Shown: in pieces, positions 1 through 64,000 of the stretch | How the letters are laid out: every line of letters starts with the position of its first letter | Position numbering within the stretch: the first letter of the stretch is position 1 | Source of the DNA: Corallococcus soli | GTDB taxonomy: Bacteria > Myxococcota > Myxococcia > Myxococcales > Myxococcaceae | Direction of reading: 5' to 3' | DNA: 64,000 nt | Assembly: GCF_014930455.1 (NCBI RefSeq) | Contig: NZ_JAAIYO010000006.1 | Span: 186,001-250,000, forward strand | Program-made: the position numbers and the translations under genes | Notes under the pieces: generated by a model | The model's input: the letters and a program-made list of their open reading frames with translations, nothing else | What the model was told of the DNA's origin: nothing | Databases searched by the model: none

Positions 1-912
1 CGCGATGCGCTCCACGCCGGCATACGGCTCCTTCTCCAGCTCCTCACCGAACACGTCCGGATCCAACTCCTCGTAGGACACGTCCGTGAGCGGCGCGCTC
101 CGCCACACCCGCTCCAGCGCGGTGCGCAGCAGGTCCTCACCCTCCACCACCGGCGCGCCCGTGTAGAGCACCAGCGTCCCACCCGGCATCAGCCGCTCCG
201 CGCCCTCGCGCACGATGCGCACCGACAGCTCCGTGCCGTGCGTGCCGCCCCCATCCCGGTACGTGCGCCCATCCGTGTCCGCCAGATACGGCGGGTTCGC
301 CATGATCAGATCGAAGGAACCCGCGACCTCCTGAAGCAGGTCGGAGCGCACCACCTGGACCCCGTGCGCACCATTCAGCCGCGCGTTCACCCGCGAGAAC
401 ACCAGCGCCTCCGGATTCAGGTCCGCGAGCACCACCTCCGTGCTCCGCCCCGCCACCGACAGGGCCCCCGCGCCCGAACCACACCCCAGGTCCACCACGC
501 GCCGGAACGTGCCCGGCGTCCGCTGCAACAGCGAACAGAACCGGTAGGTGTCCGGACCGAAGAACACCGCATCCTTCTGCGACGTGGGCCACGCCGAATG
601 GACGTACAGCCCCGACCCCAGCGTGGAGAACCGCACCTGGCTGCGCCGCTTCCCGTCTCCACAATCCTCCAGCGCCCCCGCCTGCTCCAGCGCGGACTCC
701 ACCCGCGAACTCAGCACGCCGGGCGCGAAAGGCCGGCTCCACCCGAACACGTCCCGCAGCGAGCGGGCCTCACGCGCCTCGGAGCGGGCATTCACCCGCC
801 GGTGCGTCTCCGGTGTCACCGTCGTGAAGGCATAGCCCTCCGCCCGCAGGGCGCTCCCCAACGCGACCAGCGCGGCCTCCCTGGCGCCACCTGCCTCATG
901 CCCACCGTCCAC
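1..912 (-). CDS. Class I SAM-dependent methyltransferase with NPPY motif (C-terminus cut by window edge)
   Basis: Seen: a glycine-rich SAM-binding motif I (VDLGCGSGAG, about residues 140-149) and NPPY at about 206-209, the signature of methyltransferases that modify amide or exocyclic amino nitrogens. An N-terminal domain of about 130 residues precedes the catalytic fold, as in RsmC/RlmG-like and HemK/PrmC-like enzymes. Whether the substrate is an rRNA base or a protein glutamine cannot be told. The frame is open to base 1, so 304 residues are visible and the C-terminus is missing. The GTG start at 912 was chosen because GAGGGGG lies 4 nt upstream. A TTG 30 nt further upstream (942) is an alternative, and it is worth noting that the repeat at 1784-1867 preserves the same upstream reading frame. 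Confidence 0.85.
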   Translation of the reverse strand, partial: MDGGHEAGGAREAALVALGSALRAEGYAFTTVTPETHRRVNARSEAREARSLRDVFGWSRPFAPGVLSSRVESALEQAGALEDCGDGKRRSQVRFSTLGSGLYVHSAWPTSQKDAVFFGPDTYRFCSLLQRTPGTFRRVVDLGCGSGAGALSVAGRSTEVVLADLNPEALVFSRVNARLNGAHGVQVVRSDLLQEVAGSFDLIMANPPYLADTDGRTYRDGGGTHGTELSVRIVREGAERLMPGGTLVLYTGAPVVEGEDLLRTALERVWRSAPLTDVSYEELDPDVFGEELEKEPYAGVERIA

Positions 913-972
913 ATCACCCCCTCGCAGGATCCGTTCACCCAATGTTGGACATGCCCTGACGTCCGACAAGGA
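882..972. repeat. Copy 1 of a diverged direct repeat (start region of the methyltransferase gene)
   Basis: About 80 bp here matches 1784-1867 at most positions, apart from a 9-bp stretch present only in this copy. Both copies include the segment TGCCCACCG, the segment TCGCAGGA and the dyad described at 943-968. The copy covers the first codons of the methyltransferase and the DNA upstream of it. Read on the minus strand, both copies can encode a similar peptide (shared elements PTL, HEAG), which suggests duplication of a gene start rather than of a pure control site. Confidence 0.6.
943..968. promoter_or_regulatory. Dyad TGTTGGAC-N10-GTCCGACA, copy 1
   Basis: Two 8-bp arms separated by 10 bp form an inverted repeat with one mismatch. 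It sits 31 nt upstream of the methyltransferase GTG start, in operator or promoter position. The same arms with the same 10-bp spacing occur at 1838-1863 while the spacer sequences differ, which is the pattern expected of a protein-binding site. The binding factor is unknown. Confidence 0.45.
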
Positions 973-1147
973 GCCCTGCCGCCTCCACCCTCCTCCGCAC
1001 CCGCCGACCCCAGCGCCCGACAGGCAAGGGTTCACCTGGCGGCGTCCGTCTTCCCGCACCTTCACCACGCTGCGGCGCGCTGGAGGCCGTACTCGTCGTC
1101 ACCGTGGACGTGCACCCCTCGCGTGGACGCACGGTCCCCGTGGAAGC

Positions 1148-1735
1148 TCACCAGGCACTCGCCTCGGACACGGCCTCCGCTTCCTTCGGGTAGAGCACCT
1201 GCCGGCCGTGGAGTCTGGCGAAGGCCGTGAGCTGATGCGGCTCCAGGCGGGTGGGCCCCGTGATGTGCATCACCTGGACTCCCCGGGCCCAGAGCGCGTC
1301 TGCCAGGAGCGAGCGATGGCACCGCCACCGCAGCGCCTCCGCGCACATGACGGCCACGGGCCCACGCAGCGCGACCTCGCGCAGCGCCTCAAGTCCCCGC
1401 GCGAAGTCCTCCGTCAACATGTAGTCCGCGTAGCCACGAAAGCTCGCGTTGCGCCACGCCCCGTTGGGTGAGTCCTTGCGCGCACGCCGCAGGCCACCGA
1501 GCGCCGCCAGGTGCAGGTGCTCCACGCCTGCTCGCGCGAGCAACGGCCCGAGCACGTCCACGTTGAACTGCGGGTTGTGGCGCGAGCGCGGCACGGTGCG
1601 AATGTCCACGAGCGTCCGCACCCCGTTCGCCCACAGCATCCCCACCAGCTCCTCCACCGGGCGCGTGGAGTGGCCCAGGGCGAACACCTGGACGCCACTC
1701 CAGCCTGGGGCCCGCCTCGGCATCCGCGCGACCAT
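1148..1735 (-). CDS. DUF488 family protein
   Basis: This 195-residue protein shows the DUF488 hallmarks: LGHSTR near residues 20-25, a PRSRxNPQFN segment, and a C-terminal cysteine/histidine motif (CAEALRWRCHR) around 131-141. Members are cytosolic proteins of unsettled biochemical role. The conserved Arg and Cys residues suggest nucleotide or nucleic-acid binding, but this is inference. The frame stays open upstream to 1909. The ATG at 1735 was chosen because GGAGG sits 7 nt before it and family similarity begins just after it. It is read in the same direction as the flanking NUDIX and methyltransferase genes. Confidence 0.85.
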   Translation of the reverse strand: MVARMPRRAPGWSGVQVFALGHSTRPVEELVGMLWANGVRTLVDIRTVPRSRHNPQFNVDVLGPLLARAGVEHLHLAALGGLRRARKDSPNGAWRNASFRGYADYMLTEDFARGLEALREVALRGPVAVMCAEALRWRCHRSLLADALWARGVQVMHITGPTRLEPHQLTAFARLHGRQVLYPKEAEAVSEASAW

Positions 1736-1783
1736 CCCCACGCCTCCTGACAAAAGGCCGGGCCTCCGACGCATGCCCGCCGC

Positions 1784-1867
1784 CCACGCGGCCCCTGCTT
1801 CGTGCCCACCGCCCCTTCGCAGGAGCCCTTCATGCAGTGTTGGACGTCCCCCTGCGTCCGACAAGCA
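1784..1867. repeat. Copy 2 of the diverged direct repeat (between DUF488 and NUDIX genes)
   Basis: Second copy of the element at 882-972, lying in the 170-bp gap between two minus-strand genes. It keeps the TGCCCACCG, TCGCAGGA and dyad segments but lacks a 9-bp stretch of copy 1. It lies upstream of the probable start of the DUF488 gene, and the reading frame through it joins that gene in frame. Confidence 0.6.
1838..1863. promoter_or_regulatory. Dyad TGTTGGAC-N10-GTCCGACA, copy 2
   Basis: Same arms and same 10-bp spacing as the dyad at 943-968. It lies about 100 bp upstream of the DUF488 start on the minus strand. The spacer differs from copy 1 at about half of its positions. Confidence 0.45.
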
Positions 1868-1905
1868 GCCTCGCGGCCCGGGGTGCCCGCCCGCGAAGGG
1901 GCGCC

Positions 1906-2544
1906 TCAACGCCCGGCAGGCAGGGGAGCATCCAACACGTCCTGCACGCCCGGCACCTCAGCCACGAGCAACAGGAAGTCGCGCAGGATGCGCGCCGTGG
2001 CGCCCCAGATGACGTGCTCGCCGTGCGTGTAGAAATGCACGTCGTGCTCCTGTCCCTCCCACGCGTGGCGCTCCACGCGGAGGATGGCCGGGTCCATCAG
2101 CCGCACCAGCGGCACCTCCAGCACCAGGTCCACCTCCGCCGGGCTCGGCACGTACTTGCCGTCCCCCGGAATCACGCCCACGTAGGGGTGGATGCGGTAC
2201 GCGGACGTCGTCGGCGCCTCATCCAGCTGGCCCAGGATGCGCACGCCGCCACGCGCGATGCCCAGCTCCTCCTCCGTCTCGCGCAGCGCGGTCTCCAGCG
2301 GCGTGGCGTCAACCGCGTCCTGACCGCCGCCCGGAAACGCGTACTGCCCCGCGTGCGTGCGCAGGTGCGCGGGCCGCCGGGTGAAGACCATGCAGGGCAC
2401 GCCGTCCCGTTCGAACAGCGGCACCAGCACCGCCGCCTCGCGCAACACCCGGCCCGGCAGGTCGAACGTCCGCGGTGGGCGCGCCTTGAGCCGCGACTCC
2501 AACGCATCGAACAAGGCCTCCACGCGCACGGCTTCCGTCCCCAT
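1906..2544 (-). CDS. NUDIX hydrolase, coenzyme A pyrophosphatase (NudL) type
   Basis: A 212-residue NUDIX protein. The NUDIX box spans residues 72-96 and ends in RETEEELGI. Directly before it is the NudL/CoA-pyrophosphatase signature (FTRRPAHLRTHAGQYAFPGG, about 54-73), which in characterised relatives marks enzymes that split CoA or acyl-CoA into phosphopantetheine and 3',5'-ADP. The ATG overlaps the stop of the upstream uppP gene (ATGA), so the two are probably translationally coupled. Specificity for CoA is inferred from the motif. Confidence 0.88.
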   Translation of the reverse strand: MGTEAVRVEALFDALESRLKARPPRTFDLPGRVLREAAVLVPLFERDGVPCMVFTRRPAHLRTHAGQYAFPGGGQDAVDATPLETALRETEEELGIARGGVRILGQLDEAPTTSAYRIHPYVGVIPGDGKYVPSPAEVDLVLEVPLVRLMDPAILRVERHAWEGQEHDVHFYTHGEHVIWGATARILRDFLLLVAEVPGVQDVLDAPLPAGR

Positions 2545-3437
2545 CAGTCCGTGACTTGCTTTTCGACCGGCGCCTTCGTCGGCGCATCCGGCGTCGACAG
2601 GTTCTCCACGCCCGACATCGGCTTGAGCACGTTCGCCTGCAGCAGCCCCAGCAGCAGCACGCCCAGCGCGATGCGGTACACCACGAACACCAACGTGGTG
2701 CGGCGCTTCAGGAAGTTCAAGAGCCACGCGATGGCGCCCATGCCGGACGCGAAAGCCACCAGCGTGCCCACCACCAGCGCCATCGTGGACGGCCGCGTCG
2801 TCGCCTCCAGCAGGTGCTTCAGCTCGAAGATGCCCGCCAGCGTCGTCGCCGGAATGGACAGCAGGAACGAATAGCGCGCCGCGTCCTCGCGCTTGAGCCC
2901 CAGCGACAGGCCGCCCGTCAGCGTCGTGCCGGACCGCGACGAGCCCGGCACCAGCGCCAGCGCCTGCCACAGGCCGATGATGATGCCGTCCCGCCACGTC
3001 ATGTCCGCCACCGTGCGCGTGTGCGACGCGCGCTTCTCCACGACGAACAGCACCACCGCCAGCACGATGAGGCTGCCCGCGATGACGTAGAGCGACCGGA
3101 ACTGCGTCTCGATGAGCTTCTTGAACGCCAGCCCACAGAGGCCGATGGGCAGCGTGCCCACCCCCACGAACCACGCGAGCCGTGACTCCAGCGTGCCGAA
3201 CGGGTCGCGCTTCACCAGGCCCTGGAAGAACGCCGTCACCAGCGAGACGATGTCCTTGCGGAAGTAGATGAGCACCGCGGCCACCGTGCCCAGTTGGATG
3301 ATGGCCGAGTACGCGGCCCCCGGGTCGGCCCAGCCGAACAGCTCCGGCGCGATGCGCAGGTGCGCGGTGGAGCTGATGGGCAGGAACTCCGTGAGACCCT
3401 GGACCAGACCCAGGACGATGGCTTCTAGAAGGCTCAT
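2544..3437 (-). CDS. uppP: Undecaprenyl-diphosphatase (UppP/BacA)
   Basis: An integral membrane enzyme that dephosphorylates undecaprenyl diphosphate to recycle the lipid carrier for peptidoglycan and other surface polymers. Seen: 297 residues, the family motif GLTEFLPISSTAHL (about 14-27, with the catalytic Glu17), the second motif PGSSRSGTT (164-172) and about eight hydrophobic segments. The length is slightly above the usual 270, with a hydrophilic C-terminal tail of about 25 residues after LLLGLLQANVL. It begins the uppP-NUDIX operon and is divergent from the YchJ-like gene. No strong Shine-Dalgarno sequence precedes the ATG. Confidence 0.95.
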   Translation of the reverse strand: MSLLEAIVLGLVQGLTEFLPISSTAHLRIAPELFGWADPGAAYSAIIQLGTVAAVLIYFRKDIVSLVTAFFQGLVKRDPFGTLESRLAWFVGVGTLPIGLCGLAFKKLIETQFRSLYVIAGSLIVLAVVLFVVEKRASHTRTVADMTWRDGIIIGLWQALALVPGSSRSGTTLTGGLSLGLKREDAARYSFLLSIPATTLAGIFELKHLLEATTRPSTMALVVGTLVAFASGMGAIAWLLNFLKRRTTLVFVVYRIALGVLLLGLLQANVLKPMSGVENLSTPDAPTKAPVEKQVTD

Positions 3438-3560
3438 AGGGGCGGTGCGCCAGGGATATGCCCTGCCCCCCTGGCCCGCAAGCGCGAAGGTTCCCCTCCC
3501 GTCCTCCCGGTTCGCCACCCGACCGTCCACCGGACAAAGCCGGGTAGGCTTCACGCCTCC

Positions 3561-4034
3561 ATGCCGCCCGTCCCCCTGTGCCCCTGCTCCTCCGGCCAGC
3601 GCTACCGACAGTGCTGCGCCCCCTTCCACCGCGGCGAAGCCGAAGCGCCCGACGCCGAGCGCCTCATGCGCAGCCGCTACAGCGCCTTCGCCCAGCGCGA
3701 CGCGGCCTACCTGTGGAAGACCCTCCACCCCGACCACCCGATGCGCGCCCGCCCGGAGGCGGACGTCCTGCGCGAGCTGCGCGCCTTCGCCCAGGGCCAC
3801 CAGTACCCGGGGCTCACGGTACTGGGCCACCAGCCCCCGGACGCCTCCGGGCTCGCCCGCGTCCTCTTCTTCGCCAGGGTGTTCGAGAAGGGCAAGGACC
3901 AGTCCTTCGTGGAGCGCTCCGACTTCCGCCACGATGGCACCGGCTGGCGCTACCTGGACGGCGTCCTCAAGCTGCCGCGCGAACTGTCCGTGCCGCCCGA
4001 GTCCCTCACGCTCGACACCTTCCCTGCGGACTGA
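3561..4034 (+). CDS. YchJ-like protein with N-terminal SEC-C-type metal-binding motif
   Basis: A 157-residue protein of the YchJ family. The N-terminus has a cysteine cluster CPCSSGQRYRQCC (Cys7, Cys9, Cys18, Cys19) like the zinc-binding SEC-C motif of SecA. An NTF2-like fold typical of YchJ follows, with RSRYSAF around 37-43. The function is unknown, and cytosolic metal binding is inferred from the motif. It is transcribed away from uppP and converges on the pseudopilin gene. Confidence 0.88.
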   Translation: MPPVPLCPCSSGQRYRQCCAPFHRGEAEAPDAERLMRSRYSAFAQRDAAYLWKTLHPDHPMRARPEADVLRELRAFAQGHQYPGLTVLGHQPPDASGLARVLFFARVFEKGKDQSFVERSDFRHDGTGWRYLDGVLKLPRELSVPPESLTLDTFPAD

Positions 4035-4037
4035 CGC

Positions 4038-4076
4038 AAAAAGGGCGCGAAATCCCCTGTCAGGATCTTCGCGCCC
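4038..4076 (-). terminator. Rho-independent terminator, minus strand
   Basis: A perfect 9-bp stem (GGGCGCGAA paired with TTCGCGCCC, 4043-4051 and 4068-4076) with a 16-nt loop. On the minus strand it is followed at once by TTTTT. It would end transcripts from the GspG-like gene or from any minus-strand RNA made across 4089-4214. On the plus strand the stem is followed by C-rich sequence, so it is a poorer terminator for the YchJ-like gene. Confidence 0.8.
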
Positions 4077-4088
4077 CCGCGTCCTTCT

Positions 4089-4214
4089 GGGTGCTGCCCG
4101 GCCGGAGAGGCCCTACACGCACTGGTACGGCCCCCTTCACGGGGGGCTTGCGGTTCAAATCCGCTCTGGCCTGAAACGCCACCCAATCGCGGCTTCTCCA
4201 CTCGGGCAGCACCC
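4089..4214. other. 12-bp inverted repeat enclosing a tRNA-like sequence
   Basis: GGGTGCTGCCCG at 4089-4100 is perfectly complementary to 4203-4214. Inside, on the plus strand, 4100-4171 resembles a tRNA. A 7-bp acceptor-like stem (GGCCGGA with TCTGGCC) closes the structure. A GCGG-TTCAAAT-CCGC arm has a canonical T-loop, a C/G-rich hairpin presents TTCAC, and a D-loop-like GGTA is present. It is not a normal tRNA: the T-stem is 4 bp, the anticodon arm has a 6- or 8-nt loop, and the D-loop is about 16 nt. No variable arm fits selenocysteine tRNA. It could be a decayed tRNA-Glu-like gene or part of a structured RNA. Confidence 0.45.
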
Positions 4215-4227
4215 TTTCATCCCTCCC

Positions 4228-4644
4228 TCAGCGCGCGGACACCGTGTCCAGGTCGCGCGAGGAGAGGTCCCGGTCGTCGCCCTCACCGCCCGGCGCTCCG
4301 TCCGCCCCCAGTGACACGATGACCGGCCTGCTCCGCTCCAGCGTGTACACGTAGTCCTGGCCCCACGGGTCCTGGGGGAGCTTCGTGAGGATGCCCTCGT
4401 CCACCAGCGCGCGCAGCCCCGTGGCCGTGTCCGGCAACCGGCCCTTCTTCACCGCGTACAACTGCAGCCCCTGCTCGAGCCCCCCGAAGTCCAGCGACAC
4501 GCGCTTCTCCTTCGCCGTCCCGAACTGGCCCATCACCGCCACGCCCACCGCGGCGGCGATCAACCCCAGGATGGTGATGACCACCATGATTTCAATCAGT
4601 GTCATGCCGCGCTGACGCGGCACCCGTCGCCTGCTCTTGTCCAT
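4228..4644 (-). CDS. Type II secretion major-pseudopilin-like protein (GspG family)
   Basis: 138 residues with a class III prepilin signal: a basic leader, cleavage expected after Gly13, then Met14-Thr-Leu-Ile-Glu18, the conserved Glu5 of the mature protein. A hydrophobic helix to about residue 36 follows. The C-terminal part matches the GspG pattern (GLRALVDEGILTKLPQDPWGQDYVY) with the proline-aspartate-proline-tryptophan-glycine region that helps bind calcium in GspG. The ATG at 4644 follows GGAAGGA at 6 nt. No other gsp genes are adjacent, so it is an orphan pseudopilin here. Confidence 0.88.
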   Translation of the reverse strand: MDKSRRRVPRQRGMTLIEIMVVITILGLIAAAVGVAVMGQFGTAKEKRVSLDFGGLEQGLQLYAVKKGRLPDTATGLRALVDEGILTKLPQDPWGQDYVYTLERSRPVIVSLGADGAPGGEGDDRDLSSRDLDTVSAR

Positions 4645-5031
4645 GTCTGTCCTTCCGACACGGCGCCCCACGCGCCGGTCCCAGGCGGGACGGCGCCTTC
4701 CGTCAGGCACCGCGTCTCACCCGGGAGGAGCGTGTTTGCAATCAGCGCGCCGGGGAGGGCCGCCGCACGCCACGCTCCACCGCCGACCGTGGAGAAAGGA
4801 TGCATGTCTGTCTTTCTGACAGGAGGACGCCGCGCCTCGCCGCCACCGTGTCCACCAGGAAGCCGTTGTGCCCGTCTTGGATCTGATGGCGGATGCCACC
4901 CACGTTCCCACCGATGACGGGCGTGCCCTTCCACATCGCCTCCGCCGCCTCCGCCCCCACGCAGCGCGCGCAGTGCTCCACATTGCCCGCGGCCGCGCAC
5001 GCCCCGGCCCCGGAGGAGCGCCTTGCGCCGC
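4645..5031. other. 387-bp gap holding a gene relic and a copied start region
   Basis: No intact gene is supported. The stretch holds the glycosyltransferase fragment at 4844-4942. It also holds a second copy (4803-4821) of the ribosome-binding/ATG segment of the pseudopilin gene (CATGTCTGTC followed by TTC and GACA in both). From that second ATG a frame of 67 codons runs to a stop at 4602, overlapping the pseudopilin gene in another frame, with no recognisable product. Confidence 0.5.
4844..4942 (-). pseudogene. Relic of a trehalose-synthase (TreT)-type group 1 glycosyltransferase
   Basis: About 33 codons read EAMWKGTPVIGG followed by NVGGIRHQIQDG and HNGFLVDTV. This is the strongly conserved C-terminal nucleotide-sugar-binding segment of TreT-like GT4 glycosyltransferases, which usually run to about 400 residues. 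Similarity stops abruptly on both sides and no start codon or catalytic domain remains. It sits directly downstream of the formyltransferase gene on the same strand, so it is probably a remnant left by deletion. Confidence 0.65.
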
Positions 5032-5949
5032 TCAGGGCTCTTCCGGAGTGTACGCCGCCAGCCACAACGGCGAGTCCCCGCACTGCACCAGGCACTCGTC
5101 CCCCTGCCGCGCCAGGAGCGTGCCCGGCGCCGCCCGGGGGTCCTCTCCCCGCCACGCGCGCGTGCGCTGCACCCGCACCCACCGGCCCTGCAACGGCGCG
5201 CGCGCATCCCCCTGGCCCTCGCGCCACACGGCGAAGCGGCACGCGCGCACCTTCAGGTGCACGGAGCGCGCGGTGTCCCGCCAGTCGATGTCCCGGTACG
5301 CCAGTTCGAAGAAGGGCGCGGGTGTCGCCCCCGCGTCCACCTGCGGCTCGCCCGCGTCTCCCCGGGCCACGCGCTCCAGCGTCCTGGGCAGCAGCCGGCG
5401 CGACGCGCGCATCAGCTTCTCGAAGAGGGTCTCCTCCGTGTCCTCGTCGATGACGGGCAGCGTGCCCTGCACCAGCACCGGCCCGGTGTCGAACGTCGCG
5501 TCCATCCGGTGGAACGTCAGCCCCAGCTCCCGCGCGTCGTCGCGCAGCGCCCAGCCCACGGGACACGGGCCCCGGTACTTCGGCAGCAGCGAGGGGTGCA
5601 CGTTGATGGCCCCCCGGGGCGCCAGCGCCAGCGCCTCTGGCGTCAGCTTCCACGGGAAGAAGAAGGACAGGATGAGGTCCGGCTTCAGCGCCAGGAGCCG
5701 CGCCGCCAGGTGCGCGCGCTCGCTCACCAGCAGCACGTCCAGCGACGGCGGCGCGGACTCGAACAGCCGCCCCAGCTCCGCCCACCCCTCCATGTCCAGG
5801 GGACGCGGGCCTCGCACGCCCGCGGGCACCACCAGCGCCACCACCTCATGCCCCTGGGCCCGCAGCGCCAACGTGAAGTCGTGCGCCACCGACGGCGCCA
5901 CGGTCAGCAACACGATGCGCCAGCCAGACGCGCCACCCGAAGTCGGCAT
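5032..5949 (-). CDS. Formyltransferase-family protein (methionyl-tRNA formyltransferase-like)
   Basis: 305 residues with the formyltransferase catalytic set: Asn116 and His118 in NVHPSLLPKYRGP and Asp154 in FDTGPVL, the residues that use 10-formyltetrahydrofolate in Fmt, GART and ArnA. A C-terminal domain of about 90 residues resembles the Fmt C-terminal OB-like region. Genuine fmt genes usually sit beside def and run to about 310-315 residues. There is no def here and the N-terminus is divergent, so it may be a paralogue formylating another amine, such as a sugar nucleotide. Its stop is 90 bp from the TreT relic. Confidence 0.8.
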   Translation of the reverse strand: MPTSGGASGWRIVLLTVAPSVAHDFTLALRAQGHEVVALVVPAGVRGPRPLDMEGWAELGRLFESAPPSLDVLLVSERAHLAARLLALKPDLILSFFFPWKLTPEALALAPRGAINVHPSLLPKYRGPCPVGWALRDDARELGLTFHRMDATFDTGPVLVQGTLPVIDEDTEETLFEKLMRASRRLLPRTLERVARGDAGEPQVDAGATPAPFFELAYRDIDWRDTARSVHLKVRACRFAVWREGQGDARAPLQGRWVRVQRTRAWRGEDPRAAPGTLLARQGDECLVQCGDSPLWLAAYTPEEP

Positions 5950-6009
5950 GGCCGTCTCCTAGCAGCTCACACCCCGTGTGCGCCCGGCCCGTGTGCGCCG
6001 CTCCACCCT

Positions 6010-6050
6010 GAAAATGAAGACGCGCCCGCCCCCTTGAGGGAGCGAGCGCG
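6010..6050 (-). terminator. Terminator after metK
   Basis: An imperfect GC-rich stem (6021-6050) lies 27 nt past the metK stop. On the minus strand it is followed by TCTTCATTTTC, a moderately T-rich tail. Its position and strand fit metK. Confidence 0.6.
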
Positions 6051-6076
6051 TGGGTTCAGGCGGACTCCGCCAGACG

Positions 6077-7267
<1,191 letters not shown>

Positions 7268-7315
7268 GTCTTCTCGGGCTTCGCGCTATTCCAGTGATGC
7301 AGCGCAGGCGGCGGA

Positions 7316-7344
7316 CAGTAAACGTCCAGTCCCAACAGAGTCAA
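7316..7344 (-). promoter_or_regulatory. Predicted sigma-70-type promoter of metK
   Basis: On the minus strand TTGACT (7339-7344) and TTACTG (7316-7321) are separated by 17 nt, placing a start near 7308, about 40 nt before the metK ATG. No SAM-riboswitch core was recognised in this short leader. Confidence 0.55.
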
Positions 7345-7499
7345 ACCTGACGGCAGGGACATTTATTCGTCTGGGAGCCCACCCGGGCAGCCGGCCCCAA
7401 CGTGGCAGGTGAGGCCGCCAGCCGGTTGAATTTAGTCCGTCGCGGCGCGTTTCCCTGGGCTACAGGACTCGCGCCGTTCTTCAGGAGGTCACCACCCAT

Positions 7500-8099
7500 A
7501 TGAACCTGAACGCCCACTTCCGCTCCCTCTCCATGCTGGTTGCCGTCACCCTCGCCGTGCCCGCGTTCGCCGCGCCCAACAAGGCGAATGACGCCATCAC
7601 CAAGCCGGTGAAGACCGTGGTGCAGTCCGTGCGCTACGAGAAGGACCTCAAGGCCCTGGAGAACCTGGGCGGCGACCAGCAGGGCGCCTTCCTCCTGGGC
7701 GACAACTGGACCAAGGGCACCGACGCCCAGAGGAAGGAATTCCTGCAGCTCTTCCACAGCCTCTTCGCGAAGCTCGCCTTCCCCAAGGTGCGCGAGAACT
7801 TCAAGAACCTGGACTCCATCACCTACGACGAGCCGCAGGTGACGGGCGACAAGGCGCTGGTGGGCTCCACCATCTTCATCAACCACCCGCTGAAGAAGCA
7901 GGAGATGAAGCTGAAGTATTCCGTGGAGAAGGTGGGCGCCGCGTGGAAGGTCGTGGACGTGTCCGTGCTGGGTGACTCCATGCTCACCGGCATCCGCGAG
8001 GACCAGGTGGGCCCCCTCTTCAAGGAGGGCGGCTGGGACGGCCTGCTCGGCGCCATGCGCGCGAAGAACAACGAGCTCGCTGCGGTGAAGCTGAAGTAA
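7500..8099 (+). CDS. MlaC/Ttg2D-like periplasmic lipid-binding protein
   Basis: 199 residues with a signal peptide (about 1-24, ending AFA). The fold matches the toluene-tolerance/MlaC family, periplasmic carriers that move phospholipids between membranes. Family features seen are the ...YRVEK/YSVEKVGAAWKVVDVSVLGDSM strand region and a C-terminal KEGGWDGLLGAM helix. The HpnM proteins of hopanoid clusters belong to the same superfamily and are paired with HpnN-type MMPL proteins. An MMPL protein lies two genes downstream here. AGGAGG is 11-12 nt before the ATG. Confidence 0.85.
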   Translation: MNLNAHFRSLSMLVAVTLAVPAFAAPNKANDAITKPVKTVVQSVRYEKDLKALENLGGDQQGAFLLGDNWTKGTDAQRKEFLQLFHSLFAKLAFPKVRENFKNLDSITYDEPQVTGDKALVGSTIFINHPLKKQEMKLKYSVEKVGAAWKVVDVSVLGDSMLTGIREDQVGPLFKEGGWDGLLGAMRAKNNELAAVKLK

Positions 8100-8139
8100 T
8101 CCAGTCACGGGCCGCGTTGAGCAGCCAGGCAACCAGGCC

Positions 8140-8170
8140 TCCTGCCTCCCCCCGGGTTCCGGGGGAGGCA
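8140..8170 (+). terminator. Hairpin after the MlaC-like gene
   Basis: TGCCTCCCCC pairs with GGGGGAGGCA around a short loop (8143-8170), 40 nt after the stop. There is no T-tract, so it could end transcription weakly or protect the 3' end. Confidence 0.5.
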
Positions 8171-8210
8171 CGGGCCGGGTAGGCTCCGCGTCCCCCCCAG
8201 CGTCTGGCGA

Positions 8211-10379
8211 ATGACCGTCTCTTCCCCCGCCCCGCAACCCCTGGTCCGCAGCCTGCCGTCCGCCCGTGAGGTGGATGCGTTCTGCGTCCAGTACGCGCCC
8301 CGGGCCCCGGGCCACCCCGCCGTGCGCGACCTGTTCCGGCTGCTGGTGGAGGTCCCCGAGGACGGCCTGGAGGCGCGGCTCGCGTGGGTGGAGCGGTGGA
8401 TCCACTGGATGCGCGAGCGCATCCCCGCCCAGGGCCTGCTGGACGACGAGGACACCACGCTGTCCCCGGCGAACTCGCGGCTCCTGCTGCTGGTGCGCGT
8501 GCTGGAGGGGGAAGCGCCGCTGCGCGCGTCCGTCACGAAGCTGGTGTCGGGGGTGTGCGCGGGCAGCCGGGGCCTGAAGCTCTTCGCCCAGGTGGGGCTG
8601 AGCGGTGGCAACGGCTTCTTCTCCGAACTGACGGACCGCTTCGTGCGCGGCGTGCTGCCCGCGCCGCCGGAGCCCGGCAAGCTGTCAGAGCTGCTGCTGC
8701 GCCTGTTCCCGGTGCCGGAGGACGCGCAGTGGCTGTCCGCGCTGTCCCCTGCCCTGCTGGCGCGGCTGACGATGTCGGTGGGTGACCCGCCACCGCCGGA
8801 CCCGTCCCCCACGGCGCGCGTGCGCGGCGACCTGATGGACGCGCTGCTGCTCTTGGGCGTGCAGGTGACGAACCTGGGGCTGGCGGAGGACGTGCGCGAC
8901 CGCAGCCCGGACATCGCCTTCCGCGCCTCGCCCTTCCTGCGCCTGCGGATGGTGTGCGACGTGGTGCTGGCGCGCGACGGGGCCCCGGACGCGCTGCGCG
9001 ACCTGGAGCAGGTGAAGGCGGACTGCCGGCGGGTGGTGGCGTCCGTCACGCGGCACCTGGAGCACTCGGGCGTCAGCGTGGACCTGGTGTACCGGCTGGA
9101 GCGCATCCGCCGCGGCCTGGACCGGATGGAGGCCATCGCGCGCGTGCTGGGCGCGGCCCGGGGCGAGGCGCGCTGGAAGGAGGCGCTGGCGCTCTTGTCG
9201 GACCTCTTGCGGTACGCGCACGCGGACCGCTCCGTGCTGGCGCTGGTCCGGCGCAACGCGCGGCTGCTGGCGCGCAAGAGCATCGAGCGCACCGGCAACA
9301 CCGGCGAGCACTACATCACCGCGACGCCGGACGAGTTCCACCGCATGGTGCACTCCGCGGCGGGGGGCGGGCTGCTCACCGCGTTCACCGCCGCGCTGAA
9401 GTTCTTCCTGGCCGGGCTGTCGCTGGCGCCCTTCTTCGCGGGCTTCTTCGCCGCGCTCAACTACGCCGGCAGCTTCGTGGTGATGCAGTTGATGGGCTTC
9501 ACGCTGGCCACCCGGCAGCCGTCCATGACGGCCTCCACCCTGGCGGCGGCCATCGGCGAGGAGACCGTCGAGGACGAAGCCACCTCCGACGGGCGCATGG
9601 AGCGGCTGGCCGCGCTGGTGCCGCGCATCACCCGCTCGCAGTTGGCGGCGGCCCTGGGCAACCTGGGCTGCGTGCTGCCCGCGGCGGTGGCGCTGGCGCT
9701 GGGCTTCCAGTGGCTCCGGGGCCACGCGCTCCTGTCGGTGGCGCAGGCCGAGCAGGTGGTGGCGTCGCTGCACCCCTGGCACAGCGCCACGCTCCTGTGG
9801 GCCGCCTTCACCGGGGTGCTGCTCTGGATGTCCAGCGTGGCCGCGGGCTGGTTCGAGAACTTCGTCGTCTACCGGCGCCTGCCGGAGGCGCTGGCCCACC
9901 ACCGCGCCCTGCGCGCCGTGCTGGGCGAGCGCAACGCGCGCCGCGTGGCGGACGCGCTGATGCACCACGCGGCAGGCGTGGGCGGCAGCGTCACCCTGGG
10001 CGTGCTGCTGGTGGTGGGGCCCGGCATCGGCAACTTCTTCGGGCTGCCGCTGGACATCCGGCACGTCACGCTGTCGTTCGGCTCGCTGGCCTTCGCCGGC
10101 TGCTCGCTGGGCCCCTCGGCGGTGATGGAGCCGGGCTTCCTGGCCGCCCTGCTGGGGGTGGTCGTCATCGGCATCCTCAACTTCGGCGTGTCCTTCACGC
10201 TGGCCCTGGGGCTGGCCCTGCGCGCCCGGGACGTCCCCCTGCGCGAGGGCGTGCGCTTCGTGGGCGCCATGGCCCTGCGCTTCCTACGGCAGCCCGGCCC
10301 CTTCCTGGTCCCCCCCCGCGAAGCCCCCGCCAACCCGGACGTCCTGGCCATCCCCCTGGCCGGCCCCCCGGGGCACTGA
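8211..10379 (+). CDS. Gcr-family (site-specific recombinase-named) membrane protein
   Basis: 722 residues matching the Gcr family, whose database name 'site-specific recombinase' rests on a Neisseria genetic phenotype. The sequence looks like a membrane protein. The N-terminal half (1-370) is soluble and helical. The C-terminal half carries about seven hydrophobic segments (for example 395-440, 480-510, 535-560, 620-700). The linker IERTGNTGEHYITA (about 357-370) is typical of the family. No tyrosine or serine recombinase active site is seen. Its placement between a MlaC-like and an MMPL protein suggests a role in envelope biogenesis (inference). Confidence 0.8.
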   Translation: MTVSSPAPQPLVRSLPSAREVDAFCVQYAPRAPGHPAVRDLFRLLVEVPEDGLEARLAWVERWIHWMRERIPAQGLLDDEDTTLSPANSRLLLLVRVLEGEAPLRASVTKLVSGVCAGSRGLKLFAQVGLSGGNGFFSELTDRFVRGVLPAPPEPGKLSELLLRLFPVPEDAQWLSALSPALLARLTMSVGDPPPPDPSPTARVRGDLMDALLLLGVQVTNLGLAEDVRDRSPDIAFRASPFLRLRMVCDVVLARDGAPDALRDLEQVKADCRRVVASVTRHLEHSGVSVDLVYRLERIRRGLDRMEAIARVLGAARGEARWKEALALLSDLLRYAHADRSVLALVRRNARLLARKSIERTGNTGEHYITATPDEFHRMVHSAAGGGLLTAFTAALKFFLAGLSLAPFFAGFFAALNYAGSFVVMQLMGFTLATRQPSMTASTLAAAIGEETVEDEATSDGRMERLAALVPRITRSQLAAALGNLGCVLPAAVALALGFQWLRGHALLSVAQAEQVVASLHPWHSATLLWAAFTGVLLWMSSVAAGWFENFVVYRRLPEALAHHRALRAVLGERNARRVADALMHHAAGVGGSVTLGVLLVVGPGIGNFFGLPLDIRHVTLSFGSLAFAGCSLGPSAVMEPGFLAALLGVVVIGILNFGVSFTLALGLALRARDVPLREGVRFVGAMALRFLRQPGPFLVPPREAPANPDVLAIPLAGPPGH

Positions 10380-10512
10380 CCCGGCGCATCAGGCCCGTCA
10401 GGGGCGGTTATTCCCGGGCTTCAAGAGGGCCTGACTCGCGCGGAGGCAGGGCGGACAGGCATGCCCGGCATTGCTTCCGGGCGGGATGTTTTGTCGATAG
10501 GGTCCCGCGCCC

Positions 10513-13158
10513 ATGAGCGGCAATCCCTCCTCGCATCCCCCGCCTCGCCTCGCCGTCGCCTACGCCGAGATGATGGTCCGTCGTCCCGGCACCGTGATGG
10601 CCGTGCTGCTGTTGCTGCTCGGCCTGGCCGTGTGGGGCACGTCGAAGCTCACCATCAACTCGAACCAGCTGGACCTCATCTCCCAGGACCTCCAGGAGGT
10701 GAAGGACGTCAAGCGCGTCATCGACATGGTGGGCGGCAGCGGCTTCTTCATGGTCGCGCTGCGCGGCGATGACGAGGCCACGCTCAAGCGCGTCGCGGAC
10801 GACCTGGCCGTGATGGTGGGCAAGGACAAGGAGCACGCGCGCTCGCTCACGTACAAGATCCCCGTCGAGTTCGTGCAGCAGAACATGGTGCTGTTCGTGA
10901 AGACGGAGGACCTGGCCGAGGGCAAGCGCCGCATCATGGCGTTCCTCAAGGATCAGATCCGCCGCAGCAACCCGTTCTACATCGAGATCAAGAAGACGGA
11001 GCCGGTGAAGCTGGACCTGCAGGACCTGGTCGACAAGTACTCCAGCGTTGGCAACAAGAGCATCGCGGACGACTACTACATCTCCCAGGACCGCAAGCTG
11101 CTGCTGCTCCTCATCAAGCCGATGTGGGACACCAACCAGATTGGCCAGACGAAGGACTACGTGGAGAAGCTGCGCAAGGACCTGGCGGACTACTCCAAGT
11201 CCAACGCCGCGGGCGTGCAGCTGGTGGAGGACTACTACAAGATGGGCGACAAGAAGACGGTCGCCTACGGCTTCACGGGCTCCTACAAGACGGCGGTGGA
11301 CGACTCGTACGCCATCGAGGAGTCGCTCCAGCCGGTGACCATCCTGGCGCTGGTCGCCATCTTCGGCATCACCATCGCGTTCTTCCGCAAGTGGGCGCCC
11401 ACGCTCATCGTGGTGAGCGGCACGGTGGCGGGCACGCTGTACACGCTGGGCTTCACCTACGTGGCGGTGGGTGAGCTGAACATGATCACCTCCATCCTGG
11501 GCGGCATCCTGATGGGGTTCGGCATCGACTACGGCATCCACTTCATCTTCCGCACGCGCCTGGAGCTGGGCGCGGGCAAGCGCTACGACGTGGCCATCCG
11601 CGACGCGGTCATCAACGCGGGCCGGCCGGCGCTGGTGTCCGCGGTGGTGGTGGCGGGCTCCTTCTTCGTGCTGATGGTGAGCGACTTCAAGGGCTTCTCC
11701 CAGTTCGGCTTCCTGGCCGGCACGGGCACGCTGCTGCTCGGGGTGACGCTGTTCTCCTGGTGCCCGGCGCTGCTGGCGCTGGCGGGCCGCAGGAACCCGG
11801 AGCTGCCGCAGAAGCTGATTGGCGTGATGAAGCCGCCGTCGGTCAACAACGCCTCCGGCAAGGAGCTGCGCATCCCGCGTCCGGGCCTGGTGCTGGCGGT
11901 GGGCTGCGTGGTGGTGGCGGTGGTGTGCGGCGCGGCCATCCCCTGGAAGGATGGCGAGCCCCCCGCGGGCGCGGACTTCTTCACGCGCCTGCCGTACGGC
12001 GTGCGCTTCAACTACAACACCCGCGCGCTGATGCCGGCCAACCAGCCGTCGGTGGTGCTGCAGGACGAAATCAACGACCGCTTCAAGATCGCCAGCGACC
12101 CGCTCGCCATCTACACCAAGGACCTGGCGGAGACGGAGGCCCTCTACAAGGAGCTGACGGCCGACCCGAAGAAGCGCCCCACCATCTCCCAGGTGATGAG
12201 CCTCTTCACCTTCGTGCCGCCGGAGGGCATCGCGCAGGCGAACACGAAGATCCTGGAGGAGTGGCAGGCGGAGCTGAAGGACATCGAGGTGTCGTCGCTG
12301 CCGCCGGAGACGCAGGAGAAGGCGCAGCTGTTCCTGAAGATGCTGGAGGCGCGTCCCTTCGACGTGCACAACGTGCCGGAGATCTACGCCACGCAGTTCC
12401 GCCACCTGCCCAGCACCCACCCGGAGAACCACGGCTACCTCACGTTCATCTACCCGAGCGTGGACCTGTGGGACGGCAAGCAGATGCTCCAGTTCGCGGA
12501 CCAGACGCGCTCCATCAAGGGCATGGTGACGCCGGGCAAGTTCACGGACGGGCCCCAGGGCACGCCGGTGGAGAAGGAGTTCCGCGCCGCGGGCGCCACG
12601 CAGCTTTACGCGTCGCTGGCGCGCATGGTGCTCAAGGACGCGAAGCTCACCATCATCCTCACCGCGCTGTGGATCCTGGCGATGCACTTCGCGGACTTCC
12701 GCAACGCGAAGCTGGCGCTGGCGTCCGTGATTCCGCTGACGGTGGGCCTGGCGATGATGCTGGGCTTCATGGCGCTGTTCGACATCCGCCTGAACTTCAT
12801 GAACGTCATCATCCTGCCCATCCTGCTGGGCTTCGGCGTGAGCCACGGCCTGTACCTGCTGCACCGCTTCCTGGAGGGGACGTCCCCGCTGGTGGCGCTG
12901 CGCAGCGTGGGCGCGGCGGTCGCGTCCTCCACCCTGACGGCGGTCGCGGGCTTCGCGGCGCTGCTGGTGGCCGGCCACAACGGCGTGCGCTCCATGGGCA
13001 TCATCGCCTGCATCGGCCTCATCACCACGCTGCTGGTGTCCTTCACGGTGCTGGCGGCGGTGATGCAGCTCATGCACGACAAGCGGCAGCGTGACGCGGG
13101 CAGCTCACCGTCGAACGGTTCGGCGGGCGGCGACGCGTCCTCCACACGCGCGGCCTGA
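10513..13158 (+). CDS. RND superfamily exporter with two MMPL domains (HpnN-like)
   Basis: 881 residues with the RND layout duplicated twice. There is one N-terminal membrane helix (about 26-44), a periplasmic domain (45-275), five or six helices (276-430), a further helix near 460-480, a second periplasmic domain to about 710, then five helices to 865. The sterol-sensing-like GILMGFGIDYGIHFIFR lies in the first bundle and GFGVSHGLYLLHRF in the second. HpnN exports hopanoids to the outer membrane in other bacteria. The substrate here is inferred only as a lipid. Confidence 0.88.
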   Translation: MSGNPSSHPPPRLAVAYAEMMVRRPGTVMAVLLLLLGLAVWGTSKLTINSNQLDLISQDLQEVKDVKRVIDMVGGSGFFMVALRGDDEATLKRVADDLAVMVGKDKEHARSLTYKIPVEFVQQNMVLFVKTEDLAEGKRRIMAFLKDQIRRSNPFYIEIKKTEPVKLDLQDLVDKYSSVGNKSIADDYYISQDRKLLLLLIKPMWDTNQIGQTKDYVEKLRKDLADYSKSNAAGVQLVEDYYKMGDKKTVAYGFTGSYKTAVDDSYAIEESLQPVTILALVAIFGITIAFFRKWAPTLIVVSGTVAGTLYTLGFTYVAVGELNMITSILGGILMGFGIDYGIHFIFRTRLELGAGKRYDVAIRDAVINAGRPALVSAVVVAGSFFVLMVSDFKGFSQFGFLAGTGTLLLGVTLFSWCPALLALAGRRNPELPQKLIGVMKPPSVNNASGKELRIPRPGLVLAVGCVVVAVVCGAAIPWKDGEPPAGADFFTRLPYGVRFNYNTRALMPANQPSVVLQDEINDRFKIASDPLAIYTKDLAETEALYKELTADPKKRPTISQVMSLFTFVPPEGIAQANTKILEEWQAELKDIEVSSLPPETQEKAQLFLKMLEARPFDVHNVPEIYATQFRHLPSTHPENHGYLTFIYPSVDLWDGKQMLQFADQTRSIKGMVTPGKFTDGPQGTPVEKEFRAAGATQLYASLARMVLKDAKLTIILTALWILAMHFADFRNAKLALASVIPLTVGLAMMLGFMALFDIRLNFMNVIILPILLGFGVSHGLYLLHRFLEGTSPLVALRSVGAAVASSTLTAVAGFAALLVAGHNGVRSMGIIACIGLITTLLVSFTVLAAVMQLMHDKRQRDAGSSPSNGSAGGDASSTRAA

Positions 13159-13198
13159 CAGCGCGGAAGAAGCGCTTAATATCCCCCGCGGACTTCGG

Positions 13199-13240
13199 CC
13201 CCGCCTTCCTCTGCCAAGGGGAAGCGCGGGGCTTCTTCTT
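13199..13240 (+). terminator. Terminator-like hairpin after the MMPL gene
   Basis: CCCCGC...TTCC pairs with GGGGAAGCGCGGGG, followed by CTTCTTCTT. It lies just before the ribosome-binding site of the next lipoprotein gene, so it could act as an intercistronic attenuator as well as a terminator. Confidence 0.5.
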
Positions 13241-13255
13241 GAGGAGCTTCAAGCC

Positions 13256-13861
13256 ATGGGGACGTTCAAGCGACTGGGGCCGGTGCTGGGCCTGATGATG
13301 CTGGCGGGCTGTGCGAGCGCGGTAAAGAGCCAGCGGCTGCGCGCGGACTACGCGACGGTGGACCGGCTGCAGGTGAAGCGGCTGGCGGTGGTGACGCAGC
13401 CCTTCCCCCCGGGCAAGCAGTACGTGGGCGACCTGTGGAGCCTCATCGCGCGGCAGTGGCTGAACCAGAACCGGGACTTCCTGGTGAAGGAGAACACGTC
13501 CCTGCCGGAGCGGCCCACGGACCTGGCCTTCAAGGACCAGTGCGTGGAGGGGATTGAGGGCGTGCTGTGGTTGGATCCGCAGGTGAAGCAGGTGGGGGAC
13601 GGGGCGGAGGTGGCGCTGAAGGCGCAGCTCATCCGCTGCCGCGACGGCGAGGAGGTGTGGGCGGCGGAGTCGGCGGGGAGCTGGGATTCGAAGGACGAGA
13701 AGTACACCGCGCGCGCGGAGCAGTACGAGAAGGAGCTGGGGCCGGACGTGGCGCCCTTCGTCGTGCCCTCGTACAAGCTGCTGGTGGCGACGCTGGACAC
13801 GCTGCCCAATCCCGAACTGAACGAAGCGGACAAGGACGAGAAGATCGATCTGGGCGAGTAG
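13256..13861 (+). CDS. Lipoprotein of the MXAN_6521/LA_1396 type
   Basis: 201 residues with a lipoprotein signal (MMLAGC, lipidated Cys19). The body repeats the pattern of this poorly studied myxobacterial/leptospiral lipoprotein group: an RLQVKRLAVVTQPFPP strand, one conserved Cys pair around CVEGIEG and LIRCRDGEEVW, and an acidic C-terminus. Its role is unknown and an envelope location is likely. The ATG at 13256 follows GAGGAG at 9 nt. The frame upstream overlaps the MMPL gene and was rejected. Confidence 0.75.
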   Translation: MGTFKRLGPVLGLMMLAGCASAVKSQRLRADYATVDRLQVKRLAVVTQPFPPGKQYVGDLWSLIARQWLNQNRDFLVKENTSLPERPTDLAFKDQCVEGIEGVLWLDPQVKQVGDGAEVALKAQLIRCRDGEEVWAAESAGSWDSKDEKYTARAEQYEKELGPDVAPFVVPSYKLLVATLDTLPNPELNEADKDEKIDLGE

Positions 13862-13874
13862 GCTCGCGTCCCAG

Positions 13875-14393
13875 GTGGACTCCCTCGTACTCATCGGTCG
13901 TCTGGTGCTGGCCACGCTCCTGGGGGGCGTCCTGGGCATGGAGCGCGAGGCGCGCAACCAGGCCGCCGGGCTGCGCACGCACACGCTGGTGGCGCTGGGG
14001 TCGTGCTGCTTCACGCTCTCCAGCGTGTACACGGAGTGGGTGCTCCAGCCGGGGAAGTCCCCGGATGGCTCCGAGACGGACATCAGCCGCATCGCCAGTC
14101 AGATTGTCGTGGGCATCGGCTTCCTGGGCGCGGGCGTCATCCTGCGCGAAGGCGGCGCGGTGAAGGGGCTCACCACCGCGGCCAACCTCTGGGTCACCGC
14201 GGCGGTGGGCCTGGCCTGCGGGCTGGGGATGTACCTGGCGGCGGGCGTCACGGTGGGGCTGGCGCTGCTGTCCCTGGTGGTGCTGCGCCCCGTGGCCCGG
14301 GCCCTGACGCCGCAGCCCGGACGCCACGGCCACCGGAAGCAGGAAGAAGAAGACGGGGCCCCCGCCAATGGCGAGGAGCCCCGTCCGAAGTGA
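13875..14393 (+). CDS. MgtC/SapB family membrane protein
   Basis: 172 residues. The first 140 hold four hydrophobic helices with the MgtC signature: GMEREARNQAAGLRTHTLVALGS and the GIGFLGAGVILREGGAVKGLTTAANLWVTAAVG segment. It lacks the soluble C-terminal ACT-like domain of virulence MgtC and ends in a charged tail (HRKQEEEDGAP). The family affects F-ATPase or metal homeostasis in pathogens; the role here is unknown. The GTG start is 13 nt after the lipoprotein stop, so the two are probably co-transcribed. Confidence 0.88.
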   Translation: MDSLVLIGRLVLATLLGGVLGMEREARNQAAGLRTHTLVALGSCCFTLSSVYTEWVLQPGKSPDGSETDISRIASQIVVGIGFLGAGVILREGGAVKGLTTAANLWVTAAVGLACGLGMYLAAGVTVGLALLSLVVLRPVARALTPQPGRHGHRKQEEEDGAPANGEEPRPK

Positions 14394-14417
14394 AGCGCCG
14401 TCCTGGCCCGGTGCCCG

Positions 14418-14726
14418 CTACTCCATGGGCACCAGCGCGCCCGTCAGGTCGTGGGTGTAGGCCACCGGGCGGTGCGGCGCCGGGGCGTCATCCGCCCCAC
14501 GCTCGGCCAGCACGGCGCCCGGAAGGTGCGCCAGGTCCCGGCGCAGGTAGACGTCGTCCCCGTCCAGCTCCGCCACGTCCGAGAAGCGCACCGGGTATTC
14601 CGTTTCGAAGGCCCGCCCCTTCCCGATGGTGAAGCCTCGCGGATCCACCGCGACGATGCCGCCCAGGGCCTCTCCGTCCCGGTCCCGCACCGTCATGCCC
14701 CGCTGAATGTCCGTTGACTTGAACAC
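14418..14726 (-). CDS. Small PRC-barrel/DUF2171-like protein
   Basis: 102 residues, beginning FKSTDIQRGMTVRDRDGEALGGIVAVD, which fits the beta-barrel repeat of PRC-barrel and DUF2171 stress proteins. It has no signal peptide and no membrane segment. The GTG start was chosen because AGGAGG sits 7 nt upstream. It reads toward the MgtC-like gene and away from the PTS operon. The function is unknown. Confidence 0.7.
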   Translation of the reverse strand: MFKSTDIQRGMTVRDRDGEALGGIVAVDPRGFTIGKGRAFETEYPVRFSDVAELDGDDVYLRRDLAHLPGAVLAERGADDAPAPHRPVAYTHDLTGALVPME

Positions 14727-14819
14727 GCTGCTGCCTCCTGCCTCCGTGTCCGGTCAAAGTGTGCATTCCCCCTGGAAACCGCGACCCCCCACGCGCTGCT
14801 GAAACAGGGGGAGCAGGGC

Positions 14820-16628
14820 CTACAGGGACTCCGGTTCCACGTCGCGCAGCGAGGTCAGCAGCGAGCCCTCCGGGCCGCCGAAGCGCCGGTCCATCTCCGT
14901 GCGCACGTAGCGCTCAATCTCCTCCGCCGTGGTCAGCTCCATGGCGGCCTGGAGCATCTCCAGCGCCTCGTGGCGGCTCACCCGGCGCATCAGCCGCTTC
15001 ACCACCGGAATCTGCCCGGACGTCATCGACAGCTCGTCGAAGCCCAGCGCCAGCAGCACCAGGGTGAAGAGCGGGTCGCCGGCCATTTCGCCGCACATGG
15101 ACACCGGGATGTTGGCGCCCTTCGCCGCGTCCACGATGCCCCGGAGCATGCGCAGCACCGACAGGTGCAGCGGCCGGTACAGGTACGCCACCTCGCGGTT
15201 CTGGCGGTCGATGGCGAGCGAGTACTGGATGAGGTCGTTCGTCCCGATGGAGAAGAAGTCCGCTTCCTGCGCCAGCCGGTCCGCGATGGTCGCCGCGCTC
15301 GGCGTCTCCACCATGATGCCCACGGGGAAGCGCTTGCCCACCGGCACCCCGGCACGCCCCAGCGCGGTGCGGCACGCCTCCAGCTCGCTGCGGGCCTCGC
15401 GCAGCTCGCTCACCCCGCAGATGAGGGGGAACATCAGCCGCATGTTGCCGTGCACGCTCGCGCGCAGCAGCGCCCTCAGCTGCACCCGGAACAGCTCCCG
15501 GTTGGACAGGCAGTAGCGGATGGCCCTCAGGCCCATGGCCGGGTTGGGCTCCTTCTCGTGCTTCGTCTTGCCCGGCACCTTGTCGCCGCCCAGGTCCAGC
15601 GTGCGGATGGTGACGGGCCGGCCGCCCATCGCCTCCAGCACCTGCTTGTAGGCGCGGTAGTGCTCCTCCTCCGTGGGCGCCGTCTTGCGGTCCAGGAACA
15701 TGAACTCCGTGCGGTACAGGCCGATGCCCTCCGCGCCGTGCGCCAGGAGCGAGGGGATCTCCTCCAGGAACTCCATGTTGCCGTTGAGCCGGATGCGGAA
15801 GCCGTCCGTGCTCACCGCCGGCTGGTCCTTGGTGCTGAGCGCCAGCTGCTCGCTCTCCTGGTAGCGGCGCTGCTCCTCGCGGAAGAGCGCCAGCTGGTCC
15901 TCCGACGGGTTCACCAGCACCACGCCGCGCGTGCCGTCCATCGCGATGAGGTCGCCCGGCGAAATCTGCTCGCTCGCGCGCCCCGCGCCCACCACCGCGG
16001 GCGTCTCCCGGGCGCGGGCCACGATGGCCGTGTGGCTCGTCTGGCCGCCCAGGTCGGTGACGAAGCCCGCGACGCGGCCGCTGCGCGCCATCATCGCCGC
16101 GTCCGCGGGCGGCAGGTCGTGCGCCACCACGATGGCCTCCGCGGGGACCTCCACCTCTTCATCCACCACCTGGCCCATCAGGTTGCGGATGATGCGGTCG
16201 GCCACGTAGTCCACGTCCGAACGGCGCTCGCGGAAGTACTCGTCCGGGATGTTGTCGAACAGGTGTTTTATCTTCCGGGCCGTGCGGCGCACCGCCCACT
16301 CCGCGTTGATGCGGTCCTCCACGATGAGGCGGTTGACCTCATCCACGAGCATGGGGTCGTGGAGCATCAGCCGGTGCGCTTCCAGGATGAGGGCGTGGTC
16401 GCTGCCCTCCGTGCGCGTGATCTGATCCTTCAGCTCCGCGAGCTGGCGGTCGGATAAGTCGATGGCCGTCTTCATCCGCATCCGCTCCGGCTCCACCTCG
16501 GCGTCGGCCAGGCGCAGCTTGGGCGTGCGGATGCGCTTGCGGTCCAGGATGAAGGCGTGGCCCACCGCCACGCCCGGGGAGGCGCCGATGCCCGTCAACC
16601 TGAGTGTAGGGGTGGCCTGGCTGCTCAC
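14820..16628 (-). CDS. ptsI: PTS enzyme I (phosphoenolpyruvate-protein phosphotransferase)
   Basis: Takes phosphate from PEP and passes it to HPr. 602 residues: an N-terminal HPr-binding/phosphohistidine domain with the active His199 in GGQTSHTAIVAR, and a C-terminal TIM barrel with the PEP-binding loop and active Cys512 in MCGEMAGD. There is no GAF domain, so it is the sugar-type EI and not the nitrogen-type PtsP. It is the last gene of the minus-strand PTS operon, 40 nt after the HPr gene. Confidence 0.96.
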   Translation of the reverse strand: MSSQATPTLRLTGIGASPGVAVGHAFILDRKRIRTPKLRLADAEVEPERMRMKTAIDLSDRQLAELKDQITRTEGSDHALILEAHRLMLHDPMLVDEVNRLIVEDRINAEWAVRRTARKIKHLFDNIPDEYFRERRSDVDYVADRIIRNLMGQVVDEEVEVPAEAIVVAHDLPPADAAMMARSGRVAGFVTDLGGQTSHTAIVARARETPAVVGAGRASEQISPGDLIAMDGTRGVVLVNPSEDQLALFREEQRRYQESEQLALSTKDQPAVSTDGFRIRLNGNMEFLEEIPSLLAHGAEGIGLYRTEFMFLDRKTAPTEEEHYRAYKQVLEAMGGRPVTIRTLDLGGDKVPGKTKHEKEPNPAMGLRAIRYCLSNRELFRVQLRALLRASVHGNMRLMFPLICGVSELREARSELEACRTALGRAGVPVGKRFPVGIMVETPSAATIADRLAQEADFFSIGTNDLIQYSLAIDRQNREVAYLYRPLHLSVLRMLRGIVDAAKGANIPVSMCGEMAGDPLFTLVLLALGFDELSMTSGQIPVVKRLMRRVSRHEALEMLQAAMELTTAEEIERYVRTEMDRRFGGPEGSLLTSLRDVEPESL

Positions 16629-16668
16629 GGTTCGTTCCCTGCCCTGGGAGGGGGTCTATCTTCCACGC

Positions 16669-16947
16669 TCACTGCGCTTCGCCAAAGCGGTCCGCGATGA
16701 GCTTCTTCAATTCGGACAGGCAGGCCTCCGCGTCCTCGCCCTTGCAGGTGATGGTCACCTTCACGCCCTGCCCCGCCGCGAGCATCAGCACGCCCATGAT
16801 GGACTTGGCGTTCGCGCGGTTGCCTTCCGACGCGATGGAGACCTCACTCTTGAAGCGGTTGGCCACCTTGACCATCTGCGCCGCGGCCCGGGCATGCAGC
16901 CCCAGCGCGTTGACGATCTCGAATGTTCCCTGGGCCTCGCTCGGCAT
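16669..16947 (-). CDS. ptsH: HPr phosphocarrier protein
   Basis: 92 residues. His18 in GLHARA is the site phosphorylated by enzyme I, and Ser49 in AKSIMGVLMLA is the regulatory serine used by HPr kinase. HprK is encoded in this window at 27364-28329, so both regulatory inputs are available. The ATG follows CAGGAG at 5 nt. It lies between the EIID and EI genes in the same operon. Confidence 0.96.
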   Translation of the reverse strand: MPSEAQGTFEIVNALGLHARAAAQMVKVANRFKSEVSIASEGNRANAKSIMGVLMLAAGQGVKVTITCKGEDAEACLSELKKLIADRFGEAQ

Positions 16948-16979
16948 CGCGACTCCTGCTGCTGCTGTGGTTCGTCCAC

Positions 16980-17786
16980 TCAAAGAAAGGCCCCCGCCGC
17001 GCAGGCCAATCCCGCCGCGGCATAGAGGACCAAGTACGTGGGGACCCGGCGGCTGACGGCCACGTAGGCCAGCACCCCTACCGCCAGGCAACCCACCGAC
17101 AGGAACACCGCCCAGGTGCCGCCCGCCGTCGCCCCGAAGCTCACCGCCAGCCACGCCGCCAGCCCGCCCGCGCTGGCGGCCGCAACGCCCCTCAGGCGCG
17201 CGCCCTTGGCGGGAAGATTCACCCGCGCCACCGCCTCCACCAACCGGTCCCCCAGGCTCAGCCCCAGCCAGTACAGCCGGATGCGCAAGAGCAGGTGCAC
17301 CAGGTTGTAGAGCACCAGGAAGAGCGCCACCGCCCACACGCCCAACAGCGGCACCATCGCCGCGCACAGGCCCCCCACCGCGGGCTTGAGCGACAGCCAG
17401 AAGAACCCGTCCCCCAGCGCCGCCAGCGGCCCCATCAGCGCCGCCTTGAAGCTCACCACTCGGTCCGGCGTCTCCTCGCCCCGGGCAATCTTCTGCTCGT
17501 GGTTGACGACGCCGCCCACGATGGCCGCCGCCACGTACGGGTGCGTGTTGAAGAAGACCAGGTGCCGGCGCACCGCCGCCTCGCGCAGGGGGCCCGGTGG
17601 GTACAGCCGCTCCAGCGCGGGGTACACCGCGTAGGCCAGCCCCAGGTTCTGCATCCCCTTGGGGTTCCACGACGCCTGGAGGAAGAGCGAGCGCAGGAAG
17701 ACGCGCAGCACCGTGCCGCGACCCAGCCGCGCGGGCGGGTGCGAGGGCGCGCTGCCCGAGGGCGCGACGGGCACCGGGGTGCTCAT
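16980..17786 (-). CDS. PTS mannose-family permease subunit EIID
   Basis: 268 residues with the ManZ/EIID family pattern: SWNPKGMQNLGLAYAVYPAL near the N-terminus, the FFNTHPYVAAAIVGGVVNHEQ segment and GPLAALGDGFFW. Several hydrophobic stretches fill the C-terminal half. With EIIC it forms the membrane channel of a mannose-type PTS. The start codon overlaps the EIIC stop (ATGA). The transported sugar cannot be told from sequence. Confidence 0.92.
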   Translation of the reverse strand: MSTPVPVAPSGSAPSHPPARLGRGTVLRVFLRSLFLQASWNPKGMQNLGLAYAVYPALERLYPPGPLREAAVRRHLVFFNTHPYVAAAIVGGVVNHEQKIARGEETPDRVVSFKAALMGPLAALGDGFFWLSLKPAVGGLCAAMVPLLGVWAVALFLVLYNLVHLLLRIRLYWLGLSLGDRLVEAVARVNLPAKGARLRGVAAASAGGLAAWLAVSFGATAGGTWAVFLSVGCLAVGVLAYVAVSRRVPTYLVLYAAAGLACAAGAFL

Positions 17787-18499
17787 GGCCGCTCCTGGAG
17801 CTGGGAGAGGACCACCGCCACCGTGACACCGGCCGCCGCCAGCCCGGCGAACAGCGGCGCGCGCTTCGCGTGGCTGCTCTGCGCCGCGATGGCGGCCGCC
17901 ACGCAGGCCATGGCCGGGTACGCCCACGCGAGCCCCCGCACCAGCCCCTGCGGCAGCACCGCCAGCACGGGCTCCAGGAAGAAGCCCGCCAGGGCGCACG
18001 CGCCGGTGAGGGCGCCGTAGCCCACGAAGTGCGGCCACATGCCCCACAGGTTCTGGCGCATGGCGCGCGTGAGGTTGCCGGCCTCCGCGGACGACAGGGC
18101 CACGCGCGCGAGCCGCGCCGAGTAGCCCTCCAGCAGCCGGTCCAACCGGCGCCCCACCCGCCCCAGCCCGATGAAGAGCAGCACCGCCAGCGACCAGATG
18201 GCCGGCGTGGAGCCCGCGCCGGTGGCGGCCGTCAGCGTGGCGGCGGCGGCGGCGGTGCCGGTGGCCGCCAGGGTGTCGTTCTCCGGCAGCGAGGCGCCCA
18301 GGTTGGCGGTGCCCAGGTAGAACAGCTCCAGGAGCATGCCCACGGACAGGCCGCTGCCCACGTCGCCCAGCAGCGCGCCCATGAACGTGGCGGCCACCAG
18401 GGGCCGGGACAGCATGGCCTGCAGGAACGCCTTGCGCTCCACGGCCACCAGTCCGCCCCAGAGACACGCGAGCGCCACCTGGGTCCAGCCGACGTTCAC
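17783..18499 (-). CDS. PTS mannose-family permease subunit EIIC
   Basis: 238 residues, largely hydrophobic. Family motifs are VERKAFLQAMLSRPLVAATFMG and GMLLELFYLGTANLGASLPENDT, corresponding to the sugar-binding region of ManY-type EIIC proteins. The Ala-rich loop that follows is longer than in E. coli ManY. It overlaps the downstream EIID gene by 4 nt and starts 4 nt after the EIIB stop. Confidence 0.92.
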   Translation of the reverse strand: MNVGWTQVALACLWGGLVAVERKAFLQAMLSRPLVAATFMGALLGDVGSGLSVGMLLELFYLGTANLGASLPENDTLAATGTAAAAATLTAATGAGSTPAIWSLAVLLFIGLGRVGRRLDRLLEGYSARLARVALSSAEAGNLTRAMRQNLWGMWPHFVGYGALTGACALAGFFLEPVLAVLPQGLVRGLAWAYPAMACVAAAIAAQSSHAKRAPLFAGLAAAGVTVAVVLSQLQERP

Positions 18500-18503
18500 C
18501 GGC

Positions 18504-18989
18504 TCACCCGGCCTTCGACCAGCGCTCGGTCAGGTCGGGCAGGTCCACCGACTTCTCCGCGGGCACCGCGCGCGCCTCCACGCGCACGCCCTGTTCGGAG
18601 AGCTGCTGGAGGGCCTGCAGCTCGCCTTCCGCCAGGAAGACGGACGGCGACACCTGACGGCGGCCGGTGCCGAAGTGCACGTTGCCCAGGTTGAGCTGGT
18701 CCATCACCAGCCCATGCTGGAAGGCGAACGGCACGGAGGTGACGTCCCTCAGGAGCACCAGGGTGCGGACGCCGTCCTTCGACAGGGCGGCGAAGTCCAC
18801 CTGGGCCAGGGGGAGGATCTGCACCTCGATGGCGCTTTGCACGGCGAGCGCCATCGCGGCGCGAATGAGGGGACTGGAGGCCGCCTCATCATCCGCCACC
18901 ACCACGCGGGACACCTTGAGGTGGGGAAGCCAGGCCTCAACGACCTGGCCGTGGATGAGGCGGTTGTCGACGCGGACCAGGGTGATCAC
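18504..18989 (-). CDS. PTS mannose-family EIIB protein
   Basis: 161 residues. RVDNRLIHGQV near the N-terminus carries the phosphorylated His13 that passes phosphate from EIIA to the sugar. It is a free-standing EIIB, not fused to EIIA as in E. coli ManX. It lies 33 nt downstream of the EIIA gene. Confidence 0.94.
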   Translation of the reverse strand: MITLVRVDNRLIHGQVVEAWLPHLKVSRVVVADDEAASSPLIRAAMALAVQSAIEVQILPLAQVDFAALSKDGVRTLVLLRDVTSVPFAFQHGLVMDQLNLGNVHFGTGRRQVSPSVFLAEGELQALQQLSEQGVRVEARAVPAEKSVDLPDLTERWSKAG

Positions 18990-19022
18990 GGCAGTCTCGA
19001 ATCGCCGACCCGCGCGGGTCCG

Positions 19023-19442
19023 TCAAGTTCGCGGCTGCTGGGCCTCGCGAAGCAGGGCGGATGCACAGGTGATGTTGCGCTGGCCGTACGACGCCAGCTG
19101 GTTGGCCATCTCCGAAAGGGCCATCTGCTCCGAACGGAGCGAGTTGGCCTTCAGCAGCATTGGCAGATTGACGCCGGCCAGGACTTCCAGATTCATCCGC
19201 TGACACATCATCAGCGATTCCTTACAGGGGGTACCTCCGAACAGGTCGGCCATGATGATGACGCCGTCCCCTTCGTCCACGGCCTTGACGGCCTGCTTCA
19301 TCTTGGCGCGGAGGTCCTCGACAGGGCCCCCCGGCTCGATGCTGCAAGTCGCCACCGCGGGCAGCTTGCCCACGATCTGCTCCGCGGTTGAGACCAGCTC
19401 ATCCGCCAGACGTCCATGCGATGCGATGACGAGGCCGACCAT
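19023..19442 (-). CDS. PTS mannose-family EIIA protein
   Basis: 139 residues. GLVIASHGRLA carries the expected phosphorylation site His9, and MADLFGGTPCKESL is the conserved dimer/active-site loop. It is the first gene of the EIIA-EIIB-EIIC-EIID-HPr-EI operon. The ATG at 19442 follows AGGGG at 5 nt; an upstream in-frame extension lacks family similarity. Confidence 0.94.
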   Translation of the reverse strand: MVGLVIASHGRLADELVSTAEQIVGKLPAVATCSIEPGGPVEDLRAKMKQAVKAVDEGDGVIIMADLFGGTPCKESLMMCQRMNLEVLAGVNLPMLLKANSLRSEQMALSEMANQLASYGQRNITCASALLREAQQPRT

Positions 19443-19827
19443 GATCACCCCTGACCAACCCCCCGGAGATTTTGCGTTCCTACGCCCATCAACGACGTGA
19501 CGCAACTCCGGTGAGTTTTTCGCCTGCACCTGGGACCGCTACACCCCAACCGCTTCGACTCGAAGGTAAGGCGACTGCGCTCACCATGCCTGGAATTTCA
19601 GGCCCGGGGAAGGGACGGGATGTCGTCTGCCGGACGGGGAGACGGGCGCGCTCTCCCCACACCCGAAGAGATGCGCGGAGGCCGCGGACGGTGCGTGCCC
19701 CCAGGGACGAGGACACCGTCCCCGCTCGGTGGGTAGGAGGGCGGCCGAGCAGTACGTCGGCGTGGGTGCGGGGGTCCAGCGATACTCGGGAGACAGGACG
19801 ACGGGGACCTGTCACGTCGGGTGTGTT
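19443..19827. other. 385-bp intergenic region upstream of the PTS operon
   Basis: No gene is supported. It must hold the promoter of the PTS operon, but no clear -35/-10 or -24/-12 pair stands out. The one notable feature is a 16-bp near-palindrome GCCTGGAATTTCAGGC at 19588-19603, about 150 bp upstream of the EIIA start, a possible operator. Confidence 0.4.
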
Positions 19828-20748
19828 TCACGGCACGACCAGGCGGGCCCGCTGTTCGGACGGTCGGATGCGCGCGGTGGCGCCCGCGCCGAAGGTGAGG
19901 AAGTCCTCCTCCATGCCGTCGCTGAAGATGACGCCGCCCTGGGGCATCCGCGATTCGAGCACCAGCTCCTCCTGCGCGGTGACGAAGCCGCCGACGATGT
20001 CCGCGCTGGAGTGGCGGCTGACGAAGGGCTCGCGCACGACGAACGCGAGCCGCGCGTCCTCCCACCCGAGCTTCCAGGGCTGGCCCGGCGTGCCCCCCGT
20101 CTGACGGGTGAGGCCGCTCGCCAGGGCGAACACGGACGACAGCCACCCGCTGGAGCCCGCGCCCGTGGACACGAGCACGCCGCTGGACGACTGCGACTCC
20201 TGCCTGCCGCCGAAGCGCACCTGGTAGCGGGCGGAGACGTGCGTGCGAGCCCCGATGAACAGGTCGTTGAAGGCGAGCAGGCGCTGGCCATCCCCCAGCC
20301 TCGCCTCCGCGAGCTGCACCTGCCGGAAGTGCCCCCTGCCCTCCAGCACCCGCTGCACGGCGCCCCGGGCCTTGTGGGGGAGGAAGGGCAGGAGCACCCC
20401 GTCGAAGCGCTCGGGGTCCGGGTTGACGCCCAGGAGCGGCTGGTCGCCCACGTACTTGGCCACGTTGGCCACCAGCCCGTCCTGCCCCACCGCCACCACC
20501 AGCTCCTTGCCGGTGAAGAGGAAGGTGGGCACGAGCGAGCGGTCCACCTGCTGCACCGGTAGCCCCACGTCCAGTTGCGCGCGCAGGGCGTCCACCGCGC
20601 GGCGGTAGGTGTCGTCCTCTTCTTCAAAGCCCGTGAAGTCCTGGCCGGCGCGCTCCACGTAGAACTTCGCCTGCTTCTTCGTGTTGAAGCGCACCACCAG
20701 GTCTGACAACCGCGTCTTGCGCGTGACGAGCACCACCTTCTCGAACAT
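19828..20748 (-). CDS. NAD kinase-like protein with atypical GGDG motif
   Basis: 306 residues resembling the ATP-NAD kinase/diacylglycerol kinase fold. LVVAVGQDGLVANVAKYV with QPLLGVNPDPERFDGVLLPF replaces the usual GGDGT...VIGVNTDP pattern, and STGAGSSGWLSSVF takes the place of the conserved STGSTAY-like loop. Substitution of GG by GQ and loss of the Thr in the signature are unusual. Activity as an NAD kinase is plausible but not certain, and closer kinship to the mitochondrial NADK2 type is my impression. It precedes the PTS operon and follows the SPFH gene. Confidence 0.7.
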   Translation of the reverse strand: MFEKVVLVTRKTRLSDLVVRFNTKKQAKFYVERAGQDFTGFEEEDDTYRRAVDALRAQLDVGLPVQQVDRSLVPTFLFTGKELVVAVGQDGLVANVAKYVGDQPLLGVNPDPERFDGVLLPFLPHKARGAVQRVLEGRGHFRQVQLAEARLGDGQRLLAFNDLFIGARTHVSARYQVRFGGRQESQSSSGVLVSTGAGSSGWLSSVFALASGLTRQTGGTPGQPWKLGWEDARLAFVVREPFVSRHSSADIVGGFVTAQEELVLESRMPQGGVIFSDGMEEDFLTFGAGATARIRPSEQRARLVVP

Positions 20749-20774
20749 GGCGTGCCTCTCCTGGGTTCAGGGGT

Positions 20775-21821
20775 TCAGCGGTCGCGCGGGTCGAAGGTCT
20801 GCACGGCCGCGCGGCCGGGCTTCGGGGGCTTGGGGTTCGGGGTCGGCTCCGGGTCCTTGCCGTGCGGGGGCGTGTTCGACATGAGCGAGCGCAGCAGGTC
20901 CGGCGACACGTTGAGCTCCCCGATGCGCTGGGCGTTCTCACCCATCTCGCGGAAGGCCAGGGCGATGTTGAGGGCCGGGTCGCCGCCGTTGGACGACGTG
21001 GCCATCAGCGTCCTCCAGTCCATGCCGCGCACGGGCGCCAGCGTCTGCTCCAGCGAGTACGCGCGGGCGTCCGCGGACTGGCGCTCGTTCTGGACCCAGC
21101 GCTCCATGAGGGCCGAGCGCTGCTCCTCCACCGCGATGTCCGCGGCCATCTTCGCCTCGCGAATCTGGCGCTGGCGCTCCTCCACCACCAGCTCCGTGGC
21201 CAGCTCGCTCTCCTTGATGCGCCGCTCCTGCTCCACGGCCGCGTTGCGCCGGGCGTAGATGGCCTCGTCCGCTTCGCGCTGGAGCCCCTCGCGCGCGGCG
21301 GCCTCCAGGGCGCGCGCCATCTCCGGCGTGGGCTGGATGGAGAGCACCGAGAAGGCCATCACCTGCACACCCAGCGCCTTCACGGCCTCCGCGTCCGCCA
21401 GGCCCGCCAGCACCTTGGACTCCAGCGCGTCCGAGTGCACCAGCACCTCACGCAGCCCCAGCGACTGCACCACCGCGCGGGCCCGCACCTGGGCGGCCTG
21501 CACCAACCGGTCCGCCAGCTTCTCCGGGTCGTCCGAGCGGTAGCGCCCCCCCGGTGTCACCGAGTAATCCAGGAGCCCCGCCAGCCGGCGCGGCTCCTCT
21601 ACCCGGTAGGTCAGCTGCCCCTGAATCGTCACCGGCTGGAAGTCACGGGTGACTTCGTTGAACGCGAACGGCACGTCCGCGCTCGACAGCGGCACCGACA
21701 CCAGCGTCGTCGCCGGCTTCCAGTACAGGAAGGACAGGCCCGCCCCCTCGCGGACCACCTCCCCATCCCGGTACTGCATCACGTACGTGGTCGGCGTGGA
21801 CTTCATGTACCCGAAGAACAT
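20775..21821 (-). CDS. SPFH/band 7 domain protein
   Basis: 348 residues. An SPFH domain covers about residues 20-200 (stomatin/prohibitin superfamily). A charged helical stretch rich in Arg/Glu follows (about 195-260, probable coiled coil) and then a proline-rich C-terminus. There is no obvious N-terminal transmembrane helix, so it may lie on a membrane face or be cytosolic. Such proteins form membrane-organising oligomers. It is transcribed together with the NAD-kinase-like gene (26-bp gap) from the region containing the dyad at 21850-21886. Confidence 0.85.
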   Translation of the reverse strand: MFFGYMKSTPTTYVMQYRDGEVVREGAGLSFLYWKPATTLVSVPLSSADVPFAFNEVTRDFQPVTIQGQLTYRVEEPRRLAGLLDYSVTPGGRYRSDDPEKLADRLVQAAQVRARAVVQSLGLREVLVHSDALESKVLAGLADAEAVKALGVQVMAFSVLSIQPTPEMARALEAAAREGLQREADEAIYARRNAAVEQERRIKESELATELVVEERQRQIREAKMAADIAVEEQRSALMERWVQNERQSADARAYSLEQTLAPVRGMDWRTLMATSSNGGDPALNIALAFREMGENAQRIGELNVSPDLLRSLMSNTPPHGKDPEPTPNPKPPKPGRAAVQTFDPRDR

Positions 21822-21849
21822 CGGTGTTCCCCCTCACTGCGTTCCAATC

Positions 21850-21886
21850 GTGTATTTCCGACACCATCTTAGTGTCACATCTACAC
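21850..21886. promoter_or_regulatory. Nested dyad between divergent SPFH and GspE-N genes
   Basis: Inner arms GACAC/GTGTC (21860-21864 and 21872-21876) and outer arms GTGTA/TACAC (21850-21854 and 21882-21886) share the same centre at 21868. Twelve of 18 symmetric positions pair. The dyad lies 29 bp from the SPFH start and 75 bp from the plus-strand gene, in position to control both. The regulator is unknown. Confidence 0.5.
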
Positions 21887-21960
21887 CTTCGCAACACGGA
21901 ATGTGCGGCCGGGGTGGATGCCGGTGGACGGGGGCGCCGGGGCGTCCTTGAATCGGGGGC

Positions 21961-23388
21961 ATGACGCGCAAACTCGGGGAGCAGCTGGTCCTGGCCGGGG
22001 TGCTGACGCCGGAGCTGTTGTCCCGGGCGCTCGCGCGGCAGCAGGAGACGGGACAGAAGCTGGGCGAGTGCCTGGTGCGGCTGGGCGTGGACGAGACGCC
22101 GGTGTTGCGGCTGCTCGCGCAGGAGTTGAAGACGCGCTTCGTGTCCACGGAGAAGCTGGCGCAGGCGAAGGTGGACGCGGCGCTGCTGGAGCGGGTGCCG
22201 GTGCGGCTGGCGGAGGGCTTCGACTTCATGCCGCTGCGGCTGGCGCAGGACGTGCTGTACGTGGCCATCTCCGAGCCGCAGCGGGCGCGGGCGCTGGAGG
22301 AGGTCGCGAAGACGGTGGGCGTCCCGCAGGTGCTGCCCTTCGTCGCGCTGCGCAGGTCCATCCGCGCGGCCATCCGCAAGCACTACTACGCGGACGCGCA
22401 CGCCTTTGAGCACCCACCGGAGGACCTGGTGTGTCCGCACTGCGGCGCGCCGAGCAAGCCGGGGGACTTCCAGTGCGCGCGCTGTGAATTGCTGCTCGTG
22501 CGGAGCGTGGAGGAGCTGCCGCCCCGGGACAACGTGTCACTGGTGCGGGCGCTGCTGACGCAGCCGGAGCAGACGGGGGCGCGCGGGACGCCACGGCCTC
22601 CGCAGGCGGAGGCGACGCGGGTGGTGTCCTTCCAGGCGAAGGCGAAGGCCGGGGGACCGCCGGTGCGGCCGGTGATTGCCGGCGGCCTGCACATCGCGCG
22701 CATGAACCTCAGTCCGTTCGAGGCGTATGTGCTGTCGCTGGTGGACGGACGCACGGCGCTCTCCGAGATGGCGCTCATCACGCAGGTCACGGAGGTGGAG
22801 CTGCGCGCGCTGTTCGAGTCCCTGTCGGAGCGCGGGGTGACGAAGCTGGTGGGCACGCTGGCGTCCACGGAGGCGGAAGCCCGGGGTGAGGTCGCGGCGG
22901 TGCCGGCACGGACGGCTCCGGCAGCGGCGTCAACGTCCACGGCATTGGCAGCGGCGTCAGCGCCGGCAGCGGCTGCTCGAAGCGCGGCATCTGGCGCCAG
23001 CATGGCGGCGACGCGGACACAGGGGTCCTTGCCGTCCGTGTCGTTGGCGGGAGCGCTGGTGGCGAAGCCCGCGGCGCCCCGTGCGGAGGACCCCCGTGAG
23101 GAGGTGCTCCAGCGGGTGGTCCGGCTGGAGCGCGCGGGGAAGATGGCGGAGGCGCTGGACCTGCTGGAGCGCAGCATCGCGCTGCTGCCCCAGCCCGCGC
23201 CGCTCTACAACCGCATGGGGATGATCGTCCTCAACCACCAGCGCGACTACACCCGCGCCTCCGCGTTCTTCCAGAAGGCCGCGGACCTGGAGCCGGAGAA
23301 CAGCGTCTACACGATGAACCTGTACTCCGTGCTGTGCCTCACCGCCGATGCCACGAACGCGGGGCAGAAGAAGAAGCCCAAGCGCTGA
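21961..23388 (+). CDS. GspE N-terminal-domain protein with zinc ribbon and TPR-like C-terminus
   Basis: 475 residues without the ATPase domain of GspE/PilB. Residues 1-140 match the MshE/GspE N-terminal domain (LGEQLVLAGVLTPELLSRAL...), which in several proteins binds c-di-GMP. A CxxC...CxxC zinc ribbon follows (Cys158, 161, 172, 175). An Ala-rich linker lies at about 300-360, and a C-terminal pair of TPR-like helices near 375-465. It is probably a cytosolic regulator or adaptor. A GspE/PilB-like ATPase domain is encoded nearby at 24272-25459. Confidence 0.78.
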   Translation: MTRKLGEQLVLAGVLTPELLSRALARQQETGQKLGECLVRLGVDETPVLRLLAQELKTRFVSTEKLAQAKVDAALLERVPVRLAEGFDFMPLRLAQDVLYVAISEPQRARALEEVAKTVGVPQVLPFVALRRSIRAAIRKHYYADAHAFEHPPEDLVCPHCGAPSKPGDFQCARCELLLVRSVEELPPRDNVSLVRALLTQPEQTGARGTPRPPQAEATRVVSFQAKAKAGGPPVRPVIAGGLHIARMNLSPFEAYVLSLVDGRTALSEMALITQVTEVELRALFESLSERGVTKLVGTLASTEAEARGEVAAVPARTAPAAASTSTALAAASAPAAAARSAASGASMAATRTQGSLPSVSLAGALVAKPAAPRAEDPREEVLQRVVRLERAGKMAEALDLLERSIALLPQPAPLYNRMGMIVLNHQRDYTRASAFFQKAADLEPENSVYTMNLYSVLCLTADATNAGQKKKPKR

Positions 23389-23394
23389 GGCCCC

Positions 23395-24237
23395 ATGCCT
23401 TCCCTTTCCCCCTCCGAGTCCTACCTGCTCGACTTCCATGCTCGCCTCGCGGGGGTGACCGCGCGCTGGTTCGCGACCGCGCCCGTGCAGCGGAAGGGCG
23501 AAGTATTTCCGTCCACCTATTCGCTGCTGGAAGCGGTGGTGCCTGGGGATGCACAGCCTCGGGTCGTGCTCGATCTCGCCTGTGGCGATGGGCATCTGCT
23601 GGAACTGCTCGCGAAGAGGGAGCAGCCGGGGCTGTCGTTGCTCGGGCTGGACATGAGCGAGCATGAGCTGGCGGCCGCGCGGGCACGGTTGAAGGGCGCG
23701 GCGACACTGCACCTGGGACGGGCACAGGCACTCCCGTTCGCGGATGCCAGCGTCGACGTCGTGCTGAGCCACCTGGCGCTCATGTTGATGGATGACGTGG
23801 AGACCGTCCTCACGGAGCTCCGACGCGTGCTGAAGCCCGGTGGGACGGTGTCCGTGGTCATCGGCGGCGACCTCGTGCGCGGCGATGCGGTGGAGGTGTT
23901 CGCAGGGCTCTTGAAGCCCTTGTTGGCCGCGGAGGCGCGGCCGTGGCTGCCGCTGGGCGACCCACGGGTGCGCTCGGCCGAGGGACTGAAGGTGCTCTTC
24001 CAGGACGGCTTCTTGGACGTCGCGATCCAGGACCTCTCCGTGCAAGGTGATGGAGAACCGCGCTCGGTCTGGGACTCCCTCCGCACGACGTATGACGCGG
24101 ACCGGTTGTCTCCACCGGCACGGGCTTCGCTCGAAGCCACGTTCCTCCAGGCCGTGGAGCCCCAGCGGCGCGCGGATGGCACCGTGTCCTGCCGTTGGGG
24201 CATGCGGCAGTTGACTGCCACATCACGGCGTCCTTGA
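23395..24237 (+). CDS. Class I SAM-dependent methyltransferase (UbiE/Methyltransf_11 type)
   Basis: 280 residues. SAM-binding motif VVLDLACGDGHL at about 57-68, acidic motif LLGLDMSEHEL and post-motif SVDVVLSHLALMLMDDVE...VLKPGG are typical of small-molecule C- or O-methyltransferases. The substrate is unknown. It starts 6 nt after the preceding stop, so it is probably co-transcribed with the GspE-N/zinc-ribbon gene. Confidence 0.85.
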   Translation: MPSLSPSESYLLDFHARLAGVTARWFATAPVQRKGEVFPSTYSLLEAVVPGDAQPRVVLDLACGDGHLLELLAKREQPGLSLLGLDMSEHELAAARARLKGAATLHLGRAQALPFADASVDVVLSHLALMLMDDVETVLTELRRVLKPGGTVSVVIGGDLVRGDAVEVFAGLLKPLLAAEARPWLPLGDPRVRSAEGLKVLFQDGFLDVAIQDLSVQGDGEPRSVWDSLRTTYDADRLSPPARASLEATFLQAVEPQRRADGTVSCRWGMRQLTATSRRP

Positions 24238-24271
24238 GGCAAGGGGATCGCTGTTCCTGCCTCAGCCTGAC

Positions 24272-25459
24272 CTACCCGGGCGGCGTCCACGGGACGATGC
24301 GCAATGCACCGCCGTCTTCCGTGGGCTTCGCTTCATGGAGCGTCATCGAGAAGGCGCCCGTCGCCGCGTCGCGCGTGTGGTGCACGATGAGCGACACGAT
24401 GGGGATTCCCGGCATCGCCTCCGTCATCCAGGCGTAGCCGTCCTCGGGCGTCTTCGCCTCCAGCACGCACGCCGTGCCGTGGCCCGTGAGCGCTCCGTTG
24501 CAGAGCATTTGCAGGTCCTCCAGCGTGCGCACCTCGTCCGCGAAGAGCAGGTCCGGGTCCTGCCTCAGGAATGACCGCACCGCCCGCGCCACGGTCAGCT
24601 CCGGGCCCACCCGCACCATGCCGATGGCGCCCCCTGCCCCACCCTTCGGCTCCTCCACCGCCGCCAGCGCGTGCACGTTGTCCGGCAGCGCGTCCATCAG
24701 GGCTCGCAGGGTCGTGCTGCGCCCCGTTCCGGGGGCTCCCGTGAGCAGCACCACCTGGCCGCTGAAGAGCGCCTTGTTCACCTCCCGGAAGTACGCCTCC
24801 AGGAACATGCCCGCGTCCTCCGCGAGCGGCAGGCTCGTGATGCTCGGGAACGCCTGACGCGTCTCGCGGCTTCTGGCCAGCGCCGTGGTCCATGTGCCCA
24901 GCGCGTCTTCGCGGAAGGACACCCGGAACATCAGGTCCGGATCCGCCGAGCCCACTGGGATGGACACGCTGCCACGGTCGGGCAACCTCGGGTCCGCGCC
25001 GCGCTTCGCGTAGCTCACCAGCGCCTGCCCCAGCGGACGGTACAGGGCGTCATCGATGGGCTGCCGCACCGGCACCCGCTCCGACCCCAGCAACCCGACC
25101 CGGTCCGGCGAGTCCTCCCCGATGAAGAAGAACGTGATGCCCGCGTTGATCCGGAGCGTCCGCGCCGCCGTCGCGCCCGCTTCGTCAGCGTCCTCCCGGT
25201 CGTCCCCCTCACCCGCGCCATCGGCCTCGCCCGCGTCTTCCTCGGCCGCGTCGTCGTCCTCCGCCGCCCAGACGGAGAACAGCGCCGCGCCCGTGCCCGC
25301 CGCGACGTCGAAGAGGGCCGCCGCCAGGGCCTCCGGCGTCGCCGGGGACGCGGGGACGTGCGCCGGCTTCCGGCCCGCCTCCCCCAACTGCGTCAGCAGG
25401 CTGGCGAACACGGCCTGCGGCGTGGAGGGCGGCGGGGACTTCGGGCTCGGGGTCTTCAT
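24272..25459 (-). CDS. Secretion-ATPase-like (GspE/PilT) domain protein with Arg in the Walker A motif
   Basis: 395 residues. The C-terminal half resembles GspE/PilB/PilT ATPases: a Walker A-like GAPGTGRSTT (241-250) and a Walker B-like segment in LRQDPDLLFADEVRTLED (about 298-315), which mirrors the LRQDPD...GEIRD motif of that family. The invariant Walker lysine is arginine (Arg247), so ATP hydrolysis may be weak or lost. The N-terminal half is acidic (a run of Asp/Glu/Ala at 65-100) and unlike secretion ATPases. The ATG at 25459 was chosen; the frame upstream has no similarity. Confidence 0.7.
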   Translation of the reverse strand: MKTPSPKSPPPSTPQAVFASLLTQLGEAGRKPAHVPASPATPEALAAALFDVAAGTGAALFSVWAAEDDDAAEEDAGEADGAGEGDDREDADEAGATAARTLRINAGITFFFIGEDSPDRVGLLGSERVPVRQPIDDALYRPLGQALVSYAKRGADPRLPDRGSVSIPVGSADPDLMFRVSFREDALGTWTTALARSRETRQAFPSITSLPLAEDAGMFLEAYFREVNKALFSGQVVLLTGAPGTGRSTTLRALMDALPDNVHALAAVEEPKGGAGGAIGMVRVGPELTVARAVRSFLRQDPDLLFADEVRTLEDLQMLCNGALTGHGTACVLEAKTPEDGYAWMTEAMPGIPIVSLIVHHTRDAATGAFSMTLHEAKPTEDGGALRIVPWTPPG

Positions 25460-25628
25460 GGGCCGCGGACGATGACACGGCCCGTTCCACCCCGGCCACG
25501 ACAGAAGGTGCGCCCCTGCCCACCCCGGACGCCCCCGTCCGTCCCGGCTGCAAGCCTGCCGCATGGACGAGCGAGTTGGCACCACGATGGGGGATCCCCT
25601 CCAGCGGCCGCTTGGGTAACATCGCTTG

Positions 25629-26468
25629 ATGTTCAGGCGTCTCACCAACGCGCTGCGACGGCTGTGGCGGAGGCCCACCGACAGCAGCCCTCCGGACCGG
25701 AAGGAACCGCCTGGCGGTACCGAGCCCTCCGTCCCGCCCCGGCGCTCGCGCGCGTCGGTCGCGGAGGAGCCTTCTCCCCAGGCCCGGCACGGCACCAGCC
25801 GTCCCCGCCGCCCCGCCGTGCGCATCGTCGCGCAGGGCAGCCTGTCCCAGGCCAGCGGCCGCAAGACGGTGCGCCGCAGCCTGCCCGCCCTCTTCTACGA
25901 CCTGCACGACGACTTCCGCGCCCCCGGCCGCTGGGAACCCGGCGACCCCCGGGGCCTGGACGACAAGGTCGTGGGCGGCGTGTGGATGTTCACCGCCGGG
26001 CACCCCGTCGCCGTCGACGGCCCCATGCGCATCCCCAACGAGGACCGCCGCTCCCCGCTGGACTTCTCCCTGGCCGGCGCGGGCCTCACGCCCGTGGTGC
26101 ACCCGCGTGTGGCCGCCCTCTTCGCGCGCCTCGCCCCCGGCGACGTGCAGCTGCTCCCCGTGGACATCGAGGGTCAGCCGGAGCCGTACTTCCTCCTCGT
26201 CGCCACGCGCCTCATCCGCTGCGTCGACGAGGCCGCCTGCGGGGAGGCCCACCGCTACGGGCCCTCGGATGGCCTGCCCGAGCGCGTGGGCCAGTACCGC
26301 TCCGTGCGAGGCCTGCGCATCGACCCGACCCAGGTGGGCCGCGCCCGCGTGTTCCGCCCCTGGGGCTGGCCCGTCACCCTCGTCGTCTCCGAGGTCGTGA
26401 AGAACGCCTTCGAGCAGGAGCGCGTCACCGGCGCGCGCTTCACCCCCGTGACGGACACCCGGCACTGA
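25629..26468 (+). CDS. Imm11 (DUF1629)-like protein
   Basis: 279 residues. Residues about 85-275 match the myxobacterial Imm11/DUF1629 pattern: a DxxxP...YFLLVATRLIRCVDE core, a GQYRSVRGLRIDP strand and a closing VSEVVKNAFEQERVTGARFTPV. The first 70 residues are basic and proline-rich and specific to this copy. Imm11 proteins are predicted immunity proteins of polymorphic toxin systems, but many myxobacterial copies are orphans. No toxin gene is adjacent. It is divergent from the ATPase-like gene. ATG at 25629; an in-frame TTG lies one codon upstream. Confidence 0.65.
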   Translation: MFRRLTNALRRLWRRPTDSSPPDRKEPPGGTEPSVPPRRSRASVAEEPSPQARHGTSRPRRPAVRIVAQGSLSQASGRKTVRRSLPALFYDLHDDFRAPGRWEPGDPRGLDDKVVGGVWMFTAGHPVAVDGPMRIPNEDRRSPLDFSLAGAGLTPVVHPRVAALFARLAPGDVQLLPVDIEGQPEPYFLLVATRLIRCVDEAACGEAHRYGPSDGLPERVGQYRSVRGLRIDPTQVGRARVFRPWGWPVTLVVSEVVKNAFEQERVTGARFTPVTDTRH

Positions 26469-26503
26469 GAAGGCGCCGGGGCCCTGCCACCGCGGGGACC
26501 GCC

Positions 26504-27367
26504 CTACTCCTTCTCGATGTCCCGGTCCCAGAGCTGCACGCGGCCGTAGTCCTCCGACAGCCGACGCACCATCTCCGCCGCCAGCGCCACCGAGCGGTGC
26601 TTGCCACCCGTGCACCCCAGCGCCACCGTGAGGTACGCCTTGCCCTCCTTCTGGTAGCGGGGGAACAGGAACCGGCAGAGGTCCACGACCTTGTCCAGGA
26701 ACTGCTGCGTCTCGTCCCGGTCCAGCACGTACGCGGACACCTTGGGCACCTTGCCCGTGAGCCCCTTCAGCTCCGGCACGAAGTAGGGGTTGGGCAGGAA
26801 GCGCACGTCGAACACCAGGTCCGCCTGCGGCGGCACCCCGTACCGGTAGCCGAAGGACATGATGGACAGGCTGGGCCCCGTCGTGGGCTCCGGGCTGAAG
26901 CGGCCCTGCACCATGCGCTTCAGGTCGTGCACGTTGAGCGCCGACGAGTCGATGACCTGATCCGCCAGCTCGCGCAGGTCCTTGAGGGCCTCGCGTTCGG
27001 CGCGGATGCCCTCCGCCACCGTGCCGTCCGGGGCCAGCGGGTGGCGCCGGCGCGTCTCGCTGAAGCGGCGCAGGAGGCTGTCGTCGCTGGAGTCCAGGAA
27101 GAGCACGTCCACCTGGTGGCCGGCGCGGCGCACGTCGGCCAGCACGCGGGGCGCGTCCTTGAGGAAGACGCCCTCACGGACGTCCATCACCAGCGCCATG
27201 CGCTCGATGTGGCCCCCGCCCGCGAGCTCCGTGAGCTTGGGCAAGAGGAGCACCGGCAGGTTGTCGATGCAGAAGAACCCGGCGTCCTCCAGCGCACGGA
27301 TGGCGGTGGATTTTCCGGATCCGGACATGCCGGTGATGACGATGATCTGCTTCGCGGGGGCGGTCAC
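26504..27367 (-). CDS. rapZ: RapZ family nucleotide-binding protein
   Basis: 287 residues. Walker A GMSGSGKSTA (13-22), DVREGVFL near 60 and the C-terminal GCTGGKHRSVALAE-like motif (about 241-255) define RapZ (YvcJ). In E. coli RapZ binds RNA and GlcN6P and controls glmS through small RNAs; in other groups it binds nucleotides and accompanies PTS regulators. The GTG start overlaps the hprK stop (GTGA), so it is translationally coupled to hprK. Confidence 0.94.
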   Translation of the reverse strand: MTAPAKQIIVITGMSGSGKSTAIRALEDAGFFCIDNLPVLLLPKLTELAGGGHIERMALVMDVREGVFLKDAPRVLADVRRAGHQVDVLFLDSSDDSLLRRFSETRRRHPLAPDGTVAEGIRAEREALKDLRELADQVIDSSALNVHDLKRMVQGRFSPEPTTGPSLSIMSFGYRYGVPPQADLVFDVRFLPNPYFVPELKGLTGKVPKVSAYVLDRDETQQFLDKVVDLCRFLFPRYQKEGKAYLTVALGCTGGKHRSVALAAEMVRRLSEDYGRVQLWDRDIEKE

Positions 27368-28329
27368 TCGACCTCTTCTCCCAGATTGCGGCGCATCGCC
27401 CCCTGGGCGATGGCTCGATTGAGTCGTTCGGCGAATTCCCTCGCCGAGTGGTGGCCCTGAAGCTTCAACAGCTGGTTGCGCGCGGCCACTTCGACAATGG
27501 TGGCCATGTTGCGTCCGGGACGCACGGGGACGACCGACAAAGGGATGTCCACGCCGACGATTTGCAGGTGCTTGTCCTCTACGCCCAGACGGTCGTACTC
27601 CTGGTGCGGATCCCACTCCTGCAACTCGATGACAAGCTCTATCTTCTTCTGTTCCCGGACGGCGGACACTCCGAACAGGTCCTTGATGTTGATGATGCCC
27701 AGGCCGCGAATCTCCATGTGGTGCTTGATGACCGGGTTGCCCGCGCCGTAGACGGCCCCCTTCCTCCGGGTGACGTCCACGATGTCGTCCGCCACCAGCC
27801 GGTGGCCCCGCATCACCAGGTCCAGGGCGATTTCGCTCTTGCCGATGCCGCTCTTGCCCAGCAGCAGGATGCCCACGCCGAAGACGTCCATCAGCACGCC
27901 GTGGAGGCTGCTGGACTCCGTGAGCGCGTCCTCCAGGAACAGCTGCACCCGCTGGATGAACTCGCTGGAGAGCAGCGGCGTCTTCATCAGCGCCAGGCCC
28001 GTGGCCTCGCACGCGTCCACCAGGGCCTTGGGGGCGTCCAGCGCCTTGGTCACCACCACACAGGCCAGGTCCTCCTCGCCGAAGAGCTTGGCCAGCGATG
28101 CGCGCTGCCCCTCTTCCGGCAGAGTGGCCAGGTACGAAATCTCCGTGTTGCCGAACACCTGGACGCGGTGCGGGTGCAGGTGTTCGGTGAAGCCCGCCAG
28201 CGCCAGGCCCGGCTTCTGGATGCGCGAGGAGTCCACGGTGCGCTTCAGGCCCTGGGCGCCCGCCATCAGGGTGAGGCGCAGGTCGTGGCCCTCGTCCTCG
28301 AGGAGCTGGGAGATGCGAATGGATTTCAT
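27364..28329 (-). CDS. hprK: HPr kinase/phosphorylase
   Basis: Phosphorylates HPr on its regulatory serine (Ser49 of the HPr at 16669-16947) and can reverse this. 321 residues: an N-terminal regulatory domain (1-125), the catalytic His143, Walker A GKSGIGKS (158-165) and the HprK signature MEIRGLGIINI (205-215). It forms an operon with rapZ. Many proteobacteria keep hprK-rapZ next to the mannose PTS genes; here they are about 7 kb away on the same strand. Confidence 0.96.
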   Translation of the reverse strand: MKSIRISQLLEDEGHDLRLTLMAGAQGLKRTVDSSRIQKPGLALAGFTEHLHPHRVQVFGNTEISYLATLPEEGQRASLAKLFGEEDLACVVVTKALDAPKALVDACEATGLALMKTPLLSSEFIQRVQLFLEDALTESSSLHGVLMDVFGVGILLLGKSGIGKSEIALDLVMRGHRLVADDIVDVTRRKGAVYGAGNPVIKHHMEIRGLGIINIKDLFGVSAVREQKKIELVIELQEWDPHQEYDRLGVEDKHLQIVGVDIPLSVVPVRPGRNMATIVEVAARNQLLKLQGHHSAREFAERLNRAIAQGAMRRNLGEEVE

Positions 28330-28338
28330 CGTCGGGAC

Positions 28339-29880
28339 GTGGATATCACCCACCGGCCCCCGGAGGTGAACCCCGCCGTGCCGCCCGTCCCCGCCGCGCC
28401 CCCCACCGCTCCGGTCCCGCCGCCGGCCGCCCCGGTCGAAGCCTTGGCCGAGCGCCGCCTGGGAGGCGTGCTCCTGGGGGTGGTGCTGGTGCTGGGCGCC
28501 GCCTTCCGGCTGTACTGGGCGCTCCACGACGACGGCATCTACTGGCCGGACGAGGTCTACCAGAGCCTGGAGCCCGCCCACCGGCTGGTCTACGGTTACG
28601 GGCTGGTCGCCTGGGAGTTCGTCGAGGGCGCCCGGAACTGGGCGCTCCCCGGGCTGGTGGCGGGGGTGCTGGGGCTCGGTCGGCTGGTCGGCCTCAATGA
28701 GCCGGCGGGCTACCTGGGGCTGGTGAAGGGCTTCTTCGCGCTCGTGGGCACGGCGACGGCGTGGGCCACGTGGCGGCTGGCCCGCGCGGCCGGGGCGTCC
28801 TCCCTGGGGGCCTCCGCGGGGGCAGCCCTGTTCGCCCTGGCGTCGGTGCCCCTCTACTTCGCCCCCCGGGCCATGAGCGAGAACGCCTCCGTGCTGCCGG
28901 TGGCGCTGGGACTGGCCCTGGCCCTGGCGCCGGGGGCGTCCCGGCGGGCCGTGGTGGCGGGGGCGTCCCTGCTGGGGCTGGCGGTGCTGCTGCGGCTGCA
29001 GAACGGCATCTTCTGCGTGGGGCTGCTGGGGGTGCTGGCCGCGCGGCGCCAGTGGCGCGACGCGGGCGTGGCGCTGGCGGTGCTGGCCGGGTGGGCGCTG
29101 GCCTTCGGCCTGCTGGACCGGCTCACCTGGGGGCGCTGGTTCCACTCCGCCATCGTCTACCTGGACTTCAACGTGGTGCAGGGAAAGGCGGCCCAGTGGG
29201 GCACGGAGGACTTCGACTACTACCCGCGCATCCTGCGCCGGGCGATGCCGGGGGTGTCCATGCTCGTGGGCGTGCTGGCGCTCGTGGCGCTGCCCCGGGC
29301 GTGGGGGCTGGCCGCGCTGGCGGCGGGGTTCGTCCTGCTGCACGCGCACCAGCCGCACAAGGAGCTGCGCTTCCTGGTGCCGGTGCTGCCGCTGTTCGCG
29401 GCGCTCGCGGGCGTGGGGCTGGATTCGCTGCTGGGCGTGCTTCGCGGCTTCCCCGCGCGGGCCACGGCCACGGTGGCGGTGGTGGGAGGGGCGCTGGTGT
29501 CCGGCGCGGGCGCGGGGGCGCTGACCTTCGGGGAGGTGGGCCAGTACGAGCGCGTGCGGCCCAAGGACAGCGCGTGGGACGACCAGGGCTCCGTCAACCG
29601 GCTGCTGGAGGCGGCGGGCCGGCAGGACGACGTGTGCGGCCTGAAGGTGGAGGCCGTGCACCTGGCGTGGACGGGGGGCTACAGCTACTTCCACCGGAAG
29701 GTGCCGCTCTACCCCCACAACGGCCCGTCCCGGGGCACGCGCCAGTTCAGCCACGTCATCACCCGGCCGGACCTGGGGGGCGCGGGCGTGACGGTGGCCC
29801 GGGATGGCCCGCTGGCGCTGGTGAAGCTGCCCGTGGGGGACTGCGTGCCGGACCCCGGCTATTCGTGGCGGTTGCCTTGA
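28339..29880 (+). CDS. Membrane glycosyltransferase of the Alg9/PMT-like type
   Basis: About 513 residues with some ten hydrophobic helices. An early luminal motif HDDGIYWPDEVYQSLEPAHRLVYGYG resembles the Asp/Glu-bearing first loop of GT22/GT-C mannosyltransferases (HPDEVFQ), and HAHQPHKELRFLVPVLPLF matches the HKEXRF motif of that family. It probably transfers a sugar from a lipid-linked donor at the outer face of the inner membrane. Acceptor unknown. The start is uncertain: GTG 28339 or GTG 28366, neither with a strong ribosome-binding site. It is divergent from hprK. Confidence 0.82.
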   Translation: MDITHRPPEVNPAVPPVPAAPPTAPVPPPAAPVEALAERRLGGVLLGVVLVLGAAFRLYWALHDDGIYWPDEVYQSLEPAHRLVYGYGLVAWEFVEGARNWALPGLVAGVLGLGRLVGLNEPAGYLGLVKGFFALVGTATAWATWRLARAAGASSLGASAGAALFALASVPLYFAPRAMSENASVLPVALGLALALAPGASRRAVVAGASLLGLAVLLRLQNGIFCVGLLGVLAARRQWRDAGVALAVLAGWALAFGLLDRLTWGRWFHSAIVYLDFNVVQGKAAQWGTEDFDYYPRILRRAMPGVSMLVGVLALVALPRAWGLAALAAGFVLLHAHQPHKELRFLVPVLPLFAALAGVGLDSLLGVLRGFPARATATVAVVGGALVSGAGAGALTFGEVGQYERVRPKDSAWDDQGSVNRLLEAAGRQDDVCGLKVEAVHLAWTGGYSYFHRKVPLYPHNGPSRGTRQFSHVITRPDLGGAGVTVARDGPLALVKLPVGDCVPDPGYSWRLP

Positions 29881-29942
29881 GGGCAACGAATGGGGCGGCA
29901 AGGCCCTTTCCGCCCCACCCGGCGGGTTGCTAAGCCACGGCC

Positions 29943-30293
29943 ATGTCCGAAGCCACCTGCCTCTTCTGCAAGATTCGCGAAGGTGCCATCCCGGCGAAGA
30001 TCGTCTACCAGGACGAGCACTGCCTGGCCTTCGAGGACATCAACCCCCAGGCCCCCACGCACGTGCTGTTCATCCCGCGCAAGCACATCGCCACGGTGAA
30101 CGACCTCACCCACGAGGACCGCGAGCTGGTGGGCAGCCTCTACCTGGGCGCGGCGAAGGTGGCGCGCGAGCGGGGCCACGCGGACACGGGCTACCGGGTG
30201 GTGATGAACACCCAGCGCGACGCGGGGCAGACGGTGTTCCACATCCACCTGCACCTGCTCGCGGGCCGTCCCCTCCACTGGCCGCCGGGCTAG
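29943..30293 (+). CDS. HIT (histidine triad) family nucleotide hydrolase
   Basis: 116 residues. The active-site triad HIHLH (100-104) with the QTVFHIHLHLLAGRPL context, and an N-terminal CxxC (Cys6, Cys9), define the HINT/PKCI branch. Relatives hydrolyse adenosine 5'-phosphoramidates. ATG at 29943; the GC-rich hairpin at 30320-30347 ends the transcript. Confidence 0.95.
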   Translation: MSEATCLFCKIREGAIPAKIVYQDEHCLAFEDINPQAPTHVLFIPRKHIATVNDLTHEDRELVGSLYLGAAKVARERGHADTGYRVVMNTQRDAGQTVFHIHLHLLAGRPLHWPPG

Positions 30294-30319
30294 CGCGCCC
30301 GCGCGAGCACGCCTGTCCC

Positions 30320-30347
30320 CCGCGCGGCCCGTGACAGGGCCGCGCGG
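30320..30347 (+). terminator. GC-rich hairpin after the HIT gene
   Basis: A perfect 11-bp stem, CCGCGCGGCCC with GGGCCGCGCGG, around a 6-nt loop, 27 nt after the HIT stop. The tail is CGGGTCTAG and not a T-tract. Confidence 0.6.
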
Positions 30348-30404
30348 CGGGTCTAGCGTCCGGGAGCGCGTGGCACCCTTCTTCCCAGGGCGTGCCAGCC
30401 TTCC

Positions 30405-31175
30405 ATGTTCAGTGCCCAGTCGTCGCCCAAGACACGCCGCGCCTACTCGCGCCTCGCCCTGCTGCTGGCCGCCGTCGCCGGGGCCGTCAACGCCGTGGGG
30501 TTCGTGGCGCTGGGCGCGCACAGCTCCCACATGTCGGGGCACATGGCGACGCTGGGCGAGTCGCTGGCGCTGGGGCAACCGGGCACGGGCTGGCTGTCCG
30601 CGCAGCTGATGGCCTCGTTCGTCGCCGGGGCCACGAGCGCGGCGGCGCTGCTGGATGCATCGCGGCACCGCGTGCGGGGCCGGCACGTCTCCGCGCTGCT
30701 GCTGGAGGCGGTGGTGCTGGCCGGCATCGGCGTGGGGATGGCGGGCCACGTGGGCGTGCGCGCGCCGGTGTTCCCGTGGGCGCTGGCGTTCGCCATGGGG
30801 TTGCAGAATGCGCTCGTCACCCGGCTGTCCGGCGCAGTGGTGCGCACCACGCACGTCACGGGGCTGCTCACGGACATCGGCATCCAGTTGGTGCACATGA
30901 TGGCGTGGGTGCGCGACGGCCTGCGGGGCGAGGGCGCGCCGGGCCTGTGGCACCGCCTGCGCGACCTGCCATCCGCCGTGCAGTTCGAGCGCACGCGGCT
31001 GCACCTGGGCCTGGCGTTGGCGTTCCTCGCCGGCTCCACGCTGGGCGCCTTCCTGTTCCTGCGCCACGGGGCCGTGACGCTGGCGCTGCCGTGCGCGGTG
31101 CTGGGCGTGCTGGCGGTGCTGGACGTGCGCCTGTCCGCGGTGCCCTCCGCGTCCGCCACCGCCCCAGGCCGCTGA
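30405..31175 (+). CDS. YoaK/DUF1275 family membrane protein
   Basis: 256 residues with about six hydrophobic helices. The family pattern is clear: AGAVNAVGFVALGAHSSHMSGHMA at 24-47 and the repeat-related AFAMGLQNALVTRLSGAVVRTTHVTGLLTD at about 128-157. Transport of a small solute has been proposed for the family but is not established. It converges with the transporter/spermidine-synthase-like gene, 22 bp away. Confidence 0.9.
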   Translation: MFSAQSSPKTRRAYSRLALLLAAVAGAVNAVGFVALGAHSSHMSGHMATLGESLALGQPGTGWLSAQLMASFVAGATSAAALLDASRHRVRGRHVSALLLEAVVLAGIGVGMAGHVGVRAPVFPWALAFAMGLQNALVTRLSGAVVRTTHVTGLLTDIGIQLVHMMAWVRDGLRGEGAPGLWHRLRDLPSAVQFERTRLHLGLALAFLAGSTLGAFLFLRHGAVTLALPCAVLGVLAVLDVRLSAVPSASATAPGR

Positions 31176-31197
31176 AGGCCGCGCGGCTCAGGGGAAC

Positions 31198-33411
31198 TCA
31201 GGGGGACTCGGGCGAGGCCACCGGCGGCGCCGGGGGCGGGTCGTCGTTCTTCTGGATGCCCATTTCCTCCGGAGCCCTGGAGCGGCGCACCGCTTGGAGC
31301 ACGCTGCTGCGCTCGTCCGTCCAGACGTAGTCGGGCTCTCCGCGCAGCGACATGCGCCGCACGCGCGACCCCGTCTTGCGGAAGGTGGAGCCCCAGGCGA
31401 ACTCCTTGTCCGGGCTCAGCAGGACCCAGCTGCTGGACAGCGTGTCCTCCGTCGTCTCGCTGACGACGAGCGTGGCGAACAGCCCCAGCGCCTTCGCGTG
31501 CGCCAGGCTGATGGGCACCAGGTCCAGGTACTGATTGCTGATGTGCAGCGCCAGCACGCCGTGTGGCGCCAGGTGCTGGCGGTAGAGCGCCAGCGCTTCA
31601 TGCGTCACCAGGTGCATGGGGATGGCGTCCGAGCTGAAGACGTCCAGCGCCAGCACGTCGAACAGGTTCTTCGGCCCGTGCGCCAGCTCCTGCTCCAGGG
31701 AGATGCGCGCGTCGCCCTCCACCACCTCCATCTTCGCGGGCGAGTCCCCCAGGTAGCTGAAGTAGCCGCCCTCCCCTTGCGCGAGCGCGATGATGACGGG
31801 GTTGATTTCGTAGAAGCGCACCGCGTCCCCGGCCTCCAGCAGCGCGGCGCTGCCGCCCACGCCCAGCCCCAGCATGCCCACGCGCAGGGAGGTGGGCAGC
31901 CCCAGCGCATCGCGCCACCGGCGCTGCTCCGTGAGCGCCAGGCCCAGGCCGCTGTCGCGCGAGTAGTAGGACGTGGGGGCGCGCCGTCGCTTCGCGTCAA
32001 CGTACTGCCAGCCGTGGGTGATGGCGCCGTGGCGCAGGGTGAACTGGTGTTCGCGCGGGTCGTCCGGGTCCTGCTCCAGCACCTGCACGACGCCGAAGAA
32101 GTTGCGCTCGGAGAAGCGCACGCGGCCCTGGGCGCCGGAGACGAGGAGCGACAGGTTCAACGCCACCATCACCAGCATGGCCCCGCGCAGCACGCGCTGC
32201 ACGCGGGCCGTCGTCTTCTCATGGGGGGGCCGTTGCAGCATGCCCGCCAGCGCCACCAGGCAGCAGGCGCCCAGCGCCAGCGGGTGCTCCCAGTAGACGT
32301 TGAAGATGGCGGGGGCAATCAGGCTGACGAACACGCCGCCCAGCACCCCGCCGACGGACACCCACAGGTAGAAGGCGCTCAGGTAGCGCGGGGCCGGGCG
32401 GTAGCGGTACAGCTCGCCGTGGCACACCATGGCGCCCGTGAAGAGCGCGGAGGCGTGGAAGAGCACCTGCCACCCCAGGTGCAGCGAGGGGCCCTCCTTC
32501 TGCGCGTACGACACCAGGGCCAGCGCGGCGATGAGGGCCACCGAGTACGGGCCGCGCGCGTAGAAGGACTCGCGCGAGAAGGCCAGGATGAAGGTGACCA
32601 GGTACACGGCCAGCGGCATCACCCACAGGAAGGGACCCGCCGCCACGTCCTGGGAGAGCTTGTTCGTCGTGGCCAGCAGCAGCACCGACGCGCACATGCT
32701 CAGCCCCAGCCACATCAGCGTGCGCTTCACGCCCGGGCGCGGCGCGTCGGGCGCGGGTTCGGCAACGGCCTCCCGAGCAGGCTCGGGCAACGTCCCCGCC
32801 GCCGTGCGGCGAATCAGGTCCCCGGCGCAGGCGATGGCGAAGAGGACGAAGAGGCCGAAGCCCGCGGTCCACCCCCACGCCTGCGCGCCGCGTCCCACGA
32901 AGGGCTCCACCAGGAAGGGGTAGCCCAGCAGCGCCAGCAGCGAGCCGACGTTGGACAGCGCGTACAGCGCATACGGCGAGCGGCCCGGCCGCGCGCGGGC
33001 GAACCACGACTGGAGCAGCGGGCCGGTGGTGCTCAGCACGAAGAAGGGCAGGCCCAGGGTGACGGCCAGCATCCCCATCAACCGGAGCACGGGCAGGTGG
33101 TCGTCCACCGGGCGCCACCCGTCCCCGGGCGTCAGCGGCGAGCCCGTCAAGACGGCCCGCGCCGCGAGCGCCGCCACCGCCACCGCCAGCAGGCCCAGGT
33201 GCAGCAGGGCCTGCGTGCGCGGGCGCAGCCGCGACGCCACCGCGTGCGCATACGCGTACCCCGCGAGCAGCGCGGCCTGGAAGAAGAGCATGCACGCGGT
33301 CCACACCGACGGCGTGCCGCCGTACCACGGCAGGGCGTAGCGGCCCGCCAGCGGCTGGATGCCGAAGAGCAGGAAGGCGCTGGTGAAGATGGCGAGGGCG
33401 TAGCGGACCAT
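31198..33411 (-). CDS. Fused MFS-like membrane and spermidine-synthase-like protein
   Basis: 737 residues. The N-terminal ~440 residues hold about 11 hydrophobic helices, beginning FLLFGIQPLAGRYALPWYGGTPSVWTACMLFFQ, typical of 'fused MFS/spermidine synthase' proteins. The C-terminal ~260 residues carry a SAM/aminopropyl-transferase Rossmann fold (VGMLGLGVGGSAALLEAGDAVRFYEINP, then a VLALDVFSSDAIP loop). The catalytic Asp of true spermidine synthases lies in a changed context, so the reaction is unknown. It is anchored in the inner membrane. Divergent from the next lipoprotein gene. Confidence 0.85.
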   Translation of the reverse strand: MVRYALAIFTSAFLLFGIQPLAGRYALPWYGGTPSVWTACMLFFQAALLAGYAYAHAVASRLRPRTQALLHLGLLAVAVAALAARAVLTGSPLTPGDGWRPVDDHLPVLRLMGMLAVTLGLPFFVLSTTGPLLQSWFARARPGRSPYALYALSNVGSLLALLGYPFLVEPFVGRGAQAWGWTAGFGLFVLFAIACAGDLIRRTAAGTLPEPAREAVAEPAPDAPRPGVKRTLMWLGLSMCASVLLLATTNKLSQDVAAGPFLWVMPLAVYLVTFILAFSRESFYARGPYSVALIAALALVSYAQKEGPSLHLGWQVLFHASALFTGAMVCHGELYRYRPAPRYLSAFYLWVSVGGVLGGVFVSLIAPAIFNVYWEHPLALGACCLVALAGMLQRPPHEKTTARVQRVLRGAMLVMVALNLSLLVSGAQGRVRFSERNFFGVVQVLEQDPDDPREHQFTLRHGAITHGWQYVDAKRRRAPTSYYSRDSGLGLALTEQRRWRDALGLPTSLRVGMLGLGVGGSAALLEAGDAVRFYEINPVIIALAQGEGGYFSYLGDSPAKMEVVEGDARISLEQELAHGPKNLFDVLALDVFSSDAIPMHLVTHEALALYRQHLAPHGVLALHISNQYLDLVPISLAHAKALGLFATLVVSETTEDTLSSSWVLLSPDKEFAWGSTFRKTGSRVRRMSLRGEPDYVWTDERSSVLQAVRRSRAPEEMGIQKNDDPPPAPPVASPESP

Positions 33412-33620
33412 GCGGCCTTGGAGCGAGGGGGAGGCGCAGCGGAAGGGACCCGCGCGCACAGTGTTTCCCGCCAGGAGCGCACCCCTGTCAACGCCCGCCC
33501 CGTCAAAGCCCGGCGGACGACCAGGCAGGCATCCGTCGGCGCGGGTGGCCGACCCGGACTTCAGCCCTACATTCCCGGACGGGAACGGCGCGGACGTGGC
33601 TTGCGCCAGAGGGGATGACC

Positions 33621-34049
33621 ATGCGGGGATTCGGGCGCGGTGCGGTGGCGGTGCTCGTGGGCGGGGCGCTGGGGCTCTGGGGCTGCGGTGGCGAACAGCC
33701 CCCCCAGGCGCAGAGCGGCTTCCAGGACCCGGTGCAGATGCAGCACCGGGAGAAGGATGACCGGGCCTCGACGACGGTGAACAACCACGTCCGCGACACG
33801 GCGGAGATGAGCCGCGGCGGCAGGCCCTATGACAGCGACCGCGCGGGGACGGGCGGCTCCGGACGTCAGGTCGGCGGGGGCGCGGCGCTCGGCACGGGCC
33901 TCGCGGACAGCTACCGGGGCACCGGCGGCGCGGGCCTGGATGCCGGCACGGACGCGGGCACGGCTGGGATGGCCCCACGCTCCGGCATGAACCCCGGGGC
34001 GCCGGACGCGGGCAGCGGGGACCGGATGGACGCGGGCAGCCGACGCTAG
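33621..34049 (+). CDS. Glycine-rich lipoprotein, function unknown
   Basis: 142 residues with a lipobox (LGLWGC, Cys22). The remainder is low-complexity, rich in Gly, Asp, Ala and Arg, with DAGT units like those in other lipoproteins of this window. An ATG lies at 33615 too, but GAGGGG is correctly spaced (6 nt) only for 33621. No domain is recognised. It is probably an outer-membrane or periplasmic lipoprotein. Confidence 0.65.
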   Translation: MRGFGRGAVAVLVGGALGLWGCGGEQPPQAQSGFQDPVQMQHREKDDRASTTVNNHVRDTAEMSRGGRPYDSDRAGTGGSGRQVGGGAALGTGLADSYRGTGGAGLDAGTDAGTAGMAPRSGMNPGAPDAGSGDRMDAGSRR

Positions 34050-34076
34050 GGGCCCGACGGGGGCAGCGGGCGCTGC

Positions 34077-37000
34077 CTAGTTCTGGCTGCGCCGCGCTTT
34101 CTTCAGCGCCTCGTGCATGGCCTTCACGCGCTTGAGGAGGTTGGCCTCGTTGCTACCGTCGTTGTTGTTGATGTCATCCAACAGGCCCGGGAAGAGGCTG
34201 CAGGGCATCTGCATGATTTCGCAGCCGTGCTTCTGATTGAGTTCGATGTAGAGCGCCTTTGTCTCGGCCCACTCCTTCTCCAACTCGGTGGATGCCCTCT
34301 TGGCCGCGGCGTCCTTCGCGGGAGCGCGCGTCGTGGCGGCGCGCTTGGCGGCGGCGCGGGAAGGGGCCGGCTTCTTCGCGGACGGGGCGGGCGACGGCGC
34401 GACGGCGTCGGTCTCGCTCGGGGCAATCAGGTCATCGCCCTCGATGGCGGGCCTGGGGGCGACGTCGTTCGCGGGCGCGACCGGTTCGGGCGCCGGGGGC
34501 ACCTCGGCCGGAGCCCCGTCCTTGACGGGCGGCGAGATGGGCCGCGCCGCGGGGACCGCGGGCTGCGTGGGGTCCTGGACCCGCATGGGCGGCGGCGGCG
34601 TGAACGTCCTGGACTTCTCCAGGCCCGCGGCCACGCGCAGCTCGGGGACGAAGTAGAGCCCCGCGCCCGCGATGAGGGCCACCACCGCCAGCAGGGCGAT
34701 GAACACCAGGATGGAGCGCAGGACGCCGCCGGATGCGGGCGCCTTCTCGCGGCGCGCGGGACGGAGCGGCTCCGCGGGCTCCGGCCGCACGGGCATGGCC
34801 TTGCGCCGGGTCTCGTCGCGCGACGTGCGCGAGGTGGAGGACTCGTCCGGGTCCACGGCGGGCGTCGTGCGGCTGGCGGCGACGGCGCGCATGCCCGACG
34901 CGGTGCTCGAACGCGCGGGCGTGCCCGGCGATGAACCCCGCGCCCGGCGCGAACCCGTGCGGCCCTTGCTGGCGCCGGTGTCGGTCTCCCGGCGGCCGGA
35001 AGACACGCTGGCCTCCCCCAGCAGCGCTTCGTCCAGCACCACGCGGGGCTGGGCGTCCTCGCGGCGAGGGGCGCGCGGCAGGGTGATGCGCGGATGCGTG
35101 TCCGCGTGGGCCTCGCGTGAGGCCGGATCCTCTTCCGGTTCGGCGGTGATGTAGGGCAGGCCCGCGTCGGGCTCCAGGGCGTGCGGATCCACCGAGACCG
35201 ACTCGCCCGACGGCCGGGTGTCCTGCATCGTGGGACGGGGGGCCGGGCCGGAGCCCAGCGCCTCCATCTCCACGGGCGCCATGGGCCGGGAGGGCGGGGC
35301 GTACGACGGCCCTCCGGTTTGGATGGACGGCACCTGGATGGTGGGCGCGGCGTGCGAAGGCACCGGCCGGCTGCCGTTCGAGGGCGTCGTCACACCCGGG
35401 CGCGAGGACGACATGGACGGGGTGGCCGCGGCATTCGAGGGCGCCGGCCGGCTGCCGTTCGAGGGCGTCGTCACCCCGGGGCGCGAGGACGACACGGACG
35501 GGATGGCCACGGCGGTGGGACGCAGGCCTTCCGGGATGCGCGGCTCGGCGACGCGAATCGGCTCGTAGGAGCGCGGCAGCGGATCCGTGGCGCGCGGCGG
35601 CTCGAAGGAGCGCGGCAGCGGGTCCGTGGCGCGCGGCAGCGGGTCCGTGGCGCGCGGCTCGGAGCCCGGAACCCAACCGGCCTCGGCGCGGGGCTCCGGC
35701 CAGGGATACGGGCTGGGAGGAAGCTCCTCGTCGTCGAGGAACGGCCCGTCCGGCGGCGGAGGCGGCTCCATGAACGGCAGCGAGCCCCCTGATTCGGAGT
35801 CGAACTGCGCCGCGCCGAAGTCCGCGGACGGCGGGGGCGGCGGCGCCACCGGGCGCGAGGCATCCGCCGGAACGATGGGCACGGGGCCATCCAGGGGCGA
35901 CCGGCCCGAAGCGCCGGGCTCGGACGGGCGGAAGGCCGGAATCGGCGGCGCGGGCGGCGGCGGCGCGGACGGGCGCGGCGGAGGACGGGCCTCCACCGGC
36001 TGCGCGGCGCGCGGCGACAGGCCGTCCGAGAAGGGCAGCGACGCCCCGGAGTCCGCGAACGGGCGCGAGGCGGGCTCCAGCGACACGTCCGAAGGCGGCA
36101 GCGACGAGGCGCGCGGCGCGGTGGGCTCCGCGACGCTGGCCTCCACGGGCGACAGCGCCTCCGCGCGGGGCGCGGTGGGCTCGCCCGGGGGCAACTCCGG
36201 CGACAGGGACTCGAAGTACGCCGGCCCCCGGGGCTCGTCCGGTGAGGGCCGGTCCGAGGGGAGGCGGATGGCGGGGAGGCCCTCCAGGATGGTGGGGCGC
36301 TCCATCGCTTCCGCGCGGACCTCCACCGTGGGCGAGGGCTCCGACGACGCCGGGTTCGGCCGCGCGCGGGCACGGGCCGCCTCCTCCAGCGCCTCCACCG
36401 GGAAGGCGGGGCGGGTGGACTCGTCCATCACCACGCCCGGGCGCGTCTCTCCGTCGTCGCGCGCCCCACCGCCGTCCTCGCGGCTGCGCGGCGTGGGGTG
36501 GAAGGACAGCGGCTCCAACGGGCCGTCCAGGCGGATGGTCTTCGGCGGCAGCGACGGCATCGTCGGCCGGAGCGGCGCGCCCTGGGCCTCGTAGGTGCCG
36601 CTGGCCCGGGTCTCGCGCGGCACCTCGCGCAGGCTGGCCAGCAGGCGCCGTTCGGACTGGTAGTCCGAGGAGAAGAGGTCGCGCATGAAGCGGCTGACGC
36701 TCTCCGGACCCGCGCTGGTGTCGATCTCCATCAGGCACGCCTGGAGGCGCCCCCGGAACTCCTCCGCCGTCTGGAAGCGCTGCCCGGGCTCCACCGCCAG
36801 CGCCTTGGCCACCAGCTGCGACACCGACGGCGGCGTCAGCGGCTCCACTTCATTGAGCGCGGGCACCTTCGGGTTCGCCACCGCGGACATCAGTTCGCCG
36901 GGCGGCATCGCGTCGAAGGGGTTCTGCCCGGAGATGAGTTCGTAGAGGCACAGGCCCACCGCGTACAGGTCGCTGCGGCGGTCCACCGGCTGGTGCCGGG

Positions 37001-37619
37001 CCTGCTCGGGCGACATGTAGAGGAACTTGCCCAGGATGATGCTGGGGTTCGTCTTGGCCGCCGACAGCCGGCTCTTGGCGAGCCCGAAGTCGATGACCTT
37101 CACCTCCCCTTCGTAGGAGATGAGGATGTTCTGCGGGGAGATGTCCCGGTGGACGAGCTTCAGCTCCTTCTCGTCCTCGTCCCGCTTGCGGTGCGCGTAC
37201 GCCAGCGCGTCCAGCACGCGGCCCATGACGTAGAGGACGAACGTGAGCGGCAGCGGCGTCTGGCGGTCGCGCACGCGCGCGGCCACCTTGCGCAGGTCCT
37301 TGCCGTCCACGTACTCCAAGGCCATGTAGGCCTCGTCCTCGTGCAGGCCCATGTCCAGCACCTGCGCGATGGAGCCATGCCCCAGCCGCACCAGCGTGCG
37401 TGCCTCACCGACGAAGCGCTCGACGAACTCCTGATCCGCCGCGAGCTGCGGGAGGATCTTCTTGATGACGCAGAGCTTCTCGAAGCCCTGCGCCCCTTCC
37501 AGGCGCGCGAGGTAGATCTCCCCCATGCCGCCAGTGGCCAGGTGCGAAAGGAGCGTGTACCGGCCGAAGGGCTGCGGCCGGAAGGGACGCAGTCGGGCGG
37601 GCTGGGTCGAAGAGCTCAT
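34077..37619 (-). CDS. Large membrane-anchored serine/threonine protein kinase
   Basis: 1180 residues. The N-terminal Hanks-type kinase domain (about 19-290) has GGMGEIYLARL, the lysine pair in VIKKIL (53-54), HRDISPQN (157-164), DFGLAKS (177-183) and SPEQ (203-206). A very long Pro/Ser/Ala-rich region follows with internal repeats (RATDPLPR units near residues 655-690 and two copies of SSRPGVTTPSNGSRP near 710-760). One membrane helix lies near 968-990, and then a C-terminal ~190-residue region with a Cys pair (about 1133 and 1140). It lies 85 bp downstream of the FHA protein gene on the same strand, a likely signalling partner. Confidence 0.9.
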   Translation of the reverse strand: MSSSTQPARLRPFRPQPFGRYTLLSHLATGGMGEIYLARLEGAQGFEKLCVIKKILPQLAADQEFVERFVGEARTLVRLGHGSIAQVLDMGLHEDEAYMALEYVDGKDLRKVAARVRDRQTPLPLTFVLYVMGRVLDALAYAHRKRDEDEKELKLVHRDISPQNILISYEGEVKVIDFGLAKSRLSAAKTNPSIILGKFLYMSPEQARHQPVDRRSDLYAVGLCLYELISGQNPFDAMPPGELMSAVANPKVPALNEVEPLTPPSVSQLVAKALAVEPGQRFQTAEEFRGRLQACLMEIDTSAGPESVSRFMRDLFSSDYQSERRLLASLREVPRETRASGTYEAQGAPLRPTMPSLPPKTIRLDGPLEPLSFHPTPRSREDGGGARDDGETRPGVVMDESTRPAFPVEALEEAARARARPNPASSEPSPTVEVRAEAMERPTILEGLPAIRLPSDRPSPDEPRGPAYFESLSPELPPGEPTAPRAEALSPVEASVAEPTAPRASSLPPSDVSLEPASRPFADSGASLPFSDGLSPRAAQPVEARPPPRPSAPPPPAPPIPAFRPSEPGASGRSPLDGPVPIVPADASRPVAPPPPPSADFGAAQFDSESGGSLPFMEPPPPPDGPFLDDEELPPSPYPWPEPRAEAGWVPGSEPRATDPLPRATDPLPRSFEPPRATDPLPRSYEPIRVAEPRIPEGLRPTAVAIPSVSSSRPGVTTPSNGSRPAPSNAAATPSMSSSRPGVTTPSNGSRPVPSHAAPTIQVPSIQTGGPSYAPPSRPMAPVEMEALGSGPAPRPTMQDTRPSGESVSVDPHALEPDAGLPYITAEPEEDPASREAHADTHPRITLPRAPRREDAQPRVVLDEALLGEASVSSGRRETDTGASKGRTGSRRARGSSPGTPARSSTASGMRAVAASRTTPAVDPDESSTSRTSRDETRRKAMPVRPEPAEPLRPARREKAPASGGVLRSILVFIALLAVVALIAGAGLYFVPELRVAAGLEKSRTFTPPPPMRVQDPTQPAVPAARPISPPVKDGAPAEVPPAPEPVAPANDVAPRPAIEGDDLIAPSETDAVAPSPAPSAKKPAPSRAAAKRAATTRAPAKDAAAKRASTELEKEWAETKALYIELNQKHGCEIMQMPCSLFPGLLDDINNNDGSNEANLLKRVKAMHEALKKARRSQN

Positions 37620-37704
37620 GCGGTGCGGGGGTCCACCACGGGAAGCCCATTGAACCCCGAGCCGGGCTCCATCTTCAACCCGTCAACCGGACGCCCGGGC
37701 GGCC

Positions 37705-39408
37705 TCACCGGATACCAGGGTTGGTCAGCATGCCCATGTCCTCTTCAATCACCTCGAAAACCGCCACCTTGTCCCGGGGGGGCCGCACCACCCGCTCCCC
37801 GAGCGGCATCACGTCGAAGCGGGCGCCCGTCGCGGCCAGCAGCTTGCCCGTCATGAGCACCTGACCGGGGCCGGCCGTGGACGCCAGCCAGCCAGCCACG
37901 CCCATGCCCTCTCCCACGGCGGTGTACTCCGTGCGGGCGTCCGTGCCGATCATCCCCACCAGCGCCTTGGTGGAGTGCAGCGCGATGCGCAGGTCACAGC
38001 GCTCGTCCTGGGGACGCCGTGCCATGCCCCGCTCCCAGTCCGCGCGCAGGGCCAGGGCGGCGCGCACCGCCCTCACCGCGTCGTCGCCCTTGGCATAGGG
38101 CACGCCGAAGAGGGCGCGCATGGACTCGCCCATGAAGCCCTCCACGGTCGCCTCGAAGCTGAAGACGATGCCGCTCATGCGCGCGTGGAAGTCGTTGAGC
38201 AATTGCGTGGCCCGCGCCGCGCCCAGCCGGCCGGCCACGGCGCCGAAGTCCGCCAGCTCCGCGTGCAGCACGGTGACGTTGCGCTCCTCCAGCCCCGGCA
38301 GCTTGCCGCCCACGCGCTGGGCCTCGGCGGCGCGGCGCTCGGCCACCTCCGGCGAGTGGAAGCGCTCCAGGTTGCGCCGCAGCCGGTCCGTGCCGGAGCC
38401 GTCGCGCACGGCGAAGCGCTGCACGCCGCTGGCCACCAGGTGGGACACCGCGGTGCAGGTGTCCAGCATCAGCTCCAGGCTGGTGTCCCCCTCGCCGGGC
38501 ACGTTGACGTAGAGCACGCCCGCGAAGGGGGGCTCGGTGCCAATGGGGATGCACAGCACGCGGTCCACGCCGTACATGATGACGCTCTCGCGTCCGGCGA
38601 AGCGGCGGTCATCGCGCACGTCGCCCACCGCGAGCGCGCGGCCCTGGCGGATGGCCTCCTCCACGATGGCGTCCGACACGGGCACCTCGCCCTTGGCGAG
38701 CCGTCCCCGGTGGCGCACGGCGGCGGGCACCAGCGGCCCCGCGGCGTGCTTGAGCAGCACCACCGCCGTCGTCGCGTCGGTGCGCTCCAGGAGCCGGTCC
38801 ATCGCGGACTCCAGGAACGCCGTCAGCGTGCGCGCGGTGGCCAGCGCCTCCGCGGCCTGCACCAGCAGCACCAGCGTCTCGTAGGAGACGCGCGGGCTGG
38901 CCACGGGCGTGGAGGGGGCCACGGGCGAGGCGCCGGAGAACGCGTCGTCGAACGGCAGCGGGCCCACGTTGTCCAGCAGGCGCAGCACGTCCGCGTCCTT
39001 CACGTTCTTGGCCAGCAGCACCGACGGGCCCACGTCCGTGCCGTGCCCGAAGCGCACGACGCCGCCCGCGCCCAGGTCCATCATCTCCGTGGCGGCGTTC
39101 TCCACCCTGTGCGGCTGGCGCACCGCCAGGGTGTTCTCCCCCAGCGCCACCGTGTCGCCCGCGTTCAGGTGCTTGCTGCCCTGGAGGGGCGCGCCGTTCA
39201 CCCGGCTGCCGTTGCGGCTGCCCAGGTCCTCGATCCGCAGCGCGTCGCCTTCGACATAGAGGCGCGCGTGTCGGCGCGACACCAGGTCACCGCCCAGCAC
39301 GATATCGTTCTCGTCCGCTCGGCCGAGGCTGGTGACGCCCTCGGGCAGATCGTACGACGTGTCGAAGTAGCCGGGCCCGTTGATGATGATCTGCCACATC
39401 GGGGGCAC
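37705..39408 (-). CDS. FHA-GAF-cyclase homology domain protein
   Basis: 567 residues in three parts. An FHA domain (about 20-95; GRADENDIVLGGDLVSRRHARL) binds phosphothreonine. A GAF domain follows (about 180-325), then a class III cyclase homology domain (about 380-555; VGMIGTDARTEYTAVGEGMGVAGWL). In the first metal site the usual FADI/FVDI acid is changed (VLHAELADFG), so nucleotide cyclase activity may be lost. It is probably phosphorylated by, or bound to, the kinase encoded next. GTG at 39408 preferred (GGAGG 12 nt upstream); an ATG lies three codons later. Confidence 0.85.
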   Translation of the reverse strand: MPPMWQIIINGPGYFDTSYDLPEGVTSLGRADENDIVLGGDLVSRRHARLYVEGDALRIEDLGSRNGSRVNGAPLQGSKHLNAGDTVALGENTLAVRQPHRVENAATEMMDLGAGGVVRFGHGTDVGPSVLLAKNVKDADVLRLLDNVGPLPFDDAFSGASPVAPSTPVASPRVSYETLVLLVQAAEALATARTLTAFLESAMDRLLERTDATTAVVLLKHAAGPLVPAAVRHRGRLAKGEVPVSDAIVEEAIRQGRALAVGDVRDDRRFAGRESVIMYGVDRVLCIPIGTEPPFAGVLYVNVPGEGDTSLELMLDTCTAVSHLVASGVQRFAVRDGSGTDRLRRNLERFHSPEVAERRAAEAQRVGGKLPGLEERNVTVLHAELADFGAVAGRLGAARATQLLNDFHARMSGIVFSFEATVEGFMGESMRALFGVPYAKGDDAVRAVRAALALRADWERGMARRPQDERCDLRIALHSTKALVGMIGTDARTEYTAVGEGMGVAGWLASTAGPGQVLMTGKLLAATGARFDVMPLGERVVRPPRDKVAVFEVIEEDMGMLTNPGIR

Positions 39409-39565
39409 GACATTACACGACCTCCCAATCTTCCGAGAGTCCGAGACGCATTCCTGTGACAGGTCGGGCGGCCGGCGGCCGTTCCGGGGGCCTCTTGCGT
39501 CGCGTCATGCCCCCAAAGCCCCCGAGTCGGCCAGACCCGGGGTCCGGCTTCACCTGGGAGGTGCC

Positions 39566-40069
39566 TCACCGGGGCCGGAGGAGGAAGAGCGAATCACCCA
39601 CGCGCAGGGTGCGGAACGCGGCGAGCGGTCGGGAGGCCGGGCCCCGCACGACCTGACCGTCCAGGCCGAAGCGGGAGCCATGGCAGGGGCACTCCACCAC
39701 GCCCAGGGGGCCGTCCCAGTCCACCGCGCAGTCGCCATGCGTGCAGGTGCGCCACACGGCCCGGTAGCAGCCGTCCGCCGAGTGCACCACCACCACGTCC
39801 AGGAGCGCGGAAGGGACCCGGAGGTGGCCATGACCGCCCGGCTCCCGCAGGGCCGGGTGCTCGGAGAGGGGGACTTCCACCCAGCCCTCGCCGGGCGTGC
39901 CGGGAGGCCCCGCGTCGCCGCAGACCGCCGGGGACGCCCCCGCGTCGGGAGCCGCTTCCGGGTCGGGGCCGGGCAGCACCACCGCGTCGCGCCAGTCCGT
40001 CCCGCACCCCAGCGCGGCCAGGGCACAGGTGCCGCGCAGCAGCGTCCGGAGCGCGGCGCGGCGGTCCAC
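39566..40069 (-). CDS. Rieske [2Fe-2S] protein with Tat-type lipoprotein signal
   Basis: 167 residues from GTG 40069. The N-terminus DRRAALRTLL followed by a hydrophobic run to AALGC (Cys22) looks like a twin-arginine lipoprotein signal. The Rieske cluster is complete: Cys109-x-His111 and Cys127-x-x-His130, with Cys114 and Cys129 placed for the stabilising disulfide. It is an exported small electron carrier or oxidoreductase subunit. The frame is also open from an ATG at 40210 that overlaps the upstream lipoprotein stop. The segment 40063-40174 repeats a ribosome-binding/GTG unit three times, so several starts are possible. It probably belongs to the riboswitch-1 operon. Confidence 0.82.
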   Translation of the reverse strand: MDRRAALRTLLRGTCALAALGCGTDWRDAVVLPGPDPEAAPDAGASPAVCGDAGPPGTPGEGWVEVPLSEHPALREPGGHGHLRVPSALLDVVVVHSADGCYRAVWRTCTHGDCAVDWDGPLGVVECPCHGSRFGLDGQVVRGPASRPLAAFRTLRVGDSLFLLRPR

Positions 40070-40174
40070 CCCAGCCGCTTCCGTCAGCTCCGGAGCCGAG
40101 TGGTGGTCCACCCCACCCGCCTCCGGAGTCTTCATCGCCAGTGCCACACGGCGGTCCACCCCACCCGCCTCCGG
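40063..40174 (-). repeat. Threefold in-frame repeat of a ribosome-binding site plus GTG start
   Basis: On the minus strand the unit GGAGGCGGGTGGGGTGGACC occurs twice (within 40153-40174 and 40105-40126) and in a slightly diverged form at 40063-40083. The spacings are 48 and 42 bp, both multiples of three. Each unit contains a Shine-Dalgarno-like GGAGG (GGAAG in the last) about 8 nt before GTG-GAC. In the long reading these give EAGGVD-type repeats; in the short reading they are spare start sites before the Rieske signal peptide. Confidence 0.7.
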
Positions 40175-40206
40175 GGCCTCCGGAGGTGCGCGGGGTGGAC
40201 CCGCGC

Positions 40207-40980
40207 TCACGGCTGGCCCCCGTCGGGGGGCTGGCCGTTCACCACGGCGACGGCGTCCAGGTCGAAGCCCCCGGAAGTGCCGCCGTAGCTGTTGAGCCCC
40301 GTGTCGGTGAGCCGCACGAAGCGCGCGCGGGAGAGGCCCACGTCCGCCAGGTCGAAGCCGTCCCCGCCCGCCACCGTCGGGTCGGTGGGGGAAATGCCGT
40401 TGTCCGGCGCGGAGTGCACCGGGTGCGTGCCGGCGCAGCCCGGAAAGCCCCCATCCTTGTCGGACGGGTCGCAGGCGAAGTCGTACCAGGTGGCGCCGTC
40501 GTCGCTGACGGACACGCGGGCCGTCTCCGCGAAGATGTCGCCGCCGTACTTCTGGAACGCGTTTTCGAAGACGAGCAGGTCCACGCCCGGCCCGTCCACC
40601 GCGAGCAGGTCGGTGAACTCCAGGGTGATGAAGCCACCCCGTCCCAGCGACAGCACGTCGAGCGAACCCGTGTTCTGCCCCGCGCCCACCGGAGGCCCGA
40701 GCACGACGTCCGGGAAGCGGTCCTGCCCGAAGCCGGCCTGGTCGCCGAACTCGTACGCCGTCACCCGGTCCGCGAACGGATCCACCGGACGCACACCCGC
40801 GTCGACGCCGGCATCGTCCGTGCCGGCATCGTCCGTGCCGGCATCATCCGTCCCCGCGTCGGAGCCGGTGCCGGCATCGACGGAGGCCCCCGCGTCCTCC
40901 TGGGGCAAGGGCAGGTTCTCACCGTCGCCCGCGCAAGCGCACAGGGCGAGCAGCGCGCTGAGCGCGAGCAGCGAGCGCAT
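40207..40980 (-). CDS. Small beta-rich lipoprotein of the cobalamin-regulated operon (copy A)
   Basis: 257 residues. A lipoprotein signal (Cys14 or Cys16 in LALCAC), then a DAGT/DDAG linker (about 28-62), then a domain of about 190 residues. Its markers are VDLLVFENAF, ARVSVSDDGATWYDF, GGDGFDLADVGLSRARFVRLTD and a closing GTSGGFDLDAVAVVNG. The pattern suggests a beta-sandwich surface-binding domain. A paralogue lies at 43128-43805 in the same relation to a larger lipoprotein. It follows the larger lipoprotein gene by 2 nt and is therefore under cobalamin riboswitch 1. Corrinoid binding is an inference from regulation. Confidence 0.75.
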   Translation of the reverse strand: MRSLLALSALLALCACAGDGENLPLPQEDAGASVDAGTGSDAGTDDAGTDDAGTDDAGVDAGVRPVDPFADRVTAYEFGDQAGFGQDRFPDVVLGPPVGAGQNTGSLDVLSLGRGGFITLEFTDLLAVDGPGVDLLVFENAFQKYGGDIFAETARVSVSDDGATWYDFACDPSDKDGGFPGCAGTHPVHSAPDNGISPTDPTVAGGDGFDLADVGLSRARFVRLTDTGLNSYGGTSGGFDLDAVAVVNGQPPDGGQP

Positions 40981-40982
40981 GC

Positions 40983-42296
40983 TCACGGCCCCTGCCGGAT
41001 GCGCACGAGGCGGCGGCCGTTGACGTCCGTCACGCCCACGAGCAGGTCGGAGCCCAGCGACGACAGCAGGTCCACGGACGTGCACGCGTCGGAGGCCGTC
41101 AGGACGGGCTCCCGGGCGCCCACGCTCGGGGGCTGTCCGCCGCCCAGGCCGGGCGTGAGCGGGAAGCGCGACACGTCGCTGACGACGAAGGTGAAGCTCG
41201 CGTCGAAGGCGCCACGCGCCACCGCCACGCCAGCGCCAAAGCCCGTGGCGTTGTTGAAGTTGCTGTCCACGTCGACTTCGGGCTCGTCCGTGAGCACCAC
41301 CGGCGTGCGCGAGGACACCGCCGTCGCCAGCTTGGCGGCCGCCACGGCGTGGGCCACGTTCACGTACGTCTGCGGCACCGAGTAGCCGAACACCGCGATG
41401 CCGTTGTCCGCGATGGCGGAGAAGCCGCTGCCGCCCACCTGCGCCGGGAAGCTCACCGCCTTCACTGCCGTGAAGGGCTTGGTGGAGGTCAGCAGCGCGT
41501 AGACGCCCAGGCCGTCCGACACGGTGTCCAGGCCGCCGCCGTTGATGAAGAACGTGTCGGTGGTGCCCGCGGCCGTGAAGTTGGACGGCGCGCTGACGTA
41601 GGTCGTCGCGTCGCGCGCGACCGGGTCGAGCACCGCGACCTTCCCCGAGCCATCCGACTTCGTGTAGCCGGCGAGCAGCCGCGTGCCGTCGTAGGCCAGG
41701 GTGTAGGACGGGAAGGTGCTCGTACCGGCGGCGCGGTCCTCGGGCGCCAGCACGGTGTCGAGCGCCGCCTCGCCCAGCTTCACGTCCGGCCAGGTGCCCA
41801 GCGCGAAGAAGTCACGGCCCGTGGCCGTCGTGCGCAGCGCGAAGAGCGAATAGGCGGGGCCGGGCGTGGACACCACCGCGACCACCTCCGTGGACAGGGG
41901 CGCCGCTTCCGCGACGCTGAAGCCCGGCTGGAGCTGGAGCGTGCCCAGCTTCTCGTCCCGGGGCACGGTGTCGCACAGCCCGCCGGTGCCGCCATCCGTG
42001 CCGCCGTCGGTGCCGGTGCCCGCGTCCGTCTGCGTGCCCGCGTCGGTGCCCGCGTCCGTCTGCGTGCCCGCGTCGGTGCCCGCGTCGTCACCGCCAGTGT
42101 TGGAGTCGACCTGGGTGCACTTCTCCTCCACGCAGGCCCAGCTCTGTCCCTGGGGGGGCGTGCTCTTGTCGCGGCAGTCGAAGGCGTCCACGCACTCCGA
42201 ACCGCAGCCCGTCCCGCCCAGCACCACCGCCAGCAGGCCGCCCAGCAGCGCCGCGCGCTGGCCCTTCGTTCCCATCCGCTTCATGTCGCTCCGCAT
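40983..42296 (-). CDS. Large lipoprotein with DAGT linker and propeller-like domain (copy A)
   Basis: 437 residues. Signal with Cys31 in LGGTGC, a short Cys-rich module (CVDAFDCRD ... ACVEEKC), a repetitive TDAGT linker (about 70-105), then about 330 residues of beta-rich sequence. Recurring blocks include LGTLQL, TPGPAYSLF, SNFTA, INGGGLDTVSDGL, GVGVAVA-like strands and a final NGRRLVRIRQ. This is compatible with a beta-propeller, though blade counting was not possible. It is the first gene after cobalamin riboswitch 1. Its paralogue is at 43805-45271. A surface corrinoid-capture role is inferred. Confidence 0.75.
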   Translation of the reverse strand: MRSDMKRMGTKGQRAALLGGLLAVVLGGTGCGSECVDAFDCRDKSTPPQGQSWACVEEKCTQVDSNTGGDDAGTDAGTQTDAGTDAGTQTDAGTGTDGGTDGGTGGLCDTVPRDEKLGTLQLQPGFSVAEAAPLSTEVVAVVSTPGPAYSLFALRTTATGRDFFALGTWPDVKLGEAALDTVLAPEDRAAGTSTFPSYTLAYDGTRLLAGYTKSDGSGKVAVLDPVARDATTYVSAPSNFTAAGTTDTFFINGGGLDTVSDGLGVYALLTSTKPFTAVKAVSFPAQVGGSGFSAIADNGIAVFGYSVPQTYVNVAHAVAAAKLATAVSSRTPVVLTDEPEVDVDSNFNNATGFGAGVAVARGAFDASFTFVVSDVSRFPLTPGLGGGQPPSVGAREPVLTASDACTSVDLLSSLGSDLLVGVTDVNGRRLVRIRQGP

Positions 42297-42475
42297 CGCG
42301 TCCTCGTTCCCCTCCGCCCGGAGGCGGAAGAATTCCTGACGGGAGGCGGCACGGGCGAAAGGCAACCGGAGCTCCCGCGTGCAACGCACCAGGAGGACCT
42401 GCCTACGCCGTCAGCTCCCCTCGGAGGTTCCGGTCTGTCTTCCGGGCCCTCCGTGAAGAGGGACACCGGCTCATC

Positions 42476-42609
42476 GCCAGGTCTTCGGACTCGCGGGAAC
42501 GGGGCTTCGGATGCGGGCGCCATTCCTGCTCACCGCTGCGGGGCAGTCCCGGACTCACACCGGGTTCCCTGGAAGCCTCCACACCCCATGGTGGGAAGGC
42601 ATCGATGAC
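42476..42609 (-). promoter_or_regulatory. Cobalamin riboswitch 1 (short form)
   Basis: On the minus strand the leader shows the B12-riboswitch core: AGGGAACCCGGTGTGAGTCC, ACTGCCCCGCAGCGGTGAGC and the closing GAGTCCGAAGACCTGGC (complement of 42476-42492). The interval between the core and the closing segment is only about 35 nt, and no CACTG...GGGAAG arm is found, unlike riboswitch 2. The downstream leader shares a conserved CCTCCGAGGGGAG hairpin region with riboswitch 2, about 180 nt before the lipoprotein start. Cobalamin binding would be expected to reduce expression. Confidence 0.88.
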
Positions 42610-42615
42610 GGGGCG

Positions 42616-42644
42616 GGACTACGGCGCCCCCAGTGCAATGTCAA
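42616..42644 (-). promoter_or_regulatory. Predicted promoter of the riboswitch 1 operon
   Basis: TTGACA (42639-42644, minus strand) and TAGTCC (42616-42621) with a 17-nt spacer, placing the start just before the aptamer. The -35 box overlaps the stop codon of the DUF4177-like gene. Confidence 0.6.
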
Positions 42645-42979
42645 TGCGGCGTGGGTTCGGGCTGCTTGCGGCGCATCAGGACGTAGCGCCGCGTGCTGCC
42701 GTCCACGACGACGGTGGACACCACCTGCCAGCCCTCCTCCCCCAGGCGCTGGAGTTCAACGAGGTCCTCCTCCGGGCCCTGGCGGGTCACGAAGGTGTAC
42801 TCGTACGCCGGAGGCGGCGTGGGCGCGGCGGGCGGCGTGGGCGCGGCGACGGGCGCGGCCTTCGTGGACGTGCGCGCGCGCGTCGTCTGGGCCCGGGCGA
42901 CGGTGGGGAAGAGGGAGACGGCGGACACACCGGGGAGGACGCCCATCAACACGAGGAGCGAAGCGAGATGACGGTTCAT
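42641..42979 (-). CDS. Secreted DUF4177-like protein
   Basis: 112 residues. A signal peptide (about 1-31, ending ARAQ), a Pro/Ala/Thr linker, then a compact C-terminal domain: YEYTFVTRQGPEEDLVELQRLGEEGWQVVSTVV...RYVLMRRK. This has the length and GEEGW core of DUF4177 proteins. The function is unknown. It lies between the two cobalamin-regulated operons and has no riboswitch of its own. ATG at 42979, GGAG about 9 nt upstream. Confidence 0.7.
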   Translation of the reverse strand: MNRHLASLLVLMGVLPGVSAVSLFPTVARAQTTRARTSTKAAPVAAPTPPAAPTPPPAYEYTFVTRQGPEEDLVELQRLGEEGWQVVSTVVVDGSTRRYVLMRRKQPEPTPH

Positions 42980-43078
42980 GGATGCGGACTCCGGGGAGGA
43001 TGCCCAGGCATGTAGTCCCGGGCCGTCCTGGCCGGAAGCCTCACCGGGGCGCGGGAGCTTCCACGGAGCCACGAGGCT

Positions 43079-43110
43079 CCCCGGACCGTCCGCTGGAGGA
43101 CGGCCCGGGG
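43079..43110 (-). terminator. Terminator-like hairpin after the copy B operon
   Basis: A 13-bp stem (CCCCGGACCGTCC against GGACGGCCCGGGG, one G-T pair on the minus strand) with a 6-nt loop, 18 nt past the stop of the copy B small lipoprotein. No T-tract follows. Confidence 0.6.
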
Positions 43111-43127
43111 CCACCGCGAGCCGCGCG

Positions 43128-43805
43128 CTACGGCAGTTGCACGCCGTTCACCACCGCGACGGCATCCAGGTCGAAGCCGCCGCTGGTGCCCGCGTACCCG
43201 TTGGCGCCGGAGTCCCGGATGCGCACGAAGCGCGCGCGGGTGAGGCCCACGGCGGCCAGGTCGAAGCCGTCCCCGCCCGCCACGGCCGGGTCGGTGGGGG
43301 AGATGCCGTTGCCGGGGCTGGAGTACACGGGCGTGACGCCCGCGCAGCCGGGGAAGTTGCCCGCGGCGTTTCCGGACGCGCACGGGAACTCGAACCAGGT
43401 GACGCCGTCGTCGCTGACGGCCACCACGCCCGTCTCCGCGAACGGCCGGCCACTGGGCCGCAGGAACGGGTTTTCGAAGACGAGCAGGTCCACGCCCGGC
43501 CCGTCCGTCACCGCGATGTCGGTGAACTCCAGGACGATGACGCCGTTCTGTCCCAGCGACAGCACGTCCAGCGAACCCGAACCCGCGCCCGAGCCCTGTG
43601 GAGCGCCCAGCACGATGTTCGGCAGCTGGCCCTGTCCGAACCCGGCGGCGGCGCCAGGTGCGAAGGAGACGATGTGGTCCGCGAATGGATCCCCCACCAG
43701 CGTCTGCTCCAGGGTGGACTCCATCGCCTCATCTCCACCGCACGCCACGGACAGGAGCACGGCGAAGCCCAGGGTGCACGACTTCGAAAGCAGGGAGCGC
43801 ATCAT
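43128..43805 (-). CDS. Small beta-rich lipoprotein of the cobalamin-regulated operon (copy B)
   Basis: 225 residues, lipobox LSVAC (Cys22). It has the same domain as the protein at 40207-40980: GVDLLVFENPF, AVSDDGVTWFEF, GCAGVTPVYSSPGNGISPTDPAVAGGDGFDLAAVGLTRARFVRIRD and GTSGGFDLDAVAVVNG. Unlike copy A it lacks the DAGT linker. The ATG overlaps the stop of the larger lipoprotein by one base (TGATG), so the two are translationally coupled under riboswitch 2. Confidence 0.78.
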   Translation of the reverse strand: MMRSLLSKSCTLGFAVLLSVACGGDEAMESTLEQTLVGDPFADHIVSFAPGAAAGFGQGQLPNIVLGAPQGSGAGSGSLDVLSLGQNGVIVLEFTDIAVTDGPGVDLLVFENPFLRPSGRPFAETGVVAVSDDGVTWFEFPCASGNAAGNFPGCAGVTPVYSSPGNGISPTDPAVAGGDGFDLAAVGLTRARFVRIRDSGANGYAGTSGGFDLDAVAVVNGVQLP

Positions 43806-45271
43806 CACTGCACCTGCTGGATGCGGACCAGACGCGGCCCGTTCTTGTCGTCCAGGCTGACGAGCAGGTCCGCACCGATGGCGGTCATCCCCGTCACGCG
43901 CGTGCACTGGTTCACGTAGGTGAGGACCGGCTGACGCGAGCCGACGGTGACAGCGCCCCCCTCATCCGTCACCGTGAAGGCGAAGCGCGACACGTCGGTG
44001 CCGGCGAAGTTGTAGTTGGGCGGAACGTAGTCGCCGCGAAGCACCGCCACGCCCGTGCCCTGGCCCGCGGCGGCGACGAAGTTGGAGCCCACGTCGAGCG
44101 CGGGCTCATCCGCCACGATGAACGGCGTGCCCGTCCGGAGGGCCGCGTCGATCTTCGCCGGAGCCACCGCGTGGCCCACGTTGGTGAAGGTGTCGTCGGA
44201 GAAGTAGCCGAGCATCGCGACGCCGTTGGTGGCCACGGCGGTGAAGCCGCTGCCGCCCGTGATCGCGGGGAGCGTGCCGACCTTCAGCGACGTGAACGGG
44301 GTGGTGTCCGTCCGCAGCGCGTAGATGGCCAGCCCCGCCGACACCGTATCGAGCCCACCGCCGTTGATGAGGAACGCACCCGGCACGACGCCCGCCGTGA
44401 AGTTGCTCGGCGCGGGGACGTAGGTGGAGGAAGCCGGCGTGACGCTGTCGTAGACCGCCAGCGAGCCCGGATAGCCCGTCCCGGACTTCGTATAGCCGGT
44501 GAGCACGCGCTGACCATCCGACTCCACGAAGCCGTTGAGGAAGAGCATGGCGGAGGGGGCGCGGTCGCCGGGAGCGGCCACGTCGTAGAGCGGGACCGTG
44601 CCCAGCGACACCTGGGGCCACGTGCCCAGCGAGTACAGCGCGTGCGGGCCGGAGGAGCCGCCCGACACCACCGTGAAGAGCGAATATGCAGGCCCCGGCG
44701 TGACACCCACCGGACCCGCCGAGGCCGGCAGCGCGGCCGACTCACCGGCCACGAACTCCGCCGCGAGCTGGAGCGTGCCCAGCTTCGGGTCATACGTGGC
44801 GCTCAGGCAGGGGTCGACAGGGCCCGCGTCGGGCTCCGTGCCGGCATCCGTCCCCGCGTCGGGCTCCGTGCCGGCATCCGTCTCCGTGCCTGCATCGGTT
44901 CCCGCGTCCACCGTCGTGCCCGCGTCCGTCTGCGTGCCAGCGTCGGTGCCCGCATCCGTCTGCGTGCCGGCGTCGGTGCTGGTGCCCGCGTCGGTTCCCG
45001 CATCCACCGTCGTGCCCGCATCCGTCTGCGAACCTGCGTCCGTCTGCGTGCCGGCGTCGGTCCCCGTGCCCGCGTCAGGGACCGGGATGGGCGTCAGCTC
45101 ACAGCGCTGCTCGACACACGCGTAGCGCTGGCCCTCGGGAGGGGCTCCCTGGTCCCGACAGTCGAAGTCATCGGCGCACTCATCGCCGCACCCCGTGCCA
45201 GTCAACGCCATCGCGAAGGTCGTCAGCACCAGCGCGAGCTTCCGCCCCGAAATCATCCGCTCTGTCTTCAT
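43805..45271 (-). CDS. Large lipoprotein with long DAGT linker and propeller-like domain (copy B)
   Basis: 488 residues. Lipobox TGTGC (Cys28), the Cys module CADDFDCRD...ACVEQRC, then a DAGT/TDAGT linker of about 85 residues (twice that of copy A), then the same propeller-like domain (LGTLQLAAEF, TPGPAYSLF, SNFTAG, INGGGLDTVSAGL, final NGPRLVRIQQ). The linker is encoded by a diverged tandem repeat at about 44820-45080. It is the first gene after riboswitch 2 and presumably projects from the outer membrane. Confidence 0.78.
   Translation of the reverse strand: MKTERMISGRKLALVLTTFAMALTGTGCGDECADDFDCRDQGAPPEGQRYACVEQRCELTPIPVPDAGTGTDAGTQTDAGSQTDAGTTVDAGTDAGTSTDAGTQTDAGTDAGTQTDAGTTVDAGTDAGTETDAGTEPDAGTDAGTEPDAGPVDPCLSATYDPKLGTLQLAAEFVAGESAALPASAGPVGVTPGPAYSLFTVVSGGSSGPHALYSLGTWPQVSLGTVPLYDVAAPGDRAPSAMLFLNGFVESDGQRVLTGYTKSGTGYPGSLAVYDSVTPASSTYVPAPSNFTAGVVPGAFLINGGGLDTVSAGLAIYALRTDTTPFTSLKVGTLPAITGGSGFTAVATNGVAMLGYFSDDTFTNVGHAVAPAKIDAALRTGTPFIVADEPALDVGSNFVAAAGQGTGVAVLRGDYVPPNYNFAGTDVSRFAFTVTDEGGAVTVGSRQPVLTYVNQCTRVTGMTAIGADLLVSLDDKNGPRLVRIQQVQ
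44820..45080 (-). repeat. Coding tandem repeat (DAGT linker)
   Basis: Imperfect units of 12-18 bp encode DAGT, TDAGT and TVDAGT runs. The same kind of repeat, shorter, lies in copy A near 42000-42085. The period is a multiple of three and it lies within a CDS, so it is protein low complexity and not a CRISPR or intergenic array. Confidence 0.8.
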
Positions 45272-45444
45272 CCGCGACTGCTCCCTTGCATCGCCCCCAC
45301 GGGCGAGGTGATTCCAAGGGAGGGCGAACGGAGGGCGGACCGCGAACGGAGGACACGTCAGACACGACACGCCGCGCGAGCGGAAGACCCCCGTCACCTC
45401 CCCTCGGAGGCTCCGGTGTGGCCATGCCCGGAGGCATGGGTCGT

Positions 45445-45640
45445 GGCAGGTCTTCGGACTCGCAGGCGCGGGAGGAGCCTCATCGGCTCCACCCATCTAC
45501 TGACCGTCGCTTCCCAAACCCCCTCAGGGGGCCAGTGCTTGCGGGGACGGTGTTCGTTCCTGCTTACCGCTGCGGGGCAGTCCCGGATTCACACCGGGTT
45601 CCCTTTAAACCCCTCATCTGCGTGATGAGGAGTACCGACG
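45445..45640 (-). promoter_or_regulatory. Cobalamin riboswitch 2
   Basis: The minus-strand leader contains AAAGGGAACCCGGTGTGAAT, ACTGCCCCGCAGCGGTAAGC, then a peripheral arm CACTG-(CCCCCTGAGGGGG)-TTTGGGAAG, and the closing GAGTCCGAAGACCTGCC. All standard elements of the cobalamin riboswitch are present. Downstream, CCATGCC/GGCATGG and the CCTCCGAGGGGAGG region can form alternative hairpins as the expression platform. The start of the lipoprotein gene lies about 170 nt further on. Confidence 0.92.
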
Positions 45641-45649
45641 ACGCGCGGT

Positions 45650-45678
45650 GACGTATGGCGGAAGGCAAGGCTTGTCAA
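45650..45678 (-). promoter_or_regulatory. Predicted promoter of the riboswitch 2 operon
   Basis: A consensus TTGACA (45673-45678, minus strand) and TACGTC (45650-45655) with a 17-nt spacer. It lies just downstream of the stop of the Cys-rich lipoprotein, so this operon is independently transcribed. Confidence 0.6.
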
Positions 45679-45697
45679 TACAAGCGCGGGCAACGCC

Positions 45698-47314
45698 TCA
45701 CGGCACCGCGACGATGTCGATGGCATTGGACACCACGCGCCGTGGGTCCACCGGACACGCATCCAGCGCCGCGCCCTTCGCCTCTGGCGTGGAGTTGCCG
45801 CGCCGCTCCACGAACTTCCCGTCGCGCACCTCCACCACGAACACGCGGCCCGCGTTCACGTCCGTCACGTACACGGCGTTGCCCACCACCGCGAGCCGTC
45901 CGCCCACCGCGAGGTCGCAGCCCTGCTCCGGCCCGCCAGCGCAGCCCGGAGACAGCGCGTAGGACGCCACCGGCCGGTCGTCCTTCACCAGCACCAGCCC
46001 CGTGGCGCGCACGTCCTTCGCTTGATAGCCGCCCGCGGTGTCGAACCGCGCCTCGCCCAGGCAGCTCACCACCAGGTGCTCGCCCACCGCCTGCACGTCG
46101 CCCGCGTTGAGACAGTCCTGGGCCCCCAGGTCGATGGCGCGCACACCCCCATCCGCCGGGTCGATGCGCGCGAGCATCCCAGGGCCATTGGGCAGGTAGT
46201 CGTTCGCGGGGTTCAGGTTGGTGAGCGCGACATAGACGCCCGCGTCCGTGGCCACCGCCGCGTACGGCAGCGCCATCGTCGTGCCGCCGTCGAAGGACTT
46301 GAGGTCCAGGCCGGTGAGCGGAATGGAATCCACGAGCCGGGGACGCTCCGGGTCGCTCACGTTGACGCGCGCCACGGCGTTGCCCTGCCGGAAGTCGGAG
46401 CCGGCGGTGCCGAACAGCGGGATGTAGAACGTGTCACCGCGCTTCGCGATGACCTGCGGGCTGGTGTTCGCGCCCAGGTTCACCTGCCCCACCGTGCGCA
46501 ATCCCAGTCCACCGCCCTGCGCGGGCCCTTCCCGCTTGAGCACCTGGAGCGTGTTGTTCACGGAGTCGAGGACATACACATACGGAGGGTCCACGAGGAT
46601 GTCATTGGGCGACGCCGCCACCGCGCCCAGCGAGTCCTCCTCCACCACGGCCCCCAGCGCGCCCGCCAGCGCCTGCGACAGCACCGAGCGCGCCGCGTCC
46701 GCCGCCAGCACCACGCCGTCCCACGCCGCCAGCGACTGCACGCCCGAGCCGAACTGCCGCCGGGGCCCCATCCGGTCCGTGCCCGCCTGGATGCCGACGA
46801 GCTGCCCGTTGGTGTAGCAGGCCGCCACCACGTCATACATGCACCGGCCCGCGTGGCAGGACTGCACGTCCGGACACACCGTGCCGCAGGCGCCGCAGTT
46901 CAGCGGGTCGCTCGCGAGCACGGCGCAGCCGCCATTGCACCGCTCGGAACCCGGGGGACAGGCCTCCGCGCAGGTGCCCGCGCTGCACACCTGATCCGCG
47001 GGGCACGCGTTGCCGCAGGCGCCGCAGTTGCGCGCATCGGACGACAGGTCGAGGCACGCCTCGCCGCAGGCCGGTGCGCCGGTGCGGCATTCACACGCGC
47101 CCGCCTGACACGTCTCCCCTTCCCCGCACCGGACGCCACAGCCGCCGCAGTTGAAGGGGTCGCCTTGCAGGTCCGCGCACTCGGAGCCGCAGACGTCGAG
47201 TCCGGACGTGCACAGGACCTTCTCCTCCGGACAGCCGGTGAGGACCGAAGTGACCAGGGCGGACACCAGCAGCGTGAGCCACCGCGACCGCGCATCAGGG
47301 AGGGGACGCGACAT
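45698..47314 (-). CDS. Cys-rich, probably beta-propeller surface lipoprotein partnered with the TonB receptor
   Basis: 538 residues. Lipobox LTGC (Cys28), then about 130 residues with three or four Cys-rich units of the type CGxxCxDLxxDxxNCGxCGxxC common in myxobacterial surface proteins, then about 370 residues of propeller-like repeats. Examples are SLAAWDGVVLAADAARSV, PNDILVDPPYVYVLDSVNNTLQVLKREG and VVGNAVYVTDVNAGRVFVVEVRDGK. The gene overlaps the end of the TonB receptor gene by 20 nt, so it is under riboswitch 3. BtuG of Bacteroides is likewise a propeller lipoprotein paired with BtuB; common function is inferred. Confidence 0.8.
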   Translation of the reverse strand: MSRPLPDARSRWLTLLVSALVTSVLTGCPEEKVLCTSGLDVCGSECADLQGDPFNCGGCGVRCGEGETCQAGACECRTGAPACGEACLDLSSDARNCGACGNACPADQVCSAGTCAEACPPGSERCNGGCAVLASDPLNCGACGTVCPDVQSCHAGRCMYDVVAACYTNGQLVGIQAGTDRMGPRRQFGSGVQSLAAWDGVVLAADAARSVLSQALAGALGAVVEEDSLGAVAASPNDILVDPPYVYVLDSVNNTLQVLKREGPAQGGGLGLRTVGQVNLGANTSPQVIAKRGDTFYIPLFGTAGSDFRQGNAVARVNVSDPERPRLVDSIPLTGLDLKSFDGGTTMALPYAAVATDAGVYVALTNLNPANDYLPNGPGMLARIDPADGGVRAIDLGAQDCLNAGDVQAVGEHLVVSCLGEARFDTAGGYQAKDVRATGLVLVKDDRPVASYALSPGCAGGPEQGCDLAVGGRLAVVGNAVYVTDVNAGRVFVVEVRDGKFVERRGNSTPEAKGAALDACPVDPRRVVSNAIDIVAVP

Positions 47315-49340
47315 GGGAGTCCTCGGAGGAAGCGGAGCGCAGGGGTTCGAGCGCCACGGAGAAGGTCACGTAGGCGGCGCGGCCGGGCAGCGGCATGCCG
47401 GTGAAGTCGGCGGTTCGCGCGTCCAGCAGGTTCTTGAGGTCGAACGACACGGTGAGGTCCGGTCGGCGCAGGAAGGTGCTGGACGCGCCCACGCTCACCC
47501 AGGTGCGCGACGGCAGGGACAGGCGCGCTTCGCCCACGCGGTTGATGAGCTGCGCGGATTGGACCAGGACCTCGGTGCGGGCGTTGAGCCAGTCCGGCCC
47601 CGCGCGCACGCGCCCCACCCACTTGTGGCGCGGTCGGTAGGGCAGCTCCTTGCCGAAGTAGCGGGGGTCGCCGTAGCGGTTCTGCGTGCGGGTCCACGCG
47701 TAGCTGGTGGTGGCGGTGAGCCACGCGCGCGGGCGGGCCTCCACCTCCACCTCCGCGCCCCACACGCGCGCGGCGGCGAAGTTGTAGGGCTTCGCGAGCA
47801 TCGGAGGATACATCTCGTAGGCGATGAGGTTCTCGTACACCGCCGCGAAGCCGCCCGCGGTGACGCTCCACGCGGCGTCGCGCCACAGGCCCGCGGCATC
47901 CACGGACAGGGCGCGCTCGGGCTTGAGGTCCGGGTTGGGCAGCAGCAGCCCCTGCCGGATGTACAGCTCCAGGAACGAAGGCGCGCGGTGGGACTGGCCC
48001 GCGTTGGCGCGCACGCCGAAGCCACGGCCCAGGTCCACGCTCGCGCCCAGCTTGGGCGACAGCAGCGAGTAGTCCCCCACGCGCTCCACGCGCAGCGACG
48101 GCACCAGCTTCACGCGCTCGGAGAGCAGGGACAGCTCGTCCATGACCATGACGCTCGCGCGCCACCACGACGCGGACTGCGCGCCCGTCGCCTGCGTGAC
48201 GGCCTCGGAGGAGGTGGCCAGCGTGACGGCGAGCGCGTGGCGACCGCCCACCACCGCGCGCCCCTCCACCTCCAGGCCGCCCACGGTGTAGCGCTGCGCG
48301 CCCGCATCCACGCCCGTCGTCCCGCCGAGGACGTCCACCCAGTCGCGCCGGAAGAAGCCGCGAGCGCTGGCCTCGCCCGTGTCCCCGAAGGGCCGGCCCC
48401 AGCGACCGCCCAGCGACAACCGGGTCTGGTCCTGACGGCGGGAGAGTTGCGGGTTCTGCACCGTGCCCGCGAGCGCCCGGTCCTCCAGGGACAGCTGCGC
48501 GAGCAGGTCCACGCGCCCGCCGCCGTCCAGGCCACGCTGGTACTTCACGAGCGCGCCACCGCCGCGCGCGTCGTTGCGGGTGCGCACCTCCTCCATGAGC
48601 GGGTTGTCATCCAGCGCGGGCAGCTCATCGACGCGGAAGCGGAAGTCCCCCTGCGAGCGCCCGCCGTGCACCAGCACCAGCGCCCGTCCGTCGAGCAGCG
48701 CGCCCGACGCGGCGACGTGGCCCGTCACGGTGTCGAAGCTGCCGTAGGTGACCTCGCCGCTGGACACCAGGCGCGAGGACGGAGCGCGGGTGACGATGTT
48801 GACCGCGCCGCCCAGGCCGCCCGCGCCGTAGCGGGCCCCCGCAGCGCCGCGAAGGATCTCCAGCCGCTCCACCAGCGCGACGGGGACGAGCGACAGGTCC
48901 GCGATGCCGCCCGCGCCGTTGAGTGGAATCCCATCCAGGAACACGAGCACCCCGTTGGCGGACGCGCCGCGCACCACGAGGCTCTTGCTCTGCCCATACC
49001 CGCCGGAGTCCTGCACGACGAGGCTCGCGGATCCGCCCAGCAGCTCCGCGGTGTCACGCGCTTGCCCCGCGCGCTCGCGCGCATCGATGACGGTGATGGC
49101 GCCGGTGGGATCCCGCCGCTGCACGGAGTCCGGGGGCGCTTCGGGGATCGCCTTGCCGATGACGTCCACGGTGGGGAGGACGAACTCAGGCAGGTCCGGC
49201 TCGGCGTCGGAGGAAGTCGGAGCGGGGTCAGCGACAGGGCGCACGGGTTCGGGCGCAGGAGGTTCCTGCCCGGCGTGAGCGAGTCCCTGGAAGCTGAGCA
49301 CCAGACCCAACGAGGCCCGGGCGAGAAGCGAGCGCAACAT
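47295..49340 (-). CDS. btuB: TonB-dependent outer-membrane receptor (BtuB-like, cobalamin-regulated)
   Basis: 681 residues. Signal peptide (about 1-23), a plug domain (about 70-190; DSVQRRDPTGAITVID, SKSLVVRGASANGVLVFLDGIPLN, RLEILRGAAGARYGAGGLGGAVNI) and a beta-barrel to a C-terminal strand (AAYVTFSVALEPL). The plug motifs are those of TonB-dependent transporters, and the length fits BtuB-type receptors. Corrinoid as substrate is inferred from cobalamin riboswitch 3 in its leader. ATG at 49340 with GGCGGAG close upstream. No BtuCDF permease is encoded in the window. Confidence 0.9.
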   Translation of the reverse strand: MLRSLLARASLGLVLSFQGLAHAGQEPPAPEPVRPVADPAPTSSDAEPDLPEFVLPTVDVIGKAIPEAPPDSVQRRDPTGAITVIDARERAGQARDTAELLGGSASLVVQDSGGYGQSKSLVVRGASANGVLVFLDGIPLNGAGGIADLSLVPVALVERLEILRGAAGARYGAGGLGGAVNIVTRAPSSRLVSSGEVTYGSFDTVTGHVAASGALLDGRALVLVHGGRSQGDFRFRVDELPALDDNPLMEEVRTRNDARGGGALVKYQRGLDGGGRVDLLAQLSLEDRALAGTVQNPQLSRRQDQTRLSLGGRWGRPFGDTGEASARGFFRRDWVDVLGGTTGVDAGAQRYTVGGLEVEGRAVVGGRHALAVTLATSSEAVTQATGAQSASWWRASVMVMDELSLLSERVKLVPSLRVERVGDYSLLSPKLGASVDLGRGFGVRANAGQSHRAPSFLELYIRQGLLLPNPDLKPERALSVDAAGLWRDAAWSVTAGGFAAVYENLIAYEMYPPMLAKPYNFAAARVWGAEVEVEARPRAWLTATTSYAWTRTQNRYGDPRYFGKELPYRPRHKWVGRVRAGPDWLNARTEVLVQSAQLINRVGEARLSLPSRTWVSVGASSTFLRRPDLTVSFDLKNLLDARTADFTGMPLPGRAAYVTFSVALEPLRSASSEDSHVASPP

Positions 49341-49411
49341 GCTCCGCCTTCCGCTCCCTCCATCGAAGAGAGAAGGCCTCGCGGAGTGTCTCAAGACACG
49401 GCCGCACCCCT

Positions 49412-49620
49412 GGGCAGGTCTCCTGGCTGACGGACTCCAGACCTGGGCGCACACCGCGCCCTTCTGGAAGGAACCCTCCACCTTCCCTCCGCGTCCGGTG
49501 ACGCGAAAGTGGTGACAGCCGAGGCTTCCGGCCCTGGACCTCAGGGCGACCCGTACACAGTGGCGGGACCGCGCCGGACTCGCACCGGCTTCCCTCTTGA
49601 AAGCCCGACATGGGCACCCA
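49412..49620 (-). promoter_or_regulatory. Cobalamin riboswitch 3
   Basis: The minus strand reads AGAGGGAAGCCGGTGCGAGT, CGCGGTCCCGCCACTGT, a GGAAGCC arm and the closing GTCAGCCAGGAGACCTGCC, the classic cobalamin aptamer order. It leads the TonB receptor gene, whose start is about 70 nt beyond the aptamer. GTGTCTTGAGACAC follows the closing segment and could form part of the switch. It belongs to a different sequence subtype from riboswitches 1 and 2 (CCGCCACTGT against CCGCAGCGGT). Confidence 0.95.
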
Positions 49621-49631
49621 AGGGCCCGGCC

Positions 49632-49660
49632 GTTCTAGGAGGTCACCCCTGGCGCGTCAA
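49632..49660 (-). promoter_or_regulatory. Predicted promoter of the TonB receptor operon
   Basis: TTGACG (49655-49660, minus strand) and TAGAAC (49632-49637) with a 17-nt spacer, placing the start about 6 nt before the aptamer. It matches the layout of the two other riboswitch promoters. Confidence 0.65.
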
Positions 49661-49905
49661 GGCGCGCTGCCCCCGCCATCCGACCCGGCAGGTCTCTCAC
49701 CCGACAAGAGCACCGCTGGAGCATCCGCGCCCATCCTTCCGCGTGGACGCCGCGTGCGGTCCCGCACGGTGCGCTGCGTGCGTCCTCCGAGGAGCAAGCC
49801 GCTGGCACGCGGACTGCTCATGCCCCGACGCGACCTCAGGCGGTCGAAGCCAGCGAGGGACCCGGGCCGTGGTGGCGCGGGCGTGAAGGGGAAGGGTTGA
49901 AGAAG
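49661..49905. other. Intergenic region between the riboswitch 3 promoter and the small plus-strand gene
   Basis: No gene is supported in these 245 bp. Part of it (about 49858-49888, with the string GTGGTGGCGCGGGCGTGA) recurs at 51491-51522 next to the 207-bp repeat, marking the edge of an old duplication. Confidence 0.45.
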
Positions 49906-50148
49906 ATGCTGACGGCGGGGAAGCGGTTGGCGGTGTTCTCCATCCGCGAGGGCAAGGGCGGGAGCATCTGGGTGCGCGCCGGCAGCGCGTTCGTGAACAA
50001 GGACGGTTCGCTCAACGTGCTGCTGGACGTGCTGCCCCTGGACGGGAAGCTGCACGTGCGCGAGGCGGCGGAGAAGCGCGACACGGCGGCGGCGGGGCGC
50101 TTCGCGGGCGAGTCGGGGCTGGAGGCGGGCGTGGGGGGCCACTCGTGA
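49906..50148 (+). CDS. Small conserved protein of unknown function
   Basis: 80 residues beginning MLTAGKRLAVFSIREGKGGSIW. The core (AVFSIREGKGG, RAGSAFVNKDGSLNV, LLDVLPLDGKLHVRE) is compact and beta-rich, without signal peptide or membrane helix. I recognise the pattern from uncharacterised proteobacterial proteins but not a function. The stop overlaps the GTG of the ComEA-like gene (GTGA). TTG 49897 is a possible alternative start. Confidence 0.65.
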   Translation: MLTAGKRLAVFSIREGKGGSIWVRAGSAFVNKDGSLNVLLDVLPLDGKLHVREAAEKRDTAAAGRFAGESGLEAGVGGHS

Positions 50149-50498
50149 AGTGGGCCTGGGCGTGGGTGTTGGGCTGCGTGCTGATGGGGCCGGGGCTGTC
50201 CGAAGCCGCCAGTTCCCGCACGCAATACGTGGGGGTGGTGAACCTGAACGAGGCCACGGCAGCGGAGCTGGACCTGCTGCCGGGCGTGGGAGAGAAGGCG
50301 GCGCAGCGCATCCTCGAGCACCGCAAGAAGCGGCCCTTCGGGCGCGTCGAGGAGCTGGTGCGGGTCAAGGGCTTCGGCAAGAAGAAGTTCCTCAAGCTGC
50401 GTGCGCACCTGGCGCTCAGCGGCCCCACGACGCTCAAGGTGGAGAAGGTCCCCGTCCCCCCGTCGCCGGGAAGGGAGGGACCCGCCACGAACCCATGA
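50145..50498 (+). CDS. ComEA-like helix-hairpin-helix protein
   Basis: 117 residues. A signal peptide or N-terminal membrane anchor (about 1-22) is followed by a tandem helix-hairpin-helix DNA-binding domain: VNLNEATAAELDLLPGVGEKAAQRILEHRKKRPF and ELVRVKGFGKKKFLKLR. This is the ComEA pattern of exported DNA-binding proteins used in natural transformation. The last 40 residues (from GKKKFLK) and the following terminator are duplicated at 51523-51730. Translationally coupled to the upstream small gene. Confidence 0.88.
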   Translation: MKWAWAWVLGCVLMGPGLSEAASSRTQYVGVVNLNEATAAELDLLPGVGEKAAQRILEHRKKRPFGRVEELVRVKGFGKKKFLKLRAHLALSGPTTLKVEKVPVPPSPGREGPATNP

Positions 50499-50583
50499 CA
50501 AGCACAACCTTCGGTTGATTCAGGCTCGGTAGGGGCCGCCCCTCCCAGGCACCGGCATGCCTGGGGGTGGCGGCCCCTGTTTC
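50377..50583 (+). repeat. 207-bp direct repeat, copy A (ComEA 3' end plus terminator)
   Basis: Runs from GCAAGAAGAAG inside the ComEA-like gene to CCCTGTTTC after its terminator. Copy B (51523-51730) is nearly identical, with one extra C and a few substitutions. Sequence before and after the repeat differs, except for short matches described at 50598 and 51491. Confidence 0.9.
50531..50583 (+). terminator. Terminator of the ComEA-like gene (repeat copy A)
   Basis: A long stem, AGGGGCCGCC with GGCGGCCCCT (outer) and CCCAGGCA with TGCCTGGG (inner), followed by GTTTC. The same hairpin recurs at 51678-51730. Confidence 0.8.
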
Positions 50584-50597
50584 GCGACGTGAGCGGG

Positions 50598-50646
50598 GTG
50601 ACCGCCGAGGCTTCCGGCCCTGGGCGTCAGGGCGACCCGTTCACAA
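50598..50646 (+). other. Displaced fragment of a cobalamin riboswitch
   Basis: 49 bp (GGTGACCGCCGAGGCTTCCG onward) match 49511-49559 inside riboswitch 3 with about five differences, in the same orientation. The rest of the aptamer is missing, so it cannot work as a switch. It lies just after repeat copy A, as expected for the left end of a tandemly duplicated segment. Confidence 0.75.
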
Positions 50647-50657
50647 GAGCAGGTACG

Positions 50658-51092
50658 ATGTCGCCCATGCCGAGGTTCCTTGCCGTCTCCTTGCTAGGGG
50701 CGCTGACGACGATGGTCGCGCGCGCGGTCAGCCCAGGCAGGCGCGGAGGTGACCTCTACCAGGCAGCACCGGTCTCCGGCCCTGTTCTGCCACCCCCCAC
50801 CGAGGGGCATGTGGCGTCGTTTTGCACGCTGAACCCGGAAGCCTGCCTGGAGCCGCTCCCAGCCCCAGAGGCCGGGGAGGCAGAGACCACGGCGGATCCG
50901 TGGAAGTCCTTCGCATGCACCCAGGCGTGTCAGGCGGGAAGTCAGGCCATGGAGACGTTCTGCGAGAAGCTCCCAGGAAGAACGAAGCGACAGCAGAAGC
51001 TCAAGGCCCTCTGCTTCGGCTCGTGCTACGCGGGCAAGGCCTCCTGCCTCGTCTTCTGCCGGGCCTATTTTGGTCCTCCCAGGGCCCCATGA
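50658..51092 (+). CDS. Secreted Cys-rich protein of unknown function
   Basis: 144 residues. An N-terminal hydrophobic stretch (FLAVSLLGALTTMVARAV) reads as a signal peptide. The mature part has nine cysteines, four of them in CFGSCYAGKASCLVFC near the C-terminus, which suggests a disulfide-linked exported protein. No family recognised. It lies inside the decayed duplication between the riboswitch fragment and repeat copy B. The ATG overlap (ATGA) with the next gene implies they act together. Confidence 0.6.
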   Translation: MSPMPRFLAVSLLGALTTMVARAVSPGRRGGDLYQAAPVSGPVLPPPTEGHVASFCTLNPEACLEPLPAPEAGEAETTADPWKSFACTQACQAGSQAMETFCEKLPGRTKRQQKLKALCFGSCYAGKASCLVFCRAYFGPPRAP

Positions 51093-51472
51093 GGTCGCGC
51101 TCCATGCCCGAGAAGGATGAGAACTGGCGCCCGAAGTTGAAACGAATCGAGGATCCGATCGCGGAGGATTGCTGGGAGTACACGACACCTTCGGGCCAGC
51201 AGCGCACATCCAGGCTCATGGTGGGCCGTCCGGTGCACCTCCCCGAGCAACAGCTCTGGTACTGCCCGGTGCTGATTGAAGGCCATACACGCCCCCGGAT
51301 CCGACCGATCTTTGGCATGGGGCCCGTGGACTCGCTGATGAACGCGATGACCTTCGTCCGTGGGTTCTTCGAGGCGAACTCCGGAGTGCTTCCTGGAGCA
51401 AAGCCAGCCCAGCCCGCTCCACGGCCGGTCAGGAAAAGAGCCCACGCGCGGGCCACGCCACGCCGGAAGTAA
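51089..51472 (+). CDS. DUF6968-like cytosolic protein
   Basis: 127 residues without signal peptide. IAEDCWEYTTPSGQQRTSRLMVGRPVHLPEQQLWYCPVLIEG followed by GMGPVDSLMNAMTFVRGFFE resembles the DUF6968-type proteins frequent in myxobacteria (strand, GRP motif, WxCP, then a helix with a DSL motif). The assignment is from pattern memory. A basic tail (RKRAHARATPRRK) follows. Translationally coupled to the secreted Cys-rich protein; a toxin/immunity or modifier pair is conceivable but unproven. Confidence 0.55.
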   Translation: MRSRSMPEKDENWRPKLKRIEDPIAEDCWEYTTPSGQQRTSRLMVGRPVHLPEQQLWYCPVLIEGHTRPRIRPIFGMGPVDSLMNAMTFVRGFFEANSGVLPGAKPAQPAPRPVRKRAHARATPRRK

Positions 51473-51522
51473 CGCATGCGCGGGAAGTGAACCCCGGGCC
51501 GTGCGTGGTGGCGCGGGCGTGA

Positions 51523-51645
51523 GCAAGAAGAAGTTCCTCAAGCTGCGTGCGCACCTGGCGCTCAGCGGCCCCACGACGCTCAAGGTGGAGAAGGTCCCCG
51601 TCCCCCCCGTCGCCGGGAAGGGAGGGACCCGCCACGAACCCATGA
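51523..51645 (+). pseudogene. 3' fragment of a ComEA-like gene
   Basis: Contains only the last 40 or so codons of the ComEA-like reading frame (KKKFLKLRAHLALSGPTTLK...), with a one-base insertion near 51606 that alters the C-terminus. No signal peptide or first hairpin motif remains, so no functional product is expected. Confidence 0.75.
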
Positions 51646-51677
51646 CAAACACAACCCTCGGTTGATTCAGGCTCGGT

Positions 51678-51730
51678 AGGGGCCGCCCCTCCCAGGCACC
51701 GGCATGCCTGGGGGTGGCGGCCCCTGTTTC
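51678..51730 (+). terminator. Terminator, repeat copy B
   Basis: The same nested stem as 50531-50583, now placed after the DUF6968-like gene and probably ending that operon. Confidence 0.75.
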
Positions 51731-51955
51731 ATGGCCCTGCCCACCCTGGAATCACCCGGAAAACCCCGGGATGACACACCCGGACGCCCCGGACGGTCTG
51801 CCCACACCACCGCCGCCAGCCCTGCTGTCCAGGCGAGCGGCCCGTCTTGCGCCGGGCAGTGCTTCCGGATTTTGGTGGAACTGGCAGGCCGACGCGCTAG
51901 GACACGCGGACATGTTGGAAAGACAGGGAGGCAGTAGGTGAAGGAGGACGCATCC

Positions 51956-52501
51956 ATGAAGGACGCACAAGCCCCGGAGTCAGCAGGTCCGGAAGGCGGC
52001 AGGTCCCGGGTGCCACAACTCGGCGAGGTGCTGGAGTTCATGCGCCTGCTGTGGGCGGTGGATCACGGCCTCCAGTCCACCTCCAAGCGGATGGAGTCCA
52101 CGCTGGGCCTCACGGGCCCACAGCGGCTCGTCATCCGGCTGGTCGGACGCTTCCCGGGCATCACCGCCGGCACGCTCGCGCAGATCCTCCACGTCCACCC
52201 CAGCACCCTCACCGGAGTGCTCAAGCGCCTGGAGAAGCGCGGCCTGCTGGAGCGCAAGTCGGATCCGCTCGACGGCCGCAAGGCCCTCTTCGCGCTCACC
52301 GACGCCGGCCGGTCCCTGGACGTGCCCTCCGAAGGCACCGTGGAGTCCGCGGTGCAGCGCGTGCTCGCGCGCATGCCGCGCGACCGCATCGTCTTCACCC
52401 AGGAAGTGCTCACCGCGCTCGCCGAGGAGCTGGGGGGCATCCCCATGGCCGAGGGCGGAATCCCCACGATTCCCAACGGCAACCCCACCGCCGAGGGCTG
52501 A
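51956..52501 (+). CDS. MarR family transcriptional regulator
   Basis: 181 residues. A winged-helix domain (about 20-150) with LTGPQRLVIRLVGRFPGITAGTLAQILHVHPSTLTGVLKRLEKRGLLER and the wing SDPLDGRKALFALTDAGR typical of MarR. The C-terminal 30 residues carry a short Gly/Ile/Pro repeat (GGIPMAEGGIPTIPNG). The ATG at 51956 has GGAGG 8 nt upstream; an in-frame GTG at 51938 is less likely. Ligand and targets unknown. Confidence 0.9.
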   Translation: MKDAQAPESAGPEGGRSRVPQLGEVLEFMRLLWAVDHGLQSTSKRMESTLGLTGPQRLVIRLVGRFPGITAGTLAQILHVHPSTLTGVLKRLEKRGLLERKSDPLDGRKALFALTDAGRSLDVPSEGTVESAVQRVLARMPRDRIVFTQEVLTALAEELGGIPMAEGGIPTIPNGNPTAEG

Positions 52502-52508
52502 AGCCCCC

Positions 52509-52545
52509 CTGCCCTCCTGTCGTCCCAGCGGGACGGGGGAGGGCC
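52509..52545 (+). terminator. Hairpin after the MarR gene
   Basis: CCCTCC...CGTCCC pairs with GGGACG...GGAGGG around AGC, 8 nt past the stop. No T-tract. Confidence 0.5.
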
Positions 52546-52730
52546 GGGGTCGTGTCCCGCGTTGCCTCCCGGACCCTGTCCTCCGACCCTCCTTCCTGCG
52601 GCGGACAGAGCCCGGTCCCGTCTGACGCCCCCCGGTGGATGCCCGCGCGAAGTCAGCGGGACTGCGACACAATGGGAAATAGCCGGCCCCGCCCGGGGTT
52701 GGCTGGCGACCGACGAGCGGACGAGACAGC

Positions 52731-55700
52731 GTGAACCTCGAGACACCGCAGAGCCCAGGCCCCGAGCTGCCGCCCCCGCCGCCTCCCCCGGCCCCGCCTC
52801 CCCCGGCCCGGCGCGAAGCGCGCTCGCGCGGCGTGGCGGACCTGCTCGCCAGCGTCCGCGCCCGCCAGCGCCGCCACCTGTGGATTCAAGGCGCCCTGCT
52901 GGGCGCCGTCACCACCCTCGTGCTCTTCGCCGCCACGGGCCTGCTCGGCCGGGGGGCGCCAGGGCTCGCCCAGGCCCTGCTGTGGCTCGCCGTGCCGGTG
53001 GGCGCGGCGGTGGCGTGCTTCTTCGGCGTCGTGCTCGCGCGCCGGCAGGTGGGCGACGACCTGCGCACCGCCCGGCTCGTGGGCCAGCGCCGGCCGGAGC
53101 TGTCGCTGGACGTGCTCGCGGCGGTGGAGCTGTCACACGCGCGCCGGGAGGAGGCCGGCTGGTCCCCCCAGCTCGCGGACGCGTTCCTGGAGCAGATGGA
53201 CGCCCGCGCCCGCACGGTGGACCCACGGCTCGTGGTGGACGGCCAGCCGCTGCGCCACGTGGCCCTGGCGGCCGGGGGCGCGGTGCTGGCGCTCGCGGTG
53301 CTGATGTTCTTCGTGGGCGACCGGTGGACCGCGGGCTGGAAGCACCTGCGCGCCCAGGCCGCGCGTCCGGAGACCGCCGCGCAGGCGGAGCCCATCACCG
53401 GCGACATCGAGCTGACGTACCGCTACCCCGCGTACACCGGCCTCGCGCCGCGCACCGTGCCGGGCACCAACGGCGAGGTGAGCGCGCCGTCCGGCACCGA
53501 GGTCGCGCTGAAGACGCGCTCGGACCGCCCCATCGAGCGCGCGGAGGTGGTCGTCAACGGCCAGGTGCTCCCGCTCACCGTGACGGGCGGGCGCGAGCTC
53601 GCCGGCAGCTTCGTCGCGAAGCAGGGCGGCCACTACCACTTCGTCTTCTATGGCTCGCGCGCGAAGCCGCTCGCGGTGGGCCCGGACATCCCGCTCACCG
53701 TGGAGGCGGACAAGGCGCCCCAGGTGACGCTGCTCACGCCCGCCGCCGAGGTGGAGGTGGACCCCGGCCAGAGGGTGACGCTCAAGTACGAGGCCCAGGA
53801 CGACTACGGCCTGTCCGGCCTGTCGCTGGTGTTCCGCATGCCCGGCGCGAAGCAGGAGACGCGCGTGAACCTGCCGCGCGAGGACAGCCGCCGCAGCCGG
53901 GGCACGTACACCTGGGACCTGGGCCCGCTCAAGCCCGCCCCCGGCGACCGCATCACCTACTACGTGGAGGCGAGGGACAACGACGCGGTGGAGGGCCCCA
54001 AGAAGGGCGTCAGCCGCACGCAGACCCTGCGCGTCTACAGCGCCGCCGAGCACCGCCGCGCCGCCCTGGAGAAGGCCGAGGCGCTGTGGGGCCGGCTCGT
54101 GGACCACCTGGCGGACCGGCTGGAGGGCCCCGACCGCGTGAAGCAGAAGGACGCGCAGGCGGTGGAGGCCGCGCGCACCGTGGACGCCAGCGGCACGGCG
54201 TTGGCGGAGGACTTCCGCATGCAGGGCGCGGAGCTGTCGCGCGAGAAGGACGTGCCGAAGGAGATCGTCTCCGCGCTGTCGAACATCGGCGGGGAGCTCA
54301 AGCGCAGCGTGAGCACCACCTCCGACTTCCGCCGCCTGTACCTGCGCACCCAGCGCGCGCGCGGCGAGGACTGGGGCACCGGCACCCGGCTCACCGCCGT
54401 GGTGGACGACGAAATCGAGGGGCTGGAGCGCGACATCCTCTACCTGGAGTCGCTCCTGGACCGACAGAAGCTGGAGGCGCTCCAGGAGCTGACGAAGCAG
54501 TTGGCCAACGACCGCCGCGACCTGTCGCGCCTCATCGAGCAGTACAAGGCCAACCCGGACGAGTCCGCGCGCGAGCAGGTGATGCAGCAGATCCAACAGC
54601 TCAAGTCGCGCATCCAGGAGCTGATGCAGCGCATGGCCGAGCTGCGCAAGGGCATCCGCGACGAGCACCTCAACGCCGAGGCGCTGGCGGAGATGATGCA
54701 GCAGGAGGACATGCAGGGCGCCATGGATGAAGTGGAGCGCCTGATGCAGGAGGGCAAGGCTGACGAGGCCCTGGCGAAGCTCCAGGAGCTGGGCATGCAG
54801 ATGGACGAGATGCTGGAGTCCATGGACAAGTCCCAGGAGGAGTTCGGCGCGGAGCAGTACCCGGAGCTCGCGGAGAAGTTCGGCAAGTTCATGGACGACC
54901 TGCAGGGCACCATGGACGAACAGCAGAAGGTCGCCGAACAGACGCGCGCCCTGCGCGACCAGGCCCGCAACCAGAACCGCGACCGGCTCAAGGAGAAGGG
55001 CCAGGCCCTCAAGGACGAGCTGGCGCGCAAGGTGAAGCAGGTCCAGGAGAACTACCAGAAGCTGGACCCCGCCCGGCTCAACAGCCGCGCGGCCCGTCCC
55101 CTGGAAGAGGCCCAGTCGGAGCTGCGCAACGTGGAGAACGCCCTCAAGGTGGACGACTACGACCTGGCCGCCGAAGCCGCCGCCCGCGCCGAGGACGCCG
55201 CCCGCCAGCTGTCCAGCATGGGCGAGCAGCAGCGCCAGCTGGATGAGATGTTCGGCAACCCGCCGGAGGTGCGGCAGCAGTCCGCGCAGCTCGCGGAGCG
55301 GCTGAAGAAGGACGCGCGCGACGTGTCGGACGTGAGCCAGCAGCTCCAGTCCCTCTTCCCGCCCCCGGGCTCGCAGCTGTCTCAAGCCGAGAAGCAGCAG
55401 CTCCAGCAGCTGGGCCAGCGCCAGCAGCAGCTGGAGCAGCGCGCGCAGGGCCTGCGCCAGCAGATGGAGGACATGGAGCAGACGGCGCCGCTGTTCGGGG
55501 AGGAGGCCGGCCAGCAGATGGACGAGGTGGGCCAGCGCATGGGCGAAGCCTCGCAGCGCATGCAGGGCAAGGACCCGGGCCGCGGCTACGGCGAACAGCA
55601 GGCGGCGATGGAGGGCCTCAAGCGCTTCCAGCAGCAGATGCAGCAGAGCCAGCAGGGCCGCAAGGGAGGCCGGGGCCTGCCCATGCCCATGGGCTCCGGA

Positions 55701-55874
55701 CGCCGCCAGGAAGGCAACGGCCGCAACCCCCAGGACAAGGTGGAGCTGCCGGACGAGGACGCGTTCCAGGCGCCGCGCGAGTTCCGCAAGGACCTGCTGG
55801 ACGCGATGAAGCAGGGCGCGCCGGAGAAGTACCGCGAGCAGGTGAAGCGCTACTACGAGGAGCTGGTGAAGTGA
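52731..55874 (+). CDS. DUF4175 family large membrane protein with coiled coil
   Basis: 1047 residues. A proline-rich N-terminus, two membrane helices (about 52-72 and 78-98), another near 180-198, then a beta-rich periplasmic domain (about 225-430; TYRYPAYTGL, AQDDYGLSGLSLVFRMPG). About 500 residues of helical coiled coil follow, rich in Gln/Glu/Arg/Leu (many QQLQQL, EALAEMMQQEDMQGAMDEVERLMQEG). The C-terminal EFRKDLLDAMKQGAPEKYREQVKRYYEELVK is typical of DUF4175. Function unknown. GTG start; the end overlaps the following GTG (GTGA). Confidence 0.85.
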   Translation: MNLETPQSPGPELPPPPPPPAPPPPARREARSRGVADLLASVRARQRRHLWIQGALLGAVTTLVLFAATGLLGRGAPGLAQALLWLAVPVGAAVACFFGVVLARRQVGDDLRTARLVGQRRPELSLDVLAAVELSHARREEAGWSPQLADAFLEQMDARARTVDPRLVVDGQPLRHVALAAGGAVLALAVLMFFVGDRWTAGWKHLRAQAARPETAAQAEPITGDIELTYRYPAYTGLAPRTVPGTNGEVSAPSGTEVALKTRSDRPIERAEVVVNGQVLPLTVTGGRELAGSFVAKQGGHYHFVFYGSRAKPLAVGPDIPLTVEADKAPQVTLLTPAAEVEVDPGQRVTLKYEAQDDYGLSGLSLVFRMPGAKQETRVNLPREDSRRSRGTYTWDLGPLKPAPGDRITYYVEARDNDAVEGPKKGVSRTQTLRVYSAAEHRRAALEKAEALWGRLVDHLADRLEGPDRVKQKDAQAVEAARTVDASGTALAEDFRMQGAELSREKDVPKEIVSALSNIGGELKRSVSTTSDFRRLYLRTQRARGEDWGTGTRLTAVVDDEIEGLERDILYLESLLDRQKLEALQELTKQLANDRRDLSRLIEQYKANPDESAREQVMQQIQQLKSRIQELMQRMAELRKGIRDEHLNAEALAEMMQQEDMQGAMDEVERLMQEGKADEALAKLQELGMQMDEMLESMDKSQEEFGAEQYPELAEKFGKFMDDLQGTMDEQQKVAEQTRALRDQARNQNRDRLKEKGQALKDELARKVKQVQENYQKLDPARLNSRAARPLEEAQSELRNVENALKVDDYDLAAEAAARAEDAARQLSSMGEQQRQLDEMFGNPPEVRQQSAQLAERLKKDARDVSDVSQQLQSLFPPPGSQLSQAEKQQLQQLGQRQQQLEQRAQGLRQQMEDMEQTAPLFGEEAGQQMDEVGQRMGEASQRMQGKDPGRGYGEQQAAMEGLKRFQQQMQQSQQGRKGGRGLPMPMGSGRRQEGNGRNPQDKVELPDEDAFQAPREFRKDLLDAMKQGAPEKYREQVKRYYEELVK

Positions 55875-57637
55875 GCCACCGCACGCACGCGGCAGTCCCG
55901 GGCCTGGGCGTCCTCTGCGCCCTGCTCCTGGCCATCCCCGCCGCCTTCGCGCAGCCGCCCGACGCCTCCCTCAAGGAGGAGGTGAAGCAGCGGCTGGGCA
56001 AGGTGGAGCAGTCGCTGGACGACTGGGACGTGGGCGGCGCCCGGCGCGAGCTGTCCGAGGTCGAGAAGCGCGTGCCTTCGGAGCTGGAGCCCCTGAAGTA
56101 CTTCCAGGGCCGCGTGGCCTTCGAGGAGGGCCAGTACGGTGACGCGGTGACGCTGCTGGAGGGCGCGAACATCGAGGACAAGCCGGGCAGCTACCTGCGG
56201 CTGGCCAAGGACACGCGCGCCATCACCAAGGACCACCTGCGCGCGGAGAGCGACCACTTCATCTTCTTCTACCCGAAGGGCAAGGACGAGGTCCTGGTCC
56301 CCTACGCGCTGGAGACGCTGGAGGCCATCCACCGCGCCCTCAAGGAGGACCTGGGCTGGACGCCGCCGGGCAAGGTGCGCGTGGAGGTGGTGAACAACGC
56401 GCGCGAGCTGTCCAAGGTGAGCACCCTCACCGAGAAGCAGATCCGCACCACGGGCACCATCGCCATCTGCAAGTTCAACAAGCTGATGGTGACGAGCCCC
56501 AAGGCCGTGGCGCGGGGCTACGACTGGCAGGACACGCTGGCGCACGAATACGTGCACCTGGTCGTCAGCCAGATGAGCCACAACACCGTGCCCATCTGGC
56601 TGCACGAAGGCCTGGCCAAGTTCCTGGAGTCGCGCTGGCGCGGCAAGGGCGGCCTCGCGATGACGCCCTCCACGCAGGCCCTGCTGGGCAAGCGCGTGAA
56701 GGAGGACAAGCTCATCCCCTTCGACAAGATGCACCCCTCCATCGCCATGCTGCCCACGGCGGAGGACGCGGCCACCGCGTTCGCGGAGGTGTTCTACGCC
56801 ATCGACTACATCCACGGCACCCATGGCACGGGCGGCCTGCGCACGGTGCTCCAGGAGCTGAAGGCGGGCCAGTCCGACAAGAAGGCGGTGGAGGCGGCCA
56901 CGGGCATGCCCTTCCCCCTCTTCGAGAAGACCTGGCTGTCGTACGTGAAGAAGCAGCCCTTCCCCCAGGAGCTGGTGCCGCGCGACGACCGCGTGGTGCT
57001 CAAGGAGGACGCCAAGGGCACACAGAAGGACGGCGAGAAGAAGGGCCGTGAAATCTCCTTCGGCGACTTCGCGGAGGTCTCCGAGGTCCCCGCGCGCAAG
57101 TTCGCGCACCTGGGGGAGCTCCTGCGCGAGCGCAACCGCGTGAAGGCCGCCGCGGAGGAGTACGCGCGGGCGCACAAGCTGGTGGGCGACAAGTACGAGT
57201 CGGTGTCCAACAAGTTCGCGCTCGCGCTGCTGGAGCTGCGCCGGCTGGACGAAGCGGAGTCCGTGCTGCGCGGCTCGCTGCGCATGCACCCGGGCTCGCC
57301 CTCCACCAACGTGCACCTGGGCCGCATCCTGCTGTTCCGCAAGGACTACCCGAAGGCGAAGACGGCCTACCTGGAGGCGCTGGCCTCCGACCCGTTCGAC
57401 CCGGAGATCCACCTGGCCCTCACCCGCATCCACGGGGCGCTGGGAGAGACGACGCTCGCCACGCGCACGCGCGGGGCCGCCGCCAGCCTCACCGGCCTCA
57501 AGCCCGAGGACGTGGACCGCGCCGCCCAGGCGTTCCTGCGCGCCGAGGGAGAGCTGTCGGAGACGAACGTCCCCGCGTCCTCCCCTGACACGCCGAAGCC
57601 GGCCGCGACGCCCGCGCCGAAGCCAGTCGGGAAGTAG
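55871..57637 (+). CDS. Peptidase MA family metallohydrolase with TPR repeats
   Basis: 588 residues. Signal peptide (1-27, AAFA). A gluzincin domain carries the zinc motif HEYVH (225-229) and the third ligand Glu246 in WLHEGLAKF, as in peptidase MA-like proteins. TPR-like helices lie near 35-110 and 425-540. A Pro/Ala tail closes it. It is coupled by 4-nt overlap to the DUF4175 gene, a pairing that suggests they work as one periplasmic complex. Protease activity is inferred from the intact zinc site. Confidence 0.85.
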   Translation: MSHRTHAAVPGLGVLCALLLAIPAAFAQPPDASLKEEVKQRLGKVEQSLDDWDVGGARRELSEVEKRVPSELEPLKYFQGRVAFEEGQYGDAVTLLEGANIEDKPGSYLRLAKDTRAITKDHLRAESDHFIFFYPKGKDEVLVPYALETLEAIHRALKEDLGWTPPGKVRVEVVNNARELSKVSTLTEKQIRTTGTIAICKFNKLMVTSPKAVARGYDWQDTLAHEYVHLVVSQMSHNTVPIWLHEGLAKFLESRWRGKGGLAMTPSTQALLGKRVKEDKLIPFDKMHPSIAMLPTAEDAATAFAEVFYAIDYIHGTHGTGGLRTVLQELKAGQSDKKAVEAATGMPFPLFEKTWLSYVKKQPFPQELVPRDDRVVLKEDAKGTQKDGEKKGREISFGDFAEVSEVPARKFAHLGELLRERNRVKAAAEEYARAHKLVGDKYESVSNKFALALLELRRLDEAESVLRGSLRMHPGSPSTNVHLGRILLFRKDYPKAKTAYLEALASDPFDPEIHLALTRIHGALGETTLATRTRGAAASLTGLKPEDVDRAAQAFLRAEGELSETNVPASSPDTPKPAATPAPKPVGK

Positions 57638-58003
57638 GCCCCCTCCCCGGCAGCCTGCCGGCCAGGGTTTGTGCCCGTCCCACTTCCCGTCACTTCGGGA
57701 TGCCTAGCTTTCCAGGCACGAGGAGGACGGGATGGCGTTCCAGTCCAGCGTCTTTGAGCAGGGCCCGCCCGCGTGTCGAGCGCGTTCCGTGCAGCACTGA
57801 ACGCCTCCACCCGAGCCTGGGGACAGTGGCGATGTCCACTGCCGCACCCGCCCCTGCGCGCAACGTGAGTTGCCTCACGTCCGTCTTCCCACCCACTGGG
57901 TCCCTGGTCGCGCCCTGCTCCAACGTGCGCCGCGCGACCCGGCTGACCCAGGTCCACCGACCCTTCACGCCTCGCTTCCGAGGCCCACACAAGGAGCAGC
58001 ACC
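57638..58003. other. 366-bp gap with a hairpin, a possible 22-codon ORF and a palindrome
   Basis: Holds CCGGCA-GCC-TGCCGG (57647-57661), a weak terminator for the peptidase gene. A 22-codon ORF at 57732-57800 (MAFQSSVFEQGPPACRARSV then QH) has a strong GGAGG 5 nt before its ATG. A perfect 7-bp palindrome with a 4-nt loop, ACGTGAG-TTGC-CTCACGT, lies at 57863-57880. The ORF and palindrome could belong to the leader of the DUF4142 gene; neither is proven. Confidence 0.45.
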
Positions 58004-58747
58004 ATGAAGCGCACCCTGCACGGCGTCACCCTGGCCGCGGCCCTCTTCACCGGCGGCGTCTCACTGGCCCAGAGCGCCACGTCCCCCAGCACCATGCCCG
58101 CGACGAAGCCCATGGCCGCCAAGGGCGGCATGGTCGAATACAAGGGCTTCATGGCGCCCGCGGACGAGAAGGCCTTCCTGGAGCGCCTCCACCACATCAA
58201 CCAGACGGAGATCCTCCAGGCGCAGCTGGCCCAGAAGAACTCGCAGAATCCGGACGTGAAGAGCTACGCGGACAACATGATCAAGATGCACACGGACGCC
58301 GACCAGAAGCTCATGACCTACGCCACGGGCAAGAAGCTGAAGCTGGCGGAGCCCAAGCCCATGGACGAGATGGAGCGCAAGGCCATGGCGGCGACCAAGG
58401 CCGACACGGCGAAGCTCGAAGTTCTCAAGGGCCCGCCGTTCGACTCCTGTTACATGGCCGGCCAGGTGTCCGCGCATGACATGGCCATCGGCAAGGTGAT
58501 GGCCGCGAAGCAGGGCATGGGCGCCACGGGTGAGATGGCCACCATGCTCGACACGCTCAGCAAGGAGCTGCCGCAGCACCGCCAGATGGCCTATACCGCG
58601 CTCGGCAAGCTGGGCAGCGCCATGGGCGTGGGCGGCTCCGGCGCCGACATGCAGGGCGGCTCCATGGACCACGGCTCCATGAACCACGGCGCCACGCCGG
58701 GCGGCGCCACGGGCGGCACCATGGGCGGTGGCACGAAGACGAAGTAG
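58004..58747 (+). CDS. DUF4142 domain protein, exported
   Basis: 247 residues. Signal peptide (1-22, SLAQ), then a ferritin-like helical DUF4142 domain (about 48-205): FLERLHHINQTEILQAQLAQKNSQNPDVKSYADNMIKMHTDADQKL and HDMAIGKVMAAKQ. The C-terminus is a Gly/Met/His-rich tail (MDHGSMNHGATPGG) that could bind metal. The family is periplasmic and of unknown function. AGGAG lies 8 nt before the ATG. Confidence 0.88.
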   Translation: MKRTLHGVTLAAALFTGGVSLAQSATSPSTMPATKPMAAKGGMVEYKGFMAPADEKAFLERLHHINQTEILQAQLAQKNSQNPDVKSYADNMIKMHTDADQKLMTYATGKKLKLAEPKPMDEMERKAMAATKADTAKLEVLKGPPFDSCYMAGQVSAHDMAIGKVMAAKQGMGATGEMATMLDTLSKELPQHRQMAYTALGKLGSAMGVGGSGADMQGGSMDHGSMNHGATPGGATGGTMGGGTKTK

Positions 58748-58803
58748 TGGGCCGTCCCGCCAATTTTCCGTGCTCACGGCACCGGGAATGTTGGCGAACG
58801 TCG

Positions 58804-58842
58804 GGCGCCTCCCGAAGCGCGTTCCGGGAGGCGCCTGTTCCA
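58804..58842 (+). terminator. Terminator after the DUF4142 gene
   Basis: A perfect 11-bp stem, GGCGCCTCCCG with CGGGAGGCGCC, with a 10-nt loop and followed by TGTTCC, 57 nt after the stop. Confidence 0.75.
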
Positions 58843-58858
58843 TGCATAGTCGCGCGCC

Positions 58859-59134
58859 ATGTCACGACTGATTGCCCTGACCTCCTGCCTCGCTGTCCTG
58901 CTTGTCGGCTGCGCCAACGACGCCGACACCCTCTGCGACCGTCGCAAGGAGTGCTTCGAAGCCGACCTGGACACCAGCAAGTGCGCCGACAAGGTCACGG
59001 CCTGGGAAGAGGAGAAGGAGAGCGAAATCGACACGCGGCGGGCGCGCACCGCGAACTGCGCGGAGTGCGTCGTGGACCGCACATGCGCCGAAGTGCTCTC
59101 CAACTGCATCGACTCCTGCTTCGGCATCCCCTGA
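58859..59134 (+). CDS. Small Cys-rich lipoprotein
   Basis: 91 residues. Lipobox LLVGC (Cys18). The mature part has eight cysteines in a spaced pattern (TLCDRRKECFEA, KCADKV, NCAECV, TCAEVL, NCIDSC) consistent with disulfides. No family recognised. Convergent with the S9 peptidase gene. Confidence 0.7.
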   Translation: MSRLIALTSCLAVLLVGCANDADTLCDRRKECFEADLDTSKCADKVTAWEEEKESEIDTRRARTANCAECVVDRTCAEVLSNCIDSCFGIP

Positions 59135-59170
59135 GCCCCGGGTGGAGCCCGGGGGACGCCTGGGTCCGCG

Positions 59171-61201
59171 CTACTTGCGCGTCCAGCGGTCCAGCCAGCC
59201 CAGCACCTCGTCGTGCCACTGGATGCTGTTCTGCGGCTTGAGCACCCAGTGGTTCTCGTCCGGGAAGTAGAGGAAGCGGGACGGGATGCCTCGGCGCTGG
59301 AGCACGGTGAAGGTGGACATGCCCTGCGTGTCCACCACGCGGTAGTCCTTGCCGCCGTGGATGACGAGCATGGGCGTCTTCCACTTCGCCACGTGGTCCA
59401 CCGGGTTGTGCTTCGCGTAGGCCTGGGGGTTCTCCCACGGCGTGCCTTCGTGGTCCCACTCCGGGAACCAGATCTCCTCCGTGTCGAAGTAGGCCATGCG
59501 CTCGTCCAGGTTGCCGTCGTGGTTCACGAGGCACTGGAAGCCGTCCGGCCAGTTGCCGGCGATCCAGTTGATCATGTACCCGCCGTAGCTGGCGCCCAGC
59601 GCGCACCGCTTCTGCTTGTGGATGAAGGGGTAGCGCTGGAGCGCGGCGTCCAGGCCCTTCTGCAGGTCCACCAGCGGCTTGCCGCCCCAGTCCCCGCGGA
59701 TGGAGTCCGTGAAGGCCTGGCCGTAGCCGGTGGAGCCGTGGAAGTCGACCATCACCGCCACGTAGCCCCGGCCTGCGTACACCTGGGGGTTCCACCGGTA
59801 GTGGAAGTGGTTGCCGAAGCTGCCCTGCGGGCCGCCGTGGATGAGGTAGGCCAGCGGGTACTGGCGCTTGGGGTCGAAGTCCACGGGCTTCACCACGAAG
59901 GCGCGCACCGTCTCGTCGTTCCAGCCCTTGAACTCGAACTGTTCGAAGGCGCCGAACTTGATGCCCGCGAGCGCGTCCTTGTTCATCTGCGTGAGCTGCC
60001 GCGCGCCGGTGCCGTCCGCCTTCGCCGCGAACAGGTCCGCGGGCGAGTCCAGGTCATCCATCGCGTAGACGATGTGGCCGTCCGCCGCGGGCTGGGCGCC
60101 CTCCGCGTAGCCCGCCTGCGTGAGGCGGCGCGCCTTGCCGGTGGCCACGTCCAGCGCGTACACGGGGTTCTGCCCCACGTCGTTGGTGGTGGTGTAGAGC
60201 GTGGCGCCGTCCGCGCTCCACGCGAGCGAGCTGGCGGAGTGGTCCCAGTCCTGGGTGAGCACGCGCTCCTGGCCGCCCGGCCACGCGCGCAGGATGACGC
60301 GGAAGCGGTCCGCCTCGTAGCCGGGGCGCGACATGGCCGCGTACGCGAGCGTCTTGCCGTCCGGGCTGAACACCGGGCTGGTGTCCGTGGCGCGGTTCTT
60401 CTCCGTGAGCTTGCGCGGCTTGGACTTGCCGTCGACGGGGGACACGAAGAGGTCCAGGTCGGTGGACCACGCCTCGGTGCGGCCCACGTCGCGCGCGGCG
60501 AAGACGACGGACTTGCCGTCCGGCGTGAAGGTGAACTCCTCCGCGCCGCCAAAGGGCTTGCTGGGCGCGTCCGCGTCCATGCCCTTCATCACGTCCACGG
60601 GCGTGCCGCCGGCCACGGGGACGACGAACAGGTGGGAGCGGGTGCCGTCCTTCCACGTGTCCCAGTGGCGGAAGAAGAGCTGATCATACACGCGGCCGGT
60701 GTTCTTCTTCTTCTGCGCCGCCGCGACGCGCTGGGTGTTGCAGTCGAGCGTGCCGCAGTCGGGGAACACCTCCAGCGCCACCGCGAGCTGCCGGCCGTCG
60801 CGGGACAGCGCGAAGCTGTTCACGTCGAGCTGCAGCTTCGTCACGGGCAGGGGTTCGCCGCCGTCCACGGGCAGGCGCCACACCTGGGAGGAGCCGCCGC
60901 GCGAGGACAGGAAGAAGAGGCTCTTGCCGTCGGGGGCCCACACCGGCTCCCCGTCGTTGTCCGGGTGGGCGGTGAGCTGGCGCAGGTTCGTGCCGTCCAG
61001 GTTGACGAGCCACAGGTCGGTGCGACCGCGGTTCGCCTCCAGGTCGGTGGAGCGCAGGACGAAGGCAATCTGACGGCCGTCGGGGGACACGCGCGGGGCG
61101 CTGAGCCGCCGCAGCGTGACCAGGTCCTGTGGGTTGAGCGGCCGGGGGGCGGGCGTCGGAGCGGCGCCGAGGGCCAGGGCCGCGAGGAGCGACAGGGGCA
61201 C
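59171..61201 (-). CDS. S9 family peptidase (prolyl oligopeptidase/acylaminoacyl peptidase type)
   Basis: 676 residues. A signal peptide (LSLLAALALGAAPTPAP), an N-terminal seven-bladed propeller domain of WD40/TolB-like repeats (SPDGRQIAFVLRS, WAPDGKSLFFLSSRGG, SPDGKTLAYAA) to about residue 420, and a C-terminal alpha/beta-hydrolase with Ser538 in GASYGGY, Asp619 in GGKDYRV and His651 in ENHWV. It probably cleaves short peptides in the periplasm. The GTG start at 61201 was chosen because AGGAGG lies 7 nt upstream. Confidence 0.93.
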   Translation of the reverse strand: MPLSLLAALALGAAPTPAPRPLNPQDLVTLRRLSAPRVSPDGRQIAFVLRSTDLEANRGRTDLWLVNLDGTNLRQLTAHPDNDGEPVWAPDGKSLFFLSSRGGSSQVWRLPVDGGEPLPVTKLQLDVNSFALSRDGRQLAVALEVFPDCGTLDCNTQRVAAAQKKKNTGRVYDQLFFRHWDTWKDGTRSHLFVVPVAGGTPVDVMKGMDADAPSKPFGGAEEFTFTPDGKSVVFAARDVGRTEAWSTDLDLFVSPVDGKSKPRKLTEKNRATDTSPVFSPDGKTLAYAAMSRPGYEADRFRVILRAWPGGQERVLTQDWDHSASSLAWSADGATLYTTTNDVGQNPVYALDVATGKARRLTQAGYAEGAQPAADGHIVYAMDDLDSPADLFAAKADGTGARQLTQMNKDALAGIKFGAFEQFEFKGWNDETVRAFVVKPVDFDPKRQYPLAYLIHGGPQGSFGNHFHYRWNPQVYAGRGYVAVMVDFHGSTGYGQAFTDSIRGDWGGKPLVDLQKGLDAALQRYPFIHKQKRCALGASYGGYMINWIAGNWPDGFQCLVNHDGNLDERMAYFDTEEIWFPEWDHEGTPWENPQAYAKHNPVDHVAKWKTPMLVIHGGKDYRVVDTQGMSTFTVLQRRGIPSRFLYFPDENHWVLKPQNSIQWHDEVLGWLDRWTRK

Positions 61202-61334
61202 GGAGGTTCCTCCTGGGAAAAAGGAAACGGGACCGTGCCCGGGGGAGGGGCCGCTGTCCACCCACGAAGGGTGGGAGGCGCGGTCGGGTCGCTCCGGGTG
61301 GCTGGCGCGGTGCGGCGATGTTAGGGGTGGGCCC

Positions 61335-61955
61335 ATGCCCACGCCCGTCGTCATCCATGTCTGGTCCGACTTCGTCTGTCCCTGGTGCTACGTCGGCCTC
61401 GCCGAGGTCGAGAAGCTCAAGCAGCACTACGACATCCAGGTGGAGTGGCACCCGTACTTCCTGCGGCCGGAGACGCCCCCGGAGGGGCTGCCGCTGCCGG
61501 AGTACGTGCGCGAGGGGATGAAGGACCCCAACAACCCGCTCAAACTGCGCGCGGCCCGGGCCGGGCTGAAGATGGTGCACCGGGACATCATCCCGTCCAC
61601 GCGCCGGGCGCACGAGGCGACGGAGTTCGCGAAGGCGAAGGGCAGGCTGGCCGAGTTCCACGCGGCGGTGCTGCGCCGGTACTGGAGCGAGGGCCAGGAC
61701 CTCTGGCAGTGGGACACGCTGCGGGGCGCGGGCGTGGACGCGGGGTTGGATCCGGACGAGCTGCAGCACGCCGTGGATGCGGGCCACTACCGGGCGGTGG
61801 TGGAGGCGTCGGTGCGCGAGGCGCAGGAGATGGGCATCCGCGCGGTGCCCACGTTCATCCTGGGGGAGAAGCTGGCCATCCAGGGCGCCCAGGAGTACCC
61901 GGCGTTCCAGCGGGCCATGGAGCAGCTGGGCGCGAAGCCGAAGGACCAGGGCTGA
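61335..61955 (+). CDS. DsbA family oxidoreductase (FrnE-like)
   Basis: 206 residues without signal peptide. The thioredoxin-fold active site Cys15-Pro-Trp-Cys18 sits in VWSDFVCPWCYVGLAEVE, and the C-terminal GIRAVPTFILGEKLAIQGAQ holds the cis-Pro loop and the family's closing motif. FrnE/HCCA-isomerase-like proteins are cytosolic disulfide oxidoreductases. Divergent from the S9 peptidase gene. Confidence 0.92.
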   Translation: MPTPVVIHVWSDFVCPWCYVGLAEVEKLKQHYDIQVEWHPYFLRPETPPEGLPLPEYVREGMKDPNNPLKLRAARAGLKMVHRDIIPSTRRAHEATEFAKAKGRLAEFHAAVLRRYWSEGQDLWQWDTLRGAGVDAGLDPDELQHAVDAGHYRAVVEASVREAQEMGIRAVPTFILGEKLAIQGAQEYPAFQRAMEQLGAKPKDQG

Positions 61956-61961
61956 CGGCGG

Positions 61962-63245
61962 CTACAGGCCCTTCACCAGGATGAGCAGCCGCGCGAAGGT
62001 CTCCGGGCCCTCGCCGGCCAGCCCCTGTGCGAAGTCCAGGAACTGGGGCGCCTGTTCGACGTGCTTGGCGACGAGCTGGAAGGACTCGACGGCGGCGGCG
62101 TCCAGGGTCGCGACCGGGGTGCCGGGGGTGTCGAGCAGCGCGGCCACCGCCGGGTGCCCGAGCAGGACGTAGCGCACGACGGAGGCGCGCAGCACGAGGA
62201 GGAACACGGCGTTCAGGAGGCTGGGGGCCTCCGTGAACGGGTGGCGCAGGACGTGGTTGAGCGCGTGGTTCAGGAAGTACTGGTCCACGCGCGCCCCGTG
62301 CAGGGACGCCAGGGCGTCGCGCCGGGTGACGTGCAGTCGCCACGCGTCGTCCGGGGCCGAGTCCGCGCCTCCGTAGGACGCGCGCACGGCGCGCACGAGC
62401 GAGAGATAGCGCTGGCTGCCGACGTGGGCCTCGCGCGAGCGGAGCACGGCGGCGCAGATGCCGGCCCACGGACCTCCGGGCAACTCCAGCGCTTCGAGCT
62501 GGGCGCGCAGGGCGTGCAGCGTGTCCTCGGCGTCGTAGGTGCGCAGGACGTCCGCGAGCCGCGCGGCGGCGGAGCGCGAGGGCTCTTGGGTGGCATCGCC
62601 CGAGGCGGCGGTCACCGCGTGCCCCGGGAAGTAGAAGTCACCCAGGTCCAGCGCCATGCGGCCCAGCGCATACAGGCGCGCGGAGAAGGGCACCTCCCTG
62701 CGCGCGAGCAGCCGCAGCATCGCTTCGCGCACGACGTCCGCGTGGGCCGTCCAGGCGTCGTCACCGGAGGCCACCTGGCGCGCCAGTTGGGGGCGCAGGG
62801 CCTGCGCTTCGGACACGGGCTCGCGCACCAGCGCGTCTTCCGCCAGCAGGCACAGGCGCGCCGTCTCCGGGCACGCGAGCGATCCGGCCATCTCCACCTG
62901 CACGCCCCAGCGCGTCAGCACGCGCGGAAAGACAGAGCAGCCATCCGGCAGCACCGCTTCGCCGTACCGGCGCTGGAGCGAGCACAGCTTCGTCTCATCC
63001 AGGAAGGCGCAGTGTCCGTCCGCGCGCTTGCCCAGGAGGCCCGCCTGCTGGCCCGTGGCGCCGTCCGGGTTGGGCGTGATGAGCGCCGCGACCCTCGCCT
63101 CGTCCGGGCTCCCCGCCACTTTCTGGCGCAGCAGGCTCCAGCGGGACTCACTGATGGGCACCGTCAGCCCCGCGCAGCAGGTGTCCTCGCACGCCTCCGC
63201 GATGCAACGGAAGCGCGCCATGTAGCGGGGGGCGGAGGCGGTCAT
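61962..63245 (-). CDS. FliB-like (flagellin lysine-N-methylase family) protein
   Basis: 427 residues. The N-terminal cysteine cluster (Cys14, Cys19, Cys23, Cys24 in FRCIAEACEDTCCAG) and downstream CAFLDETKLCSLQRRYGEAVLPDGCSVFPR match the FliB-type YkgJ-like iron-sulfur/zinc motif. FliB of Salmonella methylates flagellin lysines. Myxococcus-type bacteria lack flagella, so the substrate here must differ. It runs toward the DsbA-like gene and lies 10 bp downstream of the Hsp70 stop. Confidence 0.85.
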   Translation of the reverse strand: MTASAPRYMARFRCIAEACEDTCCAGLTVPISESRWSLLRQKVAGSPDEARVAALITPNPDGATGQQAGLLGKRADGHCAFLDETKLCSLQRRYGEAVLPDGCSVFPRVLTRWGVQVEMAGSLACPETARLCLLAEDALVREPVSEAQALRPQLARQVASGDDAWTAHADVVREAMLRLLARREVPFSARLYALGRMALDLGDFYFPGHAVTAASGDATQEPSRSAAARLADVLRTYDAEDTLHALRAQLEALELPGGPWAGICAAVLRSREAHVGSQRYLSLVRAVRASYGGADSAPDDAWRLHVTRRDALASLHGARVDQYFLNHALNHVLRHPFTEAPSLLNAVFLLVLRASVVRYVLLGHPAVAALLDTPGTPVATLDAAAVESFQLVAKHVEQAPQFLDFAQGLAGEGPETFARLLILVKGL

Positions 63246-63255
63246 GGCCCGGAGT

Positions 63256-64000
63256 CTACTTGCGACCCAGGGCCTTCTTCACGAACCCCCAGAAGCGGCC
63301 CGCGCGGTCCTTGAGGTCGGCGCCCCGGCGCTCCTCGGCGGCGTTGACCGCCTCCTTGCTCACCTGGAGCTGCTTCTGGAGCTCCTCCGGCGAGTAGCGC
63401 GTGGCGAGCGTCGCCTTCACTTCCTTGCGCGACGAGTACTCGCGCGCCTCCACGTGCAGCACGCATTCGGAGTCCAGCTTGAGCGTGACGGCCACGCGCA
63501 CGGAGCCCTTGGGGCCGCGCGGAAGTCCCTCCACGCGCACGGTGCCCAGGTACTCGTTGGCGGAGATGTGGTTGTCCTCGCCCTGGAAGATGGACAGCTC
63601 CATCCGCTCTTCGTTGTCCTGCGACGTGCTGATGGCGAACGAGCGCTGCGAGGGCAGCGGGCTGTTGCGTTCGATGACGCGCTTGAAGGCGCCACCGGGC
63701 ATGGCCACGCCAATGGTCATGGGCAGCACGTCGATGAGCACCACGCTGCTCACCTTGTCCACGGAGCCCGAGTACAGCGCCGCGCCCAGCGCCACCGCTT
63801 CGTCCGCGTTGACGCTCGCCTGGGCGTTCTTGCCGAAGAGGCCCTTGAGCTTCTCGCGCACCAGCGGCATGCGACTCATGCCACCCACGAGGATGATGTC
63901 GTCCACGTCCGCGGCGCGCAGCTTCGAGTCCAGGAGCACGTCGCGCACCACGTCGATGGTGCGGTTGAGCAGCGGGTCGCAGATCTTCTCCAGGTCCTGC
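63256..64000 (-). CDS. Hsp70 (DnaK) family protein, C-terminal part (N-terminus beyond window)
   Basis: 248 residues visible; the frame runs off the right edge. Seen are the end of the ATPase domain (DVDDIILVGGMSRMPLVREKLKGLFG, then VNADEAVALGAALYSG) and a substrate-binding domain (VLIDVLPMTIGVAMPGG...FKRVIERNSPLPSQRSFAISTSQDNEERMELSIFQGED). The lid is very short: after the beta domain only about 50 residues remain, ending FWGFVKKALGRK without the EEVD-like or Gly-rich tail of housekeeping DnaK. It is therefore a paralogue and not the main chaperone. Confidence 0.9.
   Translation of the reverse strand, partial: QDLEKICDPLLNRTIDVVRDVLLDSKLRAADVDDIILVGGMSRMPLVREKLKGLFGKNAQASVNADEAVALGAALYSGSVDKVSSVVLIDVLPMTIGVAMPGGAFKRVIERNSPLPSQRSFAISTSQDNEERMELSIFQGEDNHISANEYLGTVRVEGLPRGPKGSVRVAVTLKLDSECVLHVEAREYSSRKEVKATLATRYSPEELQKQLQVSKEAVNAAEERRGADLKDRAGRFWGFVKKALGRK

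Follow-up and report, generated by a model that had tools for sequence, protein, structure and literature searches.

A cobalamin riboswitch locus of Corallococcus soli encodes a BtuB-like receptor and BtuH-like lipoproteins predicted to capture corrinoids

The stretch analysed here (the window; 64,000 nucleotides of a Corallococcus soli contig) carries three minus-strand operons, each headed by a cobalamin riboswitch. In operon A, aptamer 3 (49396-49636) precedes the gene of a BtuB-like TonB-dependent receptor with a signal peptide (47295-49340), which is followed by propLP (45698-47314), a propeller-like lipoprotein whose N-terminus is rich in Cys. The program-listed receptor ORF (47295-49481) starts upstream of the likely ATG at 49340. 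Operon B, headed by aptamer 1 (45428-45655), runs from bigLP1 (43805-45271, probable ATG at 45271), predicted to join an Asp/Gly/Thr-rich linker to a beta-propeller, through smLP1 (43128-43805), a small lipoprotein with a BtuH-like domain, to a small exported DUF4177-like protein (42641-42979) whose match to PF13783 is weak and under the cut-off (0.0097) and which holds the same place in Corallococcus relatives. Operon C consists of aptamer 2 (42459-42621), bigLP2 (40983-42296, probable ATG at 42296), smLP2 (40207-40986, part of alignment A5), and a Rieske [2Fe-2S] protein (39566-40210; PF00355, 1.3e-11) with a twin-arginine (RR) motif and a lipobox. Stop and start codons overlap by 1-4 nt at bigLP1/smLP1, bigLP2/smLP2 (4 nt), and smLP2/Rieske (4 nt), as read from the sequence, which indicates co-translation.

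A first-pass annotation, made without database searches, had described the two bigLP-smLP pairs as paralogous and had counted five lipoproteins. Both descriptions hold, as the propeller domains of bigLP1 and bigLP2 share 48% and the smLP cores 65% identity, and a lipobox was found in all five of propLP (LTGC), bigLP1, bigLP2, smLP1, and smLP2. Elsewhere in the window, a segment of about 215 nt is duplicated at 50369-50583 and 51515-51730 (97-98% identical, spacing 1147); it includes the last part of a gene for an HHH protein together with a near-palindrome of 48 nt, AGGGGCCGCC...GGCGGCCCCT.

Riboswitches were called by cmscan with RF00174 at its gathering score of 31.5. All three matches span model positions 1-189 on the minus strand, at 68-92 bits: 91.8 bits (E 1.9e-21) for aptamer 1, 68.8 bits (E 7.1e-15) for aptamer 2, and 68.3 bits (E 9.6e-15) for aptamer 3. 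The three aptamers within 7.2 kb that the first-pass annotation had recognized from the sequence alone were thus recovered, their proposed boundaries lying within the matches. No further RF00174 match was detected anywhere in the C. soli genome (9.44 Mb, 68 contigs, 99.99% complete), so that the entire RF00174 regulon of this strain sits in the locus. Among 96 Myxococcaceae genomes, 94 carry at least one RF00174 switch, mostly 1-5 each.

The arrangement TTGACA/G-17-TAnnnn, likewise proposed before each aptamer, was located with the -10 box abutting the aptamer (TTGACA-17-TACGTC for aptamer 1, TTGACA-17-TAGTCC for aptamer 2, and TTGACG-17-TAGAAC for aptamer 3). The -10 boxes are weak, which explains why a stricter sigma-70 scan scored none of the three. 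A -35 box with at least 5 of 6 positions occurs in 33 of 54 comparable leaders, close relatives included, versus 7.6% of shuffles. On the coding (minus) strand of the locus, a terminator scan detected no intrinsic terminator, and the fold of the TonB leader was no better than that of shuffles (z -0.29). In the bigLP leaders of several genera, a near-invariant CCTCCGAGGGGAGG lies about 20-60 nt past the aptamer, with no T-run and no fixed start codon; it is found in the window at 45410-45380 and 42430-42400 (minus strand) and at loci L084, L085, L086, L087, L088, L089, L091, L095, and L098. This element is possibly part of the expression platform.

Assignment of the TonB-dependent receptor, as in the first-pass annotation, is borne out by Pfam (PF00593, 5.9e-31; PF07715, 1.5e-19). 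Its best NCBIfam model is the B12 receptor TIGR01779 (120.7 bits, 6.7e-35), under the curated equivalog cut-off of 599.7, and siderophore receptor models match as well. PropLP belongs to NF041328 (MXAN_6577-like, 3.5e-43), shows weak NHL/YVTN matches, and stays beside the TonB gene in Myxococcus, Citreicoccus, and others; its profile gave no match to BtuG in the PDB. The bigLP profile likewise gave no BtuG match and nothing useful in the PDB. The AlphaFold2 model of bigLP1 (pLDDT 93.7, pTM 0.92) is a beta-propeller whose structural matches are generic, with Z 16-18 to many propellers. In this model, the large lipoproteins show a generic propeller fold without specific kinship to BtuG, and such a fold is too common for B12 binding by bigLP to be inferred from it.

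The small lipoproteins match no Pfam family. The AlphaFold2 model of smLP1, built from 70 homologues, has a pLDDT of 95.3 and a pTM of 0.89. A Foldseek search of the PDB with this model returned a sole match below 0.001, 8blw_B, which is BtuG1 of Bacteroides thetaiotaomicron (3.9e-5). VIA-align placed BtuH2 (7biz_A) first, with Z 14.0 over 155 residues at 3.0 A, and residues 388-660 of BtuG1, its BtuH domain, second with Z 12.9; all other matches reached at most 9.3 and were mostly CBM32-type jelly rolls. Profiles made with no structure point the same way. A profile of 23 diverse smLPs had its best PDB match, a weak one, at 8blw_B 381-498 (E 0.023), and HHalign of smLP with two Bacteroides BtuH fragments gave 91.5% (E 8.6e-7) versus 0.3% for a reversed-fragment control. 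Nothing useful came from single-sequence phmmer searches of the PDB with smLP, propLP, and one distant member or from a PDB search with the profile of the smLP core set A5, and nothing relevant from a viral structure library and phage records.

In the HHalign alignment, smLP D-L-x-V-F-E-N-[AP]-F is paired with BtuH2 Y-D-F-C-V-Q-G-N-A-F, which places smLP N91 and F93, invariant in 70 of 70 smLPs, on Asn399 and Phe401 of the BtuH2 GNAF segment. BtuH2 residue numbers are the chain index plus 100, an offset that also places Gln333. Asn399 and Phe401 make contact with B12 at its phosphate and its lower base (PMC8941943). They are the two BtuH2 contacts covered by the comparison with smLP, out of Gln333, Asn399, Phe401, His476, Tyr510, Trp511, and Trp577; the surroundings of Gln333 are not strictly kept in smLPs. 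Judged from predicted fold and sequence profile, smLP1 and smLP2 are remote homologues of BtuH. The first-pass annotation had called the lipoproteins functionally like BtuG but of separate make. A separate make does not stand for smLP1 and smLP2; the large lipoproteins show only the generic propeller, and propLP has no sequence match to BtuG.

Against NCBIfam, 69 of 70 smLPs matched NF033170 (LIC_13355) at E <= 0.01 (best 5.9e-16) and no other family, which suggests that LIC_13355 of Leptospira is probably a BtuH relative. The match of smLP1 itself (39 bits) is far under the curated subfamily cut-off of 120. LIC_13355 has been studied in Leptospira for binding activities and not for B12 (PMC11891782).

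The smLP family is found in hundreds of species, with at least 447 relatives among 84,980 species genomes scanned. The best 80 of these at least 447 loci come from Corallococcus, Myxococcus, Nannocystis, Plesiocystis, and many Myxococcota MAGs and also from records labelled Planctomycetes, KSB1, WOR-3, Zixibacteria, and Sumerlaeaceae. For 76 of the best 80, the surroundings were scanned with a covariance model built here from 15 sequences, and at 52 of the 76 a cobalamin riboswitch was found upstream of smLP, on its strand. Of the 69 loci with enough upstream sequence, 17, each with at least 2.5 kb upstream, have none; a further 7 of the 76 are too short upstream. The riboswitch matches fall on the smLP strand 63 times versus 3 on the other. 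At about 14 loci, no more than 350 nt separate the switch from the smLP core, which makes smLP the first gene under control of the switch. In a separate search sharing some genomes with the 76-locus set, the Rfam model RF00174 found a switch at 17 of 30 loci.

At many loci, genes for BtuB-, propeller-, and BtuF-like proteins are neighbours of smLP. Most other Myxococcaceae have one bigLP-smLP pair and Corallococcus has two; in the tree, the copies separate into two supported clades (98/98 and 99/97). A Myxococcus-type block consists of a riboswitch, the TonB gene, propLP, a BtuF-like gene, a second riboswitch, bigLP, smLP, and the Rieske gene. The Rieske gene also follows smLP in several other Deltaproteobacteria/Myxococcota MAGs (L094, L097, L099, and L106), and since this order reaches beyond Myxococcaceae, a functional link between the Rieske protein and B12 capture is suggested. 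One Myxococcus-type locus (L085) stems from a record labelled Comamonas sp. KCTC 72670 (BNCN01000012.1) and falls among Myxococcus in the tree; this record is probably mislabelled or contaminated.

Where bigLP is absent, a family of short lipoproteins (YDPDKFNKIVWT...YYC, no Pfam match) adjoins smLP, often between the riboswitch and smLP (L064, L067, L070, L071, L072, L094, L102, L104, L119, L122, and others). It is possibly another B12-linked surface protein.

The photoreceptor CarH of Myxococcus xanthus uses B12. This species imports B12 and cannot synthesize it (PMC8156234), and no uptake route for it was described in the literature found. CobJ is absent from all 16 Corallococcus genomes searched and MetH is present in C. 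soli, so Corallococcus should depend on imported B12; C. soli probably cannot make the vitamin. There is no btuFCD beside the locus in C. soli. BtuF-like genes paired with FecCD occur elsewhere in the genome (C2 and C3), as does a BtuF-like gene without FecCD (C22), with no riboswitch; these genes are candidates for the inner-membrane importer.

Taken together, the locus very probably encodes a corrinoid-scavenging system at the outer surface of a B12-dependent myxobacterium, in which corrinoid binding is predicted. By the riboswitch class, low cellular adenosylcobalamin would permit expression of the three operons, and B12 would repress them. The BtuB-like receptor and the adjacent propLP, by their position and the likeness to BtuB-BtuG, may form the import gate. 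The lipoprotein pairs, each a predicted propeller and a BtuH-like jelly roll, would be anchored and exposed at the surface, bind cobamides tightly, and hand them over to the gate, after which a BtuFCD-type ABC transporter encoded elsewhere in the genome would carry them across the inner membrane. The corrinoid-capturing surface layer proposed in the first-pass annotation is thus retained as a riboswitch-controlled B12-capture locus (a BtuB-like receptor, propellers, and two BtuH-like lipoproteins, in a genome with MetH and a genus without CobJ) and loses the separate make for smLP1 and smLP2. What that annotation had overlooked is the likeness of each pair to the two domains of BtuG1, the Rieske lipoprotein at the end of one operon, and the absence of any further switch from the genome.

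A broader proposal would unite smLP and LIC_13355 in one widespread BtuH superfamily, whose members would be surface lipoproteins that capture cobamides in hundreds of species (Myxococcota, Planctomycetes, KSB1, WOR-3, Zixibacteria, and spirochaetes). It would also give the surface Rieske lipoprotein of Myxococcaceae a role in reducing the bound corrinoid, or in unloading it, ahead of import. As a whole, this is speculative and we consider it unlikely; we know of no B12 uptake system with a redox step of this kind.

Several other explanations of the locus were weighed. A variant of surface scavenging, in which B12 is captured above all from prey or from neighbours, or else in vesicles that the cell secretes, and is not fed directly to the cell's own receptor, has a small probability in our judgement. 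Myxobacteria are predators (PMC9304148), and vesicles of B. thetaiotaomicron are reported to carry B12-binding lipoproteins (PMC12751083). The lipoproteins of the locus outnumber the receptor five to one, which would fit such a use, and the variant is compatible with corrinoid scavenging by the cell itself.

A locus controlled by B12 might also serve another cargo needed at B12 scarcity, such as a metal (cobalt), a siderophore, or methionine precursors. Cobalamin riboswitches can control metal or alternative-enzyme genes, and elsewhere in Myxococcaceae they also head genes like those of MetE, aminotransferases, and NrdA, an assignment made by eye on the sequence. The position of the receptor under the curated B12 cut-off and its matches to siderophore models would agree with such a cargo. 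However, its best model is still a B12 receptor, the specific structural kin of smLP are the B12-binding BtuH2 and BtuG1, smLP retains two residues that contact B12, and BtuF-like genes are repeatedly found next to it, which makes a different cargo very unlikely. Least probable, and likewise very unlikely, is that smLP is a carbohydrate-binding jelly roll of the CBM32/F5-8 type by which the cell or its receptor is tethered to glycans and that its BtuH match reflects only a common fold: CBM32, discoidin, and PAPP-A domains (Z 8-9) do fill Foldseek ranks 2-50 and BtuH resembles such folds (AlyQ, PMC8941943), but the BtuH matches exceed all others by 4-5 Z units, two structure-free sequence-profile tests choose the BtuH domain, and cobalamin riboswitches recur upstream of smLP across phyla.

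Read as a corrinoid-scavenging system, the locus is a concrete candidate for a B12 uptake route in Myxococcaceae and suggests how soil myxobacteria scavenge B12. If the smLPs bind cobamides, BtuH-type capture would extend to several phyla of bacteria living in soil, sediment, and water, competing for B12 with surface lipoproteins would not be peculiar to the gut, and a new function would be suggested for the Leptospira lipoprotein LIC_13355. The 2022 description of BtuH reportedly knew of no structural homologues, and its survey is said to have covered chiefly gut Bacteroidetes. In the literature searched, mostly without subscription journals, we found no described myxobacterial system of this kind, in line with the first-pass annotation, and no paper joining Corallococcus, cobalamin, and riboswitch, which is weak evidence of absence. 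Among the papers listed there, only one joins BtuH and Myxococcota, and it deals with DUF4465, a family that smLP fails to match by profile.

Compared with known systems, the DUF4465/BtuJ proteins (PMC13398666) are similar in being beta-jellyroll lipoproteins tied to loci with a TonB receptor, a propeller, and a riboswitch, in a family that includes Myxococcota. They differ from smLP, in which PF14717 has no match at E values up to 1 (nor has it one in any of 92 Myxococcaceae genomes) and in whose alignment the TPAY motif conserved in BtuJ is absent. The BtuJ structures 9FCT and 9I2L are absent among the smLP fold matches listed, and a distant tie may exist.

The BtuB-BtuG system of gut Bacteroides (PMC10404256) has the same order, a TonB receptor gene immediately followed by a gene for a propeller-like lipoprotein, with a cobalamin riboswitch in control. 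BtuG is a seven-bladed propeller lipoprotein beside BtuB; in C. soli, propLP adjoins the TonB gene and bigLP is the predicted propeller. The C. soli locus differs in the Cys-rich N-terminus of propLP and its missing PDB sequence match to BtuG, in a bigLP without specific match, and in the lack of btuFCD at the locus. BtuB with surface B12-binding lipoproteins under riboswitches is a kind of system already known from Bacteroides. What is new is that it occurs in myxobacteria and that a broad non-Pfam family is remotely homologous, by fold and profile, to BtuH; new as well are the split architecture, the three switches in one locus as the only ones of the genome, and the Rieske partner.

The closest likeness is that of smLP to BtuH2 (7BIZ) and the BtuH domain of BtuG1 (8BLW), with which it shares the predicted fold (Z 14.0 and 12.9), the colinear D-x-x-V-x-x-N-[AP]-F including Asn399 and Phe401, the surface-type lipoprotein form, and a riboswitch-controlled locus with BtuB. 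It differs from them in a sequence identity of about 14-24%, in having no Ig/PKD domains, in being a separate short lipoprotein, and in belonging to Myxococcota. BtuG1 of B. thetaiotaomicron consists of a propeller and a fused BtuH domain, with two B12 sites (PMC10404256), whereas the C. soli counterparts are adjacent genes. Because of this composition, the bigLP-smLP pair resembles BtuG1 split in two, a two-gene counterpart by analogy of architecture, which is not proof of a common propeller origin.

Follow-up and report, generated by a model that had tools for sequence, protein, structure and literature searches.

A Rieske protein gene in a conserved, riboswitch-preceded lipoprotein cassette of Corallococcus soli and its possible role in the redox chemistry of captured corrinoids

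The closest described counterparts of the locus analyzed here are the BtuB/BtuG/BtuH loci of Bacteroides thetaiotaomicron. BtuH2 of this organism binds B12 and has a homologue in the H domain of BtuG1 (PMC8941943, PMC10404256), a protein that carries a propeller and this H domain in one chain (PMC10404256). According to PMC8941943, the lower B12 ligand faces the BtuH2 protein and the upper ligand is without protein contact. The loci combine a TonB receptor, propeller and BtuH-fold lipoproteins, and several B12 riboswitches, and they contain no Rieske protein; the word “Rieske” occurs 0 times in PMC10404256. Another group of exported B12 binders, the jelly-roll DUF4465 (BtuJ) proteins, is encoded beside B12 transport genes, in Myxococcota as well (PMC13398666). 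A cobalamin riboswitch and a Rieske protein are treated separately in the available part of PMC5317091, and no pairing of a Rieske protein with B12-capture lipoproteins was found in the literature set searched, which lies mostly outside subscription journals. BtuG/BtuH capture itself is already known, and the new part of the locus described below is its Rieske member.

The locus lies in a window of 64,000 nucleotides, which is the whole stretch of DNA analyzed and part of contig 6 of the 9.4 Mb genome of Corallococcus soli. It resembles the Bacteroides loci in all the components named above, but the propeller and the H domain that are fused in BtuG1 correspond to the products of two neighboring genes, and a Rieske gene is present. 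The features of the receptor operon and of cassettes A and B are all located on the minus strand. The receptor operon consists of a cobalamin riboswitch (RF00174; 49396..49636), a BtuB-like TonB-dependent receptor gene (47295..49340) and, directly after it, the gene of a Cys-rich lipoprotein (45698..47314), whose N-terminal part is MXAN_6577-like (E 3.5e-43) and whose C-terminal part appears propeller-like by eye. Cassette B contains a second riboswitch (RF00174; 45428..45655) followed by B1 (43805..45271) and B2 (43128..43805), the paralogues of A1 and A2, with no Rieske gene after B2. Cassette A contains the third riboswitch (42459..42621; RF00174, 68.8 bits, E 7.1e-15), the lipoprotein gene A1 (40983..42284), whose product has a Cys-rich N-terminal part, an Asp-Ala linker and a modeled beta-propeller, the lipoprotein gene A2 (40207..40980), whose product has a predicted BtuH-type fold, and the gene of a putatively exported Rieske [2Fe-2S] protein (39566..40210). 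No RF00174 match other than these three riboswitches was found in the whole genome. A small exported DUF4177-like protein is encoded between cassettes A and B (42644-43114; E 0.0097, below the cut-off) and is conserved across Corallococcus loci; in some of these (L035, L095, L096, and L097), an additional propeller gene of the B1 type separates it from cassette A.

The riboswitch of cassette A exceeds the gathering score of 31.5 bits and is situated on the same strand upstream of genes that follow one another without gaps, which is the anatomy of a riboswitch operon. Only 2 bases separate the A1 stop from the A2 start, and the GTG start of the Rieske gene overlaps the A2 stop by 4 bases. The original prediction had placed the Rieske gene directly against the lipoprotein pair, which is borne out, but had read the overlap as ATGA; it is GTGA (40210-40207), and the first in-frame ATG of the Rieske ORF is found at 40135. 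This overlap and the narrow A1/A2 gap leave no intergenic room for a separate promoter. A scan for sigma-70-type promoters from 39300 to 42800 returned 0 matches, a result that carries little weight for a GC-rich myxobacterium. Since a predicted hairpin downstream of the cassette A riboswitch covers the Shine-Dalgarno region of A1 (one fold) and would mask its ribosome site, control may act on translation.

The likeness of A1 and A2 to BtuG and BtuH shows in predicted folds and gene order: Pfam and PDB sequence comparisons gave no match to BtuG or BtuH, PDB sequence profiles of both proteins retrieved no B12 protein and no BtuH chain at E values up to 1 or 10, and Pfam returned no match for A2 at E 0.1. 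The A2 model (pLDDT 94.8), built from 53 sequences (51 of the 74 loci from the genome scan described below and the two window sequences), matched best to BtuH2 (7biz; Z 13.6, rmsd 3.1 over 154 residues) and, with Z 13.2, to the BtuG1 H domain (8blw); none of the other matches listed exceeded Z 9.2. Foldseek likewise placed 8blw first (E 9.8e-5) as the only match under 1e-3, so that the model has the fold of the BtuH B12-binding domain. BtuH pocket residues taken for comparison included Gln333, Asn399, and Phe401. A2 has a near-invariant Q23 and an invariant N77 and F79, with an N-x-F spacing that suits Asn399/Phe401 of BtuH in terms of sequence spacing only. The A1 model (pLDDT 94.9) is a beta-propeller; its structure matches are propellers, many of which tie, and BtuG is not among the matches listed. 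The models thus lend support to the original proposal that the lipoproteins are B12-binding candidates, and A1 and A2 are probable corrinoid binders. In contrast to DUF4465 (BtuJ) proteins, A2 has no Pfam match at the E value given above and its fold matches BtuH; no DUF4465 entry appeared among the 50 matches listed in the A2 structure search, an absence that proves nothing. Weak sequence similarity connects A2 and B2 with the Leptospira LIC_13355 family (NF033170; E 6.7e-6 and 4e-10), with 25.5 and 39.4 bits against a family cut-off of 120 bits, and to our knowledge this family has no Rieske or B12 link. LIC_13355 is the subject of PMC11891782.

The Rieske gene encodes 214 amino acids from its GTG start. 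Residues 138-199 match PF00355 (E 1.3e-11, 44.7 bits against a cut-off of 20.3), and both cluster boxes are present (CTHGDC and CPCHGS), which places the protein in this family. The twin-arginine motif VDRRAALRTLL is followed by a hydrophobic segment that terminates in LGCG, which is lipobox-like but not canonical, suggesting that the protein is exported by a Tat-type signal and may be anchored as a lipoprotein. Among the 64 Rieske loci collected (54 from Myxococcaceae and 10 distant ones), regular expressions on the sequences detected RR in 62 and a lipobox-like pattern in 54. The boxes C-[TS]-H-G-x-C and C-P-C-H-G-S are kept in 63 of the 64, with the first box absent from L106, perhaps because of an assembly fault, which argues that the cluster itself is under selection. 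Purifying selection was observed for the Rieske gene (median dN/dS 0.22) and for A2 (0.35) in 36 Corallococcus pairs each. The best-scoring solved sequence is PDB 5cxm (E 1.1e-17), which we take to be the plasma-membrane protein PetC3 of cyanobacteria. Such standalone, high-potential-type Rieske proteins share the C-x-H-x2-C and C-P-C-H-G-S boxes with the window protein, which differs in its Tat-type signal with Cys, the coupling of its gene to that of a BtuH-fold lipoprotein, and the riboswitch.

All 96 available Myxococcaceae genomes were surveyed for the cassette. Relatives of A2 (188 bits or more) occur in 72 of them and close Rieske relatives in 54, all of which belong to the 72, with none in the other 24. 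These counts exclude matches restricted to the Asp-Ala linker and non-adjacent Rieske paralogues below 63 bits, whereas the Rieske gene of G094 (62 bits) was counted because it is adjacent; matches below 50 bits were ignored in the locus maps. In 52 of the 54 genomes the Rieske gene adjoins A2 on the same strand, including G054 with an extra propeller gene between the two; in G061 the locus is split over two contigs, the Rieske start being cut by the end of the contig that carries A2. Every one of the 52 adjacent loci, including that of the window, has a 4-base RTGA overlap of the Rieske start with the upstream stop. Overall, this overlap is present in 60 of 64 Rieske loci (52 in Myxococcaceae and 8 distant); L053 was not counted as overlapping, since the frame concerned is no gene there, and an overlap is also missing from L104 (contig end), L154, and L156. 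The two lipoprotein genes overlap by 4 bases in 64 of 89 cases. A same-strand RF00174 riboswitch lies upstream in 50 of the 54 Rieske loci, 2.1-4.8 kb from the Rieske match. The remaining four are L073 and L105, whose contigs stop a short way upstream of the first lipoprotein gene, the split locus L104, whose riboswitch is on its partner L103, and L053, which holds the moved Rieske gene discussed below. The cassette is also present on a Myxococcus xanthus contig (L127). This conserved anatomy strongly supports the original proposal that the Rieske gene would be co-regulated with the lipoprotein pair. Cobalamin riboswitches elsewhere in Myxococcaceae were observed before genes resembling, by eye, those of class I ribonucleotide reductase and a CbiM-like transporter (L237, L239, and L235), and a tandem pair of further cobalamin riboswitches lies away from the cassette locus in one Corallococcus genome (L107; G028:C1:8343000-8351000).

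When 84,980 species genomes were scanned using the A2 alignment, 74 loci were obtained, and in 32 of these the flanking sequence retrieved contains a Rieske match. Ten of these 32 are outside the Myxococcaceae by label (Myxococcota, “Deltaproteobacteria” and “Pseudomonadota” assemblies), and such labels are unreliable. In these ten loci, a BtuH-like gene is followed by the Rieske gene, with a same-strand upstream riboswitch in nine and the 4-base overlap in eight; the arrangement of the Rieske gene as a chance neighbor was rejected on the basis of this conserved coupling, which is complete among the adjacent Myxococcaceae loci. The first gene of the distant loci encodes a different lipoprotein, with a CGGFSW-like motif at its end in several, for which Pfam gave no significant match in most cases. 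The constant part thus consists of riboswitch, BtuH-like gene, and Rieske gene. In a second sample of 18 loci with A2 from other families of the phylum, a Rieske gene was found in only one (on the same contig as L136). The pairing is therefore frequent but not general, and the reading in which every BtuH-like gene has a Rieske partner was rejected.

The explanation that best accounts for these data treats the Rieske protein as the third member of a cassette repressed by cobalamin, coupled to the other members in translation and carrying out redox chemistry on captured corrinoid; taken as a whole, this explanation has about an even chance of being correct. Its parts differ in strength. Membership in the cassette and control of the Rieske gene by B12 are very probable, the repression by B12 being deduced from the riboswitch. 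The cassette would be read in the order riboswitch, beta-propeller lipoprotein, BtuH-fold lipoprotein, and Tat-exported Rieske protein. Low B12 would open the riboswitch, so that the cassette proteins would be made together with the receptor operon, with control perhaps exerted on translation and extended by coupling to the later genes of the cassette. At the envelope, a corrinoid would be bound by the BtuH-fold protein and probably also by the propeller, and its cobalt, the presumed target, would exchange one electron with the Rieske cluster in either direction. The changed oxidation state and upper ligand could then allow the corrinoid to be released, handed on or kept transportable. Since the same message encodes a putative corrinoid holder, the one-electron carrier would be well placed to alter the cobalt, and because the upper ligand is without protein contact in BtuH2, the upper face of the cobalt could be open to a redox partner. 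The action of the Rieske protein on corrinoid is the best explanation for its presence and a hypothesis that draws on more than position, to which barely even confidence is assigned. A bc-type Rieske cluster could exchange electrons with the Co(III)/Co(II) couple of aquo-cobalamin and could hardly reduce cyanocobalamin. The motifs of the Rieske protein of the window are of the bc type, usually a high-potential class, and would make it a weak reductant for cyanocobalamin. This counts against the redox reading, as do the lack of a consistent electron-transfer partner gene beside it in the loci read and the Rieske-less and relocated cases described below. A more far-reaching version is put forward tentatively, with distinctly less confidence: an extracytoplasmic corrinoid redox enzyme may exist in myxobacteria and their relatives, in which the Tat-exported Rieske lipoprotein docks on the BtuH-fold carrier and changes the oxidation state of the cobalt via the exposed upper face; this would remove upper ligands and bring different corrinoids to a common form ahead of their import across the outer membrane. 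We know of no extracytoplasmic redox step in B12 capture described before. If the Rieske protein does act on corrinoid, B12 acquisition would involve a chemical step ahead of import, with competition for the various forms of corrinoid (cyano-, hydroxo-, base-off, cobinamide) hinging on it. The BtuG/BtuH architecture of gut Bacteroides seems to be present in predatory soil bacteria too, with separate genes and an added redox protein.

The original prediction had named absence of the Rieske gene from relatives that keep the lipoprotein pair as evidence against its proposal. Such absence does occur, in 18 of the 72 A2-bearing Myxococcaceae genomes, but remnants of the Rieske gene follow A2 in 7 of 11 Rieske-less loci tested, each scoring above all 100 shuffles. 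The test covered 11 of the 18 loci, with the shuffled control applied to 3 of 11 reference Rieske genes; G021 ends at a contig edge, and the other 6 were read by eye. Six Corallococcus loci retain the 3′ part of the gene, L043 retains the 5′ part and a piece of the 3′ end, and L034 shows a leftover of 17 codons in frame, composed of the coupled start and the final codons (by eye). The remnants indicate that absence is often the result of later loss. Two genomes of genus g3 (L041 and L042) lack both the Rieske gene and a riboswitch directly before the pair, and have tRNA genes upstream. In Hyalangium versicolor (G041), the GTG of the Rieske gene is located one base after the stop of metE (L053:821-3842), which encodes a cobalamin-independent methionine synthase of 826 residues (Pfam E 4e-156), and not with the lipoprotein genes. 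In a tree comprising 62 of the 64 Rieske sequences (L104 and L106 were left out), this protein groups with its own genus (support 96/99), so that the gene has moved rather than arrived. Absence from a quarter of the A2-bearing genomes and this relocation thus characterize the Rieske gene as accessory, and its absence in relatives reflects this status, not unrelatedness. Capture presumably works without it, given these Rieske-less genomes and the rarity of the gene in other families.

The metE case ties the Rieske gene to B12 shortage apart from the lipoproteins, as one case only, and it is the main point in favor of an alternative in which the protein belongs to the response to B12 shortage without touching corrinoid, acting as an envelope electron carrier when B12-dependent routes are off, for example for a B12-independent pathway. 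The move of the gene within its genus fits this explanation as well. However, the metE placement is found in only one of 54 genomes, while 52 have it linked to the BtuH-like gene or to the cassette of that gene; RF00174 gave no match before metE of G041, whose three riboswitches sit on other contigs; and B12-independent routes that use an exported Rieske protein are not known to us. A carrier of this kind is thus considered unlikely, though it is the strongest competitor of redox action on corrinoid. Still less probable is a function of the Rieske domain as a redox, oxygen or NO sensor, or as a structural module, that gates the capture lipoproteins and leaves the cobalt unchanged. Standalone Rieske proteins of unknown partner exist, the closest solved relative being 5cxm, and no partner redox gene was found consistently beside the Rieske gene in the loci read, which would suit such a function, but exported Rieske proteins have no established role in sensing. 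A respiratory bc1/b6f Rieske subunit of the ordinary kind located here by chance is highly improbable and was rejected as an identity on the NCBIfam scores, since the best matches are indeed b6f/bc1 Rieske subunits but remain far under the equivalog or subfamily cut-offs (50.3 vs 250, 49.9 vs 154, and 34.9 vs 97.4 bits), Pfam revealed no cytochrome b among the window neighbors scanned, and the Rieske gene is conserved in its coupling to a BtuH-like gene that a cobalamin riboswitch precedes.

The 5′ part of the Rieske gene (40100-40210) contains three copies of a VDRR/VDHH-type segment. A mobile in-frame repeat was considered for this region and rejected, as the VDRR repeat has no copy family in the genome (24 pattern matches vs 25 in the reversed control). 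A very stable hairpin is predicted just after the Rieske start (-69.5 kcal/mol, z -3.2), and inverted repeats like those of this 5′ part mark the deletion remnants in other Corallococcus.

Follow-up and report, generated by a model that had tools for sequence, protein, structure and literature searches.

The receptor-lipoprotein locus

The window analysed here is a 64,000-nucleotide stretch of the Corallococcus soli genome (contig NZ_JAAIYO010000006.1). The cluster on its minus strand includes: (i) a cobalamin riboswitch and the gene of a BtuB-like TonB-dependent receptor, (ii) an overlapping gene for a lipoprotein composed of a lipobox, three Cys-rich modules and a beta-propeller domain, and (iii) a second and a third cobalamin riboswitch, each of which is followed by two lipoprotein genes, the first for a protein with a (DAGT)n linker and the second for one that weakly matches the LIC_13355 family (Table 1).

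Table 1. Features of the cluster (window coordinates) and permuted propellers of related loci (locus coordinates)
Feature	Position	Strand	Evidence
Cobalamin riboswitch 5' of receptor gene	49396..49636	(-)	Rfam RF00174, 68.3 bits vs gathering score 31.5
BtuB-like TonB-dependent receptor gene, 681 aa	47295..49340	(-)	Pfam Plug, TonB_dep_Rec_b-barrel
Receptor/lipoprotein gene overlap, 20 nt	47295..47314	(-)	Sequence; receptor stop 47295-47297
BtuG-like lipoprotein gene, 538 aa	45698..47314	(-)	ORF
Predicted signal peptide and lipobox LTG-C28 (residues 1-28)	47231..47314	(-)	Sequence; lipid Cys nearly invariant in relatives
Three Stig1/MXAN_6577-type Cys-rich modules (residues 35-158), proposed stalk	46841..47212	(-)	PF04885, NF041328
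Beta-propeller domain, predicted with seven blades (residues 160-538), proposed lid for B12 capture	45701..46837	(-)	AlphaFold2, Foldseek, VIA-align
Second cobalamin riboswitch	45428..45655	(-)	RF00174, 91.8 bits
Lipoprotein, (DAGT)n linker and C-terminal domain	43805..45271	(-)	Sequence, alignment A7
BtuH-like lipoprotein (putative)	43128..43802	(-)	NF033170 (LIC_13355 family) E 2.8e-10, below cut-off; model
Third cobalamin riboswitch	42459..42621	(-)	RF00174, 68.8 bits
Paralogue of the 43805-45271 lipoprotein	40983..42296	(-)	51% identical, alignment A7
Paralogue of the BtuH-like lipoprotein	40207..40980	(-)	60% identical, alignment A6
Permuted propellers, same operon position	L137:5847-6938, L138:4879-5958, L139:1856-2935, L140:6260-7348		Doubled-sequence test
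Permuted propellers, same operon position	L141:4909-6009, L142:4611-5720, L145:5576-6772, L146:4985-6199		Doubled-sequence test

The lipoprotein frame extends from an ATG at 47314 to a stop codon at 45698-45700 and, as the initial annotation had stated, begins within the last 20 nt of the receptor gene. A Shine-Dalgarno-like GAGGA lies 5 nt 5' of the ATG. The GC content of the gene by codon position is 0.72/0.54/0.91, with the receptor and other genes alike; thus, the minus-strand frame with its GC3 of 0.91 is the coding frame, and the long antisense frames are shadows. The ORF is not a product of chance, as the lipoprotein is matched in 57 of 59 relatives (in distant relatives, the match may be confined to the Cys-rich part) and full-length orthologues occur across the genus and the family. 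Among the relatives, the commonest spacing between receptor and lipoprotein genes is a 4-nt overlap, which is typical of translational coupling.

The receptor gene is taken here from its ATG start, with a longer GTG start possible at 49481. The best NCBIfam model for the encoded protein is TIGR01779 (TonB-B12; E 5e-35), which it matches at 121.1 bits, below the cut-off of 599.7. When the receptor family profile is compared with the PDB, E. coli BtuB occupies the first six places (E about 1e-46), followed by CirA (8e-37), and Bacteroides thetaiotaomicron BtuB2 is also among the matches. The BtuB proteins of E. coli and B. thetaiotaomicron are thus the nearest solved relatives of the receptor, which differs from them in falling below the TIGR01779 cut-off.

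Distribution of the unit and corrinoid requirement

The propeller profile is matched in 152 of 195 Myxococcota genomes. A TonB receptor is encoded directly upstream of every propeller-gene copy in loci L031-L062, and the receptor-propeller pair is found in all loci of L137-L170 except L167. Among the 55 loci with enough upstream DNA to hold a riboswitch, 52 have a cobalamin riboswitch, which is within 700 bp of the receptor in 51 and at the operon head in one; none above threshold is detected in L048, L056 and L150. In L038, a single operon combines the riboswitch, both lipoprotein types, the receptor and the propeller. Two loci are unusual in other ways. In L150 (1-4784), where no riboswitch above threshold lies upstream, two propeller genes are located on either side of one receptor gene. 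L083, a record titled Comamonas sp. KCTC 72670, has a Myxococcus-like locus with a propeller 73% identical to that of the window and is probably a mislabelled or contaminated assembly.

In the C. soli genome, which measures 9.4 Mb and is 99.99% complete, three cobalamin riboswitches are detected, and none lies outside the cluster. CbiG and CbiC/CobH, the latter common to both corrin-synthesis routes, are without a match in this genome, in which nine B12-binding-domain matches are above cut-off; thus, the organism most likely depends on imported corrinoids. A scan of large ORFs in the neighbourhood finds no ABC transporter for B12, and four FecCD-type permease genes are located elsewhere in the genome.

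These data bear on the idea that the receptor-lipoprotein pair imports another ligand (e.g., a siderophore or a peptide) and that the riboswitch is incidental. The sub-threshold TIGR01779 score of the receptor would fit such a role; however, the frequency of the riboswitch among the loci, BtuB as the closest solved receptor, the confinement of the genome's entire cobalamin-riboswitch set to the cluster and the missing corrin-synthesis markers all argue against it, and it is highly improbable.

Domain organization and predicted fold of the lipoprotein

The lipoprotein has the lipobox that the initial annotation reported, and acylation of Cys28 is predicted from its sequence. Where that annotation counted three or four Cys-rich modules, three are found (C35-C74, C76-C115 and C119-C158), with 8 Cys each and 24 Cys in total. 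The Cys-rich part matches Stig1 (Pfam PF04885; E 9.8e-16) and NF041328, the NCBIfam model of MXAN_6577-like cysteine-rich proteins (147 bits vs a cut-off of 100; model positions 3-145 of 145), and AlphaFold2 predicts the modules with a pLDDT of about 85-95. The likeness to MXAN_6577-like proteins and Stig1 thus covers the N-terminal 145 residues over the full model and above its cut-off; the name, however, describes the stalk alone, with the propeller and B12 outside its scope. A plasmid search returns Cys-rich matches only.

No Pfam family covers residues 160-538, in which only traces of NHL/YVTN repeats are detected. The AlphaFold2 model, generated from an alignment with 27 relatives, has a mean pLDDT of 89.6 and a pTM of 0.88. 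Its strands form seven four-stranded blades, the first of which is closed by the C-terminal strand. The propeller-like repeats noted earlier are thus modelled as a seven-bladed propeller and as no other fold, and at the level of the model the propeller fold is settled.

The relationship of this propeller to BtuG is less direct. A Foldseek search of the PDB (about 350,000 chains) ranks 1l0q first and Bacteroides BtuG structures at 2-4 and 6-11, with others lower. The VIA-align Z scores are 34 for 1l0q, about 28-29 for BtuG and about 28 for YncE; thus, non-BtuG propellers equal or outscore BtuG, and a fold this common does not by itself single BtuG out. E. coli YncE and the 1L0Q YVTN propeller share the fold of the lipoprotein but are not known to have a Cys-rich stalk or to belong to a cobalamin-riboswitch unit. 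Sequence profiles appear to favour BtuG slightly. The family profile has BtuG1 as its top PDB match (8ptf/8ptd at 3.4e-6; 8blw_B, which is BtuG1 (PMC10404256), at 2.5e-5) with NHL propellers close behind, and BtuG1 scores are similar to those of NHL and YVTN propellers. A second, independent profile, built from four distant stalkless orthologues, matches 1l0q at 1.4e-8 and BtuG1 at 1.7e-6, with all others at 0.2 or above.

Among the propeller families of Pfam, PF16819 (DUF5074) has been connected with B12 loci (PMC13398666). It has no match in the lipoprotein or in the alignment members and none in the window's genome at E 0.001, and PF16819 matches in other Myxococcota genomes sit away from the receptor-propeller unit; assignment of the family to DUF5074 is rejected. 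As the lipoprotein is also without a short linker, it is classified as a BtuG-like analogue rather than as BtuG, and is probably a distant relative of BtuG.

BtuG1/2/3 of B. thetaiotaomicron (8BLW, 8BMX, 8OKV; 3DSM) are likewise seven-bladed propeller lipoproteins whose genes adjoin one for a BtuB-type receptor and are controlled by a cobalamin riboswitch (PMC6143338, PMC10404256). By contrast, the lipoprotein of C. soli belongs to another phylum, is 11-16% identical to BtuG over the fold and has no DUF5074 match. In BtuG, a short linker joins the lipid Cys to the propeller, whereas here the two are separated by a spacer of about 130 residues with 24 Cys, which is short in several distant orthologues. 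Circular permutants, unlike in BtuG, exist in the myxobacterial family.

The BtuB-BtuG complex of Bacteroides has been solved as a receptor with a capturing lid (PMC10404256). The lipoprotein of C. soli resembles BtuG in every respect testable by context and fold, and the best explanation is that it probably serves as a BtuG-like partner of the BtuB-like cobamide receptor, with the propeller as a surface capture lid. The initial annotation had suggested a BtuG analogue, and this suggestion gains support from the riboswitch 5' of the receptor, the conservation of the unit across the phylum, BtuB as the nearest solved relative of the receptor, BtuG among the nearest solved propellers by sequence and structure, and a BtuH-like fold predicted in a riboswitch-controlled neighbour (see below). 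Averaged over each face of the propeller, conservation shows no difference (p = 0.19), although the 18 most conserved loop residues are all on the DA/BC face (p = 0.002, post hoc choice); thus, conservation mildly favours one functional face.

Variation of the stalk and circular permutation of the propeller

The Cys-rich spacer of the orthologues comprises 0-3 modules. It is absent from L138, L141-L143, L145-L147 and L164 and, as judged by sequence, also from L137, L139 and L140. A single module (8-10 Cys) is present in L144, L155-L158 and L166, while 20-24 Cys are present in many other orthologues, including all Myxococcaceae whose sequence was examined in full. Given this range, the spacer is an optional and variable tether and not an essential part. 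The initial annotation proposed the spacer as a new way to display such a cap; the spacer is absent from BtuG, but the family can dispense with it.

Certain distant orthologues differ in the order of their blades. L137-L140 start at about position 41 of the propeller profile and have the first blade at the protein's end; L141, L142, L145 and L146 start at about position 164-178. In a doubled-sequence test, in which each protein was joined to itself and then matched to the propeller profile, these proteins, once doubled, regain one almost full-length match, the score of which is nearly additive (for L145, 125 + 116 to 248 bits), whereas doubling of unpermuted orthologues brings no gain. The distant orthologues are thus circular permutants, with at least two permuted forms. 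Permutation in a closed ring is, in addition, evidence for the propeller fold that does not depend on the AlphaFold2 model. With at least three circular permutations at one operon position, the lipid anchor would be attached to different blades.

This variation is relevant to how the propeller relates to the receptor. The propeller may instead be envisaged as a B12 binder of the cell surface without a lid function, with the stalk holding it off the receptor (or on vesicles) as an antenna or store from which B12 diffuses on. The tether of the C. soli lipoprotein is much longer than the BtuG linker, and the permuted orthologues anchor a different blade, so the constant anchor geometry that a hinge would need is missing; moreover, the B12 lipoproteins of Bacteroides also load vesicles (PMC12751083). 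By contrast, the strict pairing of propeller and receptor genes and their overlap fit an obligate complex better, and the stalkless orthologues keep the receptor pairing. An antenna or store is thus considered unlikely, though it is, with the periplasmic role discussed below, one of the two strongest rivals to the capture lid.

Riboswitch-controlled neighbours

The BtuH-like lipoprotein (43128-43802) is distinguished by its predicted fold. When its model, which has a mean pLDDT of only 67, is compared with the PDB, two entries alone stand apart, and both are B12 binders: BtuH2, through its B12-binding domain (7biz 317-592, Z 13.1), and BtuG1, through its BtuH domain (8blw_B 392-660, Z 12.2); the score then drops to 8.0. 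The BtuH B12-binding domain had low structural similarity to anything else known at its publication (PMC8941943), and the rarity of the fold makes the match informative. Like BtuH2 (7BIZ) and the BtuH domain of BtuG1, which it resembles in predicted fold, the lipoprotein is controlled by a cobalamin riboswitch; unlike them, it is a separate gene in the window, and its B12 binding is putative. A sequence search against BtuH gives no detectable match, and the link is made by structure comparison alone.

Other features of the neighbours are as follows. The weak LIC_13355 match of the BtuH-like lipoproteins suggests relatives in Leptospira. The proteins encoded at 43805-45271 and 40983-42296 (both minus strand) combine a short Cys motif with a long (DAGT)n linker, and their C-terminal domain is conserved; extra copies of these (DAGT)n-linker lipoproteins are present in other Corallococcus loci (L032, L035 and L067). 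Between the second and third riboswitch operons, 42641-42979 (minus strand) encodes a small secreted protein that ends in a YEYTFVTRQG...GWQVVSTVVVDG domain and is unrelated in appearance. DUF4465/BtuJ was considered for the neighbouring lipoproteins and rejected, as PF14717 has no match in the window's genome and is matched in 1 of 193 Myxococcota genomes.

Proposed location and function

A second alternative to the capture lid is a periplasmic YncE-type propeller, which would face the periplasm and accept or sense B12 after import. The E. coli YncE structures match the model nearly as well as BtuG does, and lipoproteins of the inner leaflet of the outer membrane are the default in many bacteria. 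In addition, a search of the lipoprotein for a sequence signal proving surface exposure finds none. The residues that start with the lipid Cys are CPEEK, which mirror in part the acidic export signal of Bacteroides, and an acidic residue is present at +3/+4 in 18 of 31 cases, with no established myxobacterial export signal for comparison. Two features of the context speak against a periplasmic role: as with BtuG, the gene is strictly paired with that of a BtuB-like receptor behind a cobalamin riboswitch, and a BtuH-like lipoprotein belongs to the same regulon. Similarly, the residue at lipobox +2 is mostly Pro in the relatives and not Lys, which at this position is an inner-membrane signal in M. 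xanthus (PMC3222651), and a periplasmic role would leave the rigid Cys-rich spacer of 130 residues unexplained. The periplasmic propeller is therefore decidedly unlikely.

For the capture lid, the following mechanism is proposed. When cobalamin is scarce, the riboswitch would permit expression of the receptor-lipoprotein mRNA, and the overlapping genes would be translated together. The lipoprotein would be exported, acylated on Cys28, moved to the outer membrane and displayed outside, where its three disulphide-rich modules may act as a stiff tether. The propeller, positioned over the receptor mouth, would capture cobamides, which the receptor would then take over and import in a TonB-driven step. 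Additional B12 binders at the surface, including a BtuH-like one, may come from the neighbouring riboswitch operons, and the BtuH-like lipoproteins would add capture capacity.

With its riboswitches, BtuB-like receptor, propeller and BtuH-like fold, in a genome from which the corrin markers are absent, the cluster looks like a cobamide capture system of the BtuB-BtuG-BtuH type. An evenly balanced possibility is that the Myxococcota have an unrecognised system of this type in which the lid was rewired by at least three permutations, the stalk of the main lineage has one to three modules, and the docking face, not the tether, is what evolution held fixed.

Implications

According to an earlier report, BtuG occurs in Bacteroidetes only (PMC6143338). 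A literature search, largely without subscription papers, finds no description of a BtuG-like capture system in myxobacteria, no paper that joins BtuG and Myxococcota beyond one on DUF4465, and none that deals with the orthologue of M. xanthus or with where it is located. If the capture lid is correct, lipoprotein lids for surface cobamide capture would have an earlier origin, or more origins, than thought, and they would not be a gut adaptation. A likely function would also be available for genes that are now named just for their Cys-rich stalk. With natural circular permutants and stalk-length variants available, a direct test of the tether-and-hinge model for lids of TonB receptors becomes possible. 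For myxobacteria without corrin synthesis, the system suggests a source of the B12 needed by their enzymes and by the CarH light response.
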